Assembly: GCF_016591715.1 (NCBI RefSeq)
Contig: NZ_AP024109.1
Span: 3,162,001-3,226,000, forward strand
From: Mesorhizobium sp. J8
GTDB taxonomy: Bacteria > Pseudomonadota > Alphaproteobacteria > Rhizobiales > Rhizobiaceae
Reading direction: 5' to 3'
DNA length: 64,000 bases
Shown one piece after another: positions 1 through 64,000 of the stretch. Made by a program: the position numbers and the translations under genes. A model generated the notes under the pieces. The model did not search any database. It was not told where the DNA came from and saw nothing but the letters and a program-made list of their open reading frames with translations. How positions within the stretch are numbered: position 1 is the stretch's first letter; every line of letters starts with the position of its first letter.

Positions 1-1836
1 TATCCGGACGGCACGGTTGATCTCTACACCTACGACAAGCTTGACCTGGTCGCTTACAAGGACCGACTGGGCAGGACATGGAGCTATACCTACGATGCGA
101 ACCGGCGCCGCACGAAGGCGACCGACCCGCTCGGCGCTCAAACGTTGTTTGGCTACGATCGCCAGGACCAACTTGCCAGCCTGACCGACTCCAAAAACAG
201 CACCACGGCATGGACGTATGACTTGCAGGGTCGCTTGTCCCTGAAGACATATGCGGACAGCAGCACCCTCACTTATGCGTACGAGAATACGACCAGTCGG
301 CTGAAGTCTGTTCTCGATGCACTAGGGCAGACCAAACAATACAACTATGCCAAGGATAACAGGCTAACTGGCATCAGCTATCTGAACGCAGTGAACCCAA
401 CACCTAACGTCAGCTTTGGCTATGACACTTATTTCCCGCGCCTTGCATCAATGACTGACGGTAGTGGTTCCACCCAGTACAGCTATTTCCCACCCTTCGC
501 CCAAGGTGCACTCCAGCTTCAGCAGGAGAATGGGCCACTGGCAAACAGCGCCATTACATATGCCTATGATGGGCTCGGAAGACCAACATCACGGACCGTC
601 GCTGGCGCTGCTGCGGAAACCTTCGGCTACGACGCCATTAGTCGCCTGACCACTCACTCGAATGACCTTGGCTCGTTTGCGCTGACATATCTTGGTGAAA
701 CGGGACAAATAACCAATCGTCAGCTTTCAAACTCGACACTGTCGACAAGCTGGAGCTATCTTCCCAATTCCGGCGATCGACGTCTGGCTCAGATCAAGAA
801 CACAGGACTGTCAGCGGGCCAGTTTTCTACCTTTGACTACACCACTAACGCTGGGAACCAAATTACGCAGATTTCGGAGACGAGCGATACTGCAGCTCTG
901 TATCCGTCAGCCAGCGCGCAATCGGCTACCTACAATAACCTCAACCAACTCACTAACTTGTCTGGGCAGGCTCTGAGCTATGACGCCAATGGGAACTTGG
1001 TGTCCGATGGCCAACGCACCTATAGCTGGGACGCTGAGGACCGGCTTGTGAGTATCACTTATCCCGTCACGCCTGGCAAGGCGACAAGCTTCTCCTATGA
1101 CGGCCTGGGGCGCCGCGTCGCCATGACCAGCAAGCCGGCCATTGGCAGCTCAGTCACAACTACCTACGTCTGGTGCGACAGTTCCCTCTGCCAAGCGCGG
1201 AACGCCGGCAACGATACCACGCGTGAATACTTGGTTGAGGGCGAGCTCGTGCCTGGCGCGTCTCCTGCTGCCTATTTTTACGGCCCTGACCAGATTGGCT
1301 CGGCACGACGCGTGTTCGCCACCTCAACCAGTGCTCCTGCTTATAGCTACGACCCTTACGGCGTTCCCCTCCAAGGCACGGGGCCGCTTACGGATGTCAA
1401 CTACGCTGGAACACTCTACAATAATGACAGCGGGCTTGGCCTAACTCTCTATCGAACCTATGATCCAGTTGCCGGGCGGTGGTTGTCCAGGGATCCAATC
1501 GGGGAGATGTCAGATCCCGCAGGAAACCTCTATGCCTATGTCGGCGGGAACCCAGTTACCTTTTCGGATCCAAGTGGTCTTTTGCCCATGTGCGGACCAG
1601 GGGCGCCGGGCCCGGCCGACCCATACTACCAGCCGGTCGCCGATATAACGGGGTTTACAAGACATGGCATAAATCAAGCAATAAATCGAACAGTAGGTCC
1701 AGCAGCTATCATGGACGCCGTAACGAACCCAATTTCGGTGACGCCGATGGCGAATGGCACTACCAGATTTACTGGAGCCGGCGCAGTCGTGGTCCTTAAC
1801 CCTCTCGGCCAAGTTGTTACCCTCTGGCCGAAATGA
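1..1836 (+). CDS. RHS-repeat polymorphic toxin, 3' part (5' end outside window)
   Basis: The frame is open from base 1, so the gene starts upstream and 611 residues are visible. YD repeats (GYDRQ, WTYDLQGRL, YAYDGLGR, SYDANGNL, YSWDAEDRL) fill the first 480 residues. The RHS-core closing signature follows, from DPIG at about base 1494 to DPSGL at about 1587. After it comes a variable C-terminal domain of about 84 residues with RHGINQAINR, a central NPISV, and the ending GAVVVLNPLGQVVTLWP. Family knowledge: the core forms a shell that encapsulates and auto-cleaves a toxin. The pattern His-x3-Gln, Arg, then beta strands resembles small RelE/BECR-type ribonuclease toxins, but that is an inference. 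The next gene is a likely cognate immunity protein 16 bp downstream. Confidence 0.9.
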   Translation, partial: YPDGTVDLYTYDKLDLVAYKDRLGRTWSYTYDANRRRTKATDPLGAQTLFGYDRQDQLASLTDSKNSTTAWTYDLQGRLSLKTYADSSTLTYAYENTTSRLKSVLDALGQTKQYNYAKDNRLTGISYLNAVNPTPNVSFGYDTYFPRLASMTDGSGSTQYSYFPPFAQGALQLQQENGPLANSAITYAYDGLGRPTSRTVAGAAAETFGYDAISRLTTHSNDLGSFALTYLGETGQITNRQLSNSTLSTSWSYLPNSGDRRLAQIKNTGLSAGQFSTFDYTTNAGNQITQISETSDTAALYPSASAQSATYNNLNQLTNLSGQALSYDANGNLVSDGQRTYSWDAEDRLVSITYPVTPGKATSFSYDGLGRRVAMTSKPAIGSSVTTTYVWCDSSLCQARNAGNDTTREYLVEGELVPGASPAAYFYGPDQIGSARRVFATSTSAPAYSYDPYGVPLQGTGPLTDVNYAGTLYNNDSGLGLTLYRTYDPVAGRWLSRDPIGEMSDPAGNLYAYVGGNPVTFSDPSGLLPMCGPGAPGPADPYYQPVADITGFTRHGINQAINRTVGPAAIMDAVTNPISVTPMANGTTRFTGAGAVVVLNPLGQVVTLWPK

Positions 1837-1852
1837 CAAATTATGGTAAACG

Positions 1853-2122
1853 ATGATGAGTATCAAATTAATGGGAGCGGCAATCCGCGCAATCCTACTA
1901 TCGGATTGGGACCCGTTACTGGTCAGAGATGTGTCGGTGGCGCAGGACGAGTATGACGCCTATGTAGGGCCGCTCATCGGCCTTATTGAACGTAAAGCAC
2001 CGGTTAGTGCGGTTCGCGACTACTTGCTAGAGGTTGAAAGAGGTTCAATGGGATTGATCGGCGATGAGAAGCGCGCCTTGGCTGTGGCAGGTCTGCTCAC
2101 AGAGCTAAAGGAAGCATCTTGA
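1853..2122 (+). CDS. Probable immunity protein (DUF1871-like) for the RHS toxin
   Basis: An 89-residue protein directly behind the RHS gene on the same strand. It contains ILLSDWDPLLV followed by AQDEYDAYVGPLIGLI, the WDP...DEYD-Y signature I associate with the DUF1871 family, members of which occur as immunity proteins in polymorphic toxin loci. There is no signal peptide or membrane segment, so it probably acts in the cytoplasm by binding the toxin. Two consecutive ATG codons (1853, 1856) are possible starts and neither has a strong ribosome binding site. The role is inferred from position and motif. Confidence 0.7.
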   Translation: MMSIKLMGAAIRAILLSDWDPLLVRDVSVAQDEYDAYVGPLIGLIERKAPVSAVRDYLLEVERGSMGLIGDEKRALAVAGLLTELKEAS

Positions 2123-2330
2123 TCAGTATGTATCCTGTCTGAAAGTCAGAAACGCGCCCGTATCGTTGAAAAGTCAAATTGCGCTCCGGAATGGATGGCG
2201 CTTTCGGAACAGGCTTGGACTTCCGTCTTACCTGGACTCTCAGTTCCCGTCTTACGGTCCTCTGCAGCTTGCCGTAAGGGCGTGGTGTGAAGATGCTCCG
2301 GCCGTGTCCGTGTAGGTCATTTGCCACATA

Positions 2331-2582
2331 TCATTTGCCGTCCAGCCGACGGGAAAGCCGGACGCCTGGTCCCCCTCCATTCTCTGAAATGAATTCGATT
2401 CCTGCCTCCTCTAATGCCTTAGCCAGGGCTTCGAGCGTCGTTTGTCTGGGAATCGTTTGAGAGCTCTCAATTCTGGCAAGTGTACGCACTGTCAGACCGG
2501 AGGCGCTTGCCAAGTCCTCTCTTGTCCAATCGATTAATGCCCGTGCTGCTCGGAGTTGCTGGGGCAATATGTCCTTTTTCAT
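2331..2582 (-). CDS. XRE-family helix-turn-helix regulator
   Basis: An 83-residue DNA-binding protein. Residues about 6-62 form a Cro/CI-type HTH (LRAARALIDWTREDLASASG, then VRTLARIESSQTIP). The tail GGGPGVRLSRR is common in small rhizobial XRE proteins. The frame stays open upstream to 2744, but the conserved N-terminus MKKDILPQQLRAAR points to the ATG at 2582, with 2591 as alternative. A perfect 5-bp dyad lies 20 bp upstream and probably mediates autoregulation. It is divergent from the gene starting at 2704. Confidence 0.75.
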   Translation of the reverse strand: MKKDILPQQLRAARALIDWTREDLASASGLTVRTLARIESSQTIPRQTTLEALAKALEEAGIEFISENGGGPGVRLSRRLDGK

Positions 2583-2601
2583 GACATTCATCTTGTAAAA
2601 A

Positions 2602-2616
2602 GTCACAAAAAGTGAC
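2602..2616. promoter_or_regulatory. Dyad GTCAC-N5-GTGAC, probable operator of the XRE regulator
   Basis: The sequence GTCACAAAAAGTGAC is a perfect 5-bp inverted repeat with an all-A spacer, lying in the divergent gap just upstream of the regulator's start. Position and symmetry fit a binding site for the HTH protein. Binding is inferred. Confidence 0.5.
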
Positions 2617-2703
2617 ATGACTGGAGGGCGACTAACGCGGCCGCACAGGTGCTCGGTACACCAGTGCGGCCTGACCACGCCTAAGCTTCTGGGAGCTCGG
2701 ATC

Positions 2704-3294
2704 ATGGCTGATTCCGACAATACCACGACTTTGCCTTCCGTCACGCAGCAGAGAAGCGACGACCGGGCGGCAAACAGATGCGGTCAATTCGACGACGCAG
2801 ACCCGGCTTTTGCGCTGCTACGAGACTGGTTGCGGGCCCAGCATGTCTCGCGGGTTCTCTGCCGGCTCCAGCAACGGCTGGAAACGCGTATTCTCAGAGC
2901 CGGCTGTGCGCCGCCGATGGACGTGAAGGCCGGCTATTCGATCGCCTACCAGGCGGAAGTGGAGGCCGCGACAGCGGCTTTGAAGGTTCAAGATAGGCTT
3001 CCGCGCACGCCTGCACACTCACTTCTCGGCGTCGTTGCCAAGCTGGAGATAATTGTCGGCGCGGATCGCGACATCGACGACCCGACAGATTTTCCCTGGC
3101 CACACATCGAATCGATCCTGCGTGATCTGAAGGAAGTCGCCGGGAGCGTGCCACTTGAGGGGCCCGACCGATCTATCGTTCAGGCGGATTGTCGGCGGTA
3201 TCAAGCCATAGCCGCCGATCTGACCGGTCTCGGAAAGGACGCCGCTGATCTTCCGCTTGTCGGGTACCGGGCATTGGTGTCCGACAGAGAGTAG
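2704..3294 (+). CDS. Hypothetical protein
   Basis: A 196-residue soluble protein of no recognised family, largely helical. The ATG at 2704 begins MADSDNTTTLPS; the open frame before it (from 2617) overlaps the operator region and is low-complexity, so I did not use it. It is divergent from the XRE regulator and precedes two genes that end in a serine recombinase, suggesting one small integrative module. No function can be assigned. Confidence 0.6.
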   Translation: MADSDNTTTLPSVTQQRSDDRAANRCGQFDDADPAFALLRDWLRAQHVSRVLCRLQQRLETRILRAGCAPPMDVKAGYSIAYQAEVEAATAALKVQDRLPRTPAHSLLGVVAKLEIIVGADRDIDDPTDFPWPHIESILRDLKEVAGSVPLEGPDRSIVQADCRRYQAIAADLTGLGKDAADLPLVGYRALVSDRE

Positions 3295-3386
3295 AAAGGG
3301 ATACGTGGGCGCACATAACGGCCATTCGGCGCTGAGGCGATTTCCGCCATCTTTGTCCCGATGCAGATATTCTCGGGACAGAAACG

Positions 3387-3614
3387 GTGAAGGCGGCGCG
3401 TCCTGCAAAACGCGCAGTCAGACGCGACGCGGAGGCCGATCTGTTTTCACGGCGGCGCGTCGTTGACGAGGCGTTCCTGGAACGAACGGCCCGCTTGTTT
3501 GAGGCTCGCATGGGGAGGTCGCTCTCAACGGAGGATGCAAGGCAAATCGTCGACAACATCGGCGGCTTCTTCCGCATCCTTGCCGAATGGGAACGGATTG
3601 ACCGGGGCAAATAG
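3387..3614 (+). CDS. Small hypothetical protein upstream of serine recombinase
   Basis: A 75-residue basic protein starting with GTG (MKAARPAKRAVRRDAEADLF). The centre ARMGRSLSTEDARQIVDNIGGFF is amphipathic and helical. Its place 66 bp before the recombinase suggests a recombination-accessory or regulatory protein. That is position only; no family is recognised. Confidence 0.5.
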   Translation: MKAARPAKRAVRRDAEADLFSRRRVVDEAFLERTARLFEARMGRSLSTEDARQIVDNIGGFFRILAEWERIDRGK

Positions 3615-3680
3615 CTGGCGATTCATGGTCACCTGACGGCCCTCGCGTTTGCGACCGTAATGAACGAGGAGGTGCCGCAG

Positions 3681-5270
3681 ATGAACCAGCGCGTTGGACG
3701 CATCGCCAAGCCCGCAGGCCTTGTAAAGGCGCTGCTCTACGCGCGCGTCTCTTCCAAGGAGCAGGAGAAGGAAGGCTTTTCCATCCCAGCGCAATGCAAG
3801 CTGCTGCGCGACTACGCCCTGCAACATCGGTTCGACGTCGTGCAGGAGTTTATCGATGTCGAGACGGCCAAGACCAGTGGCCGGACAAACTTCACCGAGA
3901 TGGTCAAATACCTGCGAAAGCACCCCGGCATTCGAAGCGTCCTGGTCGAGAAGACCGACCGGCTCTATCGCAACCTGAAGGACTGGGTGACTCTCGATGA
4001 ACTGGATATAGAAATCCACCTTGCCAAGGAAGGTGTGACGCTATCGCGGGACTCGCGCTCATCTGAAAAGTTCATGCACGGCATCAAGGTCTTGATGGCC
4101 AAGAACTATATCGACAACCTGTCGGAAGAAGCGCGGAAAGGGCAGACGGAGAAGGCGGAGCAGGGCATCTGGCCTACCAAGGCTCCGCTGGGCTATATCA
4201 ACACCACGGGCAAGGATGGCAGAAAGGTTATCGAGCCGCATCCTGAACTGGCTCAAGTCGTCACACAGCTGTTCGAGCGCTACGCAACTGGACAGTATTC
4301 ACTCAAGGCCCTGGCCAAGGCAGCCCATGGCGATGGGTTGATCTATCCCACGAGCGGCAATCCGGTTCCGGTCAGCACGGTGCATACGATCCTCCGCAAT
4401 CGCCTCTATACGGGGCTGTTCCAGTGGAACGGCAAATTGCACCGGGGCAAGCACGAACCGCTCGTATCGATCGAGCTATGGGAGCGGGTCCAGGGCATCC
4501 TGACGGGTCGCAATGCGGTGCCGACGCACCCGATAGGAAACGAGTTCGCCTTCACCGGCCTGATCACCTGCACCGAATGCGGCTGCGCAATCGTGGCGGA
4601 GATCAAGAAGGGCAAATATGTCTACTATCACTGCACGGGGCATACCAACAAAGGCCGGGGCGGGTACGGTGATTGCCGCCGCAAATATGTCCGCGAGGAA
4701 GTGCTCGATCAGGCCTTCGCCAACTTGCTTGACCGCTTGCATTTCGACGAAGAGATACTGGAATGGGTAAAAGCAGCCCTCGTGGCCAGCCATGCCGACG
4801 AGCGCCGCGAGCACGAGCAGGCGATCCACCGTTGCCAAGTCGAGTACAAGCGGCTCGAGGACCGGCTGCATGCCATGTATCTCGACAAGCTCGATGGCCG
4901 CATCGACAACGCCTTCTACGACCGGATGTCGGCACAGTGGCGAACCGAACAGACGCGGCTGCTTCGCGAGATAGAGCGCCATGGCAGCGCCGAAGAATCA
5001 TACATGGAGGACGGCATCCGGTTGTTGGAGCTGGCGCGCAACGCTAGCCGAATGTTTGCAAAACAGCCTGCGCAGGAGAAAAAGCGGCTCTTGAATCTTG
5101 TGCTGTCGAACTGCCACTGGGACCAAGGCGAGGTTCACGCGGTCTTCCGGCAACCGTTTGATCTGCTTGCGGAAACGGTCGCTTCTGGAGCGGCGATAGG
5201 CACACAGCGGAGCGATTTATCAACAGGGAGTCCAGTTTGGCTGGGGAACCTGGATTCGAACCAGGACTAA
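3681..5270 (+). CDS. Large serine recombinase (site-specific integrase/resolvase)
   Basis: A 529-residue large serine recombinase. The N-terminal resolvase domain starts LLYARVSSKEQEKEGFS with the nucleophilic Ser at residue 24. A Recombinase domain follows (KAPLGYINT, TVHTILRNRLYTGLF), then a zinc ribbon (LITCTECGCAIVAEIKKGKYVYYHCTG) and a coiled coil. The ATG at 3681 is chosen because GAGGAGG lies 8 bp before it; the ATG at 3660 has no such site. The final residues WLGNLDSNQ are encoded by the antisense of a tRNA-Gln 3' end, so the present stop codon lies inside the tRNA gene. This suggests the reading frame was completed by insertion at the tRNA, or that its true C-terminus was replaced. 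Confidence 0.9.
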   Translation: MNQRVGRIAKPAGLVKALLYARVSSKEQEKEGFSIPAQCKLLRDYALQHRFDVVQEFIDVETAKTSGRTNFTEMVKYLRKHPGIRSVLVEKTDRLYRNLKDWVTLDELDIEIHLAKEGVTLSRDSRSSEKFMHGIKVLMAKNYIDNLSEEARKGQTEKAEQGIWPTKAPLGYINTTGKDGRKVIEPHPELAQVVTQLFERYATGQYSLKALAKAAHGDGLIYPTSGNPVPVSTVHTILRNRLYTGLFQWNGKLHRGKHEPLVSIELWERVQGILTGRNAVPTHPIGNEFAFTGLITCTECGCAIVAEIKKGKYVYYHCTGHTNKGRGGYGDCRRKYVREEVLDQAFANLLDRLHFDEEILEWVKAALVASHADERREHEQAIHRCQVEYKRLEDRLHAMYLDKLDGRIDNAFYDRMSAQWRTEQTRLLREIERHGSAEESYMEDGIRLLELARNASRMFAKQPAQEKKRLLNLVLSNCHWDQGEVHAVFRQPFDLLAETVASGAAIGTQRSDLSTGSPVWLGNLDSNQD

Positions 5271-5311
5271 CGGAGTCAGAGTCCGTGGGTCTACCGTTAA
5301 CCTATTCCCCA
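5238..5311 (-). tRNA. tRNA-Gln (anticodon CUG)
   Basis: On the minus strand the acceptor stem TGGGGAA pairs with TTCCCCA, the T arm contains GGTTCGAATCC, and the anticodon stem ACGGA/TCCGT encloses the loop CTCTGAC with anticodon CTG. CCA is encoded at 5240-5238, giving 74 nt including CCA. It is flanked on its 3' side by the serine recombinase, which overlaps it by 33 bp, and on its 5' side by the tyrosine integrase gene. Its upstream flank is only about 45 bp long and holds a terminator-like hairpin, so no separate tRNA promoter is evident. Confidence 0.93.
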
Positions 5312-5335
5312 AAAAGCCTTTGATATCAAGGCTTT
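5306..5335 (-). terminator. Rho-independent terminator behind integrase
   Basis: An 8-bp perfect stem AAAGCCTT/AAGGCTTT (5335-5328 and 5320-5313) with a 7-nt loop is followed on the minus strand by a T-rich run that merges into the first bases of tRNA-Gln. It fits transcription termination after the integrase gene. Confidence 0.6.
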
Positions 5336-5356
5336 GGCCGAACGAGCGAAAAGCGG

Positions 5357-6439
5357 TTAGACACTTTTCTTGCGGGAGTTAGACAAAACCCGTTCTCGTT
5401 TCGAGCCGGCTTGTATCACATTCGCCATGTCGATCAAGACCCCTGATACGTCCGCGCTCGAAGAATAATGCTCGGCCATCTCGATCGTTTCCTGGCCAAG
5501 GAAATTCTTGATGTCCTCAAGCCTGTATCCTTGTTCCCGCAGGTCGGTTGCCACCGAATGCCGAAGGCCATGCATCGTCAAGCCTTTGTTGGCGAGCCCT
5601 CGCGCCACGCAATCGTCGAAGAATTTTCCGATCGATGCGGAAAAGCCCATCTCCGTCCAAGGCTTCTTGTGCGAATTGAGGCAGAGCATCGTGACGTCAA
5701 TCTCTGAAACAGGCCATGCCTCCAGCGCTTCGTCCAGAATCTTGCGCAGCTCGCCTAACGCCGGCAGCTTCATGATTTTGCCGTTCTTCGACGCTCGGAA
5801 GGAGATATAGCCGTCCCGATAAGCCATTCGCGGCAGCCGCAGGATGTCGCCGCGTCGCATGCCCAGGAATCGGGCGAGCGCGATTGGAACCTTGTAGTGG
5901 AGCGGAGCGGCGGCCAGCACGTTCACGCGCTCCATCTTCGTCCACGGGCGATTCTCTTTGCGCCGGTCCTTTGCGATCTTCGCCTTTTCCAGCTCAAGGC
6001 AGGGATTGGATGTCACCAGGCCATATTCCTTGCCGTGCTTGAAGGCCGATGACAGCATGGCCATCATATGGTTGGTAAAGGCGCCACGCCGCTTCTTCAC
6101 GGTCTTGTCGCGCAGCTTGGCCATGAACGCAGTGTCGATCAGGGCAAAAGGTGTGCCCGAGATCGGCTTCAGATGGTCCATGTACTTTTGGTAATCGGAC
6201 TGCGTGCGCGGGGCGAGATCGGTGAACTTCGGTGACTTCTTGTAGCTTTCGAGCAGCGCGCCGAGCGTGCCGGATTGTGCGGTCTTTGGCGCTTGCAGCT
6301 TGTCGAGACGGTCGACCTCAGCGGCCAAAGCCTGGCCAGTCAGCTTCGGATCGATCGGCGTTCCGCTTTTGCGGTGGTAGACGCGCTCGATGCCGAGCCG
6401 GTCCTTGTAGCGTTTCAAACCTGTAATCTTAATTCTCAT
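5357..6439 (-). CDS. int: Tyrosine-type site-specific integrase
   Basis: A 360-residue phage integrase. An N-terminal SAM-like core-binding domain (LGALLESYKKSPKF onward) precedes the catalytic domain: Arg195 in LGMRRGDIL, His290 and Arg293 in HGLRHSVATDL, Gln315 in FLGQ at the usual His/Trp position, and nucleophile Tyr325 in AEHYSSS. The ATG at 6439 gives the usual phage-integrase N-terminus (MRIKITGLKRYKD) and overlaps the excisionase-like gene by 11 bp, implying co-translation. It is last in a leftward operon started by the 8.4-kb promoter and is followed by a terminator and tRNA-Gln. It lies on the 5' side of the tRNA, the opposite of the usual arrangement. Confidence 0.93.
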   Translation of the reverse strand: MRIKITGLKRYKDRLGIERVYHRKSGTPIDPKLTGQALAAEVDRLDKLQAPKTAQSGTLGALLESYKKSPKFTDLAPRTQSDYQKYMDHLKPISGTPFALIDTAFMAKLRDKTVKKRRGAFTNHMMAMLSSAFKHGKEYGLVTSNPCLELEKAKIAKDRRKENRPWTKMERVNVLAAAPLHYKVPIALARFLGMRRGDILRLPRMAYRDGYISFRASKNGKIMKLPALGELRKILDEALEAWPVSEIDVTMLCLNSHKKPWTEMGFSASIGKFFDDCVARGLANKGLTMHGLRHSVATDLREQGYRLEDIKNFLGQETIEMAEHYSSSADVSGVLIDMANVIQAGSKRERVLSNSRKKSV

Positions 6440-6650
6440 CGAGCAACCCCAGCCATTCGTCTCCCGTTGCCGGCTCCGATTGGTTCCGGCCGTCCAGCCA
6501 CCTATCAAGCGCGCGCACGTCATACCGAACCAGGCTGCCGATCCTGGTCGGCGAAACCCGAACATGTGTCCTCAGCCATTCAACCGACTTGCCGCCGCAA
6601 TATTCGGCGGCCTCGGCGGCAGAGAGCATGCGTTTCGAGGGCAAGGGCAC
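6429..6650 (-). CDS. xis: Excisionase-like small DNA-binding protein
   Basis: A protein of about 73 residues with a MerR/AlpA-type winged-helix core: LSAAEAAEYCG, then VEWLRTHVRV, SLVRYDVRALDRWLDGR. Such proteins sit directly before int and bend attachment sites for excision. The GTG at 6650 is chosen because GGAGA lies upstream and it clears the preceding stop at 6667; an ATG at 6629 is an alternative. The frame also extends to 6722, but that part lies inside the HD gene. Confidence 0.7.
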   Translation of the reverse strand: MPLPSKRMLSAAEAAEYCGGKSVEWLRTHVRVSPTRIGSLVRYDVRALDRWLDGRNQSEPATGDEWLGLLDEN

Positions 6651-6666
6651 TGCGCGCTGTCTCCGT

Positions 6667-7356
6667 TCAACCGGCTCGCGCCGCGATGCCGAGATAGCGC
6701 TGCAGACGTTCGATGAAGGCAAGCTCTGCCTTCATGGCGCCCCATGGCACGATGGCGCCAACCAGCTTCGGCGGTGGCAGCGCTACGCGCGGCAGGCATG
6801 CGCTTCGGGAGCTGGCGCCGAACAGAGCCGCGGCCTCCGCGACCAGCATGCGATCGTCCATTTCGCGAATCTGACCAGCGTACCGACACACAGCGTTGAT
6901 GTCGGGCAGACCGGCCGCCTGGTAGATCGCCACGTCGATGCTACGCTTGACCGAGGCGAGCGCGCGGTGCGCCAGCCTATCGACAAAGTCTGCGTCTCCC
7001 AGTCCGGCCTCGGCCGCCAGCCTTGCGATATGAAGCTGTATGAGGTCGACCGCCGGCCTGGTGATGTCGCCCAGCGCATATTCGTGCCCGTCATGCAGGA
7101 GGAAGTAGCCCGCGGCGACGCCGTCGCCGGTCTCCCGGTACAGGGCATCGGAGCCCATCACGGAATGCTGTGCCACCGAATAGGCCGGGCAACGGTAGAG
7201 CCCATTGAACCGCGCGAGCTTGGACAGCGTGTTGGCCATGTCGGCAAAGCTGATGTCGGTTGGTTTGGGATCGACCAGGTCGAAAGCGGATCCGTCCGGC
7301 TTGAAGGTCGGGATCACACTTGCCGTGCGGACGCGCCTTGCTTGCTCCGGCATCAT
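6667..7356 (-). CDS. Phage HD-domain phosphohydrolase (YfbR/nucleotidase-like)
   Basis: A 229-residue HD-superfamily protein. It has CPAYSVAQHSVMGSD (first metal His), YFLLHDGHEYALGDITRP (HD pair) and a following helical domain, the pattern of phage and bacterial 5'-deoxynucleotidase-like hydrolases. It may adjust nucleotide pools during phage growth; the substrate is inferred only from family. Start ATG-ATG at 7356/7353 overlaps the stop of the upstream gene (ATGA), so the pair is translationally coupled. It belongs to the leftward int operon. Confidence 0.8.
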   Translation of the reverse strand: MMPEQARRVRTASVIPTFKPDGSAFDLVDPKPTDISFADMANTLSKLARFNGLYRCPAYSVAQHSVMGSDALYRETGDGVAAGYFLLHDGHEYALGDITRPAVDLIQLHIARLAAEAGLGDADFVDRLAHRALASVKRSIDVAIYQAAGLPDINAVCRYAGQIREMDDRMLVAEAAALFGASSRSACLPRVALPPPKLVGAIVPWGAMKAELAFIERLQRYLGIAARAG

Positions 7357-7868
7357 TGCGTCACCTGCGGCATGGCGGCCTCCACCGCGTGCAGAACGCT
7401 GTTCCGGATGGCGGGGAAGATTGGCAAGGACTCCAGGTAGCTCGACAGCACCGCCATGCAGCGTTCGCGCTGACCGGGCCACGGGTCGAGCAGGAAGGCG
7501 CCCCTGGCGGCACAGTACTCGCCCCAGGCCTGGATCAGTCCTCGCGTAGGTTCCGCGTCCGCCGGGAGTGGCAGGCGGTTGGGTGCCGCATGCCTAGCCT
7601 TCTCGATCATGTCCTCGAGCAGATCAGGGCGAAAGGTTAGTTGCTTGGTGCTCGTCAGCACCGCCATCCTTGCCGCATTGTCGCGGAATTCGACTATTTC
7701 GGAGCTGGTAAAACCCGCCCGGATGAGATCTTCGGCCTTCACCCCGCCGCTGACAGCGTAGAGGTCTCGCATGGCTTCGGACATTTCAAGGCAGCGCGGG
7801 TGCGTTTCGACAAATGCATCAGGGAAGGCTGGGCGGTTGTGCGACGAGGGTCTGCTGATTTGCTGCAA
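7353..7868 (-). CDS. Hypothetical phage protein, first gene of int operon
   Basis: A 171-residue protein without a recognised domain, mostly helical (EMSEAMRDLYAVSGGVKAED, RAGFTSSEIVEFRDNAARM, WGEYCAARGAFLLDPW). The TTG at 7868 is chosen because AAGGAG lies 7 bp upstream; the longer open frame to 8081 lacks a binding site and is antisense to a secreted-protein gene. It overlaps the HD hydrolase start. Its function is unknown. Confidence 0.7.
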   Translation of the reverse strand: MQQISRPSSHNRPAFPDAFVETHPRCLEMSEAMRDLYAVSGGVKAEDLIRAGFTSSEIVEFRDNAARMAVLTSTKQLTFRPDLLEDMIEKARHAAPNRLPLPADAEPTRGLIQAWGEYCAARGAFLLDPWPGQRERCMAVLSSYLESLPIFPAIRNSVLHAVEAAMPQVTQ

Positions 7869-8023
7869 AGTCGTTCTCCTTGTGAGGTTCGTCAGATGGC
7901 GCCCACCGTGACGGCGGCGCAGAACAGAAGGGCGGCGATGAAGGCTGCATATGGGAGCCTGTTCGCGAGCGCTGTGGCGTTGTGATAGCTTGCCGGACGC
8001 GAGGCTGAAGCAGGGGGGATTGA

Positions 8024-8371
8024 GTGAGGAAAGTGGTTTGGGCTGCCGCGATAATTTGGTGCGCCGTCGCGGGGCAGGCATTCGCCTATAGCGACAGGCA
8101 GATGGCAGTCATATCCCATCTCGGGCAGGCTATCGCCGGTACGAAGATCTGTTCGAAGTTGGAAATTAGCCAAGGCGAAGTGGCCGTGATGATCACCGCC
8201 TACAAGGTTGACCTTGGCGACCCCACCGTCGCGGCGGTCATTCGCAGCAAGGTCGACGAGACCGTCAGTGCCTGGGCCGGTAAAGGCGAGGACCTGGCTT
8301 GCGCAGGGGCGCTCATCCTCTACGGCCCGAGCGGTTCCAACGTTCCAGGGTTGCTGCGCATCAAGGACTGA
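8024..8371 (+). CDS. Small secreted/periplasmic protein, hypothetical
   Basis: A 115-residue protein starting with GTG behind AGGGGGGATTGAG. It has a signal peptide (KVVWAAAIIWCAVAGQAFA, probable cleavage after AFA) and a mature part with two cysteines (KICSKLE, DLACAGA) that may form a disulfide. It faces the int operon, and the leftward promoter at 8.4 kb would transcribe through it in antisense. It could be a lysogen-expressed cargo gene. No family is recognised. Confidence 0.65.
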   Translation: MRKVVWAAAIIWCAVAGQAFAYSDRQMAVISHLGQAIAGTKICSKLEISQGEVAVMITAYKVDLGDPTVAAVIRSKVDETVSAWAGKGEDLACAGALILYGPSGSNVPGLLRIKD

Positions 8372-8397
8372 TTTCATCTGCCTACTCCGATACTGAT

Positions 8398-8427
8398 ATG
8401 GTAGGTAATGCCTACCTACCTTGTCAA
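8398..8427 (-). promoter_or_regulatory. Leftward phage promoter with palindromic operator (OL/PL-like)
   Basis: On the minus strand the -35 box TTGACA (8427-8422) is followed by 18 bp and the -10 box TACCAT (8403-8398). The spacer and -10 are overlaid by a dyad read on the plus strand as GGTAGGTAATGCCTACC (8400-8416). The same layout, with 20 of 24 bases from spacer through -10 identical, stands before cro at 26122-26151. A repressor bound here would block the polymerase. It would drive the operon 7868 to 5357. Confidence 0.7.
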
Positions 8428-8543
8428 GCGGAGTAGGTTGGCTTTGCCACTGCCACTCTGTGGATTGCTGCACTGCTGCGGATTTGTTTGTACTTGTTTT
8501 GTTCTCGGCCGTGAGTCACACTGTCGCGGCAGAGGAGGCAGTG

Positions 8544-8795
8544 TTGCTGACGTATTTTGTTGTCCAGAGTTTCAATTTCACGCCCAGAGGAGCGATCACG
8601 GCCGGAAGCGCGGTGGAGGTGCAGGATATCGAGCATGCTCTGCGCCTCGCAGAAAAACTGGCCGAGTGCTCGGCCGGAGTCGTGGCTTTCAGCCGGACGG
8701 GCGATCCTGCGAGCGGCGAGTTCGACGACGCAGTTATCCTTTATGCCAACGGGACTGTTCCGGTGCTTGAAGCTGAAATGTCGGTAGCTTGCTGA
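8544..8795 (+). CDS. Small conserved rhizobial hypothetical protein
   Basis: An 83-residue protein (LTYFVVQSFNFTPRGAITAG, then EHALRLAEKLAECSAGVVAF and SRTGDPASGEFDDAVILYA). It resembles a widespread short rhizobial protein of unknown function. The TTG at 8544 is chosen because GAGGAGG lies 5 bp before it; the open frame back to 8421 has poor coding character. It marks the start of the non-phage block. Confidence 0.65.
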   Translation: MLTYFVVQSFNFTPRGAITAGSAVEVQDIEHALRLAEKLAECSAGVVAFSRTGDPASGEFDDAVILYANGTVPVLEAEMSVAC

Positions 8796-8861
8796 GAGCC
8801 GGATCAAGCAAATTTCGGATCTGAGTCGGCGAAGCAACGCGACTTTGTGACCGCTTTTTGA

Positions 8862-10877
8862 ATGATCGCAAGAACGCAACCGGGGGCCGGTTCGGGCGTT
8901 TGTCTCGGGCCGGATAGCGTTTCTGTCAGCGACAAGGACCAAACTTTGCATTCTTCTAATAATGCCGATCGTCTTGTTCAGAGCGTCGTAGACTACGCGA
9001 TTTTCATGCTTGATACCCACGGGAGAATCCAGAGCTGGAACCCCGGCGCGGCCCGCATCAAGGGCTACAGTGCCGATGAGATCATCGGTAAGCATTTTTC
9101 GGTGTTCTATACGGAAGAGGACCGCAACGCAGGGGTACCGGAAGCGGTGCTCAAGGTAGCGGCAAAGGAGGGAAGATTTCACGCGGAAGGCTGGCGCGTC
9201 CGCAAGGACGGTAGCCGTTTCTGGGCGATGGTGGTGATAGACCCGATTTTCGACGACGGGATACTCACCGGGTTTGCCAAAGTCACGCGCGACATGACCG
9301 AGCATAGAGAAATGCAATTGGCAGCTCTGGAAACCGAGCGTCGATTTCGTCTGCTGGTGCAGGGTGTGACGGACTACGCCATTTACATGCTCAACCCCGA
9401 AGGCAACATCACCAACTGGAACACCGGCGCCGAACGCATCAAGGGCTACAGCGAAGCAGAAATACTCGGCCAGCATTTCTCAATCTTCTATACCTCTGAG
9501 GACAAGGAGGCGGGCCTGCCGGCCCGGGTGCTCGAAGCGGCCGGGAGAGAAGGTCGTTATGAGGCGGAGGGCTGGCGGGTCAGAAAGGACGGAAACAAAT
9601 TCTGGGCGAATGTGATCGTCGACGCCATTCGCGATGACAAGGGTCAACTGATCGGCTTTGCCAAGGTAACTCGCGATCTGACGGAACGGTTGGCAACCCA
9701 GCGGGAACTCGAGCAGTCGCGAGAGCAATTGTTTCAGGCCCAAAAAATGGAGGCCATAGGGCAGTTGACCGGTGGTCTGGCTCACGATTTCAACAATCTG
9801 TTGACCGGAATATCCGGCAGCCTTGACGTGCTGAAAATGCGCTTGGCGCAAGGTCGGATCGACGATCTCTCTCGCTATATCACTTCTGCCCAAGGTGCCA
9901 CAAAAAGGGCTGCCGCACTTACGCATAGATTGCTTGCATTTGCGCGCAGGCAGACGCTTGATCCGAAGCCGGTGAGTGTCAATGACTTGGTCTCTGACAT
10001 GGAGGAGATGATCCGGCGCACGGTCGGCCCTTCCATCGACACGGAAGCTGTCCTTGCCATCGGCCTTTGGACCACCATTTGCGACGCCAATCAGCTCGAA
10101 AATGCCATCCTCAATCTGTGCATCAATGCCAAGGACGCAATGCCTGAAGGTGGGCGGCTCACCATCGAAACTGCCAACATGTGGGTGGATGATCATATCG
10201 GCAAGGAACGTGACATGCGTCCCGGCCAGTACGTTAAGATCAGCGTCACCGACACCGGGACGGGCATGCCGCCGGACGTCGCGGCCCGCGCGTTCGATCC
10301 GTTCTTCACCACCAAGCCCACCGGGCATGGAACCGGCCTTGGCCTTTCAATGATATATGGCTTTGTCCGTCAGTCGGGCGGCCAGGTGCGAATCTATACG
10401 GAGATGGGCAAAGGGACCACGGTTGCCCTTTATCTGCCTCGCCATTGGCTTAGCCCGCAACAAAACGAACAGCCGCAGATCGAGGAAACGCAGTTGTCGG
10501 GCGAAGGCGGAACGGTGCTTGTCGTTGATGATGAGCCCCTGATCAGGATGCTCATCACCGAAGTCCTGGGCGAAATTGGCTACAGGGTTATCGAAGCGGC
10601 CGACGGGGCGACGGCGTTAAAAACTGTGGAAGCTGGCGAAAAGATTGACCTGTTGATTACGGATGTGGGGCTCCCCGGGGGCATGAACGGGCGCCAACTC
10701 GCCGATGCGATGCGGCAGACGGAGCCGAAACTCAAGATACTGTTCATCACCGGTTATGCGGAAAACGCTGCTGTAGGGAACGGTCACCTTGCTCCAGGCA
10801 TGCATGTTTTGACGAAGCCGTTCGCGATGGAAAGGCTCGCTTCCAAGATTGCCGATATCGTGAACGAAGAGGAATAG
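8862..10877 (+). CDS. Hybrid PAS-PAS histidine kinase with C-terminal receiver
   Basis: A soluble hybrid two-component kinase of up to 671 residues. It has two tandem, similar PAS domains (VVDYAIFMLDTHGRI and VTDYAIYMLNPEGNI, each followed by WRVRKDG), a HisKA dimerisation helix with phospho-acceptor His308 in GGLAHDFNNLLTG, an HATPase domain with N box NAILNLCINAKDAM, G1 DTGTGM, F box DPFFTTK and G2 GHGTGLGLS, and a receiver with phospho-acceptor Asp601 in LLITDVGLPG. There are no transmembrane segments, so it senses a cytoplasmic cue. PAS lacks the LOV cysteine motif. The start could also be TTG 8946, which has AAGGA upstream. No partner regulator is adjacent. Confidence 0.9.
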   Translation: MIARTQPGAGSGVCLGPDSVSVSDKDQTLHSSNNADRLVQSVVDYAIFMLDTHGRIQSWNPGAARIKGYSADEIIGKHFSVFYTEEDRNAGVPEAVLKVAAKEGRFHAEGWRVRKDGSRFWAMVVIDPIFDDGILTGFAKVTRDMTEHREMQLAALETERRFRLLVQGVTDYAIYMLNPEGNITNWNTGAERIKGYSEAEILGQHFSIFYTSEDKEAGLPARVLEAAGREGRYEAEGWRVRKDGNKFWANVIVDAIRDDKGQLIGFAKVTRDLTERLATQRELEQSREQLFQAQKMEAIGQLTGGLAHDFNNLLTGISGSLDVLKMRLAQGRIDDLSRYITSAQGATKRAAALTHRLLAFARRQTLDPKPVSVNDLVSDMEEMIRRTVGPSIDTEAVLAIGLWTTICDANQLENAILNLCINAKDAMPEGGRLTIETANMWVDDHIGKERDMRPGQYVKISVTDTGTGMPPDVAARAFDPFFTTKPTGHGTGLGLSMIYGFVRQSGGQVRIYTEMGKGTTVALYLPRHWLSPQQNEQPQIEETQLSGEGGTVLVVDDEPLIRMLITEVLGEIGYRVIEAADGATALKTVEAGEKIDLLITDVGLPGGMNGRQLADAMRQTEPKLKILFITGYAENAAVGNGHLAPGMHVLTKPFAMERLASKIADIVNEEE

Positions 10878-10897
10878 CGTTTCGGTCCTCGCCCGAC

Positions 10898-11512
10898 TTA
10901 ATCCCGCCTTTTCGCGAACGCCCACACCATCAGCGGGTATTCCTCGTCGTTGCTGAGATCCCGCCACACGCCATAAGCCCGCACCGGCCCGCCAATATGG
11001 GCCTTGGCGCAGGCCTTGTTGCCCCAGCCGAAGGCCTGCACGTCATCTTCGGCGAAGCCGCCTTCGACCATCAACTGCTTGAGCCCGGCGGGCGTCCAGC
11101 GGTTGTAGTCGTGCGGGCGCGCATGCACGCGAAACAGGAAGGGTGTGGCCACCATCGCCCAGCCGCCGGGCCTCACCATAGAGTGGATGTTGGCGGCGGC
11201 CGCTTGCGGGCGCTGCACATGCTCCAGCACCTGGTCGGCGATGACGATGGAAAATTGCTCCTCGGTGCGATCTTTGCAGATATCGAAGTCAGGGAAATCG
11301 ACCGAGCGATAGTTGGGGCAGAGCGCCCGCCAATATCGGTTCCAGCCCGGCGAGATTTCGATCACGTCGCGCGACTTGCGGTCGGCCGCTTCAAGAAATG
11401 TCGTGAAGGCTTCGATCTGGCGGATGCGCAGCCAGTTGCGCTCGTCATAGCGAAGCAGCCGCTTTACGGCATGTTTGCTTCGGTTCTTCAGGGCAACGGC
11501 AAGGCTTGTCAT
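10898..11512 (-). CDS. Class I SAM-dependent methyltransferase
   Basis: A 204-residue methyltransferase. DVIEISPGWNRYW is the motif I region, FSIVIADQVLEHVQRP motif IV, and MVRPGGWAMVATPF motif V/post-IV, as in the Methyltransf_11/23 families. The substrate is unknown; VHARPHDYNRWTPAGL recalls glycan or lipid-related methyltransferases. It converges on the hybrid kinase with a 20-bp gap. Confidence 0.8.
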   Translation of the reverse strand: MTSLAVALKNRSKHAVKRLLRYDERNWLRIRQIEAFTTFLEAADRKSRDVIEISPGWNRYWRALCPNYRSVDFPDFDICKDRTEEQFSIVIADQVLEHVQRPQAAAANIHSMVRPGGWAMVATPFLFRVHARPHDYNRWTPAGLKQLMVEGGFAEDDVQAFGWGNKACAKAHIGGPVRAYGVWRDLSNDEEYPLMVWAFAKRRD

Positions 11513-11661
11513 TCACGACCTCCTCCTGCCCGCCGTCTCAATAGTGTAGGTCCAAAAGCGCGCAAAAGCATGACGGAAAAAGGGCTGCCGCAAAGGACGG
11601 AAGATCAGACAGTGCTAATCGAGCTTGCTGTATCTCGGCATAGGGATAAGCTTGGCTGCTG

Positions 11662-13707
11662 TTGGGGAGAGGGTTGAAGTTGGTCCGTCGATCGGCTCGA
11701 GCTCATCTGCTTGGCTTGATAGCAGCGGTCGTGTTGCCGGTCTGGCTATTCGCCGCCTACCTGCTGGTTGCCTACGCGCTGCATGAACAATCGCGGCTAG
11801 AGCAGGAAGCACGCTGGACTGCCCGTCAGATGTCGCTGGTCGTAGAAGGCGAACTGGCCAGTCTCCAAACCCTTCTCGACGGGCTTTCGAAATCTCCGGC
11901 CCTGGCGGCTCAAGACTGGCAAGCCTTCGGCAGCGAAGCCCGGCGCATCGTCCAGGGTACGGATCAGATAATCACGCTCCGGGATTTCGACGGTCGCGAC
12001 CTCGCGAGCAGCCAGCCGGGCAGGACGCCGGATCTGCCGGAGCGTCCCCTTACGGCTCCCGAGCATGAACAATTGCAACTCGCCGGTATCCTGGTCAGCG
12101 ACGTATATGCCGCGCCGGGACCGAACGAATATCGTATTGCGGTTGCCAAACAGGTGTCCGGCGCAAAGGGCGTGCCGCTGCTGCTTTCGATCTCGGTCCC
12201 CACGGAACGCATTCGCCTTGTGATGCTGCCCGCCGTACCCGATGGATGGATCATCGGCGTTGGTGACCGTGAGGGAAGATATGTCGCGAGGTCGAAGCTG
12301 CACGACCAGGTGACCGGCAGGCCTGGTTTGCCCGAATATGTGAGTAAAATCGTAGGGCGCTCGGGTAGCTTTCACTCGCGGAATTTCGAAGGCAACACCC
12401 TGCTGGCAGGCTATTACAGGTCTCCCTATTCGGAGTGGTTCTACACCGCCAACATTCCCTTGGCTGACGTTCAGGCACCTCTCTGGTGGTCCCTCGCACA
12501 AATCGGTGCGACGGGTCTCGCAGCGCTGCTCATATCGCTGGCTCTCGCCTACGTCGTGGGCAGAAGAATCACCAAAGCTACCGGTGATCTCGCCGCGAGC
12601 GCCGATGCGCTTGGGAGCGGCCGCGCAGGTCAGGAAGTCTCCACCTCAGTCGCCGAGTTCGCCTCGATTTCCAAGGCCATGATCGCTGCCCAGCATGCCA
12701 TCTCGAAGCGCACGCGCGAGCTGGAGACGGTTCTGGAGACTGTGCCGGCCGCGGTCTGGTTTACCTACGACCCGCAGGCGCACCAGGTCATCCGGAACCG
12801 GTTCGCGGCCGAGCTTATGGGCCTGCCAACCGAGGGGCGCGATCTCTTCGGCAGGCCTGACCAGGTAATCGCCACCTTGGCATATAAGGATGGCCAGCCT
12901 GTAAGCCGGGAAGATCGGCCGCTGAGCAAGGCCATGCGCGGCGAAAACACCAGCAACGAAGAATTCGTCTACACCTTGCCGACGGGAGGGCAGCGCTATC
13001 TGCTTTCCAGCGCCCGGCCCATTCGCAGTCCGCAGGGATCGATCATTGGGGCGGTGCAGATCAGCTTGGACATTTCCGAGCGCAAACGCGGCGAAGAACA
13101 GCGCCAGTTGCTCGTTAACGAGTTGAACCATCGCGTCAAGAACACCCTTGCCGTGGTCCAAGCGATAGCCGGCCAGATCCTCCGCAACGCCACCGGCCTC
13201 GAACAGGCAAGAACAGCCTTATCAGCCCGCCTCGTGTCGCTGGCCAAGGCACACGACATTCTCACCCGACAGAACTGGAGCGGAGCTGATGTCGCGGAAG
13301 TTATTGCGGCCTCGGTAGGGTCTCATGCGCCGATTGAGCGATTTGATTTGTCCGGGGACAAGATCTGGCTGCCTCCGAACACAGCGCTCTCCTTCGCCCT
13401 GGCGTTTCACGAACTTACGACGAACGCCATCAAACATGGAGCGCTTTCGAATACGAAAGGCTCGGTTTCCATCTCTTGGCAAATTGAAAAGCACAGCGAG
13501 GGAATAAGCATTCTCGAACTGGAATGGCGCGAGCAGGGCGGTCCACCGGTCGCGCCCGGCAAGGCAGGTTTTGGCGCGCAACTGCTGCAGCGGGTCTTCG
13601 GCGGAGAAAAGTCGGGGGGCGTTGAACTAATCTACGAGCGCGCGGGAGTGCGCTGCCTTTTCACAGTTCAGTTGGAACGCCAACAAGCTTTGAAGCCGGC
13701 CGACTGA
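11662..13707 (+). CDS. Membrane HWE-family sensor histidine kinase
   Basis: A protein of about 681 residues with a transmembrane helix near residues 15-40 (LLGLIAAVVLPVWLFAAYLL), a periplasmic dCache-like sensor of about 230 residues, a second helix (ATGLAALLISLALAYVVG), a HAMP-like linker, a PAS domain (LETVLETVPAAVWFTYDP) and a C-terminal HWE kinase: H box ELNHRVKNTLAVVQAIA, N box FHELTTNAIKHGAL and the signature Trp-Glu in LELEWREQGG. HWE kinases are typical of Rhizobiales and often feed the general stress response. Starts at TTG 11662 or TTG 11680; the latter has GAGAGG 7 bp upstream. Confidence 0.9.
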   Translation: MGRGLKLVRRSARAHLLGLIAAVVLPVWLFAAYLLVAYALHEQSRLEQEARWTARQMSLVVEGELASLQTLLDGLSKSPALAAQDWQAFGSEARRIVQGTDQIITLRDFDGRDLASSQPGRTPDLPERPLTAPEHEQLQLAGILVSDVYAAPGPNEYRIAVAKQVSGAKGVPLLLSISVPTERIRLVMLPAVPDGWIIGVGDREGRYVARSKLHDQVTGRPGLPEYVSKIVGRSGSFHSRNFEGNTLLAGYYRSPYSEWFYTANIPLADVQAPLWWSLAQIGATGLAALLISLALAYVVGRRITKATGDLAASADALGSGRAGQEVSTSVAEFASISKAMIAAQHAISKRTRELETVLETVPAAVWFTYDPQAHQVIRNRFAAELMGLPTEGRDLFGRPDQVIATLAYKDGQPVSREDRPLSKAMRGENTSNEEFVYTLPTGGQRYLLSSARPIRSPQGSIIGAVQISLDISERKRGEEQRQLLVNELNHRVKNTLAVVQAIAGQILRNATGLEQARTALSARLVSLAKAHDILTRQNWSGADVAEVIAASVGSHAPIERFDLSGDKIWLPPNTALSFALAFHELTTNAIKHGALSNTKGSVSISWQIEKHSEGISILELEWREQGGPPVAPGKAGFGAQLLQRVFGGEKSGGVELIYERAGVRCLFTVQLERQQALKPAD

Positions 13708-13745
13708 TCTTCACAGGGGAAGACCAGCCGGTCGGCCTAACTGTC

Positions 13746-14063
13746 CTAGTAATTGCCGTTGTAGTACCGGTCGTCGCAGGGCGCGGTGTAGATTTGGCCA
13801 TAGCGGTCCTGGTAGCGGCAGAGCTGCTGCCCGCGGCGCTGCGGCGTGGTGGCCGAGCCGACGACGGCGCCGAGCAGCGCGCCGCTCGCGGCACCGATCA
13901 CCGTGCTCTTGGTGTTGCCGCCGATCGCCTGGCCGACCAGGGCGCCGCCGGCGCCGCCGAGCAATGCGCCGGTGGTGGCGCGCTGCTGACCCTCGGTCTG
14001 CGTCTCGCAGCCGGCAAGGGCCACGGTCATGAGCACGGCCAGAATAGCCTTCTTGATAATCAT
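13746..14063 (-). CDS. Glycine-zipper lipoprotein (17-kDa surface antigen-like)
   Basis: A 105-residue lipoprotein. The signal peptide ends in the lipobox VALAGC. A glycine-zipper membrane segment follows (TTGALLGGAGGALVGQAIGG, VIGAASGALLGAVVGSA), then a short C-terminus CRYQDRYGQIYTAPC with two cysteines. It is expected in the envelope, anchored by its lipid. The ATG at 14063 has GAGGAG 8 bp upstream, so the longer frame to 14225 was not used. Confidence 0.8.
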   Translation of the reverse strand: MIIKKAILAVLMTVALAGCETQTEGQQRATTGALLGGAGGALVGQAIGGNTKSTVIGAASGALLGAVVGSATTPQRRGQQLCRYQDRYGQIYTAPCDDRYYNGNY

Positions 14064-14244
14064 CACTAGAACTCCTCTGAAGCCCCAGGGACTGACGACG
14101 GGGGCGAACGAAGCTGAACTGCGGTCGCATTGCGGCGGAACGGCGGCACGCCGGCTCACGAAGTGAATCACGGTTTCCCCGCAGTTGAAAGCCATGGTTG
14201 CCAAACGGGTAAGTTCGCTCGGCAACGGTAAACAGCCGCCCCGT

Positions 14245-14505
14245 TCAGTTGATCTTCAGCGGCACCAAAAATGCAGGCCAACCGCGATGCTCCGGATCCA
14301 GCTCGATTTGCTCAAGGGGGGTGGGGAGCGGAACCGCTTTGCCGTCTTCAATCATCCCTTCCACGTGGAACGCCAGAGCCTCCTCAGCAAGGTCGCGCGC
14401 CTCGTCAACAGTTGTGCCGGCGGTCACTACGCCGGGAAAGTCGGGAAATGACACGCCGAAATGGCTGCCCGCCTCTTTGTGGATCAGTCCGACATATTGG
14501 CGCAT
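14245..14505 (-). CDS. HicB-like antitoxin domain protein, short and without HicA
   Basis: An 86-residue protein matching the HicB N-terminal fold: YVGLIHKEAGSHFGVSFPDF, PGVVTAGTTVDEARDLAEEAL and AFHVEGMIEDGKAVPLPTPL. HicB antitoxins usually continue after the PLKI-type end into a ribbon-helix-helix DNA-binding domain of about 45 residues; here the frame stops at LKIN. No hicA-like gene lies upstream, where a serine recombinase starts 66 bp away divergently. It may be a remnant left by the recombinase insertion, or a stand-alone short HicB. Confidence 0.75.
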   Translation of the reverse strand: MRQYVGLIHKEAGSHFGVSFPDFPGVVTAGTTVDEARDLAEEALAFHVEGMIEDGKAVPLPTPLEQIELDPEHRGWPAFLVPLKIN

Positions 14506-14570
14506 TGGTGGCTCTTGCCGCCCGACGATTGGCCCCTAGGTTTAAAGAACCCGTACAACGGGGCACGGCG

Positions 14571-16136
14571 ATGGACAAGTTTGCAGCGGCCGGCAAGCCT
14601 CCCCAAGAGAGGCGCAGAGTTCGCGCCGCCCAATATTTACGCATGTCCACCGAGCACCAGACCTATTCCCTTGATAACCAGAGGGACGCAATCCGCAGTT
14701 ATGCCGAGGTCATGGGCTACGACATCGTTGCGACATATGAAGACCCGGGCCGAAGCGGATTGCACCTGGAAAGCCGGCCCGGCCTCAAGAAGCTGCTCTT
14801 TGACGTGGAACATGGTCTTGCCGATTTCGAGACGGTCGTCGTCTACGACGTGAGCCGATGGGGCCGGTTCCAGAACATCGATGAAAGCGCCTCTTACGAA
14901 TATCGATGCCAGATGGCCGGCGTGCGGATTGAATTTTGCGCCGAGCAATTCGGGAATGACGGTACCGTCGGGTCGGACGTGCTCAAGGCCATAAAACGCA
15001 GCATGGCGGCGGAATATAGCCGAATGCTGTCACAGAAGGTCTTCATGGGCCAGGTAAGGGCGGCCGGGATGGGGTTCCACGTCGGTGGCTTGCAGGGGCT
15101 CGGACTAAGACGCCTGATGATCGACCAGTCTGGTCAGCCTAAGCTGGTGCTCGCTCGCAACGAGCACAAAAACCTTCAATCTGACCGGGTCGTTATCGTG
15201 CCGGGCCCGCCGGAGGAGATAGCGACTGTTCAGCTGATCTTTCGCCTGTTCGTCGGGTCGCGCAAAAATGAGGCCGACATCGCGAGATACCTGAATGCCC
15301 GGGGGATCGGGAACGACTTCGGCCGGCCATGGAAGCGAGAAGGGGTGCGCCGTATCCTCACCAACGAGAAATACATCGGCAATAACGTCTGGAATCGTCG
15401 CTGCACGAAATTCAAAAGCAAAATGGTGTGGAATCCCCCGGACCAATGGGTAAGGGCTGAGAACGCCATTGAGCCGATCGTCAACCGCAGATTGTTCGAG
15501 AAGGCGCAGCAAAAAATAGAATTGCTGTACCCGCGCATGAGCGATGATGAAATGCTGGCGGCACTGCGCAGTGTCTACAAACGCGAGGGGAAGCTGTCTG
15601 ATGAGATCATCAATGCAGCGCCCGAATGCCCCTCGAGCTGGCGCTATAGATCGCGTTTCGGAGGCCTGCTTAATGCGTATAGGCTGATTGGCTTCCTGCC
15701 GCCAAGGAAGTGCCACTTCATGGATCTAAGGAAGCGCCTCGAAGCTACCCGCCACCAGGTAATGGAAGACCTCTTGGTCGCGATCAAAGGGGCCGGCGGG
15801 CAGGCTTCTTATGACCCAGAAACTGAGCTCGTCCGGGTCAATGAAGAGTTCACTGTGGTGATCGCGATCGCTCGTTGTCGCGTCTCGCACAGCGCCTATC
15901 CCCGCTGGTCTTCGAGGCCTGCAGGAGAGGTCCCGGCGGATATCTTCGTTCTCATCCGAATGCATCCGGGCGACCTGGCCATCCGCGATTACCTGATAGT
16001 CCCGATGCATGAAATCGCCGAGATCAGGGGAGATTTCCACGTCAACAATGGGATGAGGCTGGATTCGTTTCTTTACCCATCCCTTGATCCGCTTGTGGCG
16101 CTGGCTGAGCGGGCATCCGTGGGGAGCGCTGCATGA
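14571..16136 (+). CDS. Large serine recombinase, second copy type
   Basis: A 521-residue serine recombinase unrelated in detail to the one at 3.7 kb. The resolvase domain is AAQYLRMSTEHQTYSLDNQ with catalytic Ser26. The Recombinase domain is GLRRLMIDQSG to VRRILTNEKYIGNNVWNR, followed by a long C-terminal part (about 200 residues) without an obvious zinc ribbon. The ATG at 14571 starts MDKFAAAGKPPQERRR; the frame is open back to 14271, but that part is antisense to the hicB-like gene. Its stop overlaps the start of the RepB-like gene (ATGA). The pair appears to be one mobile module. Confidence 0.88.
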   Translation: MDKFAAAGKPPQERRRVRAAQYLRMSTEHQTYSLDNQRDAIRSYAEVMGYDIVATYEDPGRSGLHLESRPGLKKLLFDVEHGLADFETVVVYDVSRWGRFQNIDESASYEYRCQMAGVRIEFCAEQFGNDGTVGSDVLKAIKRSMAAEYSRMLSQKVFMGQVRAAGMGFHVGGLQGLGLRRLMIDQSGQPKLVLARNEHKNLQSDRVVIVPGPPEEIATVQLIFRLFVGSRKNEADIARYLNARGIGNDFGRPWKREGVRRILTNEKYIGNNVWNRRCTKFKSKMVWNPPDQWVRAENAIEPIVNRRLFEKAQQKIELLYPRMSDDEMLAALRSVYKREGKLSDEIINAAPECPSSWRYRSRFGGLLNAYRLIGFLPPRKCHFMDLRKRLEATRHQVMEDLLVAIKGAGGQASYDPETELVRVNEEFTVVIAIARCRVSHSAYPRWSSRPAGEVPADIFVLIRMHPGDLAIRDYLIVPMHEIAEIRGDFHVNNGMRLDSFLYPSLDPLVALAERASVGSAA

Positions 16137-17008
16137 AGGCACGCGGCAAATCTTTGGGACTGGAAGCCGCCTACCAGGTTCTGCAGAACAGCCGGACCCG
16201 GCACGCCGCGCTAGTGGACGAAATGTACGAACCCGCCCGTTTGTTCACAGGTCCCTGGCTCTGCAAGACCTATGAAGCTGAATGCGAAAGAACCCGCAAA
16301 TTGACGGCTGAGGCGCAGATCCCTCGTGACCGGCTCGAGACTATAGTTCAAGCGATGCGAGATCCGTTGAAGGAGGAACGATTCCGCCGTCTGTTGTCGG
16401 CCGAAGGCCTCGCAGCCGTGCCAAAGACGCTGGCCCTGCGGATCAATGGCGAGCAACCGGCGCAAACCGCTTGTCCTCCTGCTGAGCCGAAGCCTTTGAT
16501 CAGCGGAATCTCGTCCGAGGTGCTGGATCTCCTGCAGGATTTGTATACGCCGCCCCAAGTCTTCGCCTCGCTGCGCAGAATGCTGCCGGAAAGGCAACTC
16601 AAAGCCGCAAGGCTGATGATCGCCCTGAACCGGGCGAATTTCCACTATGCGCAGCTTCTCAGCACACTTACGCCAGTGTCGCAGTTGGCGGACCCGTCCA
16701 GGCCGAAAAGGAAGTTTGCCAGCGTAACAGCAGAGCAGCTGGCTGACATGGAAATCGAGTTTGACGCGTTGAATGATGAATTCCTGCGCTGCGCCGCTCA
16801 CAGTGGCACCTGGGCGCTCGAGCTTATGGCAGCAAGGTCCTATCTCGACCGGCTGATGGAGAATGCGCGGGTGATTAGATACCTTGCGCAAAATTTCCCC
16901 GGGCAGCTCGCAAAGCTGCAGACGATCCTGGATGTCCCGATGGGCCGGGAAGCTCTGGCAGGCCATGCGAAAAAGACGGGACGAAGGCGCAAGCACCTTG
17001 TTTTCTAG
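16133..17008 (+). CDS. RepB C-terminal-domain (PF07506-like) protein coupled to recombinase
   Basis: A 291-residue protein resembling the C-terminal half of RepB partition proteins of repABC plasmids: ISSEVLDLLQDLYTPPQVFA, LRRMLPERQLKAARLMIALN, FHYAQLLSTLTPVSQL and VIRYLAQNFPGQLAKLQTI. It has no recognisable ParB nuclease-type N-terminus; residues 1-100 are helical with a DEMYEPARLF segment. Translation is coupled to the recombinase by a 4-bp ATGA overlap. Serine recombinase plus RepB-like partners recur in rhizobia. A role in directing recombination or stabilising an excised circle is my inference. Confidence 0.75.
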   Translation: MKARGKSLGLEAAYQVLQNSRTRHAALVDEMYEPARLFTGPWLCKTYEAECERTRKLTAEAQIPRDRLETIVQAMRDPLKEERFRRLLSAEGLAAVPKTLALRINGEQPAQTACPPAEPKPLISGISSEVLDLLQDLYTPPQVFASLRRMLPERQLKAARLMIALNRANFHYAQLLSTLTPVSQLADPSRPKRKFASVTAEQLADMEIEFDALNDEFLRCAAHSGTWALELMAARSYLDRLMENARVIRYLAQNFPGQLAKLQTILDVPMGREALAGHAKKTGRRRKHLVF

Positions 17009-17075
17009 GTGACGCGTTTTATGGGGATGCCTGTCGCTCTGAATGCTTCAGGATCGTCCCGTTGCCTCTCCAGGG

Positions 17076-17627
17076 TTAAGGCATATCGTCACCGCCGGGG
17101 CCGTGCAGGAAAGATTGGATTTCATGCATGTCGATGTTCCCGTCGCCATTCTGGTCGATGGCGGAGAACACCCGGCCGACGGCGTCCTGAACCTCATTTT
17201 CGGACAGCGATCCGTCACCGTTCGTGTCCAAAAAAGCGAACATAAGTCGCATTCCGGCGCCGCGCATCATGCGGGGTCCATGATGTCCGGCCATTCGGTG
17301 CTCACCGGGCGGGCCGCCGTAGCGATGTCTCTGCCACCGATCGCCGCCAAGGTCGGTATCCTTTCGCGCGTTCTCGTCCTGTCGACGATCGTCGGCCACC
17401 TCCGAATTTCGATCCTGTTGCATCTTCTCCTGGACCGCCTGATCGATCATCTGGCGGATCATCTCACGCATTGGGCCGCCTGCCTGCCCATTGATGTCCG
17501 GCATCTGTCCGGCTCCGGGCTGTTGGGTCGTTGGGGCTGGGGTGGGGGTTCCGTTTGTCTGGGCAAGAGCGGGGAAGGCCGCGAGGACAAAAACGGCGGC
17601 AGTCGCCGTGCAGCGGGGATATCTCAT
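17076..17627 (-). CDS. Secreted EF-hand calcium-binding protein
   Basis: A 183-residue exported protein. The signal peptide (TATAAVFVLAAFPALA) is followed by a Pro/Gln-rich linker, a helical segment (MREMIRQMIDQAVQEKMQQD), a His/Arg/Gly-rich middle, and two canonical EF-hand loops at the C-terminus: DTNGDGSLSENE and DQNGDGNIDMHE. Calcium binding is well supported by the loop residues; the biological role is unknown. Start is ATG 17627, with ATG 17639 just upstream. Confidence 0.85.
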   Translation of the reverse strand: MRYPRCTATAAVFVLAAFPALAQTNGTPTPAPTTQQPGAGQMPDINGQAGGPMREMIRQMIDQAVQEKMQQDRNSEVADDRRQDENARKDTDLGGDRWQRHRYGGPPGEHRMAGHHGPRMMRGAGMRLMFAFLDTNGDGSLSENEVQDAVGRVFSAIDQNGDGNIDMHEIQSFLHGPGGDDMP

Positions 17628-17722
17628 GGAATGCTCCATTAATTGGAAGTGGTTTGCCTCCTTGTGCAGCTCAAACTGGGGTTCTGCTCGATTGTTCCTG
17701 CTGGTGATCAGGCGCGAGCCCC

Positions 17723-18496
17723 TTATCTTCCCACCTCAATCCAGGCGGGCGCGTGATCGCTGGGCTTTTCCCAGCCACGGGTGTCGACGTCGACACCGGC
17801 ATCTCGGATGCCTGCCGCGACGGACGGGCTTACGAGCAGATGATCCATGCGCAGGCCGGAGCTCCGGTCGTATCCGCCGCGATAGGAGAAATTCCAGTAG
17901 GTGTAGATGCCTTTGTCCGGGTGGATCCGTCGCATCGCATCCACCCAGCCCAGGCTCAACATGCGAGCGTAGGCGTTCCTGCTTTCCGGGAAGAAAACGG
18001 CATCGCCCAACCAACGCCGAGGGACCACAGCATCTATCTCGGTGGGCACGACGTTGTAGTCGCCACAAAGCACGGCGCGCTCCCCCAGCAGCGATTTGCT
18101 GTAATCGGTGAGACGCTCGAACCAGCGCAGCTTGTAATCGAACTTGGGCCCCGGCGCCGGGTTGCCATTGGGGAGATAGATGCAGCCGACGACGAGACCT
18201 TCGATCTCCGCCTCGAGATAGCGGCTGTGCGTGTCGTCGGGATCGCCAGGCAGGCCGCGGCGGCGCTCGACCGGCTCCCTCCCACGCGCCAGAATTGCCA
18301 CACCGTTATAGGATTTCTGACCGTGCCAGATGGCGCCGAAGCCGGCGTCCTGTATTGCTTCGATGGGAAATTTCTCGTCGGACGTTTTCAGCTCCTGGAG
18401 GCAGACAACGTCATAATCGGTCTCGTTCAACCACTTCAGGAGCACGGGCAGGCGGCCGTTGACGCCATTGACGTTGAAGGTCGCGATCCGGGTCAC
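17723..18496 (-). CDS. xthA: Exodeoxyribonuclease III
   Basis: A 257-residue AP endonuclease/3'-5' exonuclease of the ExoIII (EEP) superfamily. Motifs are IATFNVNGVNGR, VVCLQELKTSDEKFP (metal-binding Glu), GCIYLPNGNP, VLCGDYNVVPTEID and the C-terminal SDHAPAWIE catalytic His. It is full length for the family. The GTG at 18496 is preceded by GGAGAAAATC; the upstream extension to 18595 lacks family similarity. It acts in base-excision repair. As a usually chromosomal gene, it argues that this part of the window is host DNA or host-derived cargo. Confidence 0.93.
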   Translation of the reverse strand: MTRIATFNVNGVNGRLPVLLKWLNETDYDVVCLQELKTSDEKFPIEAIQDAGFGAIWHGQKSYNGVAILARGREPVERRRGLPGDPDDTHSRYLEAEIEGLVVGCIYLPNGNPAPGPKFDYKLRWFERLTDYSKSLLGERAVLCGDYNVVPTEIDAVVPRRWLGDAVFFPESRNAYARMLSLGWVDAMRRIHPDKGIYTYWNFSYRGGYDRSSGLRMDHLLVSPSVAAGIRDAGVDVDTRGWEKPSDHAPAWIEVGR

Positions 18497-18669
18497 GATT
18501 TTCTCCGTGCGTGGTTTGCCTGCGCTTGCAACGCAATGACAGCCCGCGAGTTCAACCGTTATGGTAACGAACCGGGACTCGCCGACGTTCCTCACCTTGA
18601 AGCGAACGCGATCGGAGCGCCATTAGAAGTATGCCCGCCCGCCGAAAGAGTGACCCAGTAGGGAAACTG

Positions 18670-19254
18670 ATGGCTGAGTGGCCGCTTTCGGCGGCGGCCA
18701 CCTTAGGGTCATCGATGCGGGCGAGGGGCATTTTCCTCGAGATCCGCGCTCGCTTGCCTGCGCCCCTGAGGAAGCTGCTTCACATCGAATCCCGGGTGCT
18801 CACCTTGCGGCTGCCGGAGGACTCGGATGCCGACGTTGCGGCGGCGGCGGCGATCGTGTCCGAAGCCATGCTTGACATTGAGGACCTGCCCGTCATCCCT
18901 CGCGAGGTTGAGGACATCTTGACGATCTCTTCCGGCGAACGGCATCGCTGGCTGAAGGACGGTCGACTGCAAAGCGCGGGGACCAGAACAGTCAAGCTCC
19001 GCGGCCGCGCCAGGAAGATCACCTTCCACGTGTTCGATCCGCGCCACATCGAGGATGTTCTCGATCGCGACCTGGTCACCGTCTGGCGCGAGGAAGACGC
19101 CGCCACCCGCGCCGAGAACCGGCGACGCGCCGCCGCAAAGGCGGCCTTGAAGCGCGCGCAGAAAAAGAGCAGCGGACCCGCAAGTCATACACAAGACGAG
19201 TCGCCCCTCCTAAGAGGCTGGGAAGACTTCGATTTGGACGGGCTTTTGCGCTGA
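18670..19254 (+). CDS. Hypothetical rhizobial protein
   Basis: A 194-residue protein of unknown family. It contains RARGIFLEIRARLPAPLRKL, a middle with ILTISSGERHRWLKDGRLQS and VKLRGRARKITFHVFDPRHI that recalls a small DNA-binding or excisionase-like fold, and a basic C-terminus. The ATG at 18670 follows AGGGAAACTG; ATG 18631 is also possible. It is divergent from xthA. Confidence 0.55.
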   Translation: MAEWPLSAAATLGSSMRARGIFLEIRARLPAPLRKLLHIESRVLTLRLPEDSDADVAAAAAIVSEAMLDIEDLPVIPREVEDILTISSGERHRWLKDGRLQSAGTRTVKLRGRARKITFHVFDPRHIEDVLDRDLVTVWREEDAATRAENRRRAAAKAALKRAQKKSSGPASHTQDESPLLRGWEDFDLDGLLR

Positions 19255-19377
19255 CGGGTGCCGGAGCGGCGGCGCCGCGAGGATATAATCTTCAGTCGAA
19301 ACTTTGCCAATCGTATGGGTTGCGAGGTCCATGACCACAGTCCGATCCGGCGATTGCCGTTTCGACCCCGGCTTTAA

Positions 19378-19406
19378 CGAAGAACGCCGGGCATTTGCCC
19401 GGCGTT
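19378..19406 (-). terminator. Strong hairpin terminator behind outer-membrane protein gene
   Basis: A 10-bp perfect stem AACGCCGGGC/GCCCGGCGTT with a 4-nt loop (19383-19406), followed on the minus strand by CTTCGTT, 25 bp after the stop of the Omp gene. Confidence 0.7.
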
Positions 19407-19430
19407 GTCAGTTGCAACAATTCTAACGGC

Positions 19431-20081
19431 TTAAAACTTGAGGCCGATTCCGACGCGGAAGTCATGTGTCTGGGCGGTGTGCTGGAGCACGCAACCGCCA
19501 CCGCAATAGTCGAACGTCTTCTTTCCGAAGAACGAGAAATCGTACTCGCCACGAAGGAACACGTTGTGGGTAAGGGGTACGTCAACGCCCGCGCCGACAA
19601 TCCCACCGACGGCCGTTCCGTTCCGTTCCGCAAAGCCGATCGCATTGGTCTTCAACTGGGACGCGATGACACCCGCCGTCAGGTAGGGAAGGACCCCGCC
19701 CATCTCCATGCCGACCCGGCCTTTGACCGAACCGAACAGGCCGAGCGACTCGTCGAGATCACCGGGGCCGGGCACGTCGTGGAAGTGGCCCTTCTTGAAC
19801 CGGTAGCCGAGTTCGCCTTCGACGCCATAGACGATGTTGCCCGACTGGAAATTGTAGCCGGCGAAGCCGCCGATCGTCGGCGAGCCCACATTGTGCGTCA
19901 CATCGGCGCCGATGTTGGGCTCGCGGATCTTGTAGTGCTCGAGAGTGCCAGCACCGAAGGCGCCAGCATAGAAGCCCTGCCAGGTCCACTCGGTCGTCGG
20001 AGCCCCTTCCAGGACGTCGGCCGCCATGACCGGTCCGCATAGGCCGAGGGCAACGGCAGAAGCAAGCAAAAGAGATTTCAT
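19431..20081 (-). CDS. Outer-membrane beta-barrel protein (Omp25/RopB type)
   Basis: A 216-residue outer-membrane protein. The signal peptide LLLASAVALGLCGPVMA is followed by WQGFYAGAFGAGTLE, the repeating GFAGYNFQSGNIVYGVEGEL strand pairs, and a C-terminal ending FRVGIGLKF with a terminal Phe, the signal for the outer-membrane assembly machinery. It is similar in design to the Omp25/31 proteins of Brucella and RopB of rhizobia. The ATG at 20081 fits the signal peptide; the frame extends to 20159 without support. Confidence 0.88.
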   Translation of the reverse strand: MKSLLLASAVALGLCGPVMAADVLEGAPTTEWTWQGFYAGAFGAGTLEHYKIREPNIGADVTHNVGSPTIGGFAGYNFQSGNIVYGVEGELGYRFKKGHFHDVPGPGDLDESLGLFGSVKGRVGMEMGGVLPYLTAGVIASQLKTNAIGFAERNGTAVGGIVGAGVDVPLTHNVFLRGEYDFSFFGKKTFDYCGGGCVLQHTAQTHDFRVGIGLKF

Positions 20082-20231
20082 ATTTTTCCCCGCAGGCAAT
20101 CTTACGTTGAATCGCAATCTGCCACAGAGCTTGCGGGATTGCTGTTGCGGAAAGATCACTAATGCAATCGTTCTGCGCGTTGGCCACCGGTCGATATCGA
20201 CGGGCTTTTCCGCTGATTGCGACCCGGACTG

Positions 20232-20504
20232 TCAGGTCTTCGGCGGCCCGCAGCGCCCTTTGAGCACCGCGATCTCCGTCTCGTGGTCTCCGCCGGACAT
20301 CGACGCGACCGGCACGCCGATGAGGAAGACGCCCAGCGCATCGCCGTTCGCAGCCTTGTTCTGCTGGTTTGTCAGAGTCGCCAGGCGCTCCTTGTCGGCT
20401 TGGGTGCAGGGGCCAGCATTGGGCACGCCTGCTATTTTGTCCGGTGGTGTCGCGCAGCCTGCAATGCAAACGAAAGCAGCGACGGTTAAAACAAACCGCT
20501 TCAT
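20232..20504 (-). CDS. Small lipoprotein, hypothetical
   Basis: A 90-residue protein with signal peptide RFVLTVAAFVCIAGC and lipobox IAGC. The mature part includes CTQADKERLATLTNQQNKAA, a glycine/valine segment GVFLIGVPVASM and GGDHETEIAVLKGRC. It resembles small envelope lipoproteins found in many rhizobia. No function is assigned. Confidence 0.75.
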   Translation of the reverse strand: MKRFVLTVAAFVCIAGCATPPDKIAGVPNAGPCTQADKERLATLTNQQNKAANGDALGVFLIGVPVASMSGGDHETEIAVLKGRCGPPKT

Positions 20505-20634
20505 AGCCCCCCCAAAAGTCCCAAACCCGCTGCCAACGTTGCTTAGCTTGCCTCGAATGGCAAGCCGCCAAACTCGGATTCGACAACAAAACGCAAATGA
20601 AGCATTATGCCAGCCGGTGTCGGGGGATGCCTCT

Positions 20635-20973
20635 GTGAATTTGCGATCGTATTTTGCCGCGGCGAGTGTGGTGCTGTTGTCGGGCTGTGCTGCTGACTAT
20701 TTGAACAATTACGATACGATGACGCTTGCGTCCGGCGACGCAAACAACGCCAATTCGCTTCTGCAGACGGTCGATCCCTTCAATCCGAACAGCAACAACA
20801 CGCATATCGAAGGCGACGGGCAGCGCAGCGTCGCTGTGATCCAACGCTATAGATCGCCCGCGTCGGGCGGAGGCGGCTACATCGGCAATTGTCCGACCGA
20901 TGAAAGTAGGGCTGCGGATGGATCGCGCTGTGGCGGCCGCTCGGCCGAGAGCCGCCCGGGCGGCGCGCCGTGA
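20635..20973 (+). CDS. Small lipoprotein upstream of thermonuclease
   Basis: A 112-residue lipoprotein beginning with GTG at 20635 (NLRSYFAAASVVLLSGC, lipobox LSGC) after a GGGGGA site. The mature part has DTMTLASGDANNANSLLQTV and NNTHIEGDGQRSVAVIQRY. It overlaps the next gene by 4 bp (GTGA), so the two are co-translated. The upstream extension of the frame to 20026 lies antisense to other genes and was rejected. Confidence 0.7.
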   Translation: MNLRSYFAAASVVLLSGCAADYLNNYDTMTLASGDANNANSLLQTVDPFNPNSNNTHIEGDGQRSVAVIQRYRSPASGGGGYIGNCPTDESRAADGSRCGGRSAESRPGGAP

Positions 20974-21827
20974 TCGGCATCGACAAGTCCCGTTACGACA
21001 ATCGCTCCGACCAATGGCGGCGACGCACTGGCGCGAAACGCTCACGTGCCACTCGATGGGCCAGCGTGCCGTTTCGTCTCGTGCTCGTGACGGTCGCTGC
21101 GGTATCCGCCCTGGTCACGCAATTCGTCATGCACAACAGTGCGCCCCTGCCGGAAATCAACCTGCAGAACATCATCAAGCCGAGGCCGGTGTCGATCGTC
21201 GGCGCCGCCTCGGTGATCGATGGCGACACGATCGAGATCCACGGCCAGCGCGTGCGCTTCAACGGCATCGACGCGCCGGAGAGCCGGCAATATTGCGACG
21301 ACGCGAAGGGCTTTGAATATCCCTGCGGTCGCCGCTCCGCCGAAGCGCTGGACAAATTCCTGGCCGCCTCCAGGCCGGTGCAATGCGCATTCGTGACTTG
21401 GGACCGGTACGGGCGCTTTGTCGGCACCTGCACGCGCGCCGACGGAGCCGACGTCGCCGCCTGGATGGTCGAGCACGGGCAAGCGCTGGACTGGCCCAAA
21501 TACAGCAACGGCGCCTATTCAGCGCAACAGGCCATGGCACAGGCTGCAAAGCTGGGCCTATGGGTTGGCAACTTCCAAGCGCCATGGGATTGGCGGGCCC
21601 AGCACAGCGACGTTCCGCAGGCGCCTGCGAAACCAACTTTCGCGCTCGACGGTGGGAATGGCGGCTGCAACATCAAAGGCAACATTTCGGCGGGAGGCGA
21701 GCGGATCTATCACGTGCCCGGGCAGAGATATTACAGCGTCACAATCATCAACGAGACCAAAGGGGAGAGATGGTTTTGCTCGGAAGCCGAAGCCATTGCG
21801 GCCGGATGGCGAAGGTCGAAGCGATAG
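20970..21827 (+). CDS. Membrane-anchored thermonuclease (SNase) family protein
   Basis: A 285-residue protein. One N-terminal membrane helix (RLVLVTVAAVSALVTQFVM) is followed by a staphylococcal-nuclease domain: ASVIDGDTIEIHGQRVRFNG, IDAPESRQYC and the catalytic-type WDRYGRFVGTC. A C-terminal extension from CNIKGNIS to GERWFCSEAEAIAAGWR is often found fused to rhizobial SNases. It starts with GTG overlapping the preceding lipoprotein stop. It is likely a periplasmic nuclease acting on DNA or RNA. Confidence 0.88.
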   Translation: MIGIDKSRYDNRSDQWRRRTGAKRSRATRWASVPFRLVLVTVAAVSALVTQFVMHNSAPLPEINLQNIIKPRPVSIVGAASVIDGDTIEIHGQRVRFNGIDAPESRQYCDDAKGFEYPCGRRSAEALDKFLAASRPVQCAFVTWDRYGRFVGTCTRADGADVAAWMVEHGQALDWPKYSNGAYSAQQAMAQAAKLGLWVGNFQAPWDWRAQHSDVPQAPAKPTFALDGGNGGCNIKGNISAGGERIYHVPGQRYYSVTIINETKGERWFCSEAEAIAAGWRRSKR

Positions 21828-22087
21828 ATTGACGACGTCCGAACGAGGGAGCCGGCTGTGCGACTTGGGCAAGGGAGGATCAGGCCCAACGACTGTGGCG
21901 TGGGTTGATGCCCCATGCTATGCGTCCCCGATGGGTGGTAGGATTGCAAAGTCGGGGATCGCCACAACCGACCTGGCCATGCGGTTCAGGCGAGTTGCAA
22001 TCCAACTTTACAAATCTTTCTGCATAGGCCAGACCCTATCGCACCCTCCAACCATTGCTCCCCTTCCGAACTGGAAAGGTTAACACC
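21828..22087. other. Non-coding gap before the candidate defence operon
   Basis: I see no convincing gene in these 260 bp. It holds an imperfectly spaced inverted repeat, TCCCCGA and TCGGGGA about 20 bp apart near 21927-21960. The base composition shifts here from G+C-rich host-like sequence to the A+T-richer operon, so this is the likely left boundary of the acquired operon. Confidence 0.4.
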
Positions 22088-23167
22088 ATGGCGGCCAACA
22101 GCCACGTGCTAAAACAGGATGTGATGGTCCCCATCAAGGACCTGAAATTCGATCCTGAAAACCCTCGTGTACCGACCGAGAAATTCGAGAACGAGGAAGC
22201 GGCGGTACAGTACCTCAAAGACGAATACGACCTTGAGGAACTGGTTCAGTCCATTTTATCCTCAGGTTGGATCGACTTCGAACCCCTTATCGTACAGAGC
22301 AAGACTAATATTGTATTCGAAGGAAATCGGCGGTTAGCGGCACTACGGCTTATTGAAAGTCAAGCACTCCGTGATGCAGTTAACTATCGACTGCCAGACA
22401 TCCCAAACGCAAAGCAATTGCCCAAAGAGGTAAGGGTTCGCTATGTGGATACTCGGGGGGAAGCGCGCCGCTTCGTAGCCTTCAAGCACATTAACGGGCC
22501 ATTTAAGTGGGATGCGTACGCGAAGGCGAAGTATGCTACCGACTGGCTGGACGAAGGCGAAGACGTCGACGTAATAAGTAGAACGCTCGGGGACAATCAC
22601 AACACGGTTCGTCGTCTTATAGCGGGTTTTCGGGTCCTTGAGCAGGCGCAAGAACGCGGATTTGATATCAACCAGAGAACGAAGAAGCGTTTTGCTTTCT
22701 CTCATTTATACACGGCTGTCTCTCGCCCGGGTGTCAGAACATTTCTCGGAATTGAGGATGACGAAGACTTGTCGAAGGTCCCGGTCCCAGCAGCAAACGG
22801 AGAACAGCTCGATCAATTGATGTCATGGCTTTACGGGCAGGAACAGAAACGTGAGCCGACCGTAATCGCGAGCCAAAATCCTAACTTGAACCAGTTGGTT
22901 CGAGTTATAGAAAATAAAAATGCGTTGGCTGCCTTAGTGAGCAGCAGAAGGCTTGATCAGGCATTCGAACAGGTCGAACCACCTTCAGAGCGCTTCAAAG
23001 AGGCGCTTTTGGCTGCGTCAAAGGAATGTGAAAACGCATTAGGACTATCAAGTTACTTCGATGGCGACGAAACGTTACTTGCCATGATCAGAAACTTGGC
23101 CACGACCGTCAGAACTTTGCGAGACACCATGGTCAAGAAAAGCTTGGGCGACGCTGAGGATCTGTGA
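22088..23167 (+). CDS. ParB/Srx N-terminal-domain protein, first gene of candidate defence operon
   Basis: A 359-residue protein with a ParB-type N-terminal fold: VPIKDLKFDPENPRVP, LEELVQSILSSGWIDFEPLI and the nucleotide-binding type motif EGNRRLAALRL (residues 78-88). A helical middle with an HTH-like VISRTLGDNHNTVRRLIAGF follows. The C-terminus is helical and unassigned. It is much larger than a plain partition ParB and has no parA, so a partition role is unlikely. GNRR-type ParB-like proteins occur in DNA-modification and phage-defence loci. The ATG at 22088 follows GGAAAGG. The stop at 23167 is immediately followed by the next start codon, so the operon is tight. Confidence 0.75.
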   Translation: MAANSHVLKQDVMVPIKDLKFDPENPRVPTEKFENEEAAVQYLKDEYDLEELVQSILSSGWIDFEPLIVQSKTNIVFEGNRRLAALRLIESQALRDAVNYRLPDIPNAKQLPKEVRVRYVDTRGEARRFVAFKHINGPFKWDAYAKAKYATDWLDEGEDVDVISRTLGDNHNTVRRLIAGFRVLEQAQERGFDINQRTKKRFAFSHLYTAVSRPGVRTFLGIEDDEDLSKVPVPAANGEQLDQLMSWLYGQEQKREPTVIASQNPNLNQLVRVIENKNALAALVSSRRLDQAFEQVEPPSERFKEALLAASKECENALGLSSYFDGDETLLAMIRNLATTVRTLRDTMVKKSLGDAEDL

Positions 23168-24268
23168 GTGCGCATCATCCCACCCGATTTGAATTCTAGT
23201 AGAGCAAGGTTTGCGGACTGGCTGGAGATCTTAACACTCGCCAGCGACGCCGGTGAGGTTTCGGTGTCCGTAGTGCGCTCACTTCTCCGAAGAGCGTCAG
23301 ACGATAGAATCTCGGCTAAGGACCTCGACGCTGACGGTGATGACACTGGTGAACCAGAAGTCACCGACAGGGCGGCTGACGACCTTGAGGAGCGGGTCGT
23401 TGAAGAGCTTGTATTGCGGTCTAGGACTGTAAACGCAGCTTATCCTTTCGAGATTAAGGTCGGAGGGAAGCTTGGCGAGTCACAGGTTTTGAAAAGGAAG
23501 GCAACCTGTTTTGATCCGAAAACGGGCCAACTGTTTTACACGTTCTGTCTGCTCGACTCAGGAATTCGAGACGCCATCATAAAGGTGCCAAGAGATTCAC
23601 AAGCCCTGGTCACACAGATTGGGAACATTTTCCAAATTTGCTCTTGCATCGCTGTTGGTGGTTATACAAAGGCGCAGGTGGTCTCGTTTGGATTTCCTCG
23701 GGCCACAGGCGACGCATTCCTCCCAGCGCTCAAAGCCGTCTGGAGCAAATATGGCTCGTTCTCTGTGCGGCCTGACATCCCGCATGGCTTCGACGACAAG
23801 CTCAAGGACGGTGGCATCGACATCATAGCTTGGCGCCCGTTTGAAGACGGACACGCAGCCACGTTCTTAATGTTTGCGCAGGTAGCGTCCGGACTTGGCT
23901 GGAAAGACAAGCCGGTGGCCAACGATGTCAGAGCCATTCGTCAGTGGTTTGTTGATGAGCGGTTTGAGCACTTTTTGCCCGCTATTTGTATTCCCTTTCC
24001 GCTTTGGTTCGACTTGGACGAGCCACCCAGGGACCTGCTCGGCAACAGACAGCCCTACAGCGCGGGTGTGCTCCGGCGTTTTATGGTGAGGGAAAGTGCG
24101 TTCGGTGTCATATTCGACAGGGGGCGAATCGCCCTTTCATGCGCAGAGGCGTTTGGTGGTCCTGGCGGTCCACTGAATGGCATTGAAGGAATGGATAGGG
24201 TGGACGACGTTTCCGTATGGGTCGACAGAGTCATGCAGGGACTCGCTGAACGTCGAGCTGCTGCATGA
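23168..24268 (+). CDS. Unknown protein with PD-(D/E)xK-like signature, second gene of candidate defence operon
   Basis: A 366-residue protein starting with GTG directly after the previous stop. Residues 213-222 read KDGGIDIIAW and 235-242 MFAQVASG, an arrangement like Mrr-type PD-(D/E)xK nucleases where Asp218 and Gln238 would replace the Asp/Glu-x-Lys pair. A preceding region GYTKAQVVSFGFPR and a C-terminal domain (VLRRFMVRESAFGVIFDRGR) are unassigned. The N-terminal 80 residues are helical and acidic. I infer a DNA-cleaving or DNA-recognising role from the motif plus the adjacent methyltransferase. No named family is recognised with certainty. Confidence 0.65.
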   Translation: MRIIPPDLNSSRARFADWLEILTLASDAGEVSVSVVRSLLRRASDDRISAKDLDADGDDTGEPEVTDRAADDLEERVVEELVLRSRTVNAAYPFEIKVGGKLGESQVLKRKATCFDPKTGQLFYTFCLLDSGIRDAIIKVPRDSQALVTQIGNIFQICSCIAVGGYTKAQVVSFGFPRATGDAFLPALKAVWSKYGSFSVRPDIPHGFDDKLKDGGIDIIAWRPFEDGHAATFLMFAQVASGLGWKDKPVANDVRAIRQWFVDERFEHFLPAICIPFPLWFDLDEPPRDLLGNRQPYSAGVLRRFMVRESAFGVIFDRGRIALSCAEAFGGPGGPLNGIEGMDRVDDVSVWVDRVMQGLAERRAAA

Positions 24269-25359
24269 GGCACCCGCTTCATTCTATTTGCCCTTATTTC
24301 GCTATGTTCCCTGAAAGCTTCGTGGCCGAGCAGCTTTTTGCATATACGCGCCCGAATGAGTTGGTCTTCGATCCGTTTTGTGGGCGTGGGACGACCGTGC
24401 TGGAAAGTCTCCTTAATGACAGGCGGGCCATTGGATCCGATATCAACCCCGTCGCGGCTTGCGTAGCTGGAGCAAAGGCCCAGGTCCCTGATCTTCTCCA
24501 CGTTTTGCAACAGGTCGATGAGCTTGAAAAAAGTTACCATTCGTCTGATCATGATGCGGTAGCGCAAAGTGAGTTCTTCCAAATGTGTTTCCATCCGGAG
24601 ACCTATTCTGAGGTGACGTTTCTGCGCGATAATTTGGATTGGAGGAATAGCTCCGTTCATCGCTTTATAGCAGCCGTTCTGCTGGGTATCTTGCATGGCG
24701 AATCACATCGGTCGGCTTTGGCTTTAAGTAACAGGATGCCGAGAACAATTAGTACAAAGCCGGACTACTCGGTCCGCTGGTGGAAAAAACACGGGTTGAA
24801 CCCACCCCGACGTGAGACTTTTAAGATTTTAAGAGAGGCAGTAGCTTTCCGCTATTCCAGAGTACCGCCTCGCAAGCAGGGGGTAGTAGTGGAAGCCGAC
24901 TCACGGACCGCCGGGGATCGATTCCTGAATTTTCAAGGGCAAGTGTCCTTAGTGGTCACTTCGCCTCCCTACCTCGACACTACCGATTACTCGGAAGATC
25001 AATGGCTTCGGCTGTGGTTCTTAGGAGGAGCCGAGCGGCCGGCGACTCGACTAAATCGCGATGATAGGCTCACAGTAGTAGGCGACTACTGGGTGTTTTT
25101 GCAGGACATTTGGGCCGGGATTGTTAAGCTTTTGCGCCCTGAGGCGACTATTGTGGTGCGGATAGGTGGAACGCGCCTTAGCAAAGAAGATCTGTTTGAA
25201 GGTCTCCAAACGGGGCTGCAGTTCGCTATGCCAAATCGCAAGATTCGGCCGTTGCACCAGGGGCGTTCATCTGAAATTGCGAAACGGCAAACCAACTCGT
25301 TCCGGCCCGGAACCAAATCGGACCGGATGGAACACGACTTTGCTTTCCGACTAGGTTAG
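24265..25359 (+). CDS. DNA methyltransferase, third gene of candidate defence operon
   Basis: A 364-residue amino-type DNA methyltransferase. SAM-binding motif I DPFCGRGTT is at residues 36-44 with an acidic SDINP at 58-62, and catalytic motif IV TSPPYL is at 232-237, so motif I precedes motif IV. The gap of about 190 residues between them probably contains the target recognition region. TSPPY enzymes methylate adenine N6 or cytosine N4. Its ATG overlaps the preceding stop by 4 bp. It ends 11 bp from the convergent cI stop, so the operon abuts the phage repressor. Confidence 0.85.
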   Translation: MRHPLHSICPYFAMFPESFVAEQLFAYTRPNELVFDPFCGRGTTVLESLLNDRRAIGSDINPVAACVAGAKAQVPDLLHVLQQVDELEKSYHSSDHDAVAQSEFFQMCFHPETYSEVTFLRDNLDWRNSSVHRFIAAVLLGILHGESHRSALALSNRMPRTISTKPDYSVRWWKKHGLNPPRRETFKILREAVAFRYSRVPPRKQGVVVEADSRTAGDRFLNFQGQVSLVVTSPPYLDTTDYSEDQWLRLWFLGGAERPATRLNRDDRLTVVGDYWVFLQDIWAGIVKLLRPEATIVVRIGGTRLSKEDLFEGLQTGLQFAMPNRKIRPLHQGRSSEIAKRQTNSFRPGTKSDRMEHDFAFRLG

Positions 25360-25369
25360 CTCGCTTGGA

Positions 25370-26074
25370 TCATCGGGCATTGTACTTCCCCACCACCCGA
25401 TGACAGATCGGCCAGTCGACGCGGCTCTCCGTAAACGTCTTCGCCGGCCGGTATTGCTCCAGCGTCCACTCCCGATCGTTCATGCCGACCAGGCGCTTGA
25501 TGATGGCTTCCTCGTCGCCGCGCTCCTTGGGAGGGGTGTGGAAGAACACAGCGTCGGAGTCGCGCGCCGGCTGGAGATGCGGGTTCACCAGCGCGGTATC
25601 CCCGGGCCAGTAGGCAGGAATCATGGACTCGCCGCGCACCAGGATGCCGTAGCCGCCTCGAACATTCTGCAGCACCGCCGGCCGCTTTACCCAGTCGATC
25701 GCCTCGAAGGTGACGATCATATGGCCTTCGCCGCCCATGGCGGCGGCGTAGATCGGCAGGTCGCGGCCGCCGACCAGCTCGTCGCCGGGGATAATCGGGG
25801 TGCGCGACGCTCTCGGCTTCGGCTCGCGCACGATGGGCACCGGCGCCGCGCCTGAGGCGTCGAGCAGCCAGGCGACATCGGTCTTGAGCATTGCGGCAAG
25901 TTCGGGCAGCCGCTCCATCGAGGGGCGGGTGGTGTCCGCCTCCCATTGCGTGACCGACACGCGCTTGATGCCGAAGTGATCGGCGATGTCGTTCTGCGTC
26001 AGGCCGGCAGCCTCCCGCGCCTGGCGCAGGCGCTGGCCGAGGGACGTCGAGTCGGTGCGTATCGTCGCGATCAT
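25370..26074 (-). CDS. CI-like prophage repressor (XRE HTH plus S24 peptidase)
   Basis: A 234-residue LexA/CI-type repressor. The HTH is at residues 12-70 (LGQRLRQAREAAGLTQNDIA, then FGIKRVSVTQWEADTT). The linker is proline-rich. The C-terminal S24 domain has catalytic Ser150 in RGESMIPAYWPGD and Lys193 in AIIKRLVG, so RecA-stimulated self-cleavage on DNA damage is expected from the family. It is divergent from cro with the shared operator between. A minus-strand TTGCAA...TACTAT pair just before the ATG could be its own promoter, leaving a very short leader. Confidence 0.9.
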   Translation of the reverse strand: MIATIRTDSTSLGQRLRQAREAAGLTQNDIADHFGIKRVSVTQWEADTTRPSMERLPELAAMLKTDVAWLLDASGAAPVPIVREPKPRASRTPIIPGDELVGGRDLPIYAAAMGGEGHMIVTFEAIDWVKRPAVLQNVRGGYGILVRGESMIPAYWPGDTALVNPHLQPARDSDAVFFHTPPKERGDEEAIIKRLVGMNDREWTLEQYRPAKTFTESRVDWPICHRVVGKYNAR

Positions 26075-26121
26075 GCCGCAGCATAGTAATTATTGCTTAC
26101 TTTTTTGCAAGCGATTGCCTG

Positions 26122-26151
26122 TTGACATAGTAGGTAGGTAATACCTACCAT
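26122..26151 (+). promoter_or_regulatory. Rightward phage promoter with palindromic operator (OR/PR-like)
   Basis: A -35 box TTGACA (26122-26127), 18 bp, then the -10 box TACCAT (26146-26151). The dyad GGTAGGTAATACCTACC (26133-26149) covers the spacer and -10. It has the same architecture and nearly the same bases as 8398-8427. The -10 ends 6 bp before the cro ATG, so transcription would begin at or very near the start codon, suggesting a leaderless message. Confidence 0.75.
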
Positions 26152-26157
26152 CAAGCC

Positions 26158-26406
26158 ATGATCGAAATCGTCAGAATCGCAGCCGCCAAGGTTGGCGGAT
26201 TGGGCGCGCTCGCCTCGCATCTGGGCATCCGTCACCAGGCTTTCTATTCGTGGAAGCGGGTGCCGGCCGAACGCGTGCTCGACATCGAGCGCGCCACCGG
26301 CATCTCGCGCCACGCGCAGCGGCCCGACCTCTTCGGTCCCGATATCCTTGCCGGTCCCGCGTCCTCCCAAGCCGGGACCGGCAGCGGCGAGGAGGCGCCG
26401 CGATGA
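26158..26406 (+). CDS. Cro/YdaS-like regulator
   Basis: An 82-residue protein with a YdaS/Cro-type HTH (AAAKVGGLGALASHLGIRHQ, AFYSWKRVPAERVLDIERAT, GISRHAQRPDLF). It is the first rightward gene after the OR/PR-like site, as cro is in lambdoid phages, and should counter CI and open the lytic programme. No Shine-Dalgarno sequence can be placed because the promoter ends just before the ATG. The stop overlaps the next start by 4 bp. Confidence 0.8.
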   Translation: MIEIVRIAAAKVGGLGALASHLGIRHQAFYSWKRVPAERVLDIERATGISRHAQRPDLFGPDILAGPASSQAGTGSGEEAPR

Positions 26407-26693
26407 GCCGCGCCTCCTCGGTCAAAATGCCGCAAAACGGCCGGCGGAGCGGCCGTATGCCCGTTGATTTCACGCTTTTCGCGCTCTTCCTCGAAGCCCG
26501 GCGCATCCATCGCGGTAAGTCCCCGTCGCGCGTGGCGAGGGAAGCCGATGTCGAGGTCGACGCCGTGTTTCGCGCCGCGCGCGGCCGCGATCCGGGCGCC
26601 GATGAGTTCCTTGCGCTCTGCGCCTGGATCGGCGAGGAGCCGGCGCTTTTTCTCAAAAAGGAGGTCAGGCATGGTCAGGCTCGCTGCCTATGA
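26403..26693 (+). CDS. Small early phage protein, HTH-like
   Basis: A 96-residue protein (PVDFTLFALFLEARRIHRGK, SPSRVAREADVEVDAVFRAA, DEFLALCAWIGEEPALFL) with a probable Cro/CI-like helix-turn-helix. It starts at ATG 26403 in a 4-bp overlap with cro and overlaps the next gene by 23 bp. It is probably an early regulatory protein; the specific role is unknown. Confidence 0.65.
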   Translation: MSRASSVKMPQNGRRSGRMPVDFTLFALFLEARRIHRGKSPSRVAREADVEVDAVFRAARGRDPGADEFLALCAWIGEEPALFLKKEVRHGQARCL

Positions 26694-26967
26694 CTATCGC
26701 GAATTGGGCAAGCTCTTGCGGGCCAAGCTCAAGGAAGACGGCCGCGGCTGGCGGGCCTGCGCTGGCGACATCGGGGTAAGCGCCTCCGACCTTTCCCGTA
26801 TCTGCAACGGCCAGAGCGTCTCGGCGCCAAAGGTCATCGCCGTGTGCGATTGGCTGAGGCTTTCCTTCCGCGCCTTCTACCTGCCGCCGCCTGCCGTGCC
26901 GAGGCCGGAAATCGCCGAAATGTTTCACGGGAAGAGCACTGAAACGGAAAGGTCGGTCGATGTCTGA
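26671..26967 (+). CDS. XRE-like early phage DNA-binding protein
   Basis: A 98-residue HTH protein (LGKLLRAKLKEDGRGWRACA, GDIGVSASDLSRICNGQSVS, APKVIAVCDWLRLSFRAFYL). AAAAAGGAGG lies 6 bp before the ATG at 26671. It is the third tandem HTH-type protein after cro. Its terminus overlaps the next gene by 8 bp. It may act as an early/late switch regulator; inferred from position. Confidence 0.7.
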   Translation: MVRLAAYDYRELGKLLRAKLKEDGRGWRACAGDIGVSASDLSRICNGQSVSAPKVIAVCDWLRLSFRAFYLPPPAVPRPEIAEMFHGKSTETERSVDV

Positions 26968-27190
26968 GAGGCTGGCAATCTTCGGCAGGCCGGAAGGCAT
27001 CTGCCCGCGCAAGCTGTTCCGCCTGCCGCTACCCATGCAGGCTGAAGGCGTTCGGCTGCTTTTCGAGATGGGTCAGAGCATGGCGCAGGTGAAGGCGAGG
27101 CTCGGGCTGTCGGGGCAACAGGTGCGGGGGCTGTTGAGCGCCGAAGGCAAGTTCACGCGCGGCGGCGAAGGGATCGGCCAGAACGAATGA
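26960..27190 (+). CDS. Small early phage protein
   Basis: A 76-residue protein with LPMQAEGVRLLFEMGQSMAQ and VKARLGLSGQQVRGLLSAEG, the latter a plausible helix-turn-helix. It is co-directional and overlapping with the preceding early genes. No named family is recognised. Confidence 0.55.
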   Translation: MSERLAIFGRPEGICPRKLFRLPLPMQAEGVRLLFEMGQSMAQVKARLGLSGQQVRGLLSAEGKFTRGGEGIGQNE

Positions 27191-27252
27191 TCGAGCGCGA
27201 GGAAATCATAGGCGATTGCTGCCGAGCCTCGACAGGAGACGCTGCTTTTCCC

Positions 27253-27534
27253 TCAGCAGATCTCGAAGATTCCGCCCTTCCGCACAGCCTCGAGTTGCCG
27301 CGTCACCACGATATGCGCCATCCTCGCCCACATTTCAAAAGCAGTGCGGGCATCTCTGACAGGCGTGCGTCCATCATAGGCATCGCAACATGCTTCGCTG
27401 GCGGCGCGGTGCAGCTTGCAACGCCGTTGCAGCGGCCACTCCTCGAGGAACTCGATCGCGTCCATCGCGCAGCAGATTTCTCTCGCTCCGAATTCATCGT
27501 CCACCACGAGCGGTGGGTCAAATTGGTCAGCCAT
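27253..27534 (-). CDS. DUF982 family protein
   Basis: A 93-residue protein on the minus strand within the rightward early region. REICCAMDAIEFLEEWPLQR, HRAASEACCDAYDGRTPVRD and TAFEMWARMAHIV match the rhizobial DUF982 pattern of a small helical protein with a Glu-Glu-Trp-Pro core. The overlapping plus-strand frame (27187-27675) is out of character and was rejected. It may be a cargo gene expressed in the lysogen. Function unknown. Confidence 0.7.
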   Translation of the reverse strand: MADQFDPPLVVDDEFGAREICCAMDAIEFLEEWPLQRRCKLHRAASEACCDAYDGRTPVRDARTAFEMWARMAHIVVTRQLEAVRKGGIFEIC

Positions 27535-27671
27535 AGCTTCCTCCGCCCGGCTGCTTCAACGCGGCCAGAGAGCAAACATTCACGAATTGTCGAAGGGCGC
27601 CCGTGGCGCTGTGGTGAAGATATCGGGACGGCAGCCGAAAGCTTCAAGACGTTGTCCGAGCAGGGGCAGAA

Positions 27672-28916
27672 ATGATGGAAGACGCCCTTGCTCTCTTTGT
27701 CGAGGACGCGCGCGCTGTATCGATCGAGGATGCAGCCAAGAGGCTCGGTTTGAGGTTCAGCGGGAGCCGATACGAGCACCCGCAGCCATGCCCGCATTGC
27801 GGCGGCACCGACACTTTCGCCTTCAACACCGCCAAGAACAAATGGAATTGCCGCGCCGGCGGCGTCGGCGGCAATGACGGCATCGGCATGGCCGCGCATT
27901 GCGAGGGCCTGGACCTGCATCGCCGCGCGCATTTCCTGGAAGCCTGCTCGATCGTTCTCGACCGGTCGGTACCCGATGAGGCGGAACAGGAAAGCGCGGA
28001 AGAACGGAACCGAAGGCTGAGGCGGATCGAGCAGCGCCGGCGGGCGAACGAAATGCAGGCCGCTGGCAAGTCAGGAACTCAGCTCGAGTTCCGCGAGCGG
28101 GAGCGGCAGAGGGCTCGCGCGATCTACGACGCCGCCGCGCCTGTCGGCAGATACGGGCGGCCGGTCGCCGACTATCTGGCTGCGCGCGGCTGCGGCGAGA
28201 TCGGGTCCTCGCGGTGGCTTCGCTATGCGTCCAACCTTGCCTATTGGCACGGGCAGGACGAGCGTGGGCGTCCGGTTGCTCTTCATGCCGGGCCGGCGAT
28301 GATCGCGCCATTCATCGATCGGTCGCTTACCGCAATCGGCTGTCACATCACCTGGCTCGATCTTGCCTGCGCGCCGAAATTCCGGCCGCAGCTCTTTGAC
28401 CCTGCCAGCGGTGAGCTGTTGCCGTCGAAGAAGATGCGCGGCTCGAAGAAGGGCGGTCTGATCCCGCTGTTCGGCGATCCGTCGGCGCGGCGCTGGGTTG
28501 GCGGCGAGGGGATCGAGAACGGCGCCGCCTTTGCTTGCTGGGAGAACTGGCGGCCCGACACCTTCTATTTTGCCGCCGGCGATCTCGGCAATCTGGCCGG
28601 ACCGGCGGATGCCGCCTCGCGCTTCGCGCATCCGACGCTGAAGAAGCCGGATGCGAAAGGTGTGCCGCGGCCGGTCATGGTGGCGGGGCCTGTGCCTCGA
28701 ACTGATCCGGGTGACGAAGACGCCATTTGGGTCGGCGATCACGTCGAGGAGTTGGTGCTGCTGGCCGACGCCGATTCCGAGCGCGTGATGACGGCGGCCG
28801 CCATGGCGCGTGCCCGCGCAAGGCATGCGCGGCCGGGCAGGGCGATACCGATCGTCTGGCCGCGTCCCGGTTGCGATTTCGCCGCGATGGCGGCGCAGGC
28901 AGCGAGGGTCGCGTGA
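27672..28916 (+). CDS. Phage primase/toprim-domain protein
   Basis: A 414-residue protein with an N-terminal zinc finger (Cys40, Cys43 in CPHCGGTDTF, Cys60 in KWNCRAGG), a central region YDAAAPVGRYGRPVADYLAA, and a toprim domain with VGGEGIENGAAF and LADADSERVM supplying the acidic residues. This is the pattern of phage DNA primases that initiate replication together with an SF3/D5 helicase, which follows directly with a 4-bp GTGA overlap. Confidence 0.8.
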   Translation: MMEDALALFVEDARAVSIEDAAKRLGLRFSGSRYEHPQPCPHCGGTDTFAFNTAKNKWNCRAGGVGGNDGIGMAAHCEGLDLHRRAHFLEACSIVLDRSVPDEAEQESAEERNRRLRRIEQRRRANEMQAAGKSGTQLEFRERERQRARAIYDAAAPVGRYGRPVADYLAARGCGEIGSSRWLRYASNLAYWHGQDERGRPVALHAGPAMIAPFIDRSLTAIGCHITWLDLACAPKFRPQLFDPASGELLPSKKMRGSKKGGLIPLFGDPSARRWVGGEGIENGAAFACWENWRPDTFYFAAGDLGNLAGPADAASRFAHPTLKKPDAKGVPRPVMVAGPVPRTDPGDEDAIWVGDHVEELVLLADADSERVMTAAAMARARARHARPGRAIPIVWPRPGCDFAAMAAQAARVA

Positions 28917-30658
28917 GCCGAAAGAAATCCGCAATGCCCGAAGAGGTCGCTGCCGTGCTTGCGGAAGCGACGCGGCAGGCGCGCGCTGCAGGTCTCGAGC
29001 CGGATGATGGCGAACCCGGCACGGCGCCGCGCAAGGGCAGCAAGGTGGACCTGGAGGTCGTCAGGGCCTGCGCATCCCTCGACCACTCCGATACCGACAA
29101 CGCCGAAAGGCTGCTTGCCCATTTCGGCGAGGATCTGCTGGTGCGCGCACAGTCCAAGGCGCGGCGGGCGGCCTTTGCCGTCTGGACCGGCACGCATTGG
29201 GATATCGAGACCGGCGAGCCGCGCGCCTTGGCGATCGCGCAGAATGTCGGCGGCCGCATCGCGCTCGAGGTCGATTTCACCGAGCCGACCGAGGCCGAAC
29301 GGCATGCGATCGAGAGCGGGCTCAAGGCCTGCAAGATCCCCGGGGAAGAGCGCACCCCCGCGCAAAAGCGACTGGCCAAGCTCGCAGAAGCCGCGCAGGC
29401 GAATGTCGCCCGGCGGGTCAGCCGCCGCATGACCCATGCGGTGTCTTCGAAAAACAAGGCCAGGCTCGAAGCCATGCTTGCCTGCGCGGCGCCGCACATC
29501 CAGCGCGGCCCGGACGAGTTCAACGCCGACCCGCTCAAGGTGGCGCTGGCAAGCCACACGCTCTGCTTCCGCCGCACCCGCAAGCGTGTCCGCAACCCCG
29601 CCTATGACGATCCCGACGACAATCGCGAGGAGGTGCCCGAATTCATCGAAGTCCCCGACGCCGAGCTGAAAGTGGTGGAAGGGCATCGCCGCCAGGACAT
29701 GATCACGCAGCGCGTGCCGGTGGAATATGACCCGCAAGCGACATGCCCGAAATGGAATGAGTTCGTGCGCGACAAGTTGCCGATCGACGCCGTGCGCCGT
29801 ATGGTCCAGGTGGCATCCGGCCTGGGCCTTGTCGGGCTGACGGTGCAAAAGCTGTTCTTCCACTACGGCAAGGGCGCTAACGGCAAATCCGTCTACATGG
29901 AAACGCTTTGTCGGTTGCTGGGCGAGGTGGCGGTAACCCTGCCTTCGGAGTCCTTCATCGGCGAAGGCAAGGCCGGCGGTGCGGCCAACCCCGATATGGC
30001 GCGGCTTTATGGCCGGCGTTTCCTGCGCGTGAAGGAGCTGCCAGAGGGCGAGGATCTGCGCGAGAACCTGGTCAAGGACCTGACCGGCGGCGAGCATTTC
30101 ACCGTGCGCGACCTGTTCGAGGGCTATTTCGATTTCCGGCCGGTCTTCACCGGCCACATGTCGGGCAACGGCTACCCGCGCATATCCGGCACCGACAACG
30201 GCATCTGGCGGCGTATGGCCGTCATCCACTGGTCGAAGATCATCGCCGAGGCCGATCAGCGCGAGTTCGAGGAGGTGGTCTCGGAATTCGTGCCGGAATA
30301 TCCAGGTATCCTGAACTGGCTGATTGAAGGCGTGCTGATCTTCCTGCGCGAGGGGCTTGTCATCCCCGATGCCGTGCGGCTGAAGACGCAGGAATATCGC
30401 GACGAGATGGACCGCACGTCCGCCTTCTGCGCGCGCTGCGTGGTGCCCGATCCGGCGGCCGAGCTGACCGCCAAACAGTTCTACCAGGCCTATGTCGACT
30501 TCACCGTTGACGAGGGCGGCAAGCCGATCTCGCTGACGGCTTTCGGGCTTATCATGAAGAAGAAGTATGAGCGGGTTGATGGGCGCATTGTCGTCTACCG
30601 CGGCGTGCGCCTGGTCGACGTACCTGCTTCGCGCGTGCCCGACCAGGAGGAGCGATGA
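28913..30658 (+). CDS. Phage D5/P4-type SF3 replicative helicase
   Basis: A 581-residue protein starting with GTG overlapping the primase stop. A D5_N-like helical domain precedes the ATPase: Walker A FHYGKGANGKSVYM near residues 315-328, the acidic strand RRFLRVKELPEGEDL, sensor motif TGHMSGNGYPRISGTDNGIW, and a C-terminal winged helix (SLTAFGLIMKKKYERVDGRI). It should unwind the phage origin; with the primase it forms a self-contained replication module. Confidence 0.88.
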   Translation: MSRKKSAMPEEVAAVLAEATRQARAAGLEPDDGEPGTAPRKGSKVDLEVVRACASLDHSDTDNAERLLAHFGEDLLVRAQSKARRAAFAVWTGTHWDIETGEPRALAIAQNVGGRIALEVDFTEPTEAERHAIESGLKACKIPGEERTPAQKRLAKLAEAAQANVARRVSRRMTHAVSSKNKARLEAMLACAAPHIQRGPDEFNADPLKVALASHTLCFRRTRKRVRNPAYDDPDDNREEVPEFIEVPDAELKVVEGHRRQDMITQRVPVEYDPQATCPKWNEFVRDKLPIDAVRRMVQVASGLGLVGLTVQKLFFHYGKGANGKSVYMETLCRLLGEVAVTLPSESFIGEGKAGGAANPDMARLYGRRFLRVKELPEGEDLRENLVKDLTGGEHFTVRDLFEGYFDFRPVFTGHMSGNGYPRISGTDNGIWRRMAVIHWSKIIAEADQREFEEVVSEFVPEYPGILNWLIEGVLIFLREGLVIPDAVRLKTQEYRDEMDRTSAFCARCVVPDPAAELTAKQFYQAYVDFTVDEGGKPISLTAFGLIMKKKYERVDGRIVVYRGVRLVDVPASRVPDQEER

Positions 30659-30968
30659 GCCCCGAGCCCCTCCAGAACGTCAGTATGCCTGCGCGGTGGC
30701 GGCAGTTGCGGGAGTTCGCGACACAGGGCGACACTTCTTTCAGTGGCGATAAGGAAAATAAAACAATGGCTTGCGGGAGTCTGCACCAGTTCTGCGCACG
30801 TAACGGGCGAAGAGCGGGGCGAGGGGGAACGGAGCCTACGCAAAGCCTTCAAAAACTGTCGCTGGTGTCGCGTCCACGTCCAACCCTCTGGAATCGCACG
30901 CTTCGAGCTTTGCTCTGACTACTGCCTGACTCTCTCAAAACCATCGCGAACTGCTGCAGGAAGAAGAC
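30655..30968 (+). other. Ambiguous region with one or two short frames
   Basis: One frame (30655-30918) starts by ATGA overlap with the helicase stop and encodes 87 residues including ARWRQLREFATQGDTSFSGD. A second frame (30743-30988) ends with a Cys-rich phrase, NCRWCRVHVQPSGIARFELC, that resembles a small zinc finger and has a GGATAAGGAAAA site upstream. The two overlap and one may be a frameshifted continuation of the other. I cannot decide which is translated. Confidence 0.35.
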
Positions 30969-31805
30969 ATGAAAACGGTGACGATTGACGAGCTGCTGAC
31001 CTGGGCCTTCGTGCATGAGTTGCCGAAAGGCGGCGGCGTGGAAGGGCTGGACAATCCGCATTCGGCTTGGCGGTCCTTGCAGTCCTCCTCCTGGGGCAAG
31101 ATCACCGGCTTTGGCGAGCTTGGCGCGCTGATCGACAGCGGCCGCAGGGACTATGAGAACTTCTGGCTCGAACAGGGCGAGCCGCACGAGGATGCGGTGA
31201 CAGTCGGACGCGCTGTGGCGGGGCTGGCCGGGTGCGAAGTGGTAATCCCAGCCGGATGGAACGCCTTGGCCGATTGGCCGGATACGCAAGGACTGGCGGA
31301 ACTCCATGTGGCAAGGGCAGTCGACCGCTATGGCAAACGGTCTCGCGAGCAGCGCGGCGAGGGAATTGTCTCGCTGATCGTCGGCACAGCGATCCTCGGG
31401 CGCGAACCGGACTGGACTGCAGAGGCGTCGAAGATCCGACTGGCTGAACGTGCTGGACGGCCTGCTTGGTTCGTCATGAAGCGGATGACGGATGAGAATG
31501 GCCAGACCTTCGACATCGAAGTGCATGGCTATGACGAACGCGCCAAGCGGCCGGTCAGCGGCGCCTATCGCAAGTATGAGTTCTCGACCGACCCGGGCGG
31601 CGACATCATGGGCAGGCTCGACTATCAGATCTGGGTCGCGGCGCTGCGCCGGCTGGAGAGCGAACTTGCCACGCAGTTGACCGGGCATCGGCTGGTGTTT
31701 TCCGATCGCTCGATGACGCCTTGGCTGGATGAGGACAGGCCCGGCGTATGGCTGGTTGACAGGGCCGCCGCCGGGCAAGTGAAAAAAACTGCCTCTGTCC
31801 GTTGA
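30969..31805 (+). CDS. Hypothetical phage protein between replication and head modules
   Basis: A 278-residue protein with VTIDELLTWAFVHELPKGGG, SAWRSLQSSSWGKITGFGEL and YDERAKRPVSGAYRKYEFST. A GGAAGAAGAC site precedes the ATG. Similar proteins sit at the same place in rhizobial prophages, but I know no function. The length and absence of signals suggest a soluble protein. Confidence 0.65.
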   Translation: MKTVTIDELLTWAFVHELPKGGGVEGLDNPHSAWRSLQSSSWGKITGFGELGALIDSGRRDYENFWLEQGEPHEDAVTVGRAVAGLAGCEVVIPAGWNALADWPDTQGLAELHVARAVDRYGKRSREQRGEGIVSLIVGTAILGREPDWTAEASKIRLAERAGRPAWFVMKRMTDENGQTFDIEVHGYDERAKRPVSGAYRKYEFSTDPGGDIMGRLDYQIWVAALRRLESELATQLTGHRLVFSDRSMTPWLDEDRPGVWLVDRAAAGQVKKTASVR

Positions 31806-31853
31806 CGCGCGGCAGAAACTTGACTTAGACCTGATCACGGTAAGAAAGAACTG

Positions 31854-31885
31854 GCCCCGGCGCTCCTCGCGACCGGGGCTTTTCG
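31854..31885 (+). terminator. Hairpin terminator before late genes
   Basis: The stem GCCCCGG/CCGGGGC (31854-31860 and 31873-31879) with a 12-nt loop is followed by TTTTCGTTTT. It separates early from late transcription and is a natural target for antitermination. Confidence 0.65.
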
Positions 31886-31901
31886 TTTTCGGAGCGCGAG
31901 C

Positions 31902-32498
31902 GTGGCCGGCCTGTTGGAGATCAGGTGGGCCGACCTGTCCGGGCTGAAGCGGCTGGACAACGCGCTTGGCCGCTTGAGCGAGCTGGAGCGTAGCGACGTC
32001 CTGCGGCGCGCCGTCAACCACGTCGGCGACAGGCTGCGCACCAAGCTGACGCGCACGCTGTCGAAGCAAACCGGGCTGCCATATCGCACGATCCGCAGGG
32101 CCATCAAGGTCGAGCGTCCCACTTACGGGAAGCTCGCCTATGTCATGCGCACGCAGGGCGGCGACGTCTCGCTCAAATACTTCAAGCCGCGCGAAACGCG
32201 GGCAGGGGTGACAGCCTCGCCCTTTGGACAGCGCCGGCTATTCGCAGGCGATTTCACCAAGGCGGGCCGCTTTCCAAATCGCGTCACGGCCAAAGGGCTC
32301 GGCGGCCACGTCTACGCCCCGGACCGGTCTTCGACGCGCTGGGGCAGGCCCGTCTCGTTCATCGATTCAGGCGTGATCATCCCCGCCGAGATGGTCAAGG
32401 GCGACACCGCTCAGGAATTCACCGAGTTCGCCAACCGCGAGCTGCCGCCGAGGATCATGCATGAGATCACCTTCATGCTCCCCGGTTTCTTCGACTGA
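31902..32498 (+). CDS. Phage minor tail Z/HK97-gp10-like protein
   Basis: A 198-residue protein, GTG start. LERSDVLRRAVNHVGDRLRT, KTKLTRTLSKQTGLPYRTIR-type text at residues 40-65 and FKPRETRAGVTASPFGQRRL recall prophage minor tail protein Z (GpZ) and head-tail adaptor-like proteins. It stands before the terminase, away from the main tail genes, which is unusual. It is likely a tail completion or neck protein. Confidence 0.65.
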   Translation: MAGLLEIRWADLSGLKRLDNALGRLSELERSDVLRRAVNHVGDRLRTKLTRTLSKQTGLPYRTIRRAIKVERPTYGKLAYVMRTQGGDVSLKYFKPRETRAGVTASPFGQRRLFAGDFTKAGRFPNRVTAKGLGGHVYAPDRSSTRWGRPVSFIDSGVIIPAEMVKGDTAQEFTEFANRELPPRIMHEITFMLPGFFD

Positions 32499-32651
32499 CC
32501 GGGCAGCAGCCCAGGCGTCACCGCGCAACAATAGGGACCGTAACCCAACTGCAACCCCCCACGGGCAGACCGGCCCCCGGATTTCCGCCAGTCGCACCGC
32601 TGAAAAAGTTGGGTTGTCGGGGTTGTCAGCGCCCTGAGGGAAGTTGTCAGA

Positions 32652-33239
32652 ATGCCGCCCGAAGAGACCGTAATGGCGACGCCGGCCGACGTGGCGGCGC
32701 GAGACGGCGTTACGAAGCAGGCCGTCACGAAACTCGTGCGGCGACTGGTCGAGGAGCACGACCTGCCCGTCGAGCGCGACGCGCGCGACCGCATCATGCG
32801 CTTCTCGCTGGCGCACTACGATCATTACCGCGGCGAGTTTGCGAGTTCCGAGAAGGTGGCGGCGGCACGCAAGGATGCGCCGACAGCATCGCCCGCCAAT
32901 TCCAGCACGTCGCGCGACGAGGCGCTTCGGCAGGAAGCCTGGCTGAAGGTCGGGCGGGAGAAGCTGCGCCGGCAGGAGCATATCGGGCAGCTCGTGCGCG
33001 CCGATCGCATGCGCGAGGCCTTGACGGTCTGCGGTCGCGAGATCCGGTCGAGCATCGCCCGGCTGCAGAACAAGGCCGACGATATGGCGCTTGCCGTTTC
33101 GCGGGAAGGTTCGCACGGCCTGCGCGTCTTGTTGCGGCAGATCGCTTTCGAACTCAACACCGAGATCGCGGATCGCCTGGCCGCCATCGTCTCGCAAGCG
33201 ACCGAGCACGACGAGGCGCTCGAGGACGAAGAACTTTGA
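32652..33239 (+). CDS. Terminase small subunit-like protein
   Basis: A 195-residue protein with an N-terminal winged helix (ATPADVAARDGVTKQAVTKL) and a long helical region (EALRQEAWLKVGREKLRRQE), like Nu1-type small terminases that recognise the packaging site. It overlaps the large terminase start (TTGA). In the preceding gap, GTTGTC occurs three times (near 32615-32650), a possible packaging or regulatory signal. Confidence 0.75.
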   Translation: MPPEETVMATPADVAARDGVTKQAVTKLVRRLVEEHDLPVERDARDRIMRFSLAHYDHYRGEFASSEKVAAARKDAPTASPANSSTSRDEALRQEAWLKVGREKLRRQEHIGQLVRADRMREALTVCGREIRSSIARLQNKADDMALAVSREGSHGLRVLLRQIAFELNTEIADRLAAIVSQATEHDEALEDEEL

Positions 33240-35233
33240 GCATCCACATGGGGCCCGGCCACCCGGGAGCGCTGCGCCTGGCCGGCGTGGCACTGGCGGA
33301 TGGCATCAGACCCCGGCCGCCGGCGCGATTTCGCGAGTGGCTGCCCAAGAACATCGTCCTGGTCGACGGGCCGAAGAAGGGAGAATTCTGGGCGCTGGAC
33401 GACGCGCCATATCTTGGCGAGATCGCCGACTGCCTCAGCATCGAGCATCCTTGCAACCTGGTGACGGTGCGCAAGTCGCAGCAGACCGGCGTGTCGATCC
33501 TGGCGCTGGCCTGGGCGCTCTACATCGCCGACACCGCGCCGGACAACACGATCTACGGCCTGCCGTCGATAGACTTCCTGCAGGACATGAACAGCCAGAA
33601 GCTGCAGCCGCTGATCGAGGCCTGGCAGAAGGAGACGGGTAAGCAGGTCATCTTTCCCGCGGTTAGCCGGTCCGGCGTTGGCTCCACCATCTACGAGAAG
33701 CGCTTCGCGGGCGGATCGCTGATGCTGGCCAACGCCAATGTGGCGACCGACCTGTCGGGCAAGACAACGCGCTACGGCGTCAAGGACGAAGTCTCGAAGT
33801 GGCAGACCCACGTCACCGGCGACGATCCCGAGACGTTGTTCTTCGGCCGTTTCACGGCCTTCCGTCGCACGAAGTCCTACAAGATATTCGAGCTGTCGAC
33901 GCCCGAGATCGACACCGGCGACGAGCTCGGCGACGCCCAGGGGCATTGCCGCATCGACCGGTCCTTCAAGCGTTCGGACCAGCGCTTCTGGAACATCGCT
34001 TGCGTCGAATGCCGTTCAGAGTTCGTCCAGTCGCATGAGGGCTTCCACCTCGACCGGCTGCATCCGCATAAGAGCTTCTATGTCTGCCCGCATTGCGGAC
34101 ACATCGTCAGCGAAACGGAGCGGGTCATCGGCGTTCGCCACGGTCGCTACGTAGCCACGCTCACCGGCCCCGACCGGCATCCGGGCTTCCACGTCGACGC
34201 CTTCATCTCGCTGATGATGAGCTACGAGGCGATCGCGGAAGACATGCTCAACCAGGCCAAGCCCGGCGGGCTCGGCGAAAAGGGCATCTTCAACCTGGTG
34301 TACGGCCTTCCCGCCAAGGTGAAGGGCAACGCGCCGGAATACGAGCGGCTGATGGAGCGCCGCGAGCCCTTCGCCGAAATGAGGGTCCCGGCGGACGGCC
34401 TTGTCCTGGTCGCTGGCGCCGACGTGCAGCATAACGGCATCTGGGCCGTGGTCGTCGCATTCGGCGAGGACCGGCAGAGCTGGGTGCTCGGCGTTCGCTT
34501 CTTCGAAGGCACGACCGACAATCCCGGCGAGGGCGCCTGGACGAAGCTCGACGCGTTCTTCGCCAAGCCGCTCGACGATGCCTTCGGCGGACAGCGGCGG
34601 ATCGAGGCGCTGGCGGTGGACGGCGGTGACGGCGGCCGCACCAACCAGGTGCTGGAGTGGTGCCGGCGCCGCGCCAATGCCTATGCGGTCAAGGGCGTCG
34701 GCGGCCGCGGCGTGCCGGCGATTAGCGTTCCGGCCAAGAAGTCGGTCACCAAGCGCGGCAAGCGCAAGCGTTTCGGCAGCGCCATGCTGTGGCCCGTCGG
34801 CACCTGGGGCCTGAAGGCGGAGCTGTTCGCCAACCTGCACAAGCTCGGCCTTCGCTCCGGCGAGCCGGCAGACCCGCCGGGTTATGTGCATTTCGGCGAC
34901 TTCCTGCCGAAGGAATATTTCCTGCAGCTCACGGCCGAAGCCTTCGTGGCCGAGGTCGTGCGCGGCAAGTTCCACGAGGAATGGAGACGCCTGAGGCCGG
35001 ACAATCACTGCCTCGACGCTCATGTCTACGCCATGGCCATGGCCGAGATGCTCGGCCTCTCCACGAGGCGGGCGGACGACTGGTCGGCCTTACGGCAGCG
35101 GCTGCAACCGCCGCTCGAGCCCGACCTGCTCAACGGCCTGACCTTGGCCGCTCCGAATGCGCCGGCGCCGGTGGCGACGACGAATGACCCGGCCTCGCAG
35201 GCCCGGCGCCAGAAATGGAAGAACCGCAAATGA
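33236..35233 (+). CDS. Terminase large subunit (lambda gpA family)
   Basis: A 665-residue packaging ATPase/nuclease. VTVRKSQQTGVSILALAWAL is the ATPase region, YGVKDEVSKW a Walker-B-like strand, a Cys4 zinc-binding insertion is seen in IACVECRSEF and YVCPHCGHIVS, and VLVAGADVQHNGIWAVVVAF plus DNHCLDAHVYAMAMAEML form the RNase H-like nuclease. It belongs to the PF05876 family. The TTG at 33236 has GAGGACGAAGAAC upstream; ATG 33248 is an alternative. The stop overlaps the portal start. Confidence 0.92.
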   Translation: MSIHMGPGHPGALRLAGVALADGIRPRPPARFREWLPKNIVLVDGPKKGEFWALDDAPYLGEIADCLSIEHPCNLVTVRKSQQTGVSILALAWALYIADTAPDNTIYGLPSIDFLQDMNSQKLQPLIEAWQKETGKQVIFPAVSRSGVGSTIYEKRFAGGSLMLANANVATDLSGKTTRYGVKDEVSKWQTHVTGDDPETLFFGRFTAFRRTKSYKIFELSTPEIDTGDELGDAQGHCRIDRSFKRSDQRFWNIACVECRSEFVQSHEGFHLDRLHPHKSFYVCPHCGHIVSETERVIGVRHGRYVATLTGPDRHPGFHVDAFISLMMSYEAIAEDMLNQAKPGGLGEKGIFNLVYGLPAKVKGNAPEYERLMERREPFAEMRVPADGLVLVAGADVQHNGIWAVVVAFGEDRQSWVLGVRFFEGTTDNPGEGAWTKLDAFFAKPLDDAFGGQRRIEALAVDGGDGGRTNQVLEWCRRRANAYAVKGVGGRGVPAISVPAKKSVTKRGKRKRFGSAMLWPVGTWGLKAELFANLHKLGLRSGEPADPPGYVHFGDFLPKEYFLQLTAEAFVAEVVRGKFHEEWRRLRPDNHCLDAHVYAMAMAEMLGLSTRRADDWSALRQRLQPPLEPDLLNGLTLAAPNAPAPVATTNDPASQARRQKWKNRK

Positions 35234-36834
35234 AGTTGCTGGACAGGATATTCGGCAGGGAAGGCGCGTCCGCTCCGCGCCCGTCTCCGCAGGCCGGATA
35301 TCTGCGCGACAGCCGCTCGAGGATACTGTCGACGCGCGGCACAGCGCTGCGCGACCATCGCGACGAAGTTCGCATTGCCTGGCGGCGGGCCGCTGGGCTG
35401 GCGATGGACATCATCCAGAATTCAGGCCGGCTGCGTGGCGCCGTCGACCAAGTCATCGCCGACACGGTCGGCGTCGAGCTGATTCTCAGCCCGGCGCCTG
35501 ACCTGTCGGCGTTCGGCTATGACAAGCAGGAGTCGGATGAGTTCATCAGACTGCTGAAGGCGGCGTGGAAGCACTGGGCCTGGAACCCGCGCGAATGCGA
35601 CCTCAAGGGCAAGTTCATCGTGCCGCAGAAGGTCGACATCGCGCTGCGCCACGACGTCGTCTATGGCGAGGCCCTGGCGCTGATGGACTACATGTCGCCA
35701 GCCGAACGCCGCCGCTACGGCATCGCGTCCGGGACCAAGATTTGCCTGACCACACCGACCGCGCTTGTGCAGGACACAAGCGAGATCGAGGGGCTCTACC
35801 AGGGCGTCATCCATGACCCGAACGGCCGCCCGATCGCCTATCGCCTCGCCGAAAAGGAAACCGGCATCGTCGTCAAGCGCGACCACGCGGCTTATGACGG
35901 CGAGGGGCGGCAGATGGTCGCCCATGTTTTCGATCCGGTCGACAGCAACGACGTTCGCGGCATTTCCCGCCTCGTGGCGGCGTTCCGAGAATATCTGCAA
36001 TGGGAGACACTGGTCGACGTCACGATCCAGACCGGGATCCTGCAAACCGTCTTCGCCCAGGTCCTGACCAGCGAGAGGCCATCAGCCGAGGCATTCGAAG
36101 GGCTGGAAGCTCTGGGCGAGACCCAGGAGGGCAAGGCGCTGCGCGACGAGTTTCGCGACTATTTCCTGGCCGTCATGGACAAGGCGGCGGAAAGCGAGAT
36201 CTCCGTCGGCACCGATCCGAAGCTGTCGCATCTGGCGCCCGGCGAGAAGCTGGAATTGATGTCGACCGGCATTCCGGGGCCGCAATTCCTGCCCGTCTCG
36301 ACCGAACTGCAGCGCGGCATGGCGCGCGCGATCGGCATCAGCGTCGCCAGCTACACCATGAATTACGAGGGCGCGACCTATTCCTCGACCCGCATGGAAA
36401 GCGCCTCGCTGCATCCCGTGGTCACCCGCCGCCGTGAGCGTATCGCAGCACCCATCTGCCAACTCGCCTACGAGCATCTCGTCGACGAGCTGATCGGCAC
36501 CGGGCGCTTGCCCTTCAAGGGCGGCTACGAGGCCTTCAAGGCCAATCGCGACAAGGTGCTTTGGGCCAACTGGCAGGGACCGGCCAAGGCCACCGCCGAC
36601 GACCAGAAGAGCGCCAAGGCCGCGACCGAGCGCCTGCTCAACGGCACGTCGACGCCGGACATGGAATGCGCCGAGATCGGCGCCGACGCGGAGGAAGTCT
36701 TTGAGCGCCGGCTCTATTGGCACAAGCGTTATGCCGATGCCGGCATGCCGTCGCCCTTCGTGCGCAATGCCGGCGATCCGAAGGATGACGTCATACCGGC
36801 CGAGAAAGCGCCCACACAGAAGGAAGACGCCTGA
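35230..36834 (+). CDS. Portal protein (lambda gpB family)
   Basis: A 534-residue portal. IQNSGRLRGAVDQVIADTVG, DVVYGEALALMDYM, HVFDPVDSNDVRGISRLVAA, LAPGEKLELMSTGIPGPQFL and SYTMNYEGATYSSTRMESAS are hallmark stretches of lambda-type portals. ATG 35230 overlaps the terminase stop by 4 bp. It forms the DNA-entry dodecamer and head-tail vertex. Confidence 0.92.
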   Translation: MKLLDRIFGREGASAPRPSPQAGYLRDSRSRILSTRGTALRDHRDEVRIAWRRAAGLAMDIIQNSGRLRGAVDQVIADTVGVELILSPAPDLSAFGYDKQESDEFIRLLKAAWKHWAWNPRECDLKGKFIVPQKVDIALRHDVVYGEALALMDYMSPAERRRYGIASGTKICLTTPTALVQDTSEIEGLYQGVIHDPNGRPIAYRLAEKETGIVVKRDHAAYDGEGRQMVAHVFDPVDSNDVRGISRLVAAFREYLQWETLVDVTIQTGILQTVFAQVLTSERPSAEAFEGLEALGETQEGKALRDEFRDYFLAVMDKAAESEISVGTDPKLSHLAPGEKLELMSTGIPGPQFLPVSTELQRGMARAIGISVASYTMNYEGATYSSTRMESASLHPVVTRRRERIAAPICQLAYEHLVDELIGTGRLPFKGGYEAFKANRDKVLWANWQGPAKATADDQKSAKAATERLLNGTSTPDMECAEIGADAEEVFERRLYWHKRYADAGMPSPFVRNAGDPKDDVIPAEKAPTQKEDA

Positions 36835-37106
36835 TGCCGGCCCTCGTCAGCATCAACGGCGTCGCCGTCGACCAGGAAGATCCCTGCGCGCTCTACCAGG
36901 CGCTTTACGCGGCCAAGCTGCGCATCCTCGCCGGCGAGCATGTCGAGGAGCTGCAGATCCAGTCGCCGGTCACGCGCGAGCTGATGCGGTTTTCAGTGGC
37001 GAACCTGAAATCGCTCGATGCCGAGCTGATGCGCCTCGCCGCCGCCTGCTCGGCAAAGTCAGGCAAGCGCTCGCGCTACGCCAAGACCATGCGGTTCATC
37101 CGCTAG
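36834..37106 (+). CDS. gpW-like head completion protein
   Basis: A 90-residue protein in the position of lambda gpW (LYQALYAAKLRILAGEHVEE, LQIQSPVTRELMRFSVANLK, SLDAELMRLAAAC). It starts within the TGATG junction with the portal stop, so it is translationally coupled. gpW closes the filled head and joins the tail. Confidence 0.7.
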   Translation: MPALVSINGVAVDQEDPCALYQALYAAKLRILAGEHVEELQIQSPVTRELMRFSVANLKSLDAELMRLAAACSAKSGKRSRYAKTMRFIR

Positions 37107-37115
37107 GAGCCATCC

Positions 37116-38447
37116 ATGTCATCGCTGATCCACATCGCCGACCGGGTGCTGAACCGGCCGCTCCTGATCACGCGCGACAAGGCCGAGGTCATCCTCTCCG
37201 TTCTCGCCGGCCGCATCGGCGTGAACGCGCCAGATGCATCGCGTTTCGAGGGCTCCTCGGTTGTCGAGGACGAAAGCGGCGCCCGTCGCGCCGTGCCTTA
37301 TCGCGTCACGCGCGATGGCGTCGGCATCATCACCATCACCGGCTCGCTGGTGAACCGCGGGGCCTGGGTCGGGGCGAGCTCCGGTCTCACCTCCTATGAA
37401 GGCATCGGCTTCCAGTTGAAGTCCGCCGCGGCAGACCCGGCCGTCAGGTCGGTCATCCTCGACATGCATTCGCCGGGCGGCGAAGCCGTCGGCGCCTTTG
37501 AAACGGCCGCTCTCGTGCGCGATCTGGCCGCGAAGAAGCTTGCCGTCGCCGTGGTCAACGGCATGGCGGCATCCGCCATGTACGCCATCGCCTCCGGCGC
37601 CACCGAGATCGTCACCACCGAAACCGGCATCTCGGGCTCGATCGGCGTCGTTCTGCTGCACGCCGATTTCAGCCGACAGCTCGACCGCGAAGGCATCACA
37701 CCGACGCTGATCCATGCCGGCGCGCACAAGGTGGACGGCAATCCGTTCGAGCCGCTTTCCGATGCGGTCCGCGAGGACCTGCAAGCCGAGGTCGACGCCT
37801 TTTACGGCGCTTTCCTGACCACGGTCGCGAAGGGGCGCGGCAGCAGGTTGACCGCTGCCGCCGCGCGCAAGACGGAAGCCCGCACTTTCATCGGCAAGGC
37901 AGCCGTCGACGCCGGCGTCGCAGATCGGGTCGGTTCTTTCGAGACCGTGCTCGCCGAACTTTCCCGCGCCTCCACGCCGAAAGGCGGGCGCTCAACCTCG
38001 CAGAAAGGGAGCACATCCATGAGCGAGACCACCGGCGCGCCCGCCGCCACCGAAGTTGCGGGCATTTCAAAGGCCGATCACGACAAAGCCGTCGCCGAGG
38101 CCGAGAAGAAGGGCCACGCCGCCGGCAGCGCCGAAGCCGGCAAGCGCCTCGCCACCGCGCTTGGCGCCGAAGGCATCAAGGGCGATGGCACCCGCATGGC
38201 GGCCGCCCTCGAGCTGGCGGCGAAGTCGCCCGATATGTCGGGCGAGGACGTTGCCGCCTTCGTGGTCGCCAATGTCGGCGCCTCCAAGCCCGCGGAGGCC
38301 GATGCTTCCACCTATGAGAAGTCGCGCCTCGCCGCGGCAGGCCTGGCGCAGCCCGGCGCAAACAGCGCCGAGGCATCGCAGCAGGCGGCAAGCCGCATCC
38401 TGGCCAACTACCGCGCCTCGACGGGCGCGCCTGCCAAGCAGGGCTGA
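37116..38447 (+). CDS. S49-family head maturation protease with C-terminal scaffold (gpC type)
   Basis: A 443-residue protein. The SppA/ClpP-like protease has ILDMHSPGGEAVGAFET, catalytic Ser153 in NGMAASAMYAIAS and TTETGISGSIGVVLLHADF. After about residue 285 the sequence becomes Ala/Gly/Lys-rich and helical, as expected of a fused scaffold. An internal start at 38019 allows the scaffold to be made alone. It cleaves scaffold and portal or capsid during head maturation. Confidence 0.9.
   Translation: MSSLIHIADRVLNRPLLITRDKAEVILSVLAGRIGVNAPDASRFEGSSVVEDESGARRAVPYRVTRDGVGIITITGSLVNRGAWVGASSGLTSYEGIGFQLKSAAADPAVRSVILDMHSPGGEAVGAFETAALVRDLAAKKLAVAVVNGMAASAMYAIASGATEIVTTETGISGSIGVVLLHADFSRQLDREGITPTLIHAGAHKVDGNPFEPLSDAVREDLQAEVDAFYGAFLTTVAKGRGSRLTAAAARKTEARTFIGKAAVDAGVADRVGSFETVLAELSRASTPKGGRSTSQKGSTSMSETTGAPAATEVAGISKADHDKAVAEAEKKGHAAGSAEAGKRLATALGAEGIKGDGTRMAAALELAAKSPDMSGEDVAAFVVANVGASKPAEADASTYEKSRLAAAGLAQPGANSAEASQQAASRILANYRASTGAPAKQG
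38019..38447 (+). CDS. Nested in-frame scaffold protein (Nu3-like), internal start
   Basis: An in-frame ATG at 38019 (codon 302 of the protease gene) is preceded by AAAGGGAG at 8 bp and would yield a 142-residue protein starting MSETTGAPAATEVAG. The helical, Ala-rich composition matches phage scaffolds. It follows the lambda C/Nu3 arrangement, in which the scaffold is translated from within the protease gene. Confidence 0.65.
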   Translation: MSETTGAPAATEVAGISKADHDKAVAEAEKKGHAAGSAEAGKRLATALGAEGIKGDGTRMAAALELAAKSPDMSGEDVAAFVVANVGASKPAEADASTYEKSRLAAAGLAQPGANSAEASQQAASRILANYRASTGAPAKQG

Positions 38448-38492
38448 CGCCCAGGCCCATCCAACCGCAACTCGTCACCGAAAGGGTTGATC

Positions 38493-39272
38493 ATGACCAG
38501 CATTCCGTTCGCACAGCCGGGCATGGCGGCCCGCGACGTGTCCGATGCCTTCAGCTCCGCCGAGATCTTCAATTCGGCCATTCCGCATCCCGTGACGGAG
38601 GATTTTCCCGTTGCCGCCGATGTGGCCATTCCAGCCTTCTCGGTGGTCCGCCTCGCGGCCTCCGGCCTCAGCCTCGCGCTTGCCACCTTCGCCTTTGCCC
38701 CTGGGGCCCGGGCGGCCGGACGGCTGGTGTTTTCCGGCGTCGGCGCCGCCGACGACACCATCACCGTCGCCGCGACCGTCTACACGCTGAAGGCTGCCCC
38801 GACCACCGTCGCCGGGCAGGTCAAGATCGGCGCGACGGCGGCGGAAACGGCCAGCAACCTGATCGCAGCCATCAACGGCGGCGCCGGCGCCGGCACGCTC
38901 TACGGTTCGCTGACCGTGCCGCATCCGGATGTGACCGCGCAGGCTGATGCCGCCGGCATCGTCGGCGTCGTCGCCAAGGTGGCCGGCGCCGCCGGCAATG
39001 CGATCGCCACCACGGAAACCGGTTCGGTCACCGCCTTCGCCAACGCCACGCTGGTCGGCGGCGTCGACCAGGTCGGCGTGCAGGCGATCGGCGTCACCAC
39101 GGCGCCGGTGGTCGACACCGACGCCGCGCAGAGCGTCGCGATCTATCGCGCCGGGAATTTCAACCCGGATGCGCTGAACTGGGACGCCTCCTTCAACACC
39201 GACGCCAAGCGCGAGGCCGCGTTCCGGGGCGCGCCGTCGCCCACCAACATCCTCATCCGCAAGCGCCTCTGA
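38493..39272 (+). CDS. Head decoration protein (gpD-like) with inserted beta domain
   Basis: A 259-residue protein. The flanks match head-decoration proteins (HPVTEDFPVAADVAIPAFSV at the N-terminus, FNPDALNWDASFNTDAKREA at the C-terminus). Residues about 75-190 are an inserted domain with ADDTITVAATVYTLKAAPTT and IGATAAETASNLIAAINGGA, a beta-rich module found in many phage surface proteins. Plain decoration proteins are about 110-130 residues, so the insertion roughly doubles it. ATG 38493 has AAAGGG upstream. Confidence 0.8.
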   Translation: MTSIPFAQPGMAARDVSDAFSSAEIFNSAIPHPVTEDFPVAADVAIPAFSVVRLAASGLSLALATFAFAPGARAAGRLVFSGVGAADDTITVAATVYTLKAAPTTVAGQVKIGATAAETASNLIAAINGGAGAGTLYGSLTVPHPDVTAQADAAGIVGVVAKVAGAAGNAIATTETGSVTAFANATLVGGVDQVGVQAIGVTTAPVVDTDAAQSVAIYRAGNFNPDALNWDASFNTDAKREAAFRGAPSPTNILIRKRL

Positions 39273-39329
39273 CCGCGCATCTTCAACGCAATCGCGGCCC
39301 CGGCCGCCTCTTTCACAAGGGCCAAGACC

Positions 39330-40385
39330 ATGGCGGACTTCGACCACTACGAACTCTGGGACACGCACACTCTGCTTGGCGTGTTCCGCGAACTGGACAT
39401 CGTGCCGAGCTACTGGCTCGACCTGCTCTTCCCGCACGAGATGTCGTTCACCGACGAATATGTCGACCTCGAGAAGATTCCGCGCGCCGGCCGCAAGCTC
39501 GCGCCATTCGTCGCGCCGATGGCGCAGGGACGTGCGATCTACGAGGAGGGCGCACGGGTCGAGCGCTTCAAGCCGGGCTATGTGAAGCCGAGCGATCCCG
39601 TGTCCCCGCTGCGCGCGCTCACCCGCCGTCCCGGCACCTTGCTCGGCCCTAACGCGCAGACGCCGCAGGCGCGCTACGATGCGGTGAAAGCCGACATCCT
39701 GCAGTACCATCGTGTCGCGATCGAAAGGCTGTGGGAATGGATGGCCGCGAAGGCCATCATCGACGGGAAGGTCGTCATCGAAGGCAAGGACATGCCGCAG
39801 CGCCTCGTCGATTTCGGCCGCGCCGCAGGCCACACCGTCGTGCTCGGCGCCGGCGCCCGCTGGGGCGAGGCCGGAGTGTCGATCCTGGACGACATCCAGG
39901 GTTGGGCGGATATGATGCATGCGGCCGAGTTCGGTGGCGCGCCCAACCGCATCACGGTCGGCATCGACGCCTGGGGCGTCATGCGCCGCGATACCGAGAT
40001 CCTCGCCGAAATGGACCTGACGCGGCGCGGCAATGCCGACCTGACCATCAAGACCGGGCTGATGACCACCGGCGAGGTGCGCTATGGCGGCACGCTCGGC
40101 GGCGGGATCGAGGTGTGGGTGTACAAGGATTACTACACCGTCAACGGTGCCGTGACGCCGTTCATGTCGCCCAAGGATGTCGTGCTCACCGGCCCGAACG
40201 TGCAGGGCTACCGCTGCTTCGGCGCGATCGTCGACGTGCATGCCCAGTTCCAGCCGCTGCCGATCTTCCCGCGCGACTACATCCCCGAGGGCGATGTGGC
40301 GGTCGAGCAGATCGTGACCCAGTCGGCGCCGCTCATGGTGCCGGTCAATCCCAATGCGACCCTGAAGGCGACCGTCGTCGCCTGA
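39330..40385 (+). CDS. Major capsid protein (lambda gpE family)
   Basis: A 351-residue HK97-fold capsid protein of the PF03864 family: LDIVPSYWLDLLFPHEMSFT, DEYVDLEKIPRAGRKLAPFV, AQGRAIYEEGARVERFKPGY, YHRVAIERLWEWMAAKAIID and a C-terminal RCFGAIVDVHAQFQPLPIFP. It is full length for the family. Confidence 0.93.
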   Translation: MADFDHYELWDTHTLLGVFRELDIVPSYWLDLLFPHEMSFTDEYVDLEKIPRAGRKLAPFVAPMAQGRAIYEEGARVERFKPGYVKPSDPVSPLRALTRRPGTLLGPNAQTPQARYDAVKADILQYHRVAIERLWEWMAAKAIIDGKVVIEGKDMPQRLVDFGRAAGHTVVLGAGARWGEAGVSILDDIQGWADMMHAAEFGGAPNRITVGIDAWGVMRRDTEILAEMDLTRRGNADLTIKTGLMTTGEVRYGGTLGGGIEVWVYKDYYTVNGAVTPFMSPKDVVLTGPNVQGYRCFGAIVDVHAQFQPLPIFPRDYIPEGDVAVEQIVTQSAPLMVPVNPNATLKATVVA

Positions 40386-40433
40386 TCGCGGCGACCTCGC
40401 CCCATCGTCTACCATCGAACCTGGAGAAGCATC

Positions 40434-40664
40434 ATGGTCAAAGCGGTCGCTTTGAACACCGTCCATTTGTGCAAGACGCCGGGCGAGAGAAGCCCGGAAG
40501 GCAAGACCGTCAAGCGCGCCGAGATCGAGGTCAAGGCGCCCGGCGCGATCTTCGATGTCGACAAGAAGCAGCTTGACGATCTTGTCGGCCGAGGCGCCGC
40601 CCGCCCGGCTACCAAGGTCGACCTGGCGCGCGCCGATGAGTCGAGCCAGATGGATCTCGGCTAG
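40434..40664 (+). CDS. Small phage head-region protein
   Basis: A 76-residue protein (AGERSPEGK-type loop in KTPGERSPEGKTVKRAEIEV, APGAIFDVDKKQLDDLVGRG) with the pattern of small proteins found after capsid genes in lambda-like heads. Its role is unknown and possibly structural. Confidence 0.6.
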   Translation: MVKAVALNTVHLCKTPGERSPEGKTVKRAEIEVKAPGAIFDVDKKQLDDLVGRGAARPATKVDLARADESSQMDLG

Positions 40665-40694
40665 GCCGACCAGCCTGCCTGACGGGATCCTCTC

Positions 40695-41087
40695 ATGGAC
40701 ATTCGTGCAGCCCGCTCGCGCCTCGTCCATGAGACGCGCTCCCGCCTCGGCGACCTGATCACCATTCGCGCCAAAGTGCGGGGTGAGATGTCGGTTGCCG
40801 AAGATCCGTCCCGGTCGGCCATGATCGACCTCAAGGGCCGGTTCGATATCAGTCCCGACCTCGATTTCCTTGGCGGTCGCGACCGCGGTATGGCGCCGAC
40901 CCGTTTTGCCGGCCGGCTGTGCACGATATCGATCCCGCGCGCGGACATGGCCTGGCTGCCGAAAAACGGTGACCAGGCGGAAGTGACGAGCCGCCCGGCC
41001 GAGCCGATCTACTCGATCGTGCGCGTCGTCGACGATCTGCCGGAAGTCATCGTGTTCTACCTGTCGAACCTGAAGGCCGCCACATGA
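40695..41087 (+). CDS. Probable head-tail joining protein
   Basis: A 130-residue protein (RSRLGDLITIRAKVRGEMSV, FAGRLCTISIPRADMAWLPK, RVVDDLPEVIVFYLSNLKAA), mostly beta, in the position of the head-tail connector FII family. It overlaps the next gene by 4 bp. Family assignment is by place and size. Confidence 0.55.
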   Translation: MDIRAARSRLVHETRSRLGDLITIRAKVRGEMSVAEDPSRSAMIDLKGRFDISPDLDFLGGRDRGMAPTRFAGRLCTISIPRADMAWLPKNGDQAEVTSRPAEPIYSIVRVVDDLPEVIVFYLSNLKAAT

Positions 41088-41893
41088 GCCTGGTCAACGC
41101 CATGCTGCGCATGCTGGCCGCGCAGGCGCTGCGCGGTAACACCATCGCCGCTGACGGGGTGACAGATTCCTCGATCGAGGCCTTGTCTTCGATCATGAGC
41201 GACCGGCAGGCGCCGGTCATCCTGGTGCGGATCGACGAGGCCAAGTACAGCGGCCAGAACGAGGGGCTTTTCGTCACGTCCGGTACGGTGACCTTCGCGC
41301 TCGACCTGATCGTCGCAAGCGCCGTCGCCTACCAGACCACGGACGGCCAGACGGTGAACCAGATCGAAATCGCGGCCACGGACGCCGGCCTCGAATTCTC
41401 GCTCGACATGCTCGACCGTCAGTGGCGGCGCGTGCTGTCCGATCCGACCAACGATTTCGCCGAATGCTTTCGGGGCCTGATCGCCGCCTACGGCCCGGTG
41501 AAGGCCGCGCGCGGCGTCGACCCTGAAGGCGGCCGCAAGCACGCCATCCGGATGGTCGAGATCGAGATCGAGCCCGTCTGCGATCCGGCGCCTGGCGCGC
41601 CGGTGCCGGCCGTCATCGACGCGGCGCTGACCAGGCTCGCGATGGTCGCGGACTATCAGGCGGCGGTCGCCATCATGCGCGCCGAGCTTAGCAAGGGCGC
41701 CGATCTGACGAGCTGGCAGAAGGTGCAGTCGACCCTGATGAGCACGGCGACGGTGCCAGGCATGTTGGGCGTTGCGCCGCCGGACGCGCTTCCCGGCCTC
41801 GTCGAGGCCGTCGACTTCGACGATGTCGGCACCGTGATTAATGGCGCCGAGACCGAGCTGACGGAAGACATCCTGCCCGATCCGGAGTTTTGA
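41084..41893 (+). CDS. Hypothetical phage neck/tail protein
   Basis: A 269-residue protein (SLVNAMLRMLAAQALRGNTI, MSDRQAPVILVRIDEAKYSG, SLDMLDRQWRRVLSDPTNDF). It lies between the head-joining gene and baseplate protein V; a tail-terminator role is possible. It ends directly at a palindromic repeat. Confidence 0.6.
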   Translation: MSLVNAMLRMLAAQALRGNTIAADGVTDSSIEALSSIMSDRQAPVILVRIDEAKYSGQNEGLFVTSGTVTFALDLIVASAVAYQTTDGQTVNQIEIAATDAGLEFSLDMLDRQWRRVLSDPTNDFAECFRGLIAAYGPVKAARGVDPEGGRKHAIRMVEIEIEPVCDPAPGAPVPAVIDAALTRLAMVADYQAAVAIMRAELSKGADLTSWQKVQSTLMSTATVPGMLGVAPPDALPGLVEAVDFDDVGTVINGAETELTEDILPDPEF

Positions 41894-42099
41894 TCATGCC
41901 TCACGGGCCGCACCGCTCGCGTTGCTCGCCGGCCCTCCGGCGGGGCGGGCAAACGTGCCCGACGGCCAGTCGGCCTTGCGGCCTGCGGCCGGGGCCCCCT
42001 TCGGGCGAAGCCCGCAAGCCCGACCGGGCGTCGCGCCCCATGGCGCGCCTCGCCGGAGCCGCAGGTGGCGAAGCCACCGATGCGCGGCGTGAGGCATGA
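41894..42099. repeat. Complete palindromic element PE-1 with 11-bp terminal inverted repeats
   Basis: About 206 bp of G+C-rich DNA begins TCATGCCTCAC (41894-41904) and ends GTGAGGCATGA (42089-42099), a perfect 11-bp inverted repeat. Inside, both arms carry imperfect copies of the same sequence, so the element is a long interrupted hairpin. The left arm resembles 54510-54620 and the right arm resembles 45078-45178. It begins directly after a stop codon, and its right end supplies the GAGG and the start-codon region of the next gene. Confidence 0.75.
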
Positions 42100-42644
42100 C
42101 GATGGACGCCGAACTGGTGAAGGTCATTCTCGGCCTGCAGGCCGATATCGCCGCGCTCAAGCGCATGGTCGCAGGCAACCTGCGCTTCGGCACGGTGAAG
42201 AAGGTCGACCACGCGGCCCACCGCGTGCAGCTCCTGCTGTCCGACGCCAACGGCCGCGAGTTCCTGTCGCCACTGCGCCCATGGGGTGAGATCGCGGGCA
42301 ACGAGAAATCCTGGCGCCCGCCGACGGAGGGGCAGCAGATGATGCTGGTCGCGCCGCATGGCGACATGCGCCAGGCCGTCGCGCTGCCGCTGACCTATTC
42401 GGACCAGAACGCCGCGCCGTCATCGGATCCTGGCACGCGGATCCTGTCGAAGTTCGGCGGCGCGTCCATGCTGTTCGACGGCGGCGGCGACCGGGCCGAA
42501 CTGTCGGCATCGCGCATCGACCTCGGCGCAGCCGAGGGGAAGAAGGTCGCCCGCGTCGGCGACAAGGTCCACGTCATGTCGGGCTCCTCGACCGGCTTCT
42601 GGCCGATCGTCGAGGGGTCCTCGAAAGTCTATGCGGCCGACTAG
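42096..42644 (+). CDS. Baseplate assembly protein V
   Basis: A 182-residue baseplate spike protein of the P2 gpV family. It has LVKVILGLQADIAALKRMVA, an OB-fold NLRFGTVKKVDHAAHRVQLL, SPLRPWGEIAGNEKSWRPPT, EGQQMMLVAPHGDMRQAVAL, then short beta repeats SKFGGASMLFDGGGDRAELS. The first ATG (42096) lies in the palindromic element; ATG 42102 with GAGG 7 bp upstream is probably used. Confidence 0.85.
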   Translation: MTMDAELVKVILGLQADIAALKRMVAGNLRFGTVKKVDHAAHRVQLLLSDANGREFLSPLRPWGEIAGNEKSWRPPTEGQQMMLVAPHGDMRQAVALPLTYSDQNAAPSSDPGTRILSKFGGASMLFDGGGDRAELSASRIDLGAAEGKKVARVGDKVHVMSGSSTGFWPIVEGSSKVYAAD

Positions 42645-42739
42645 TGGTGAAAGCCTAGCGAAGTGGCCGGAAACGACCAACTTCGGTCGCGAGACAGCTA
42701 GCAAATGCAGCCTGCAAGCAGCCTTGATGGAAGCCGGAT

Positions 42740-42766
42740 GGCGCCGTCGTAACTAGCGACGGCGCC
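42740..42766. terminator. Strong hairpin behind the decarboxylase gene
   Basis: A 10-bp perfect stem GGCGCCGTCG/CGACGGCGCC with a 7-nt loop, 9 bp beyond the stop of the minus-strand gene. It lacks a T run on either strand, so it may act as an mRNA-stabilising or weak terminator structure between convergent units. Confidence 0.45.
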
Positions 42767-42775
42767 CCCCTAATC

Positions 42776-43231
42776 TCAGGGCTGAGCCTTCACCGGCAGG
42801 CGAAAGGGAGCGCCTAGCCGGTTGAATGCGTTCATCGCTGCAATGGTGATGGTGAGATCCACTAGATCTTTAGGCTCGAAAGCAGCCGAAACAGCAGCAT
42901 AAGCTTGGTCGGAAGCATGAGTCTCACTGACAAGCGTCACCTCCTCGGCCCAGGCCAGCGCCGCGCGGTACTGATCGGAAAAAAGGTGCGGTACCTCGGC
43001 CCACACTGGGACCAGAGTGACCTTGTCGGCCGCCATGGTTTTGAGCAAATCTCGGGTGTGGATGTCGATACAATGCGCGCAGCCGTTGATCTGCGACACG
43101 CGCAGGAACACGAGATGGACCAGTTCCTCGGGCAGATTGGTGTTGTGCGTGACATAGTGATGGACGCCGAATAGCGCCTTCGCTCCAACCGGTGCTACTT
43201 CGTACCAATTTAGGCGCGTGTTATGATTCAT
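42776..43231 (-). CDS. Carboxymuconolactone decarboxylase (AhpD-like) family protein
   Basis: A 151-residue CMD-family protein. The active-site motif is Cys51-x2-Cys54 with His58 (GCAHCIDIHTRDLLK), with LFGVHHYVTHNTNLPEELVH before it and VDLTITIAAMNAFNRLGAPF at the C-terminus. AhpD-like members are thiol peroxidase/reductase-type proteins. It is the classical genomic partner of ECF41 sigma factors. Its promoter at 43275-43301 carries the ECF41 signature, so it should belong to the sigma factor's regulon. Confidence 0.88.
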   Translation of the reverse strand: MNHNTRLNWYEVAPVGAKALFGVHHYVTHNTNLPEELVHLVFLRVSQINGCAHCIDIHTRDLLKTMAADKVTLVPVWAEVPHLFSDQYRAALAWAEEVTLVSETHASDQAYAAVSAAFEPKDLVDLTITIAAMNAFNRLGAPFRLPVKAQP

Positions 43232-43274
43232 GATGATCTCCTTTAGCCGCGCTCGTGTATGCGCTGCCCACTCT

Positions 43275-43301
43275 GACGAGGCAGCGGTCGATGGCGTGAC
43301 A
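43275..43301 (-). promoter_or_regulatory. ECF41-type promoter for the decarboxylase gene
   Basis: On the minus strand TGTCACG (43301-43295) is followed by 16 bp and CGTC (43278-43275). This matches the ECF41 target promoter as I know it (TGTCACA-N16-CGTC) with one change in the -35 element. It lies about 45 bp upstream of the ATG. Confidence 0.75.
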
Positions 43302-43329
43302 TCAAGAACTTCTTTTTTGGCGGGCGCGA

Positions 43330-43356
43330 TGTCACATTTGCGCTGACTGGCTCGTC
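43330..43356 (+). promoter_or_regulatory. ECF41-type autoregulatory promoter for the sigma factor
   Basis: TGTCACA (43330-43336), 16 bp, CGTC (43353-43356): an exact match to the known ECF41 promoter signature. It is 52 bp from its divergent counterpart and points at the sigma gene. Confidence 0.8.
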
Positions 43357-43471
43357 TCCTACCTCGGGCTTTGATTAAGCAAGAGGAACAAGGCTGGACG
43401 AAAGCAACGGGCCGATGTGGCCTGTGATTTCCTCGGCGAGAGTAGGAAGAGCGAAGCGAGCGTTGTGTATG

Positions 43472-44332
43472 CGGCTTTCAGACCAAAGGACTGCGGATTT
43501 CACTTCGGAGCGCGAGCGGCTGGTGCGCCTGAGCTATCGGATGCTGGGGTCAGTCAGCGAGGCGGAGGATGTTGTGCAGGATGCTTGGTTGCGCTGGGCA
43601 GGCACCGAGGACGAAATCGGCGCTCCCGCCGCCTACCTCACTCGTATCGTCACCCGACTATGTCTTGATCGCATGAAGTCAGCACGGGCGCGTCGCGAGA
43701 CCTATGTCGGCCCTTGGCTGCCGGAGCCATTGGTCGAGACTGCAGATGCGTACGAAACCATTGCCGACGATGTAACTGTGACGCTGATGGTAGCACTGGA
43801 GCGACTGTCGCCCCTCGAGCGGGCAGCGTTCCTGCTCCACGAAGTGTTCGACGTAGCGCTAACCGAGGTGGCGGTCGTGCTTGATCGTGAACCTGCCGCA
43901 GTTCGGCAGCTTGCTTCTCGCGCACGCAAGAATGTTCAGACCGCACGGCAACGGTACAGCGTCGGCGCGGCGGAGGCCGAGCGAATCGCCCGCGCCTTTT
44001 TTGCTGCGTCGCGCGACGGCGATGTCGCCGCGCTTTCAGCCCTGCTCGCGCGCGATGTAGAGATCCATAGCGATGGCGGTGGCAAGGTGCTGGCCTTCCG
44101 CAATGTTGTTCGCGGCGTTGAGCGTGCACTGCGCCTCTTCGTTTCTGCTCACCGCAAGGCTTTGACCCCGCCCACTTTCTTGCGAACTGCGATCATTGAC
44201 GGCCTGTCGGGTTATGTCAGCCTCGACCCGAGCGGTGCGCTGCAGACAACAGCGCTGGGCATCCGCGAGAGCAAGATCTTCGCTATCTATATCGTCAAAA
44301 ATCCAGACAAGCTGACGCACATTAGGGTCTAG
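43472..44332 (+). CDS. ECF41-group sigma factor with fused SnoaL-like regulatory domain
   Basis: A 286-residue sigma factor. Region 2 is LVRLSYRMLGSVSEAEDVVQ and region 4 is LSPLERAAFLLHEVFDVALT. The linker carries WLPEP (residues 83-87) and the C-terminal SnoaL-like domain carries DGGGK (202-206) and NPDKL (278-282), the three diagnostic motifs of ECF41. In this group the C-terminal extension replaces a separate anti-sigma factor. The ATG at 43472 is preferred; ATG 43415 is an in-frame alternative. The gene pair is a self-contained regulon placed within phage tail genes. Confidence 0.93.
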   Translation, partial: RLSDQRTADFTSERERLVRLSYRMLGSVSEAEDVVQDAWLRWAGTEDEIGAPAAYLTRIVTRLCLDRMKSARARRETYVGPWLPEPLVETADAYETIADDVTVTLMVALERLSPLERAAFLLHEVFDVALTEVAVVLDREPAAVRQLASRARKNVQTARQRYSVGAAEAERIARAFFAASRDGDVAALSALLARDVEIHSDGGGKVLAFRNVVRGVERALRLFVSAHRKALTPPTFLRTAIIDGLSGYVSLDPSGALQTTALGIRESKIFAIYIVKNPDKLTHIRV

Positions 44333-44469
44333 TAGGCCTCCAGCGCGGTCGAAGCACCGAAGCGTCCGCCTTAACGTTTTCGCGGCTGAAACAGACGGGC
44401 GGCTTTCCACCCAGAACTACTCTGCGCTTCGGTACCAAGCGTTAAGCGTTCACCACTAGGAGGGCTTTC

Positions 44470-44688
44470 ATGCAGCTCATCGTAACGCACCGCGCGCCGC
44501 ATCTCGGCGCGGCGGGAACCTCGATCGACTTGACACTGTCGCAGGCGGTCTATGAGCGCCTTCGCGGCCATGTTGTCGAACCGGCCGCGCCGCCGCATTC
44601 GCCGAAGGCTGGGGCCAGCAAACCCCGTGAGCCGAAGGTGCCAAAGGAAAGGCCTGCCCTTCGTAGCCCGAAGGGCGCAGAAGGGTGA
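44470..44688 (+). CDS. Small phage tail-region protein
   Basis: A 72-residue protein after AGGAGG (6 bp before the ATG). The N-terminus LGAAGTSIDLTLSQAVYERL is ordered and the C-terminus is Pro/Lys-rich and probably disordered. It overlaps the gp25-like gene by 4 bp. It is at the right edge of the inserted ECF41 cassette. Function unknown. Confidence 0.55.
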   Translation: MQLIVTHRAPHLGAAGTSIDLTLSQAVYERLRGHVVEPAAPPHSPKAGASKPREPKVPKERPALRSPKGAEG

Positions 44689-45077
44689 CGCAATTCGGCA
44701 TGGATCGCTTGACGGGTCTCCGCCAGAGCGGCTGGGACAATGTCATCCAGGCGATCGAGATCCTGCTGACGACGCGCTACTTCGAACGGTGCTTGAGGGA
44801 ATATGTCGGCAGCCCGGTGCCCGCTCTGCTGGGCGAACTGGCGAATGTCCAGACCGTCATCCGCTTCCAGTGGTCGGTCGCGGCCGTGATCCTGCTTTTC
44901 GAGCCGCGCTTCACGCCGACGCGCATTTCGCCGCTGACGCTCGATCGCACGGGCGCATCCGACTGGGTCATCGAAGGCATCTATCGGCCGCGCGCCCATC
45001 TCGGCGACATGACCCCGGCCGGCACCGTCTCGCTGCGCCTCGGTCAGGCCGGCGGCCAACTGATCGTAACGGGGTAG
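44685..45077 (+). CDS. Baseplate wedge protein (GPW/gp25 family)
   Basis: A 130-residue protein, GTG start. GMDRLTGLRQSGWDNVIQAI, EILLTTRYFERCLREYVGSP and VIRFQWSVAAVILLFEPRFT match the gp25/lysozyme-like wedge family of P2/T4-type baseplates. It is followed by a palindromic repeat unit. Confidence 0.85.
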   Translation: MTQFGMDRLTGLRQSGWDNVIQAIEILLTTRYFERCLREYVGSPVPALLGELANVQTVIRFQWSVAAVILLFEPRFTPTRISPLTLDRTGASDWVIEGIYRPRAHLGDMTPAGTVSLRLGQAGGQLIVTG

Positions 45078-45178
45078 ACGGGCCGGGCCCGCAAGCCCGA
45101 CCGGGCGTCGCGGCTCTTGCCGCGCCCCGCCGGAGCCGCAGGCGGCGACGCCGCCGGTGCGCGCCGGGAGGCAACCAG
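45078..45178. repeat. Palindromic element PE-2 (right half)
   Basis: This stretch contains GCAAGCCCGACCGGGCGTCG (from 45091) and CGCCGGAGCCGCAGGCGGCG (from about 45129), closely matching the right arm of the element at 41894-42099. The left arm is missing. It begins directly after the gp25 stop codon and fills the gap before the J gene. Confidence 0.7.
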
Positions 45179-45187
45179 GAAACAACG

Positions 45188-46051
45188 ATGCTCGATCTGT
45201 CCACGCTCGAGGGCTTGCCGGCGCCGCAGGCGATCTCCGTCACGTCGGAGGCCGACGCTCTCGCCGCGATCAAGGCCGTCTTCGTCGACCTGGCGACTGC
45301 CTATGGTCTCGACGTCTCCGGCATCATCGACCTCGAGGGCGAGCCGGGCAACATCCAGTTGCAGGTCGGCGCATTCAGGGAAGTCCTCTACCGCGCGGCC
45401 ATCAACGACGCCGTAAAGGCGAACCTGCTGGCTTTTGCCGCTGGCGCGGACCTCGACCATCTCGCCGCCTTCTACGACGTGCTGCGGCTCGACGGCGAGA
45501 CTGATGCCAGGCTCCGCGCCCGCACCGTGGTCGCTATATCCGGCCGCTCGACCGCCGGCTCCGAGGACTGGTACAAGAGCGCGGCGTTCCGGGCGAGCAT
45601 CCGCGTCAAGGATGTCGCCGTCTATCGCGTCGGTACCGGCCCGGACATTCGCATCGCCGTGCTCGCGACCGACAATTTCGGCGAGCCGGATGCCGCGCTG
45701 CTCGCCGCGGTCGACGCCGAGGTGCAGAAGAACAGCGTGCGGGTGATCTCCGACCGCGTCACCGTGGTCTCGGCCACAAGCGCCACGGTCAACGTCGCCG
45801 CCGATATCTGGCTCCTGCCGACGACGCCGATGACCGTCTTCGACAGCCTCGAGGCGCTGTTGCGCCAGTCATTGGCCGACGAGGGCGGGCTCGGCTTCAA
45901 CCTGACGCGATCCTGGCTGGTTTCCAAGCTCCAGGTGCCCGGCGTCCAGAAGGTGTCGTTGACCGCTCCGGTGACCGACACGACGGTGGATGACGGCGCC
46001 GCGGTGAAGCTCGGCACGGTCGCGCTGACCTATAAGGGCCGCGACCGGTGA
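45188..46051 (+). CDS. Baseplate J family protein
   Basis: A 287-residue baseplate wedge protein of the P2 gpJ/Mu gp47 family: GNIQLQVGAFREVLYRAAIN, LLAFAAGADLDHLAAFYDVL, DARLRARTVVAISGRSTAGS, EDWYKSAAFRASIRVKDVAV. ATG 45188 follows AGGAAACAACG; the open frame extends back to 44552 through the repeat but is unsupported. It overlaps the next gene by 4 bp. Confidence 0.9.
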   Translation: MLDLSTLEGLPAPQAISVTSEADALAAIKAVFVDLATAYGLDVSGIIDLEGEPGNIQLQVGAFREVLYRAAINDAVKANLLAFAAGADLDHLAAFYDVLRLDGETDARLRARTVVAISGRSTAGSEDWYKSAAFRASIRVKDVAVYRVGTGPDIRIAVLATDNFGEPDAALLAAVDAEVQKNSVRVISDRVTVVSATSATVNVAADIWLLPTTPMTVFDSLEALLRQSLADEGGLGFNLTRSWLVSKLQVPGVQKVSLTAPVTDTTVDDGAAVKLGTVALTYKGRDR

Positions 46052-47175
46052 GCGATCGGCAGAACCTGCTGCCGCAGAACGCGACGGCCTTCGAGCGCGC
46101 GCTGTCGGAATCGCTCGACCGCCTGCCGGAGCTGCAGCCCGGCTTCGACGAGCTGCGCGGCTTCAAGTTCGCGCCCGTGCAGGAATCTATCCTGCCATGG
46201 CTGGTGGTTGAGTACGGGCTTGGCGGGGTCACGCAATATCTGCCGGACCTCGCCTCGGTCATCGAATATGGCTTGCGGTGGCAGCGGGTGAAGGGCACCC
46301 CGCAGGGCGTGGCCGAAAGCCTGACATGGGTCGGCTACGCCTTCTCGACCTTCTACGAGGCGCCGCTGCGGCGCACGCGCTGGCACCTCTACGAGCTCGA
46401 GCTCGACCGCTTCCGCGACAATGAAGACGACCTTGCCACGATCGAGGCGGTCGTTCGCCTGTCGGACCCTGTGCGCTCCGAATTCTACCGCGCGTGGAAT
46501 GGCTACAATGTGCGCGAGCACGATTGGGACTATTCGGTCTGGGACGACGGCATCTGGGACGACGCTTCCGGTGTCTTCCTGCATGCGGGCGGCGTCAAAT
46601 GGTCGTTCGGCCGCACCTTCGACGCCGGCTTTCACGAGCTCACCGAGGCCGAGCTGACCGCGCTCGGCGCATGGATCGAGCCGGTCGAGGGCGGCTCCAT
46701 CAGTTGGGGACCGTTCCCCTGGAACACGCCCGGGCTGCAATGGGTGTCGGATGCGGCAGCCTCGCGCGCGCAGATCATCGCCACCGCGCTTTTGGCAAAG
46801 ACCTGCTGGATTGGCGTCTACCGTCAGGACGGATCGCCGATCGGCTTCCGCAAGGCGCGGGTCTACCGGCCGGTGGCCGCGCTCTTCGGTGGCTATTACC
46901 AGGCCGCGGGGCAGGGCTGGATCGCGGCCGACGTTCCCGGCGCGAATATCTACGTCGACGCCATGATGGATTTCGCCGAGGGCGACGGCGAGACAGTCCA
47001 TTCATGGAGCGTCACGCTTGGCGGCGCGCCGGTTGGCGCGCACCCGGCGGGCATCATGTGGTTGCCCGGCGCCGCCATCGCCGGCGGCGCCATCGTCGGC
47101 GGCTTCGACATCGCGCCGGCGCAGCTCGGCAAGACTTCGCGCGAGCGCTTTCGCGCCATCCTGAAAATCGCCTGA
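46048..47175 (+). CDS. Tail protein I family
   Basis: A 375-residue protein, GTG start coupled to J. NATAFERALSESLDRLPELQ, ILPWLVVEYGLGGVTQYLPD, LRWQRVKGTPQGVAESLTWV match P2 gpI-like proteins; the C-terminal 200 residues are an extra beta-rich domain (GGVKWSFGRTFDAGFHELTE) absent from short P2 gpI. It forms part of the baseplate and fibre attachment. A perfect GCGCGC hairpin lies behind the stop (47176-47192). Confidence 0.85.
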   Translation: MSDRQNLLPQNATAFERALSESLDRLPELQPGFDELRGFKFAPVQESILPWLVVEYGLGGVTQYLPDLASVIEYGLRWQRVKGTPQGVAESLTWVGYAFSTFYEAPLRRTRWHLYELELDRFRDNEDDLATIEAVVRLSDPVRSEFYRAWNGYNVREHDWDYSVWDDGIWDDASGVFLHAGGVKWSFGRTFDAGFHELTEAELTALGAWIEPVEGGSISWGPFPWNTPGLQWVSDAAASRAQIIATALLAKTCWIGVYRQDGSPIGFRKARVYRPVAALFGGYYQAAGQGWIAADVPGANIYVDAMMDFAEGDGETVHSWSVTLGGAPVGAHPAGIMWLPGAAIAGGAIVGGFDIAPAQLGKTSRERFRAILKIA

Positions 47176-47215
47176 CGCGCGCTTGCGCGCGCACTCTTCT
47201 GAAAACAGAGGCAAA

Positions 47216-50200
47216 ATGGCTTACGAGCACAAATCGGGACTGTCCGGCGCCTATGACCGGTCGGTCGCCTTCCCGCTGTGGGACGGCGTTCTGAACCGCG
47301 CCGGCCGGCTTGGCCAAGCGGCCGAGCTGTTCGAGGCGCAACAGATCCTGCAGCGGAAGATCCGCTCGATCGGCAACCTGGTCGCGCGCGACGGCGACCG
47401 CGTCGAGGGCGCCGACATCATCATCGACGCCGAGGCCGAGACCGTTACGCTGACGGTCGGCCGGCTCTACATCAACGGCCGCGTGCTCGACGCGCCCGCG
47501 GCCGTGCTGACCAGTGTTCCCATGGCCGGCGCGGTGCATATCGGCGTCCGGCTGGTCGAGACCTATGTGACCGAACTGGATGAGCCGGCCCTCTACGGCC
47601 TCACGCCCGGCGCGCTGTCCGAAGGCGAGGCGGGTGCCGCCCGCGTCGTCCAGACGCTGACCTGGGGCTTTTCCGGCGACGCCGGCGAGGGCGACCTCTA
47701 TTCGGTCTATCTGCTCAAGGACGGCGTCGCCATCGACCAGACGCCGCCGCCGAACCTGACCGGCATCAACGCGCAGCTTGCGGTCTATGACTTCGACGCC
47801 AACGGCAACTACATCGTCACGGGCTGCGCTGTTTCCGCCCTTGGCAAGGACGGCACCGACCAGGTGTTTTCCATCGCGGAGGGTGTCGCCAACATCAAGG
47901 GCCAGAAGCGCACCCGCTACGCGGCGCTGCGGCATCGCGAACTGGAAACCTTCGACCTGTTCCGCATCCCGACCGAGGTGCACACGTTCGGCGCCAACCC
48001 GACCGTTGTGACCCTCAACCACGGGCCGATCGCCACTATCCGCGAAGTCCTGGTCGAGAAGGAAGTCACCGAGACCGTCGTGCGCGGCGGCACCGTGAAC
48101 GGGTCCGATGCGCTGGTCAACACGGGCGTCACGGCGATCCTCGAAGTCAAGCTTGGCGGCACGACCTACGCGTCGCCTGCGGACTACGTGAAGGCCGGCG
48201 ACCTTGTGTCGTGGGCGCCCGGTGGCGCGGAACCGGCCGCCGGCAACGGCTACACCGTCAAATATCGCTATCTCGGCATCGTCTCCCCGACCGACATCAC
48301 CGCGACAAGCATCACCGTCGCCGGCGGCGTCAACGGCGGGCAAATCCAGGTCGACTATGACTTCAAGCTGCCGCGCGTCGACATCCTCGGCATGGATAGC
48401 GACGGCAATTCGGTCTATCTGAAGGGCGTTTCCAGCCGCACCAATGCGCTGCCGCCGACCGTTCCCGCCGACGTGCTGCCGCTGGCGCTCATCGAGAACA
48501 ACTGGACCGGCACGCCGGACGTCACAGACATCGGTGTCCGCGCCTACACGATGGCGAAGATCGACCGGATGTATAACAGCCTGGTCGACGCGCTGGACCT
48601 GATCGCGCTCGAGCGTCTGCAGCGCGACATCGACAGCCGCGAGCCGATCTCGAAGAACGGGGTCTTCGTCGATCCCTTCACCTCGGACCGCTATCGCGAC
48701 GAGGGCGAACCGCAGACTGCCGCCGTGTTCGGCGGGCTCTTGCGGCTGGCGATCGACCCGACCTTCCACCCGATCAACCTGCCGGGCGTCACGCTGCTCA
48801 ACTGGACGGAAGAGGTCGCGGTCGAGCAGGCGCTAGCCACCCGCTGCACGAAGATCAATCCCTACCAGAACTTCGAGCCGCTGCCAGCGTCGATGACGAT
48901 CAACCCGCCGGTGGATTACTGGACCGAGACCGCCACCGAATGGGCGTCGGACAGCGCCGCCGCGCTCTCCTCGCCGGTCGTCATCACCACGTCGAGGTCG
49001 ACCAGCGGCCGCACCACGACCACCACCACCACGACGCAAAGGGAAACGATCCAGAGCTCGACGCGCGAAGAGGCCTTGGCCTATCTGCGGCAGATCTCGC
49101 TGCAGTTCACGATCAAGGGCTTCGGCGCCGGCGAAAACCTGACCAAGCTCGATTTCGACGGCATCGACGTCAACCCCGGCGGCCTTTCCGCCGATGGCGC
49201 CGGCCAGATCGTCGGCAACTTCATGATCCCGGCCAATGTCCCGGCTGGCTCGAAGGGCGTCGTCGCCGAAGGCCAGGGCGGATCGAAGGCCGCCGCGATC
49301 TTCGTAGGCCAGGGCACGATCGACATCGAGACGCTTCGCCGCGTCATCACCACGACGGTGCAGTCGACATCCGTCACGGCGCCGCGCGAGACGGGAGGAA
49401 ACGCCGGCCCTGCTCACACCGGCGGCATGGGTCTTGATCCGCTGGCGCAGACCTTCACCCTGGTCGAAGGACGGCATCTCGCGGGGGTCAACCTGAAGGT
49501 CTGCCAGGTGGGCGATCCGGACAACGCGCTGCTGATCGAGATCGTCGAGGTCGAGAACGGCATCCCGACGGTGAACGTCGTCGCGCAGGCCTTCTACGAC
49601 ATGCACGACGTGGTTATCGGCCAGTGGACGGAAGTCCGGTTCCCCTATCCGATCTGGGTGCCGGCGGGCGTCGAACACGCCTTCGTCGTGAAGACGAATG
49701 ATGCCAACCACTCGATCATGACCGCCAAGCTCGGCGACTTCGACGCCGATCTTCAGCAGCCGGTCGCAGCGCAGCCCTATTCGGTCGGCGTCATGCTGTC
49801 GTCTTCGAACGCGCAGACCTGGACGCCTCACCAGGACGAGGACATCTGCTTCCAGTTGATCGCCGCCAAGTTCGCGCCGGCGACCAAGACGGTCAATGTC
49901 GGCACCTTCGCGGCCGCGAACATGAGCGACCTCTTGATCCGCGCCGAGGTCGAACTGCCGACCGCGGCGGCCGAGATGCATTTCGAGGTCGAACTCGACG
50001 ACGGTTCCGTCACGCTGCTCAACCCGGGCCAGGCGTGGGAGCTGCAGACCTTCTATACCGGCAATGTGCAGGTGCGGGCGGTGCTCGCGGGCTCGACGAA
50101 AGTCTCGCCCGTGGTGTTCCCGGTGATCCTGGCGATCGAGGGTGAACTGCAGACGACCGGGACCTATGTGACGCGCGCCTTCACGATGGGCACCGGCGTC

Positions 50201-50455
50201 GACATCCTGTCCTACCTGAAGACGAAGATCCCGACCGGCGCCACTATTCTCCTGCATGCCGACGCGGCTAACGACGCCTGGTCGGCGATGGCGCAGGTGA
50301 CGCAGACGCCGCTTCAGGACGCCGGCTGGATCGAGCGCAAATACAATGTCTTCGGCTTCAACGCCAATCCGGTCGGCCGCATCAGGATCACGCTCACCGG
50401 CACGCCGGCGGCGCGGCCGATGGCCTATGACTTCCGGGCGATCTCGACGCCTTAA
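47216..50455 (+). CDS. DUF4815 domain phage structural protein
   Basis: A 1079-residue protein. The N-terminus FPLWDGVLNRAGRLGQAAEL, FEAQQILQRKIRSIGNLVAR, DGDRVEGADIIIDAEAETVT is the DUF4815 signature. A Thr/Arg-rich linker follows around residue 600 (TTSRSTSGRTTTTTTTTQRE) and several beta-rich repeats to the C-terminus. Proteins of this kind are large baseplate/fibre components, the largest here besides the tape measure. ATG 47216 follows CAGAGGC; the frame to 47183 is untypical. Confidence 0.85.
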   Translation: MAYEHKSGLSGAYDRSVAFPLWDGVLNRAGRLGQAAELFEAQQILQRKIRSIGNLVARDGDRVEGADIIIDAEAETVTLTVGRLYINGRVLDAPAAVLTSVPMAGAVHIGVRLVETYVTELDEPALYGLTPGALSEGEAGAARVVQTLTWGFSGDAGEGDLYSVYLLKDGVAIDQTPPPNLTGINAQLAVYDFDANGNYIVTGCAVSALGKDGTDQVFSIAEGVANIKGQKRTRYAALRHRELETFDLFRIPTEVHTFGANPTVVTLNHGPIATIREVLVEKEVTETVVRGGTVNGSDALVNTGVTAILEVKLGGTTYASPADYVKAGDLVSWAPGGAEPAAGNGYTVKYRYLGIVSPTDITATSITVAGGVNGGQIQVDYDFKLPRVDILGMDSDGNSVYLKGVSSRTNALPPTVPADVLPLALIENNWTGTPDVTDIGVRAYTMAKIDRMYNSLVDALDLIALERLQRDIDSREPISKNGVFVDPFTSDRYRDEGEPQTAAVFGGLLRLAIDPTFHPINLPGVTLLNWTEEVAVEQALATRCTKINPYQNFEPLPASMTINPPVDYWTETATEWASDSAAALSSPVVITTSRSTSGRTTTTTTTTQRETIQSSTREEALAYLRQISLQFTIKGFGAGENLTKLDFDGIDVNPGGLSADGAGQIVGNFMIPANVPAGSKGVVAEGQGGSKAAAIFVGQGTIDIETLRRVITTTVQSTSVTAPRETGGNAGPAHTGGMGLDPLAQTFTLVEGRHLAGVNLKVCQVGDPDNALLIEIVEVENGIPTVNVVAQAFYDMHDVVIGQWTEVRFPYPIWVPAGVEHAFVVKTNDANHSIMTAKLGDFDADLQQPVAAQPYSVGVMLSSSNAQTWTPHQDEDICFQLIAAKFAPATKTVNVGTFAAANMSDLLIRAEVELPTAAAEMHFEVELDDGSVTLLNPGQAWELQTFYTGNVQVRAVLAGSTKVSPVVFPVILAIEGELQTTGTYVTRAFTMGTGVDILSYLKTKIPTGATILLHADAANDAWSAMAQVTQTPLQDAGWIERKYNVFGFNANPVGRIRITLTGTPAARPMAYDFRAISTP

Positions 50456-50472
50456 CCTCGAATAGGACCGCC

Positions 50473-51819
50473 ATGCCCGTTGAAAACACGACGCCGAACC
50501 GGGGCTACCAGCTTCCGTTCGGCAGCAACAACCTCGAGGACGATGTCCTGCGGCTGATCGCGGCCCTGTCCGCGATCGACGTCGATGTCGCCGGACTGCT
50601 GGTCTCGGTCGCCCAGCGCGCGCTGCTGGTCCACAGCCACGTCATCGCCGACACGACCGGGCTGCAGGCGGCTCTCGACGCAAAGCAGGACGAGAGCGAG
50701 AAGGGCAACGCCAACGGCTACGCATCGCTCGGCGCCGACGGCAAGGTGCCGGCCGCCCAACTGCCGTCGACGCTCTTCGGCTCGCTCAACTATCAGGGCG
50801 ATTGGAACGCCAACACCAACAGCCCGACCATCCCGGCAGCCGCGGCCGGAAACAAGGGCTGGTACTACATGGTGTCGGTCGCCGGCGCAGCGAGCGTCGG
50901 CGGCATCACCGACTGGAAGGTCGGCGACTGGGCGGTCTCGGACGGCACGAAGTGGGTCAAGATCGACAACACCGATGCCGTCGCTTCGGTGGCTGGCCTG
51001 ACCGGCGCGATCACGGCGGCGGCGCTGAAGACCGCGCTCGCGATCGCAGTCGCCGACCTCACCGATGCATCGGCAAACGGGCGCTCGCTGATTTCCGCGG
51101 CGAACTATGCCGCGATGAAGACGCTGCTCGGCATCACGGCGGCGGATATCACCAACGCGTCGGCCAATGGACGCTCTCTGATTACCGCAGCCGACTACGC
51201 AGCGATGCGGACCCTACTTGGCCTGGTGATTGGCACGAACGTCGCCGCCATTGCCAGCCCAGCCTTCACCGGAACGCCGACTGCACCGACGCCGGCGGCG
51301 GGCGACAACTCAACCAAGATTGCCACGACGGCGTTTGTGGCCGGTCAGTCGGGTATCGCATCCGCAACGGTCCAAGCCGCGAGTGGCACGGCTATCACTT
51401 TCACCGGCATCCCTGCCGGCGTGAAAGAGATCACCATCATGGCCAGGGGTATCAGCTTTGCCGCTGCCGGGAGCTTGAAGATGCGTGTCGGGCCGGCTGC
51501 CGGTCTCGTCACCACCGGCTACGAAGGTGGCTACGGATTGTTCCAAAGCGCGTCGAACGCATTTGCAGTAACAGATGCGATGTTTGCTGGTCAGACAAAT
51601 AACTCTGGCGATAGCGTCATGTGCTTTGGCAAGCTGTTCTTGATGGACGCCGTCAACAACGTATGGGGCTGGTCTGCAACGGGTTACTCCCCTGGCAGAA
51701 ATGCTTTCGTCCTAGCCAGCGCTATCGCCCTCAGCGGACCGCTTTCGCAAATCAGCTTTTTTGAATCTGCTGGCAGCTCGTTCGACGCAGGCACGCTCAA
51801 CATCGCATGGAGCAAGTGA
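50473..51819 (+). CDS. Tail fibre protein with tandem repeats and divergent C-terminus
   Basis: A 448-residue fibre. The N-terminal NRGYQLPFGSNNLEDDVLRL anchor is followed by a shaft with KVPAAQLPSTLFGSLNYQGD. Two 31-residue tandem repeats contain SANGRSLISAANYAAMKTLL and SANGRSLITAADYAAMRTLL. From about base 51360 the coding sequence becomes less G+C-rich and encodes a beta-rich receptor-binding-type end (GIPAGVKEITIMARGISFAA to AGTLNIAWSK), suggesting module exchange at the tip. The stop overlaps the next start (TGATG). Confidence 0.85.
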   Translation: MPVENTTPNRGYQLPFGSNNLEDDVLRLIAALSAIDVDVAGLLVSVAQRALLVHSHVIADTTGLQAALDAKQDESEKGNANGYASLGADGKVPAAQLPSTLFGSLNYQGDWNANTNSPTIPAAAAGNKGWYYMVSVAGAASVGGITDWKVGDWAVSDGTKWVKIDNTDAVASVAGLTGAITAAALKTALAIAVADLTDASANGRSLISAANYAAMKTLLGITAADITNASANGRSLITAADYAAMRTLLGLVIGTNVAAIASPAFTGTPTAPTPAAGDNSTKIATTAFVAGQSGIASATVQAASGTAITFTGIPAGVKEITIMARGISFAAAGSLKMRVGPAAGLVTTGYEGGYGLFQSASNAFAVTDAMFAGQTNNSGDSVMCFGKLFLMDAVNNVWGWSATGYSPGRNAFVLASAIALSGPLSQISFFESAGSSFDAGTLNIAWSK

Positions 51820-52112
51820 TGGCCGAAGAAACCATCGTCGACGTTATGACCGGCGAGGTCACGGTTAATCCTGATTGGGTCATGGAAAACGCAGGTCCGC
51901 CCTACCGACCGACCGTGCTGAAATCGACCGTACAGGCCCGCATTATCACCGCTGGCAAGATGGATGAGGCCTATGCCATGCTCACCGCGAACCCGGTCTA
52001 TTTCGCGCGGTGGTTCGCGCCTGATCATCCTGTTGTCTACTGCGATGATCCCGATGCGGTTGGTTTGGTCGACGCGCTGAACCTCGACCCGGCAGAAATC
52101 CTCGCTCCTTAG
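51819..52112 (+). CDS. Small protein behind tail fibre (probable fibre assembly factor)
   Basis: A 97-residue protein (ETIVDVMTGEVTVNPDWVME, STVQARIITAGKMDEAYAML, RWFAPDHPVVYCDDPDAVGL). Its place directly after the fibre gene, with overlapping stop/start, is typical of tail-fibre assembly chaperones, but the sequence gives no firm family. It converges on the methyltransferase gene with a 4-bp overlap. Confidence 0.6.
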   Translation: MAEETIVDVMTGEVTVNPDWVMENAGPPYRPTVLKSTVQARIITAGKMDEAYAMLTANPVYFARWFAPDHPVVYCDDPDAVGLVDALNLDPAEILAP

Positions 52113-52864
52113 GCGCGGCGATAAATCTTGGCTGGCTTCCTGATCGCCTTGTGCAGCATGCGGCTGAAAGTCATCGGGTATTTCTTCTGCATGAATCGCT
52201 CATAGGCCTCGACCCATTTGCCATGCCGCTCCGGCGCGATTTGCGATGGAGGGTTCTCGCCGGCAAACAGCGAAACTATCTTTTGCAGCCGACCATGGAA
52301 TGCATCGAGCTCTGGCCCCGAAAGCTTCGGCTTGCGAGCCACAACGGCGCTGTCGCGCCAGAAATTTTCGGGATTTGCGACCGCAATTTTATCTGTCTCG
52401 AAGTAGCACTCGACCAATTCCATGCCTGTGAGCGCGCAGAGAGCACCCCACGAGTCGGGATAGAACCGCCAGCAGTCGACTGGATAGCGGTGAACATGTC
52501 CGGCGCCCGGCGCGATTATCAGGGCAAGGCCGCCAGGCTTCGTCACGCGGGCGATCTCGGCAAACGTGACCCAGAAGAACGGGTTGTGCTCGAAGGTGGA
52601 TGCTGAGATGCAGATATCGAAAGAGCTATCCGCAATTTCGGGCCAAATGAACGTGTTTGATGGCACGATATCGACATTGTTGCCTGGTTCGATGTCCAGA
52701 CCGATGTAGGAGAACCGGGGCGCAGGAAAGAGAGGTTTGTAGGTGTCTTGTGCGTCGTAGGACTTTGAGCCGATCTCCAAAACACGCACGATTTCCGACT
52801 GCGCAAATTCTTCGCCGTAAACGTCCAGAAATACTTTAGCCTTCACTAAAGAGGTCTCGTGCAT
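52109..52864 (-). CDS. SAM-dependent methyltransferase, cargo gene next to tail fibre
   Basis: A 251-residue methyltransferase on the opposite strand of the late genes. Motif I is VRVLEIGSKSYDAQ, the acidic residue is in FSYIGLDIEPGNNVD, motif IV is SFDICISASTFEHNPF and VTKPGGLALIIAPGAGHVHR follows. The ATG at 52864 has GGAG 6 bp upstream. It may modify surface glycans or lipids, altering receptors in the lysogen; that is inferred from its location beside the fibre. Base use is less G+C-rich than the tail genes, suggesting recent acquisition. Confidence 0.8.
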   Translation of the reverse strand: MHETSLVKAKVFLDVYGEEFAQSEIVRVLEIGSKSYDAQDTYKPLFPAPRFSYIGLDIEPGNNVDIVPSNTFIWPEIADSSFDICISASTFEHNPFFWVTFAEIARVTKPGGLALIIAPGAGHVHRYPVDCWRFYPDSWGALCALTGMELVECYFETDKIAVANPENFWRDSAVVARKPKLSGPELDAFHGRLQKIVSLFAGENPPSQIAPERHGKWVEAYERFMQKKYPMTFSRMLHKAIRKPAKIYRRA

Positions 52865-52921
52865 CGCAGTCTCCAAATAATGGTGCTGCTCAATACCTGA
52901 AACCGAAGAACAACCCAAGAG

Positions 52922-52944
52922 GCCCGCGCTCAGCGGGCTTTTTT
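52922..52944 (+). terminator. Rho-independent terminator before tail sheath gene
   Basis: The stem GCCCGC/GCGGGC (52922-52927 and 52933-52938) with a 5-nt loop is followed by six T. It would end transcription from the fibre side, implying that sheath and downstream genes need antitermination or their own promoter. Confidence 0.75.
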
Positions 52945-52979
52945 ATGCCCGCATTTCTCAACCCACAGGAGAGACAGTC

Positions 52980-54512
52980 ATGACCGACCCCGTCTTCGGG
53001 ATCACCATCCGTCGCGACGCCAACGAGGCGGCCGTGCCGTCGAACGCGCTGATGAGCGTCGTCGGCATCTGCATGCCTTTCGCCAAGGCGGCTACGGCAA
53101 CCCAGGAAGCCTTCGACGCGGCGTTTCCAGTGGGCGTCCCGGTCCGCATGAACTCCAACGACACGACCAGGCTGGCGCTCTGCGACCCCGATTCGCTCTT
53201 CGTTGACGCCGTCGAGGGGATCAACGCGCAGCTCGGCCCCTATCAGGTCGCCGCGCAGCTCGTGGTCAACCGCGTCGCCCAGGGCGCCGACATCGCGGCA
53301 ACCATCGCCAACATCGTCGGTTCGTCCGTCAACGGCACCGGCATCAACGCCTTCGTCAATGCCGGCGCCGATCTCGGCGTCTATCCGCGCCTGATCCTGA
53401 CGCCCGGCTACACGACCCAGCAGTTCGGCGCGCTCACCGGCCTGGCGCTCACCACCCAGGGCACAAACATGACGGCCGCGCCGGATGTCGCCTTCACCGG
53501 CGGCGGCACCGACCCCAACAAGGTCCTGCCGACCGCGCATGCCGTGATGGGCACCGGCCCCAATGCGCAGAAGGTGGCGTCGCTGGTCATCGACAGCCCC
53601 GGCGCCTATCTCTCGGCGCCGCTCAACGTGACCTTCTCCGGCGGCGGCGCCGACGCCGGCAAGGTGCTGCCGACCGCGACCGCGACGGTCGAGGAGCTCG
53701 CCAATGCCGTCTGCGCGGCGTTGCCCGAGGTGCTGAACAAGATCCTCGCGGTCGCAATTGTCGACGGGCCGAACGGGCTCACCGCCTTCACCCAGTGGCG
53801 CGAGACGCTGTCGTCCGATCGTCTGATCCCGGTCACGCCCGGCATCAAGCGCATCGACAAGGATGGTGATGTCGTCACCAGGCCGGCAGCGCCGCGCATC
53901 GCCGGCGTCGCCGTGCGCCGCGACTATGAGAATGACGGCCGGCCGTTCCGCTCCTGGGCCAACCAGGCGCTTTACGGCATCGTCGGCCCCGAGCAGAACT
54001 ATCGCTTCTCGCTCACCGATGGCTCGACCGAGGGGCAGGAAATCCTCGCCGCGCAAGGCGGCATCATCGTGCGCGGCGACAGCGGCGACGACTTCGCCAT
54101 CGCCGATGGCGGCTTCGTCTATATCGGCACCGACAATCTGTCGGACCAGACGATCTGGCAGCAGTATCACAAGGTGCGCGGCCGCGACTTCATCGAGCTC
54201 ACCTGCCTGCGGACGCTCCGCCAGTTCCTTGGCAAGTTCAACCTGACGACCCAGACCATCCAGGCGATAGTCAACACCGTGCATGACATCCTCGCCAAGG
54301 CGGAAGCCAATGGCGACATCCTCGGCTTCAAATGCCGCTTCGATCCGGAACTCAACAACGCCCAGGATCTGCGCGCCGGCCACATCTATATCGATGCGCA
54401 ATTCGAGGAAGCGCCGGTGTTCCGCCGCCTGACCATGACCAGCCGGCCCTACGCGCCCGCCCTGCAGGCGACGATCGACGAGCTTTTGGCACGCCAAAAT
54501 CTGGTTTCTTGA
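52980..54512 (+). CDS. Tail sheath protein with inserted beta domain
   Basis: A 510-residue contractile sheath. RDANEAAVPSNALMSVVGIC, GVYPRLILTPGYTTQQFGAL, VAIVDGPNGLTAFTQWRETL, RPAAPRIAGVAVRRDYENDG and RDFIELTCLRTLRQFLGKFN are typical of PF04984 sheaths. Between GLALTTQ and VEELANAVC (residues about 157-240) lies a Gly/Thr-rich repeat-like insertion with AFTGGGTDPNKVLPTAHAVM and TFSGGGADAGKVLPTATATV. AGGAGAGAC precedes the ATG. It defines the phage as a myovirus. Confidence 0.92.
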   Translation: MTDPVFGITIRRDANEAAVPSNALMSVVGICMPFAKAATATQEAFDAAFPVGVPVRMNSNDTTRLALCDPDSLFVDAVEGINAQLGPYQVAAQLVVNRVAQGADIAATIANIVGSSVNGTGINAFVNAGADLGVYPRLILTPGYTTQQFGALTGLALTTQGTNMTAAPDVAFTGGGTDPNKVLPTAHAVMGTGPNAQKVASLVIDSPGAYLSAPLNVTFSGGGADAGKVLPTATATVEELANAVCAALPEVLNKILAVAIVDGPNGLTAFTQWRETLSSDRLIPVTPGIKRIDKDGDVVTRPAAPRIAGVAVRRDYENDGRPFRSWANQALYGIVGPEQNYRFSLTDGSTEGQEILAAQGGIIVRGDSGDDFAIADGGFVYIGTDNLSDQTIWQQYHKVRGRDFIELTCLRTLRQFLGKFNLTTQTIQAIVNTVHDILAKAEANGDILGFKCRFDPELNNAQDLRAGHIYIDAQFEEAPVFRRLTMTSRPYAPALQATIDELLARQNLVS

Positions 54513-54620
54513 TGCCTCACGCCGCGCACCGGCGGCTTTGCCGCCTGCGGCTCCGGCGGGGCGGGCAAAGATGCCCGGCGGCCGGTCGGCCTTGCGGCCC
54601 TTTCGGGCCGAAGTGCGCCA
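54510..54620. repeat. Palindromic element PE-3 (left half)
   Basis: It starts at the sheath stop with TGATGCCTCACGCC and contains CCGGCGGGGCGGGCAAAGAT and GTCGGCCTTGCGGCC, matching the left arm of 41894-42099. Several short hairpins lie within it (GGCGGC/GCCGCC). The right arm is absent; ordinary sequence with an AAGGA ribosome site follows. Confidence 0.7.
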
Positions 54621-54652
54621 ATCATCCTCACCTCTCAGAAGGACCCTAAACC

Positions 54653-55186
54653 ATGGCCGAGAAACTTCTGCTGCTCGAACAGGTCAACCTCTTCGTCGGC
54701 GACCAGAACCCGGAAGATTCGAACCACATCAAGCTGCAATCGCTGGGCTTGCCCACGCTGGAGCAGGTGACCGTCGCTCATCTCGGCGGCGGCGCGCCCG
54801 GCGAGGTGGAATGGGGCATGAATGCCATCAAGGCGCTCCAGCCGACCTTCAAGCTCGCCGGCTTTGCCGAGTCGAGCTACCGCGCCATGGGCGTCGGCAC
54901 CAACCAGCCGCTGAACTTCACCGGCTACGGCGTCTTGAAGAACAAGCAGACCGGCGACTCCTTCCAGGCGAAGACCATCATTCGCGGCATCGTCAGCCGC
55001 ATCGCGCCGGACGCCTTCGATCGCTCCTCGGCCTTCGGCCATGATCACCAGATCGGCGAGGTGACCCACTACGAGCTTTCGGTCGACAACGAGGAATGGT
55101 TCTACTGGGACTACTTCACGACCCGGCGCCGGCAGTTCGGCGTCGACGAGCTGACCAAGGCCCGCGTCCTGCTGGGCATTGAATGA
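54653..55186 (+). CDS. Major tail tube protein (FII family)
   Basis: A 177-residue tail tube protein: LLLLEQVNLFVGDQNPEDSN, LKLAGFAESSYRAMGVGT-type text, GVLKNKQTGDSFQAKTIIRG, IGEVTHYELSVDNEEWFYWD. It matches P2 gpFII-like tubes. AGAAGGACCC precedes the ATG. It overlaps the chaperone gene by 4 bp. Confidence 0.9.
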   Translation: MAEKLLLLEQVNLFVGDQNPEDSNHIKLQSLGLPTLEQVTVAHLGGGAPGEVEWGMNAIKALQPTFKLAGFAESSYRAMGVGTNQPLNFTGYGVLKNKQTGDSFQAKTIIRGIVSRIAPDAFDRSSAFGHDHQIGEVTHYELSVDNEEWFYWDYFTTRRRQFGVDELTKARVLLGIE

Positions 55187-55587
55187 TGGCAAGCAGTGCA
55201 AAGATGGGCAGGAACGCGATAGAGGACTTCATGACGGGCGCCGACGAAGCGCCCGTCGCGGCCGCCGAGCCGACGGCGGAAGCCGTTGCCGAGGAGGAAG
55301 CCGCCCTCGAGCTCACCGATGCCGATTACCGCTATCTGACCCTGCGGCGCCCCATCGCGCGCGGCAGCGAGAAGATCGCGCGGATCAGGATGCGGCCGGC
55401 CGTGCTCGAGGATATCGACGACTGGTCGAATGCCGAGATCAGCAACCGCGAGCTTCTGGCGCGGCTCTGCGAGGTCTCCCCCGCCGTGCTGAAGAAACTC
55501 GCCTGGGACGACGCTGAAGCCTTGATGGAGATCTTCCACCAGGTCGTGCCCGAGTTCGTGTTCGTCACGCCAAAGGATGATGCCTGA
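55183..55587 (+). CDS. Tail assembly chaperone (Mu gp41-like)
   Basis: A 134-residue protein in the usual place between tube and tape measure. YRYLTLRRPIARGSEKIARI, RMRPAVLEDIDDWSNAEISN and RELLARLCEVSPAVLKKLAW match the Mu gp41/tail assembly chaperone family. No second overlapping frame with a slippery sequence was recognised. Its last base overlaps the tape-measure start. Confidence 0.82.
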   Translation: MMASSAKMGRNAIEDFMTGADEAPVAAAEPTAEAVAEEEAALELTDADYRYLTLRRPIARGSEKIARIRMRPAVLEDIDDWSNAEISNRELLARLCEVSPAVLKKLAWDDAEALMEIFHQVVPEFVFVTPKDDA

Positions 55588-57539
55588 TGGCAAGGATGAC
55601 GGCAGAGCTGGTCGTGAGCCTGCTCGATCGAGCATCGGGCAGGGCCCAGACGATCAGGCGAAATCTGACCGCTCTCCAGCGTGCGGAACGCGACGTCTAC
55701 CTCGCGCGAAACAATATGCGTCTGACGCGCACGCAGGTGGCCGAGGAGCGGTTGATGGCTGTGCAGGATGCCGAACGGCAGAAGCGGCTGGCGCAATGGG
55801 CGACCTTCGGCAAAGTAGCCGGCGTTGCCACCGCCGCTGCCGGTTATGTCGCGATCCGCACCGCGCGCGACTATGCGCAGCTCGAGCGCACGATCGGCCG
55901 CATCATCATCAATGCCGACAAGCCGGCGACGGCGATCAAGCCCACGATCGCCGTGCTGCAGGAGCTCGCCGACAAGTCGAAGATGCCGTTCGACAATGTC
56001 GTGCGGGGGCTTGAGACGCTTATTGCTTCCGGCCGGTCGCTTGAGGACGGCCTGGCATTCCTGCCGACGGTCGCACGCACCGCGCAGGCATCCGGCGCCG
56101 AGATTTCCGATATCGCGCTGACGGCCGATGCTCTCTCCAATTCGCTTGGCATCACCGCTGACAAGATGCAGGAGGCCTTCGATATCCTCGCCGCCGAAGG
56201 CAAGGCCGGCAAATTCGAGCTGCGGGACATGGCGGCGGAACTGCCGGCAATCACGCCCGCTTTCGCCGCGCTCGGCTACAAGGGCACGGAAGGCCTGAAG
56301 CAGCTTGCCGCGATGCTGGAGATCGTGCGCAACCAGACAGGATCCTCGTCGGAGGCGGCGACCAACTTCTCCAACATCCTTCAGAAGGCCTATGGCAACG
56401 AGGTCGCCAAGAACTTCAAGAAGTATCACATCGATATCCGCCGCGAGATGGACCAGACGCGGAAGGAGGGCGGCAACGTCATCATGACGCTGGTCGAAGT
56501 GACGCAGAAAGCCCTCAAGGGCGACCTGTCGAAGCTGCCGCTGATCTTCACCGACATCCAGATGCTGCAAGGCATGCGGGCGCTGCTCACGCAATTGCCG
56601 GAATTGGAGCAGCACCTTGCGGGGCTCAAAAATGTCTCCGGCACCGTTGCCAAGGACTTTGCCCAGATCACCGGAGATTCCGAAGGCAACTGGCAGCAGT
56701 TGATCAACAACATCCAGAAGACGGTGACCGCGCTCGGCGACCTGTCCGGCAGGGCGCTCAATCCGGCGCTGGAGAAGATGAACAGCCGCCTGTCCGACAT
56801 GATGGCGCTCGACAAGGGCTATGAGGCCTTGCGCGGCAGCGGCCGCGATCCGGTGGCCTATGCCGCCGAATTCAAGGAACGCTTCAATAAGCAGCATCCT
56901 GAACTGGGCATGTTCGATCGCTTCACCGGCGCCTCGGCCGAGAAGGCATTTCGCGATGCCCTGGCGCAGCTCGGCCGCGGTGAGATCAAGAGCGTCTTCG
57001 ACGCCCTGCAGACGAAGATCCTCGAGGATCGCCAGACGCGCGAGCCCAACACCGGCATGCCGGCGTCCTCGACGCCGGTTCCGACGCCGCGGCCCAAGAG
57101 CTGGGCGGAGATGACGCCTGCCGAGCGGCAGTACCAGGTCTACGCGCAAGGCAGGCATGCGCCGGCGAGGGGAGGTCAGGCCTATGTGCCGCCCGCGCCG
57201 GGCAATCCCGGCATCGGCCCGAACGTCGCCGGCTTCGACGCCGACGAATTCGAGCGCCGGCTGCAGTCCGGCGGCGCCGACGCTGGCAGCAAGATCGCCG
57301 AAGGCGGCACGCAGGCCGGCCTGAACGCCGCGCAGACCTTCACGTCCGGCGTCGCCGGGGCTGGATCGTCTTTCGGCAGAAGCGCCGCGGCGGCCTTCAT
57401 CGCCGGCGTCAGCGGCTTCCTGAAATCCGCGACCGCCGATCTGTCGCGACCGATCGGCTCGCTTGGCGGAAAGACGACCGGCCAGCAAGTGCAGGCCGAC
57501 ACGCGCGGACAGGCCATCGATTTCGGAGGGCCGCGATAG
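55587..57539 (+). CDS. Tail tape measure protein
   Basis: A 650-residue protein of the TP901/PhageMin tape-measure type. An N-terminal coiled coil (RAQTIRRNLTALQRAERDVY) is followed by a hydrophobic segment (VAGVATAAAGYVAIRTARDY), the conserved core AFDILAAEGKAGKFELRDMA, AELPAITPAFAALGYKGTEG and RNQTGSSSEAATNFSNILQK, and a Gly/Ala-rich C-terminus. At about 0.15 nm per residue the tail would be roughly 100 nm long. Confidence 0.88.
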   Translation: MARMTAELVVSLLDRASGRAQTIRRNLTALQRAERDVYLARNNMRLTRTQVAEERLMAVQDAERQKRLAQWATFGKVAGVATAAAGYVAIRTARDYAQLERTIGRIIINADKPATAIKPTIAVLQELADKSKMPFDNVVRGLETLIASGRSLEDGLAFLPTVARTAQASGAEISDIALTADALSNSLGITADKMQEAFDILAAEGKAGKFELRDMAAELPAITPAFAALGYKGTEGLKQLAAMLEIVRNQTGSSSEAATNFSNILQKAYGNEVAKNFKKYHIDIRREMDQTRKEGGNVIMTLVEVTQKALKGDLSKLPLIFTDIQMLQGMRALLTQLPELEQHLAGLKNVSGTVAKDFAQITGDSEGNWQQLINNIQKTVTALGDLSGRALNPALEKMNSRLSDMMALDKGYEALRGSGRDPVAYAAEFKERFNKQHPELGMFDRFTGASAEKAFRDALAQLGRGEIKSVFDALQTKILEDRQTREPNTGMPASSTPVPTPRPKSWAEMTPAERQYQVYAQGRHAPARGGQAYVPPAPGNPGIGPNVAGFDADEFERRLQSGGADAGSKIAEGGTQAGLNAAQTFTSGVAGAGSSFGRSAAAAFIAGVSGFLKSATADLSRPIGSLGGKTTGQQVQADTRGQAIDFGGPR

Positions 57540-57546
57540 GTCTTGC

Positions 57547-57789
57547 TCACGCGCCGTACCGCCGCTTCGCGGCTGGCGCTTGGTCGTCGTCATAAGACTT
57601 CCACCAAGTGCCGCGCAGGATGCTGGCGATATCCCGCTCCACTTTAGGACGACGCATCCGGTGGGGATCGAGCAAAGGCTCTGTCTCGATCAGCAGCCGG
57701 CGAGAGCGTTCGATACAGTCTGTCGATTTGGCGATCAGGATGCTGTCCTGATCAGGATACAGCGCGCGACGGGGACTCTTGGGAGACAT
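57547..57789 (-). CDS. Small hypothetical protein inside tail module, opposite strand
   Basis: An 80-residue basic protein (RRALYPDQDSILIAKSTDCI, ERSRRLLIETEPLLDPHRMR) on the minus strand between tape measure and gene U. The sequence has good coding character and resembles small rhizobial hypothetical proteins. It is probably a cargo gene transcribed in the lysogen. Confidence 0.6.
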   Translation of the reverse strand: MSPKSPRRALYPDQDSILIAKSTDCIERSRRLLIETEPLLDPHRMRRPKVERDIASILRGTWWKSYDDDQAPAAKRRYGA

Positions 57790-57922
57790 AGCGTGGCTCC
57801 GGTCTTATGCAGACGGGAGCGCCAGATCGCTGTCTCTCAGCCGCCGATGTCCGTTGGGTCGTTACCGGCGATAGTGGTCAACATACAGGAACCCGATGCG
57901 GTTGCCTAGCCTTTGGGGGATC

Positions 57923-58348
57923 ATGCTTATGCTCATGAAAATCGGCCTGGTCGAGTGCGATCTCGCCTTTAACATCGATACGCATGGCCGTGAAACGACG
58001 CACGACTATGCGGAAAAACCGGTGATCGGCGCGATGCCGCCCCTCGAGGATGTCGGCGTCGGGTATGAGACGCTCACCGTCTCCGGCCGCCTGATCCCTT
58101 CGAAGCTTGGCGGCCTGGGTACGTTGAACATCCTGCGCAATGCTCAAGCTTCCGGCACGCCGCAACTGGTCACCCGTGGCGACGGCAGCGTGTTCGGCTT
58201 CTACGTCGTGCAGTCGGTCAATGACGAGCACACCTTCCTTGGTGTGGACGGCGTAGGCCAGATCGTCGACATCACCGTCAAGATGCAGAAATCGGCGGCG
58301 CCGGCCGCATCGGACTTCTTCGCTTCGCTGTTCTCGCTGCTCGCCTGA
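57923..58348 (+). CDS. Tail protein U (gpU family)
   Basis: A 141-residue P2 gpU-like protein: LMKIGLVECDLAFNIDTHGR, PPLEDVGVGYETLTVSGRLI, YVVQSVNDEHTFLGVDGVGQ. The ATG at 57923 with GGGGGATC upstream gives the usual gpU N-terminus; ATG 57896 is possible. It terminates or completes the tail tube. Confidence 0.85.
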   Translation: MLMLMKIGLVECDLAFNIDTHGRETTHDYAEKPVIGAMPPLEDVGVGYETLTVSGRLIPSKLGGLGTLNILRNAQASGTPQLVTRGDGSVFGFYVVQSVNDEHTFLGVDGVGQIVDITVKMQKSAAPAASDFFASLFSLLA

Positions 58349-58422
58349 AATGCGGAAAAAAACGATTACGTGGAACCAGAATGATGCCGGGAGCGTAGTA
58401 GGCCAAATGAGGGTTGGGATTC

Positions 58423-58812
58423 ATGGACGGCGGCACGATTCTGGTCGTTGAAGACGAAACCCTCATCCTTATGGATATTGAAGCGGCACTGGAGGAGGCT
58501 GGCTTTGCCGTGAGGGGCGTGACCAGCGCCGAAAGTGCCTTGACTGCATTCGACGCGGAACCCGATACGTTCAAGGCTCTGGTTACCGACATTCGCCTAG
58601 GGCCGGGAAAATCGGGTTGGGATTTGGCTCGCGAAATTCGGGCCACGAAGCCTGCTCTACCGGTAATCTACATCAGCGGCGACAGTGACGTGCATTGGCC
58701 TTCCGAAGGCGTTCCCAATAGCGTCATGATCTCGAAACCGTTCTTCATGCCGCAAATCACGATCGCCCTGGCCACCCTGCTCAACGATCAGCACCCCCGC
58801 GGCAACGCTTAG
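58423..58812 (+). CDS. Stand-alone response regulator receiver protein, cargo gene
   Basis: A 129-residue receiver domain: ILVVEDETLILMDIEAALEE (acidic pair), ALVTDIRLGPGKSGWDLARE (phospho-acceptor Asp near residue 56), VIYISGDSD (conserved Ser/Thr) and MISKPFFMPQI (conserved Lys-Pro). There is no output domain. It lies between tail genes U and X, where such a gene is not expected. It may intercept a host phosphorelay; the hybrid kinase at 8.9 kb is one conceivable partner but nothing links them. Start ATG 58423, or TTG 58414. Confidence 0.88.
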   Translation: MDGGTILVVEDETLILMDIEAALEEAGFAVRGVTSAESALTAFDAEPDTFKALVTDIRLGPGKSGWDLAREIRATKPALPVIYISGDSDVHWPSEGVPNSVMISKPFFMPQITIALATLLNDQHPRGNA

Positions 58813-58836
58813 CCGCAAGCAATCTGGACTCCGAAC

Positions 58837-59067
58837 ATGACAGAAACGGTCACCGTGAAGTCGGAAGGCATGACGCTGTCCGCTCTTCTGGCGCGGCACT
58901 ATCGCAAGGCCTACCCCGGCATGGTGGCGAAGACGTTCGCGCTCAACCAAGACCTCGCCGGGTCCGGCCCGTATCTGCCGGTCGGCCGGGTCGTCACGGT
59001 GATGACGCCGGCGGAAATGCAGGCGGAGGGCGCCGCGGCCATGCCGGTGGTTGATCTCTTCTTATGA
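58837..59067 (+). CDS. Tail protein X (LysM-like)
   Basis: A 76-residue P2 gpX-type protein with a LysM-like fold: VTVKSEGMTLSALLARHYRK, GMVAKTFALNQDLAGSGPYL, PVGRVVTVMTP. It overlaps the D gene start by 4 bp. Confidence 0.88.
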   Translation: MTETVTVKSEGMTLSALLARHYRKAYPGMVAKTFALNQDLAGSGPYLPVGRVVTVMTPAEMQAEGAAAMPVVDLFL

Positions 59068-60080
59068 GAAAGGGCCACTTCCGAGTGGTCGTCGGCGGGC
59101 AGGACGTCACCTCCCGCTTCGTGCCGCTGCTGATCTCGCTGACCATCACCAAGTCGAGCACGGAGGCGACGCAATCGGCCTCCTTCACGCTGGACGACAA
59201 GGACGCCACGGTGCGGTTTCCCAAGACCGGCACACCCGTGTCGATCGAACTCGGCTGGCAGGGCGGCGCGATGCGGACCTTCGAGGGCGAAGTCGACACC
59301 TGCGACTGGTCGACCGACAGAGGATCCGGCAGCGTCCTTTCCATCACCGCGCGTTCGGCGAGCCTCAAGGGCAAGGTCAAGCAACCGGCCGACCGGCACA
59401 GGGAAAAGACGACGCTCGGCCGGGTGCTGCAGGACGCCGCGCAAGATGCAGGCCTGTCGATCAAGGTGCATCCGTCACTGGCCAGCCGGCAGTTGGAGTA
59501 CGAGGCGCAGGACAATGAGAGCTTCCTTGCCTTCGCCGACCGCCTGGCGCGCGAGCATGGCGCAACCTTCGCCATCAAGGGCACGCAGGCGGGCTTTGTC
59601 CCCCGCAATGCCGGTGTTTCGGCGACCGGCCAGCCGCTGCCGACGATTCGGATCACCCGCGGCATGGTGATATCGGCGAGCGGCCTGACGCCGGTGACGG
59701 ACCGGCCGCGCTTCAAGAAGAAGAAGGGCCGCTGGTACGACTTGCATAGGGCGAAGCAGGTCATCGAAGAGGTCGAGACCGGCGACGATGTCGAGCCGGA
59801 AGACGTGTTGCGCTTCATGGAGCCGGACGAGACGTCGGCGAAGACCCGCGCCGATTCCGATCGCGTCGACGGCGCGCGGTCGAAGGGCTCGGGCTCGGTC
59901 ACCATCGAAGGCGAGCCGACCGCCGAGCCGGAAGGCACGGCCATCATAGACCTGCGTGCCGGCGTCGACGGCAGCTACACCATCGCCTCGATCGCCGACA
60001 CGCTCGACCGCGGCAGCGGCTACACCACGCAGATCTCGCTCGGCAACCCGCAGGGCTCGGCCGGGGCGGACAGCCGCTAG
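59064..60080 (+). CDS. Tail protein D (phage late control D family)
   Basis: A 338-residue gpD/Mu gp45-type hub protein: HFRVVVGGQDVTSRFVPLLI, TLDDKDATVRFPKTGTPVSI, REKTTLGRVLQDAAQDAGLS, NESFLAFADRLAREHGATFA and the C-terminal YTIASIADTLDRGSGYTTQI. It forms the baseplate hub. Its TAG stop lies in CTAG (60077-60080), which also provides the stop of the convergent gene. Confidence 0.9.
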   Translation: MRKGHFRVVVGGQDVTSRFVPLLISLTITKSSTEATQSASFTLDDKDATVRFPKTGTPVSIELGWQGGAMRTFEGEVDTCDWSTDRGSGSVLSITARSASLKGKVKQPADRHREKTTLGRVLQDAAQDAGLSIKVHPSLASRQLEYEAQDNESFLAFADRLAREHGATFAIKGTQAGFVPRNAGVSATGQPLPTIRITRGMVISASGLTPVTDRPRFKKKKGRWYDLHRAKQVIEEVETGDDVEPEDVLRFMEPDETSAKTRADSDRVDGARSKGSGSVTIEGEPTAEPEGTAIIDLRAGVDGSYTIASIADTLDRGSGYTTQISLGNPQGSAGADSR

Positions 60081-60322
60081 CTCGAAAGCAGTTTCACCAT
60101 CGTCAGGCGCATGCGCGCCAGTCTTCGTGCCGCGCCATAGAATGCCTCCCGCTCGGCTTCGAGCAGGAATTCAAGCGTCATCATGTCGAGCAGGAATTCA
60201 TCCACGGCTTGAGGCAGTTCGTGCGACTTGCCTTTGATTTCAGCAAGCAGCCCGCGCGCCTGCGCGACCAGGTTGGCGCTGCCGGCATCGATCAGCTGCT
60301 CGAGCTTGCTGAAGTGATCCAA
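60077..60322 (-). CDS. Small helical hypothetical protein between tail and lysis genes
   Basis: An 81-residue helical protein (KLEQLIDAGSANLVAQARGL, LPQAVDEFLLDMMTLEFLLE, AREAFYGAARRLARM-type end). The TTG at 60322 has GGGGGGA about 8 bp upstream. The longer frame to 60913 is the shadow of the endolysin. It is convergent with gene D with a shared CTAG stop. Function unknown; it may be a cargo gene. Confidence 0.55.
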   Translation of the reverse strand: MDHFSKLEQLIDAGSANLVAQARGLLAEIKGKSHELPQAVDEFLLDMMTLEFLLEAEREAFYGAARRLARMRLTMVKLLSS

Positions 60323-60394
60323 ATCTGAAGTCCCCCCTGCCGCGGCCTTCAATTGCCGACGAGCCGGAAAGTTCCCAAGCGAAAGGAAAAATCG

Positions 60395-61243
60395 ATGACC
60401 GCATCCCGCGAGCAGGAATCGCTCGCCCGCGTGCTCGCGCATGAGGGCGGCTACAGCAATCATCCGGCCGACCCGGGCGGCGTCACCATGAAAGGCGTGA
60501 CCCAGCGTGTCTATGACGCCTATCGCAAGAGCAACGGGCTGGCGCCCCGCTCGGTGAAAAGCATCACCAGCCAGGAACTCTTCGAAATCTACGACCGCCA
60601 GTATTGGGACGCCGTGAAGGGCGACCAGTTGCCGGCCGGCGTCGACTATGTCGTTGTCGATGGCGCGGTGAACTCGGGCCCGAAGCAGTCGATCATCTGG
60701 CTGCAGCGCGCGCTCGGCTCGCTCTACAGGGGCCGGATCGATGGCGTCATCGGTCTCGGCACCATCGCCGCTGTGCAGGCCTGCAACGACCATGACGCCC
60801 TCATCGACCGCATCTGCGACCAGCGGCTCGCCTTTCTGCAGCATTTGAAGACCTGGAAGGACTTCGGCCGCGGCTGGTCGGCGCGCGTCGCGGAAGTGCG
60901 CATCATCGGCCAAGCCTGGGCGACCGGTGCTGTGCCGCAGTCGGCGAACTTCGTTGACGGCGGTCAGGCCAAGGCCTTCGTCGAGGATGCCACGACTGCC
61001 CCCTCGACCGCGCCGGCCGACGCGGCCGCCGGCGGCGGGGTCGCCGTCATCGGCCTTTCGGGCACGCTGGCCGAGCTGCAGAGCCAGCTTTCGCCGTTCA
61101 CCTACACCAGCGAGTGGATCGGCAAGATCGTCGTCATCCTCGCTTTGGTCAGTGCGGTCATGGCGATCGGCGGCCTTGCATATGGCTGGTACGCCCGCCG
61201 CAAGGCCGCGCGTCTTGCAAACGCCATCGGCGCGGTGGGCTGA
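60395..61243 (+). CDS. GH108 endolysin with C-terminal membrane anchor
   Basis: A 282-residue lysin. The glycoside hydrolase 108 domain has catalytic Glu17 in LAHEGGYSNHPADPGGVTMK, EIYDRQYWDAVKGDQLPAGV and DGAVNSGPKQSIIWLQRALG, followed by a PG-binding-like end (VQACNDHDALIDRICDQRLA). After an Ala/Pro linker, a membrane helix IVVILALVSAVMAIGGLAYG followed by RRKAAR lies near the C-terminus. GAAAGG precedes ATG 60395. Most GH108 endolysins end before this part, so it may be a tail-anchored lysin. Confidence 0.88.
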   Translation: MTASREQESLARVLAHEGGYSNHPADPGGVTMKGVTQRVYDAYRKSNGLAPRSVKSITSQELFEIYDRQYWDAVKGDQLPAGVDYVVVDGAVNSGPKQSIIWLQRALGSLYRGRIDGVIGLGTIAAVQACNDHDALIDRICDQRLAFLQHLKTWKDFGRGWSARVAEVRIIGQAWATGAVPQSANFVDGGQAKAFVEDATTAPSTAPADAAAGGGVAVIGLSGTLAELQSQLSPFTYTSEWIGKIVVILALVSAVMAIGGLAYGWYARRKAARLANAIGAVG

Positions 61244-61246
61244 CCC

Positions 61247-61357
61247 ATGGAGAACCTGAAGGCCGTTCTCACCCCGATCATCGATCGAGGCCTGCGCATC
61301 GTCGGCGCCGTAAGCCTGGCAGTCATCGCCGGGTTCCTCGTCTGGTGGCTCCTATGA
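61247..61357 (+). CDS. 36-residue membrane peptide in lysis cassette
   Basis: A tiny gene between endolysin and spanin. Its product has a single hydrophobic helix (RIVGAVSLAVIAGFLVWWLL) ending at the C-terminus. It could be a pinholin/holin-like or auxiliary lysis peptide. Its stop overlaps the spanin start (ATGA). The assignment rests on position and the membrane segment. Confidence 0.55.
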   Translation: MENLKAVLTPIIDRGLRIVGAVSLAVIAGFLVWWLL

Positions 61358-61647
61358 GCTTCCTAATCACCTTCATCGTCGGCCGCCTTGGCATCTCGCG
61401 TTTTCTCGCCGGCATCATCGCCTGGGCGGCAATCGTCGCCATCGCTTCCGGCGCAGCGCTCGGGGCCTATCAACTCATCAAGCACAAGGGCGCCGACGAG
61501 CTGCGCGCCAGGATCGAGAAGGAGAACCAGCATGCGATTGAGAAGGGCGTCGATGCCCGCTTGTCTTTTGACGACTGCATTGATGCTGGCGGCGTGTACG
61601 ACTTCCGGCGTCAGCGGTGCGCCAGCCCTGCGCTCGGCCATCGGTAA
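61354..61647 (+). CDS. Inner-membrane spanin (Rz-like)
   Basis: A 97-residue protein with an N-terminal membrane helix (FLAGIIAWAAIVAIASGAAL) and a short periplasmic helical part (HKGADELRARIEKENQHAIE, SFDDCIDAGG). It overlaps the lipoprotein gene in another frame over 116 bp, the classic Rz/Rz1 arrangement. Confidence 0.75.
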   Translation: MSFLITFIVGRLGISRFLAGIIAWAAIVAIASGAALGAYQLIKHKGADELRARIEKENQHAIEKGVDARLSFDDCIDAGGVYDFRRQRCASPALGHR

Positions 61648-61807
61648 CAGCCTCGCCGGGGCACAAGGCAAGACGCTGGCGGACCAGAACAGGATCGACA
61701 GGACGATGGCGCCGGCGTGCGCCATCGGTCTCTACACGCCGGCCGAATGCGACCGGCACACCAAGGCAAGCGCGGCTCGCCGCGGCGAACTGAACCAGCC
61801 GGGATGA
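61532..61807 (+). CDS. Outer-membrane spanin lipoprotein (Rz1-like), out-of-frame overlap
   Basis: A 91-residue lipoprotein starting at ATG 61532, with GAAGGAG 7 bp upstream. The signal peptide ends in lipobox LMLAAC. The mature part has SAIGNSLAGAQGKTLADQNR and IGLYTPAECDRHTKASAARR. The start lies inside the Rz-like gene in a different frame. With the inner-membrane spanin it should fuse inner and outer membranes at lysis. Confidence 0.75.
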   Translation: MRLRRASMPACLLTTALMLAACTTSGVSGAPALRSAIGNSLAGAQGKTLADQNRIDRTMAPACAIGLYTPAECDRHTKASAARRGELNQPG

Positions 61808-61818
61808 GGACAGGCCGG

Positions 61819-62184
61819 ATGACGGACTTCAATTCGAACGTCGTGTTCCTGATCGCCGTCATCGGCGCCGTCGGCGGACTATGGTGGCGCATCGAGGCCG
61901 CGATCAAGACGGCGCGCGACGAGGTGAGAAAAGACGCCCGCGACGCCCATGTCAGGGCGGACACAGCGATGGCCTCGATAGCGCTGCTCACCGAGCAGCT
62001 TGCCGCGCACAAGCTGCATGTTGCCGAGACCTACATCACCAAGGCCGGCCTAAGAGAGTTCCGCGACGAGGTGATGACAGGCGTGCGCGACCTGAAGGGG
62101 AGCGTGTCCACCTTGCACGAACGGATGGATCGCTTCATCGAAGGCGACAAGATGACCAGGCGGCGATCATCAACAGGTTCGTAG
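61819..62184 (+). CDS. Small membrane-anchored coiled-coil protein
   Basis: A 121-residue protein: an N-terminal hydrophobic segment NVVFLIAVIGAVGGLWWRIE, a long helix (AIKTARDEVRKDARDAHVRA to LREFRDEVMTGVRDLKGSVS) and a basic end. Such proteins often end phage lysis cassettes in rhizobial prophages. ATG 61819 has GAGGA upstream; ATG 61804 overlaps the spanin stop. Confidence 0.65.
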   Translation: MTDFNSNVVFLIAVIGAVGGLWWRIEAAIKTARDEVRKDARDAHVRADTAMASIALLTEQLAAHKLHVAETYITKAGLREFRDEVMTGVRDLKGSVSTLHERMDRFIEGDKMTRRRSSTGS

Positions 62185-62285
62185 GACGCGCTCGTCAGCT
62201 CCGGCTGGCGGGTTTATGGTGGGCTTGACAACCTTGGGTCGCATGGGCGAGCTTGTCACGTTTCTGTGATCAAAGGGGGTGACCT

Positions 62286-62375
62286 ATGAAGAAATCTTAT
62301 CGAAAGCCCGTCCTTGTCCGGAAGGGGAAGCTTTCGGCCATTGTTGCAGGTCCTTCGGTGCCGATCTCGGATTGA
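62286..62375 (+). CDS. 29-residue lasso-type RiPP leader peptide gene
   Basis: A very short gene with a strong ribosome site (AAGGGGG 6 bp before the ATG). The product starts MKKS and carries YRKPVLVRKGKL, matching the lasso-leader pattern Tyr-x2-Pro-x-Leu-x3-Gly recognised by RRE proteins; the peptide ends GPSVPISD. Gly22 to Asp29 would give an 8-residue ring but no tail, and the usual Thr at leader position -2 is Val. No cyclase, protease or RRE gene is nearby. A 14-bp perfect palindrome covers the stop codon and a terminator follows. Confidence 0.6.
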   Translation: MKKSYRKPVLVRKGKLSAIVAGPSVPISD

Positions 62376-62385
62376 GCCGGCTCAA
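62372..62385. repeat. Perfect 14-bp palindrome TTGAGCCGGCTCAA
   Basis: It is self-complementary over its whole length and includes the stop codon of the leader-peptide gene. It could be a protein-binding site or part of the transcript end structure. Confidence 0.5.
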
Positions 62386-62401
62386 GTTACTGGAATGTGA
62401 A

Positions 62402-62432
62402 AGCCCGCTGGCTCCGGTCGGTGGGCTTTTTT
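62402..62432 (+). terminator. Rho-independent terminator after leader-peptide gene
   Basis: AGCCCGC and GTGGGCT (62402-62408, 62421-62427) pair with one G-U over a 12-nt loop and run into TTTTTT. It probably ends both the small peptide transcript and late phage transcription. Confidence 0.75.
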
Positions 62433-62533
62433 GTTGGAACAAGTCCGCAAGGAGAAGGTTCGGTCGCCGCGACGCATATCCTCCCCAGCGTTTCACGTCG
62501 TCGCGTCGGGTTTGAAATTTTCCCCGACATGAG

Positions 62534-62563
62534 CCCGCATCGCTCCCCTCGGTGCGGGCTCTT
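62534..62563 (+). terminator. Hairpin, possible terminator
   Basis: AGCCCGCA pairs with TGCGGGCT around a loop, followed by CTTCTATT on the plus strand; it abuts the stop of the minus-strand gene at 62564. The T run is weak. Confidence 0.4.
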
Positions 62564-62773
62564 CTATTGCCGCCCTTGCAATTCCGCAATCAGCGCCTCG
62601 AGGGCTTTGATGTCCGCTGCATAGGATGCGGCCTGCGCAGGATACCGCTCCATCTGCTGGCGATAGAAGCGGATCCAACTCGGCAAATCGTCGATCGGGA
62701 ACGTTCCCCGCCAGACGCCTTTCTCGAGCGTGAATGTGCCTGCCGCCGAATCATAGGTCGCTGTGGTCTTCAT
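62564..62773 (-). CDS. Small hypothetical protein
   Basis: A 69-residue protein (ATYDSAAGTFTLEKGVWRGT, FPIDDLPSWIRFYRQQMERY, PAQAASYAADIKALEALIAE) starting at ATG 62773. It has an ordered N-terminus and a helical end and no recognised family. The frame extends upstream to 62920 but overlaps the KTSC gene in antisense. Confidence 0.6.
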   Translation of the reverse strand: MKTTATYDSAAGTFTLEKGVWRGTFPIDDLPSWIRFYRQQMERYPAQAASYAADIKALEALIAELQGRQ

Positions 62774-62840
62774 GGAGGGGGTTATAGGTTCGCATTCCTG
62801 AAACGAAAGCCGCGCCCCTGCGTTGCCAAGCAGGTGCGCC

Positions 62841-63044
62841 ATGCCATCAACATCGATCAGGAAAACAGAATACGACGCGGCCAGCAGGATCCTCTCCGTC
62901 TGGTTCGTGGCCAGCGGCAAGCGCTACGACTTCGAGGACGTGCCGCCGGAGACTTACGCGGCGTTCCGGTCGGCATTTGTCAAAGGTCGCTATTTCAACG
63001 ACCATATTCGGAATCGCTTCCGGTATCGCCGCGTTCCGGACTAG
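62841..63044 (+). CDS. KTSC domain protein
   Basis: A 67-residue protein: IRKTEYDAASRILSVWFVAS, GKRYDFEDVPPETYAAFRSA and GRYFNDHIRNRFRYRRV follow the KTSC domain pattern, including the Ser-x-Gly-x-x-Tyr stretch. KTSC proteins are small and have been linked to RNA-related contexts, but the function is unsettled. ATG 62841 is chosen over 62823. It converges on the zinc-finger gene with a 4-bp overlap. Confidence 0.75.
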   Translation: MPSTSIRKTEYDAASRILSVWFVASGKRYDFEDVPPETYAAFRSAFVKGRYFNDHIRNRFRYRRVPD

Positions 63045-63223
63045 CTGAGCTCAAGCGGCTCATGCTCCGGTTGGAACTGGTGCCACATAACCTGTCGAAT
63101 GTCTTTGAGGTCGACGGTTTGGCCGCAGGTTTCGCAGCGATAGAAATGTGAAATCTCCTTGGCCCCGGGCGGGCAGTGGACCGTCACCCGCTTCGGAGGG
63201 CCGAGATCGGAAAGCCGCGTCAT
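63041..63223 (-). CDS. Small zinc-ribbon-like protein
   Basis: A 60-residue protein containing HFYRCETCGQTVDLKDIRQV and HCPPGAKEISHFYRC, with Cys/His positions able to bind one metal. It resembles short rhizobial zinc-finger proteins. Its ATG overlaps the upstream DUF3606 gene stop by 4 bp. Confidence 0.6.
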   Translation of the reverse strand: MTRLSDLGPPKRVTVHCPPGAKEISHFYRCETCGQTVDLKDIRQVMWHQFQPEHEPLELS

Positions 63224-63405
63224 GCGCCAAACTTCCTGGCTTCCCGCTCCAGCGTCTCGCGGTCGTTGCCGTGCTTCTTGATCAACTCGCGCACCTGCTG
63301 GACGGTCAGGCCGACCTTCTGAGCGAAATATTCCACCTCATAGTCGTCATTAGCCGAAACTCGGTCGCGGTCGCGAAAATCCCGCTTGGTCTTGTCGTCT
63401 GCCAT
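63220..63405 (-). CDS. DUF3606 family protein
   Basis: A 61-residue protein: KTKRDFRDRDRVSANDDYEV, EYFAQKVGLTVQQVRELIKK and HGNDRETLEREARKFG match DUF3606, a small HTH-like domain frequent in Rhizobiales. ATG 63405 gives the standard N-terminus; the frame to 63447 is unlikely. Confidence 0.85.
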   Translation of the reverse strand: MADDKTKRDFRDRDRVSANDDYEVEYFAQKVGLTVQQVRELIKKHGNDRETLEREARKFGA

Positions 63406-63532
63406 GTTGCAACTCCGTGTCCGTGTCCTTTTGAACAGCGGCAACACGGGATTGTTCCCATTAGTGACTGCTAACGGAACTGAAACGACCCTGCGCTATT
63501 GAATCGAACTTGAGTGATGCGTTGGGGTTGCC

Positions 63533-64000
63533 ATGCGTAAGCCGGTCCGGCTGTCCTTTATCCGCCCGATGGAGCCGGAATTGGTCGAGCAGCCGCCCAA
63601 GGGTGACGAATGGAGCCACGAGGTAAAGTTCGACGGCTATAGAACGCAGCTCATCAAGGACGATGATGGAATCCGGCTTTTCACAAAGTCGGGCATCGAC
63701 TGGACCGCCAAATACAAGCCGATTGCCGAGGAAGCCGAAGGCCTGAAAGCTGACAGCTTCATCATCGAGGGCGAGATGATCGTCACGAATGAAGCCGGCC
63801 TGTCGGACTTCCATGCGCTCCGATCAGCCATCACCAGGCGCCCGCAAGACCTCTATCTCGTCGCCTTCGACCTCTTGCACCTCAAAGGCCACGATTTGAG
63901 AGACATGGCGCTGAAGGACCGCAGGGAGGTCTTGCAGGCGCTCATCCCCGCCGGCGGTCATATCCAGTTCTCCGAAGCTCTGCCTGGCACTGGCGATGCC
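63533..64000 (+). CDS. ATP-dependent DNA ligase (LigD-type), 5' part
   Basis: 156 residues are visible; the gene continues past the window. The nucleotidyltransferase motif I Lys32 is in HEVKFDGYRTQL, motif III-like FIIEGEMIV and motif IIIa LYLVAFDLLHLKGHDLRD follow. It begins directly with the ligase domain, without the LigD polymerase or phosphoesterase parts at the N-terminus. Such stand-alone ligases are common on rhizobial chromosomes and plasmids and serve end joining. It lies outside the phage module. Confidence 0.9.
   Translation, partial: MRKPVRLSFIRPMEPELVEQPPKGDEWSHEVKFDGYRTQLIKDDDGIRLFTKSGIDWTAKYKPIAEEAEGLKADSFIIEGEMIVTNEAGLSDFHALRSAITRRPQDLYLVAFDLLHLKGHDLRDMALKDRREVLQALIPAGGHIQFSEALPGTGDA

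Follow-up and report, generated by a model that had tools for sequence, protein, structure and literature searches.

A prophage cargo operon encoding a ParB-type protein, a predicted nuclease and a DNA methyltransferase as a candidate restriction-modification-like immunity unit in Mesorhizobium

Beside the repressor gene of a prophage in Mesorhizobium sp. J8 lie three genes, here called A, B and M, that an initial annotation made from the DNA letters could not place in any named system. What would bring a ParB-type protein, a nuclease-like protein and a DNA methyltransferase together in a prophage? We addressed this question computationally in a window that comprises the whole stretch of DNA analysed (64,000 nucleotides of contig NZ_AP024109.1, positions 3,162,001 to 3,226,000).

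Results

A low-GC operon in a prophage cargo slot

Together, A, B and M make up a single operon of low G+C content, which occupies one of the prophage's cargo slots (Table 1). The junction between A and B is 0 bp, as annotated initially, while the 4 bp reported between B and M are an overlap and not a gap. The G+C content is 50.2% in A, 54.7% in B and 52.4% in M versus 62.3% in the whole window, in agreement with the low-G+C block previously noted by eye, and GC3 is 55-58% in the trio versus 67-88% in five other measured genes. Lateral movement of the trio is supported. In four genus-mates (L246-L249), the repressor is 97-98% identical to that of the window and the prophage beside the slot shares 84-92% DNA identity with it, and the slot holds different genes: one clear defence-type TrlF gene in one of them and weak matches to defence families in the other three. 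A fifth genome from this genus (G348, L251) aligns only over 22118-25348, in other words over the trio. Copies of the trio also exist outside phages, such as one on a Mesorhizobium plasmid and that of G348, which has other surroundings. Judged by eye, the neighbours in L001, L002, L003 and L251 are mobile-element-like.

The repressor gene adjoins the trio as described, at a distance of 10 bp from the end of M (11 bp in the initial annotation), and the genes are convergent. This position had been likened to that of the exclusion genes rex. In phage lambda, the rex genes share a transcript with the repressor. The comparison fails here because the trio lies on the strand opposite to the repressor gene and runs towards it; rex-like co-expression with the repressor is therefore ruled out.

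Table 1. Features of the trio and its borders, in positions of the window
Feature	Position	Strand	Details
Nuclease-like gene, slot border	20970-21827		
Prophage variable cargo slot	21831..25366	.	L246-L249 DNA homology ends at 21823-21830 and restarts at 25367-25377
Gene A, ParB-type protein (relative of Wphi gp98; phrog_3694)	22088..23167	+	ATG start, 359 aa
A, ParB/Srx N-domain with EGNRR	22121..22477	+	Residues 12-130
A, helix-turn-helix part of KorB/Noc-like DNA-binding domain	22514..22657	+	Residues 143-190
Gene B, predicted winged helix + PD-(D/E)xK nuclease (relative of Wphi gp96; phrog_14650)	23168..24268	+	GTG start, 366 aa
B, winged-helix-like N-terminal region	23186..23569	+	Residues 7-134
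B, putative active site K213 D214 xxx D218 ... Q238 x A240 ... K248	23804..23911	+	Residues 213-248
Gene M, amino-methyltransferase (PF01555), circularly permuted order	24265..25359	+	ATG start, 364 aa
M, motif I DPFCGRGTT	24370..24396	+	From sequence
M, motif IV TSPPY	24958..24972	+	From sequence
Prophage repressor gene, slot border, convergent with trio	25370..26074	-	phrog_4 transcriptional repressor, E 6.6e-27

A and B are inherited together with exchangeable methyltransferases

Failure of the trio to co-occur, named at the outset as an outcome that would count against a common system, was not seen. Relatives of A and B recur adjacent to each other, with the order A-B preserved. Searches via A gave 135 viral loci; among the best 80 of them, B lies directly downstream in 78 and the other 2 end at a contig edge; in these same best 80, a methyltransferase is present within 1.5 kb in 75, the remaining 5 being cut off. 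The 82 loci found via B, which share viral contigs with the A-found loci and are hence not independent of them, carry A upstream in 80 cases, an A-B fusion ORF in 1 (L034) and a cut-off end in 1. Six of these 82 have no methyltransferase within 1.5 kb, although at least 1.2 kb of sequence flanks them on either side; four of them (L041, L042, L046, L050) have a C5 gene farther away, and in the other two (L023, L048) no methyltransferase was found by three methyltransferase models. Some of the B-found loci went into the A profile, and a single-sequence search yields the same neighbours. Eight genomes carry a strong A in two samples that overlap (289 and 398 genomes), and in all 8 it is adjoined by B and a methyltransferase. 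The weaker A relative without B in L195 and L222 is a relative of PDC-M38A (E 6.2e-60), a protein discussed below. The analysis supports A, B and a methyltransferase as a co-inherited set.

The assignment of the third gene as a DNA methyltransferase is borne out by its match to PF01555 (E 1.3e-14), in which residues 11-62 correspond to profile positions 162-213 in permuted order, and by DPFCGRGTT followed by TSPPY, the intact motifs I and IV asked of the methyltransferase in a Type II restriction-modification (RM) system. M also matches PADLOC MTase_II (E 5.5e-27). The methyltransferases beside A-B belong to three unrelated classes (N4/N6, D12 and C5), and the class changes at least 8 times on a quickly built A+B tree (LG+G4) that keeps 92 of 152 loci after rows more than 80% alike were dropped, 6 of its rows having no class label. 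These classes and changes fit a role for methylation as such. Between an L007-type set, with a PF01555 methyltransferase, and an L012-type set, with a D12 one, identity is 75% for A and 66% for B.

A ParB-type protein and a predicted nuclease

A is predicted to be a two-domain ParB protein, with an N-domain carrying a CTP site and a KorB/Noc-like DNA-binding domain. It matches phrog_3694 over residues 12-358 (E 3.3e-66), its AlphaFold model has a pLDDT of 92.8 and a pTM of 0.84, and it has the ParB N-domain fold with a helix-turn-helix domain behind it, as in the CTP-switch proteins ParB, Noc and KorB. The ParB-type fold and EGNRR, within VFEGNRRLAAL, had already been recognised, and the second domain is added here. 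EGNRR aligns with GERR of 4umk (profile match, E 0.0026). The third canonical nucleotide motif was not found, and KHINGPFKW, in which H134 and W141 are invariant, is present at its position.

For B, the matches point to a winged helix followed by a PD-(D/E)xK fold in which Gln replaces Glu. Each fold match is weak taken singly, and the alternative outcome set out in advance, a non-nuclease fold, did not occur. The AlphaFold model of B has a pLDDT of 93.8 and a pTM of 0.92, and the protein matches phrog_14650 (E 1.8e-27). In an alignment of 103 rows, D214 and D218 are conserved in 103, Q238 in 102, K248 in 100 and A240 in 89. The catalytic Lys appears to have shifted to the next helix, the lysine position of QxK being held by A240. 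Among 214 distinct segments from 225 sequences, a Lys stands at 248 or 240 in 212, and relatives without K248 have it at 240 instead (Fisher 7.7e-11, with relatives treated as independent); L140 has both and L162 and L166 have neither. At the sequence level, B thus has the acidic residue, the Gln and the Lys expected of a PD-(D/E)xK active site. This swap is probably a single shift, because the five swapped rows on the tree form one clade.

In the initial annotation, KDGGIDIIAW and MFAQVASG of B were said to be spaced like an Mrr-type core, with Gln for the catalytic Glu. These motifs and the Gln stand, whereas a place in the Mrr sequence family is not supported: B has zero matches in PADLOC, in NCBIfam or in Pfam (PADLOC and Pfam up to E 1), including to Mrr_cat of the Type IV enzyme Mrr. 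Foldseek against viral models returned nothing at E <= 0.001, the second row being an Mrr-like protein at E 0.021, and PDB sequence searches with B gave no useful match. In tblastn at E 1e-5, the B of the window found 0 of 50,697 phage records and A found 12; likewise, a viral scan with this B alone found no locus, and an alignment-based scan found 26. In Wphi, vB_EcoM-12474III and D14A, it was their adjacency to A, together with phmmer or profile matches, that revealed the relatives of B.

Cousins among known systems

That the trio has no exact match to a catalogued system is supported for the libraries searched, as the initial annotation had suggested; a search of the main text of open-access PMC articles found no description of it. 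A clear cousin had nevertheless been missed. PD-lambda-5 (PADLOC PD-Lambda-5_A and _B; Vassallo et al. 2022) is a tested anti-phage system, described as compacted RM+Abi in PMC9519451, whose authors worked with a strain that lacks the mrr region. Here too, a ParB-type protein adjoins a DNA methyltransferase, and many of these pairs lie in prophages. A is matched by 24 PD-Lambda-5_A models (E 3.1e-18 at best, the best stretch being residues 15-135 of a 454-position model) and, in a profile comparison, over 251 columns (E 3e-29). However, A matches only by its N-terminal part, whereas a true PD-lambda-5 member (L014:4369-5802) covers model positions 1-464 of 466. B is absent from PD-lambda-5 and from the PADLOC models, and the C-terminus of PD-lambda-5_A shows no relationship to it (hhalign probability 0.1). 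A HEPN identity for that C-terminal part was considered but is not proposed: L109 and L110 have no Pfam match, and L095, L198 and L010 no HEPN-family match. The PD-lambda-5 methyltransferase is of the D12 class, unlike M, which is PF01555; PD-Lambda-5_B does not figure among the 25 of 54 PADLOC matches listed for the trio. D12 methyltransferases that adjoin A-B in relatives do match PD-Lambda-5_B (E 2.7e-101 and 1.4e-97), and L010 carries both systems around one D12 gene. This locus and the kinship with PD-lambda-5 support the immunity reading.

The PADLOC candidate PDC-M38, a ParB-AAA protein with a partner M38B, has the same sensor type as A (PDC-M38A, E 2.2e-19, residues 46-329). It differs in carrying an AAA_21/AAA_15 domain and the second gene, which the window trio lacks, A having no AAA match; moreover, four PDC-M38 stretches (L217-L220) gave no match to three methyltransferase models. 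In phage Wphi, and likewise in vB_EcoM-12474III, the set gp98-gp96-mth occupies a phage cargo site and keeps the A-B order with full-length homologues of both proteins, but its methyltransferase is convergent and of the C5 cytosine type instead of PF01555. Its genes are annotated as hypothetical or gp98/gp96, with no system name, and gp96 DNA occurs in 103 of 5426 complete E. coli genomes. Wphi-type sets sit between the portal gene and replication gene A, an interval described as a P2 hotspot in PMC9519451. This position, together with the defence-type genes in the window slot of relatives, argues for a defence setting.

GmrSD, BrxU and SspE (DUF262 + DUF1524) couple a ParB/Srx-type NTPase domain to a nuclease, according to PMC4619093 and PMC10952713, and sense modified DNA; in Pfam, neither DUF262 nor DUF1524 matches A or B. 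The CglI/NgoAVII restriction-modification systems (PMC4267653) also count among the closest known ones.

Discussion

With moderate confidence, we read the trio as an immunity unit of the restriction-modification-like kind that a prophage carries as cargo and that uses a ParB-type sensor. What remains of the initial proposal is the co-inheritance and lateral movement of ParB-type, nuclease-like and methyltransferase genes; its rex-like placement is withdrawn. Computation shows the operon and its placement in a cargo slot, the pairing of A with B and the nearby methyltransferase, and it predicts the folds; that A uses CTP and recognises unmethylated DNA, and that the unit cuts DNA and acts in defence, is inferred. 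In such a unit, M would methylate a target site on host and prophage DNA. A, which combines a pocket for an NTP, probably CTP, with a helix-turn-helix domain, would load onto DNA that lacks the methyl mark and act as the sensor; it may form an NTP-gated clamp that is mobile along DNA. A would then recruit or license B to cleave.

Could B instead be an ordinary Type II-like enzyme that finds its own site, with A a mere operon regulator comparable to KorB or a controller protein? A resembles KorB, a CTP-dependent transcription repressor, and comes first in the operon, and B contains its own winged-helix-like region. Nevertheless, we consider this unlikely: the exceptions to the A-B pairing are a fusion and cut-off contigs, the fusion itself joins the supposed regulator to its enzyme, and PD-lambda-5 and PDC-M38 have the same sensor fused to other effector-like parts. 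An operator search over 250 bp of the window upstream of A, which found no perfect palindrome with arms of at least 6 bp, weighs slightly in the same direction. A more radical exchange of roles, with A as the nuclease and B merely aiding its binding, draws on the nicking or nuclease ParB/Srx domains reviewed in PMC5512222. It is very improbable, given the nearly invariant D214, D218, Q238 and K248 of B and the pairing of K248 loss with a Lys at 240, which is expected of a working active site.

The same genes could also serve the prophage in another manner. In an abortive or addiction system, A-B would attack the DNA of their own cell after loss of the methyl mark, or would kill cells that become infected, and the prophage would thereby be kept; the prophage location and the RM+Abi description of PD-lambda-5 speak for this option, but B resembles a DNA nuclease and no known toxin family, and we rate it as rather improbable. 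Least credible to us is a module for phage replication, partition or packaging whose methyltransferase protects phage DNA. The trio is phage-borne and ParB proteins act in partition elsewhere, yet unrelated genes fill its slot in sister prophages, the set lies between conserved genes in P2-like phages, and the trio also exists outside phages.

Returning to the immunity unit, it is tempting to speculate further, in a version that we hold only tentatively and find somewhat doubtful, that A is loaded at a site without methylation, uses CTP to close, slides and licenses B to cut, and that one ParB-HTH sensor underlies a modular immune class. If this were true, a partition-type switch would replace the helicase motors of Type I and III enzymes, the exchangeable effectors would be B here, the C-terminus in PD-lambda-5 and the pair of AAA and M38B in PDC-M38, and the methyltransferases (N4/N6, D12 or C5) would be exchangeable around the sensor as well.

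Sets of this kind recur in phages, prophages and bacteria, yet their middle gene is unnamed in every library searched. If A is a CTP-gated sensor, discrimination between self and non-self would be coupled to a chromosome-partition switch. In that case, the three methyltransferase classes exchanged around one A-B core would provide a way to ask which component reads the methyl mark, and the A-B-M arrangement also gives a testable mechanism for PD-lambda-5.

The trio and its prophage setting

The genes for a ParB-type protein (A), a predicted winged-helix and PD-(D/E)xK nuclease (B) and an amino-methyltransferase (M), together the trio, lie in a tailed prophage with PHROG matches to integrase, repressor, primase genes, terminase, portal, tail sheath and endolysin, on a chromosome of 6,690,860 bases. 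The G+C contents of A, B and M are 50.2, 54.7 and 52.4%, against 62.3% for the whole window, and their GC3 is 55-58%, against 67-88% in five other measured genes. In M, motif I precedes motif IV, so that the protein is permuted relative to the usual PF01555 order; its TSPPY motif is compatible with methylation of either N4-cytosine or N6-adenine. Among named relatives of B, the best (72%) is carried by a Mesorhizobium plasmid. The integrase gene shares its 3' end with part of a tRNA-Gln gene (5238-5311), a possible attachment site.

Coordinates of the trio and of prophage genes in the window
Feature	Position	Strand	Remark
A	22088-23167	+	0 bp before B
B	23168-24268	+	overlaps M by 4 bp
M	24265-25359	+	methyltransferase, PF01555
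Prophage repressor gene	25370-26074		convergent with trio
Integrase	3660-5270		PHROG match
Terminase	33248-35233		PHROG match

Conserved association of A, B and a methyltransferase

The trio is real and widespread. Co-occurrence of its genes elsewhere, whose failure the initial annotation would have taken as a refutation, was borne out by neighbourhood analysis: A lies directly upstream of B in 80 of the 82 loci retrieved via B (56 from species genomes, 26 from viral contigs), the exceptions being an A-B fusion in one 707-aa reading frame of a Brevundimonas genome (L034:6807-8930) and a locus that is cut off (L078). Among the best 80 of the 135 viral loci retrieved via A, B is directly downstream in 78 (two cut off) and a methyltransferase lies within 1.5 kb in 75 (five cut off), these 75 comprising 46 C5 enzymes of P2 type, 27 D12 and two of M type. 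Across whole-genome samples of the class (289) and phylum (398), strong A matches occur in eight genomes, including the window's own, and in every one of them A has B and a methyltransferase next to it; the weaker matches are PD-lambda-5-like, PDC-M38A-like and unrelated ParB-like proteins, that is, other systems. In the B-retrieved set, the closest methyltransferase belongs to the D12 class at 41 loci, to the M type at 17 and to the C5 class at 10, and six loci have short flanks; six more have none nearby, with a C5 gene farther off in four and no methyltransferase found in two. Two A-B pairs were seen in tandem at L048:6505-11396 and in opposite orientation at L086:4794-9633.

In phages Wphi (gp98-gp96-mth, with relatives of A and B and a C5 methyltransferase) and 12474III, the set is placed between the portal and replication genes, an interval that a passage of PMC9519451 describes as a P2 hotspot. 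The Wphi type is present in 103 of 5426 E. coli genomes and a D12 type in 12.

As to exchange of METHYLTRANSFERASES, the three methyltransferase classes need at least eight changes on the A+B tree (92 rows), against a shuffled mean of 38.7. C5 forms one side of a branch with support 99, and the D12 and M classes interchange; loci L007 and L012 share 75% identity in A and 66% in B, yet differ in methyltransferase class. The distances of A and B correlate (r 0.89, Mantel p 0.001); taken class by class, A tracks the methyltransferase (r 0.79 for D12, 0.87 for M, 0.35 for C5). Together, these correlations and class changes show that the A-B pair is co-inherited, usually along with its methyltransferase, for which an enzyme of another class is occasionally substituted.

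Relation to known systems and proposed mechanism

A has its sensor part in common with PD-lambda-5_A (hhalign E 3e-29, 251 columns) and with PDC-M38A, both from PADLOC systems. Passages of PMC9519451 report PD-lambda-5 as protective against nearly all phages tested and term it a compacted RM+Abi system; a literature search of open-access PMC text found no paper combining the PD-lambda-5 name with ParB. The trio and PD-lambda-5 fit a common plan, in which a ParB-type sensor and an effector are tied to a methyltransferase. At L010:903-5430, the genes for PD-Lambda-5_A, a D12 enzyme, A and B overlap in a single array, and a similar array is found in L026, where the PD-Lambda-5_A match is weak, and in L029, where the PD-Lambda-5_A gene is putative; it looks as though a single methyltransferase served two effector modules. 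L014, with a PD-lambda-5_A-like gene, a D12 methyltransferase, A and B, was grouped with these three. The window's own genome has a separate PD-lambda-5 pair (L225:5587-7799; C1, about 105.6-107.8 kb), matching PD-Lambda-5_A at E 1.1e-36 and PD-Lambda-5_B at E 3.1e-79. PDC-M38, a ParB-type sensor-AAA_21/AAA_15 fusion followed by PDC-M38B, was observed at L217:5317-8363, L218:4890-7984 and L219:4569-7336, an M38B model match being obtained for L217.

We favour, with some reserve, a restriction-modification-like system in which B would be the nuclease and A the sensor or loader. The boldest version of this reading, a putative CTP clamp, seems less likely: GERR is missing in A, the helix-turn-helix has no extra variability and single matches of B are weak, all of which count against it. 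The libraries searched hold no name for the trio, in agreement with the initial annotation, which had not recognized it as a named system; it is a variant within the restriction-modification and PD-lambda-5 kinds, and is new as a variant.

An exchangeable cargo slot

The trio fills a variable cargo region of the prophage (21831-25366), between a nuclease-like gene (20970-21827) and the repressor gene. The repressor is 97-98% identical to the window's in four of 119 same-genus genomes, in which the DNA adjoining this slot aligns at 84-92%, ending at 21823-21830 and resuming at 25367-25377, and other genes fill the space between in all four. Their slots have G+C of 0.530, 0.516, 0.570 and 0.497, against 0.61-0.63 in the flanks. 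One holds a 981-aa TrlF-family protein (NF045780, 642 bits, cut-off 350; PADLOC Ppl E 6.9e-31), another a helicase with a weak match to GajB (E 9.3e-17), another a weakly matching TIR-effector-like protein (E 2.2e-10) and the remaining one a P-loop ATPase matching an anti-phage family below cut-off (E 3.7e-10). The slot helicase belongs to a UvrD/GajB-like helicase pair. In another genus-mate (G348), the alignment is limited to the trio region (22118-25348, 66.6%), in a different setting. The slot swap and this trio-only alignment show that the three genes travel together, and the slot contents of the genus-mates show that they occupy this prophage family's site for exchangeable, partly defence-like genes. 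The prophage slot of these four genus-mates (L246-L249) is thus worth mining for defence genes.
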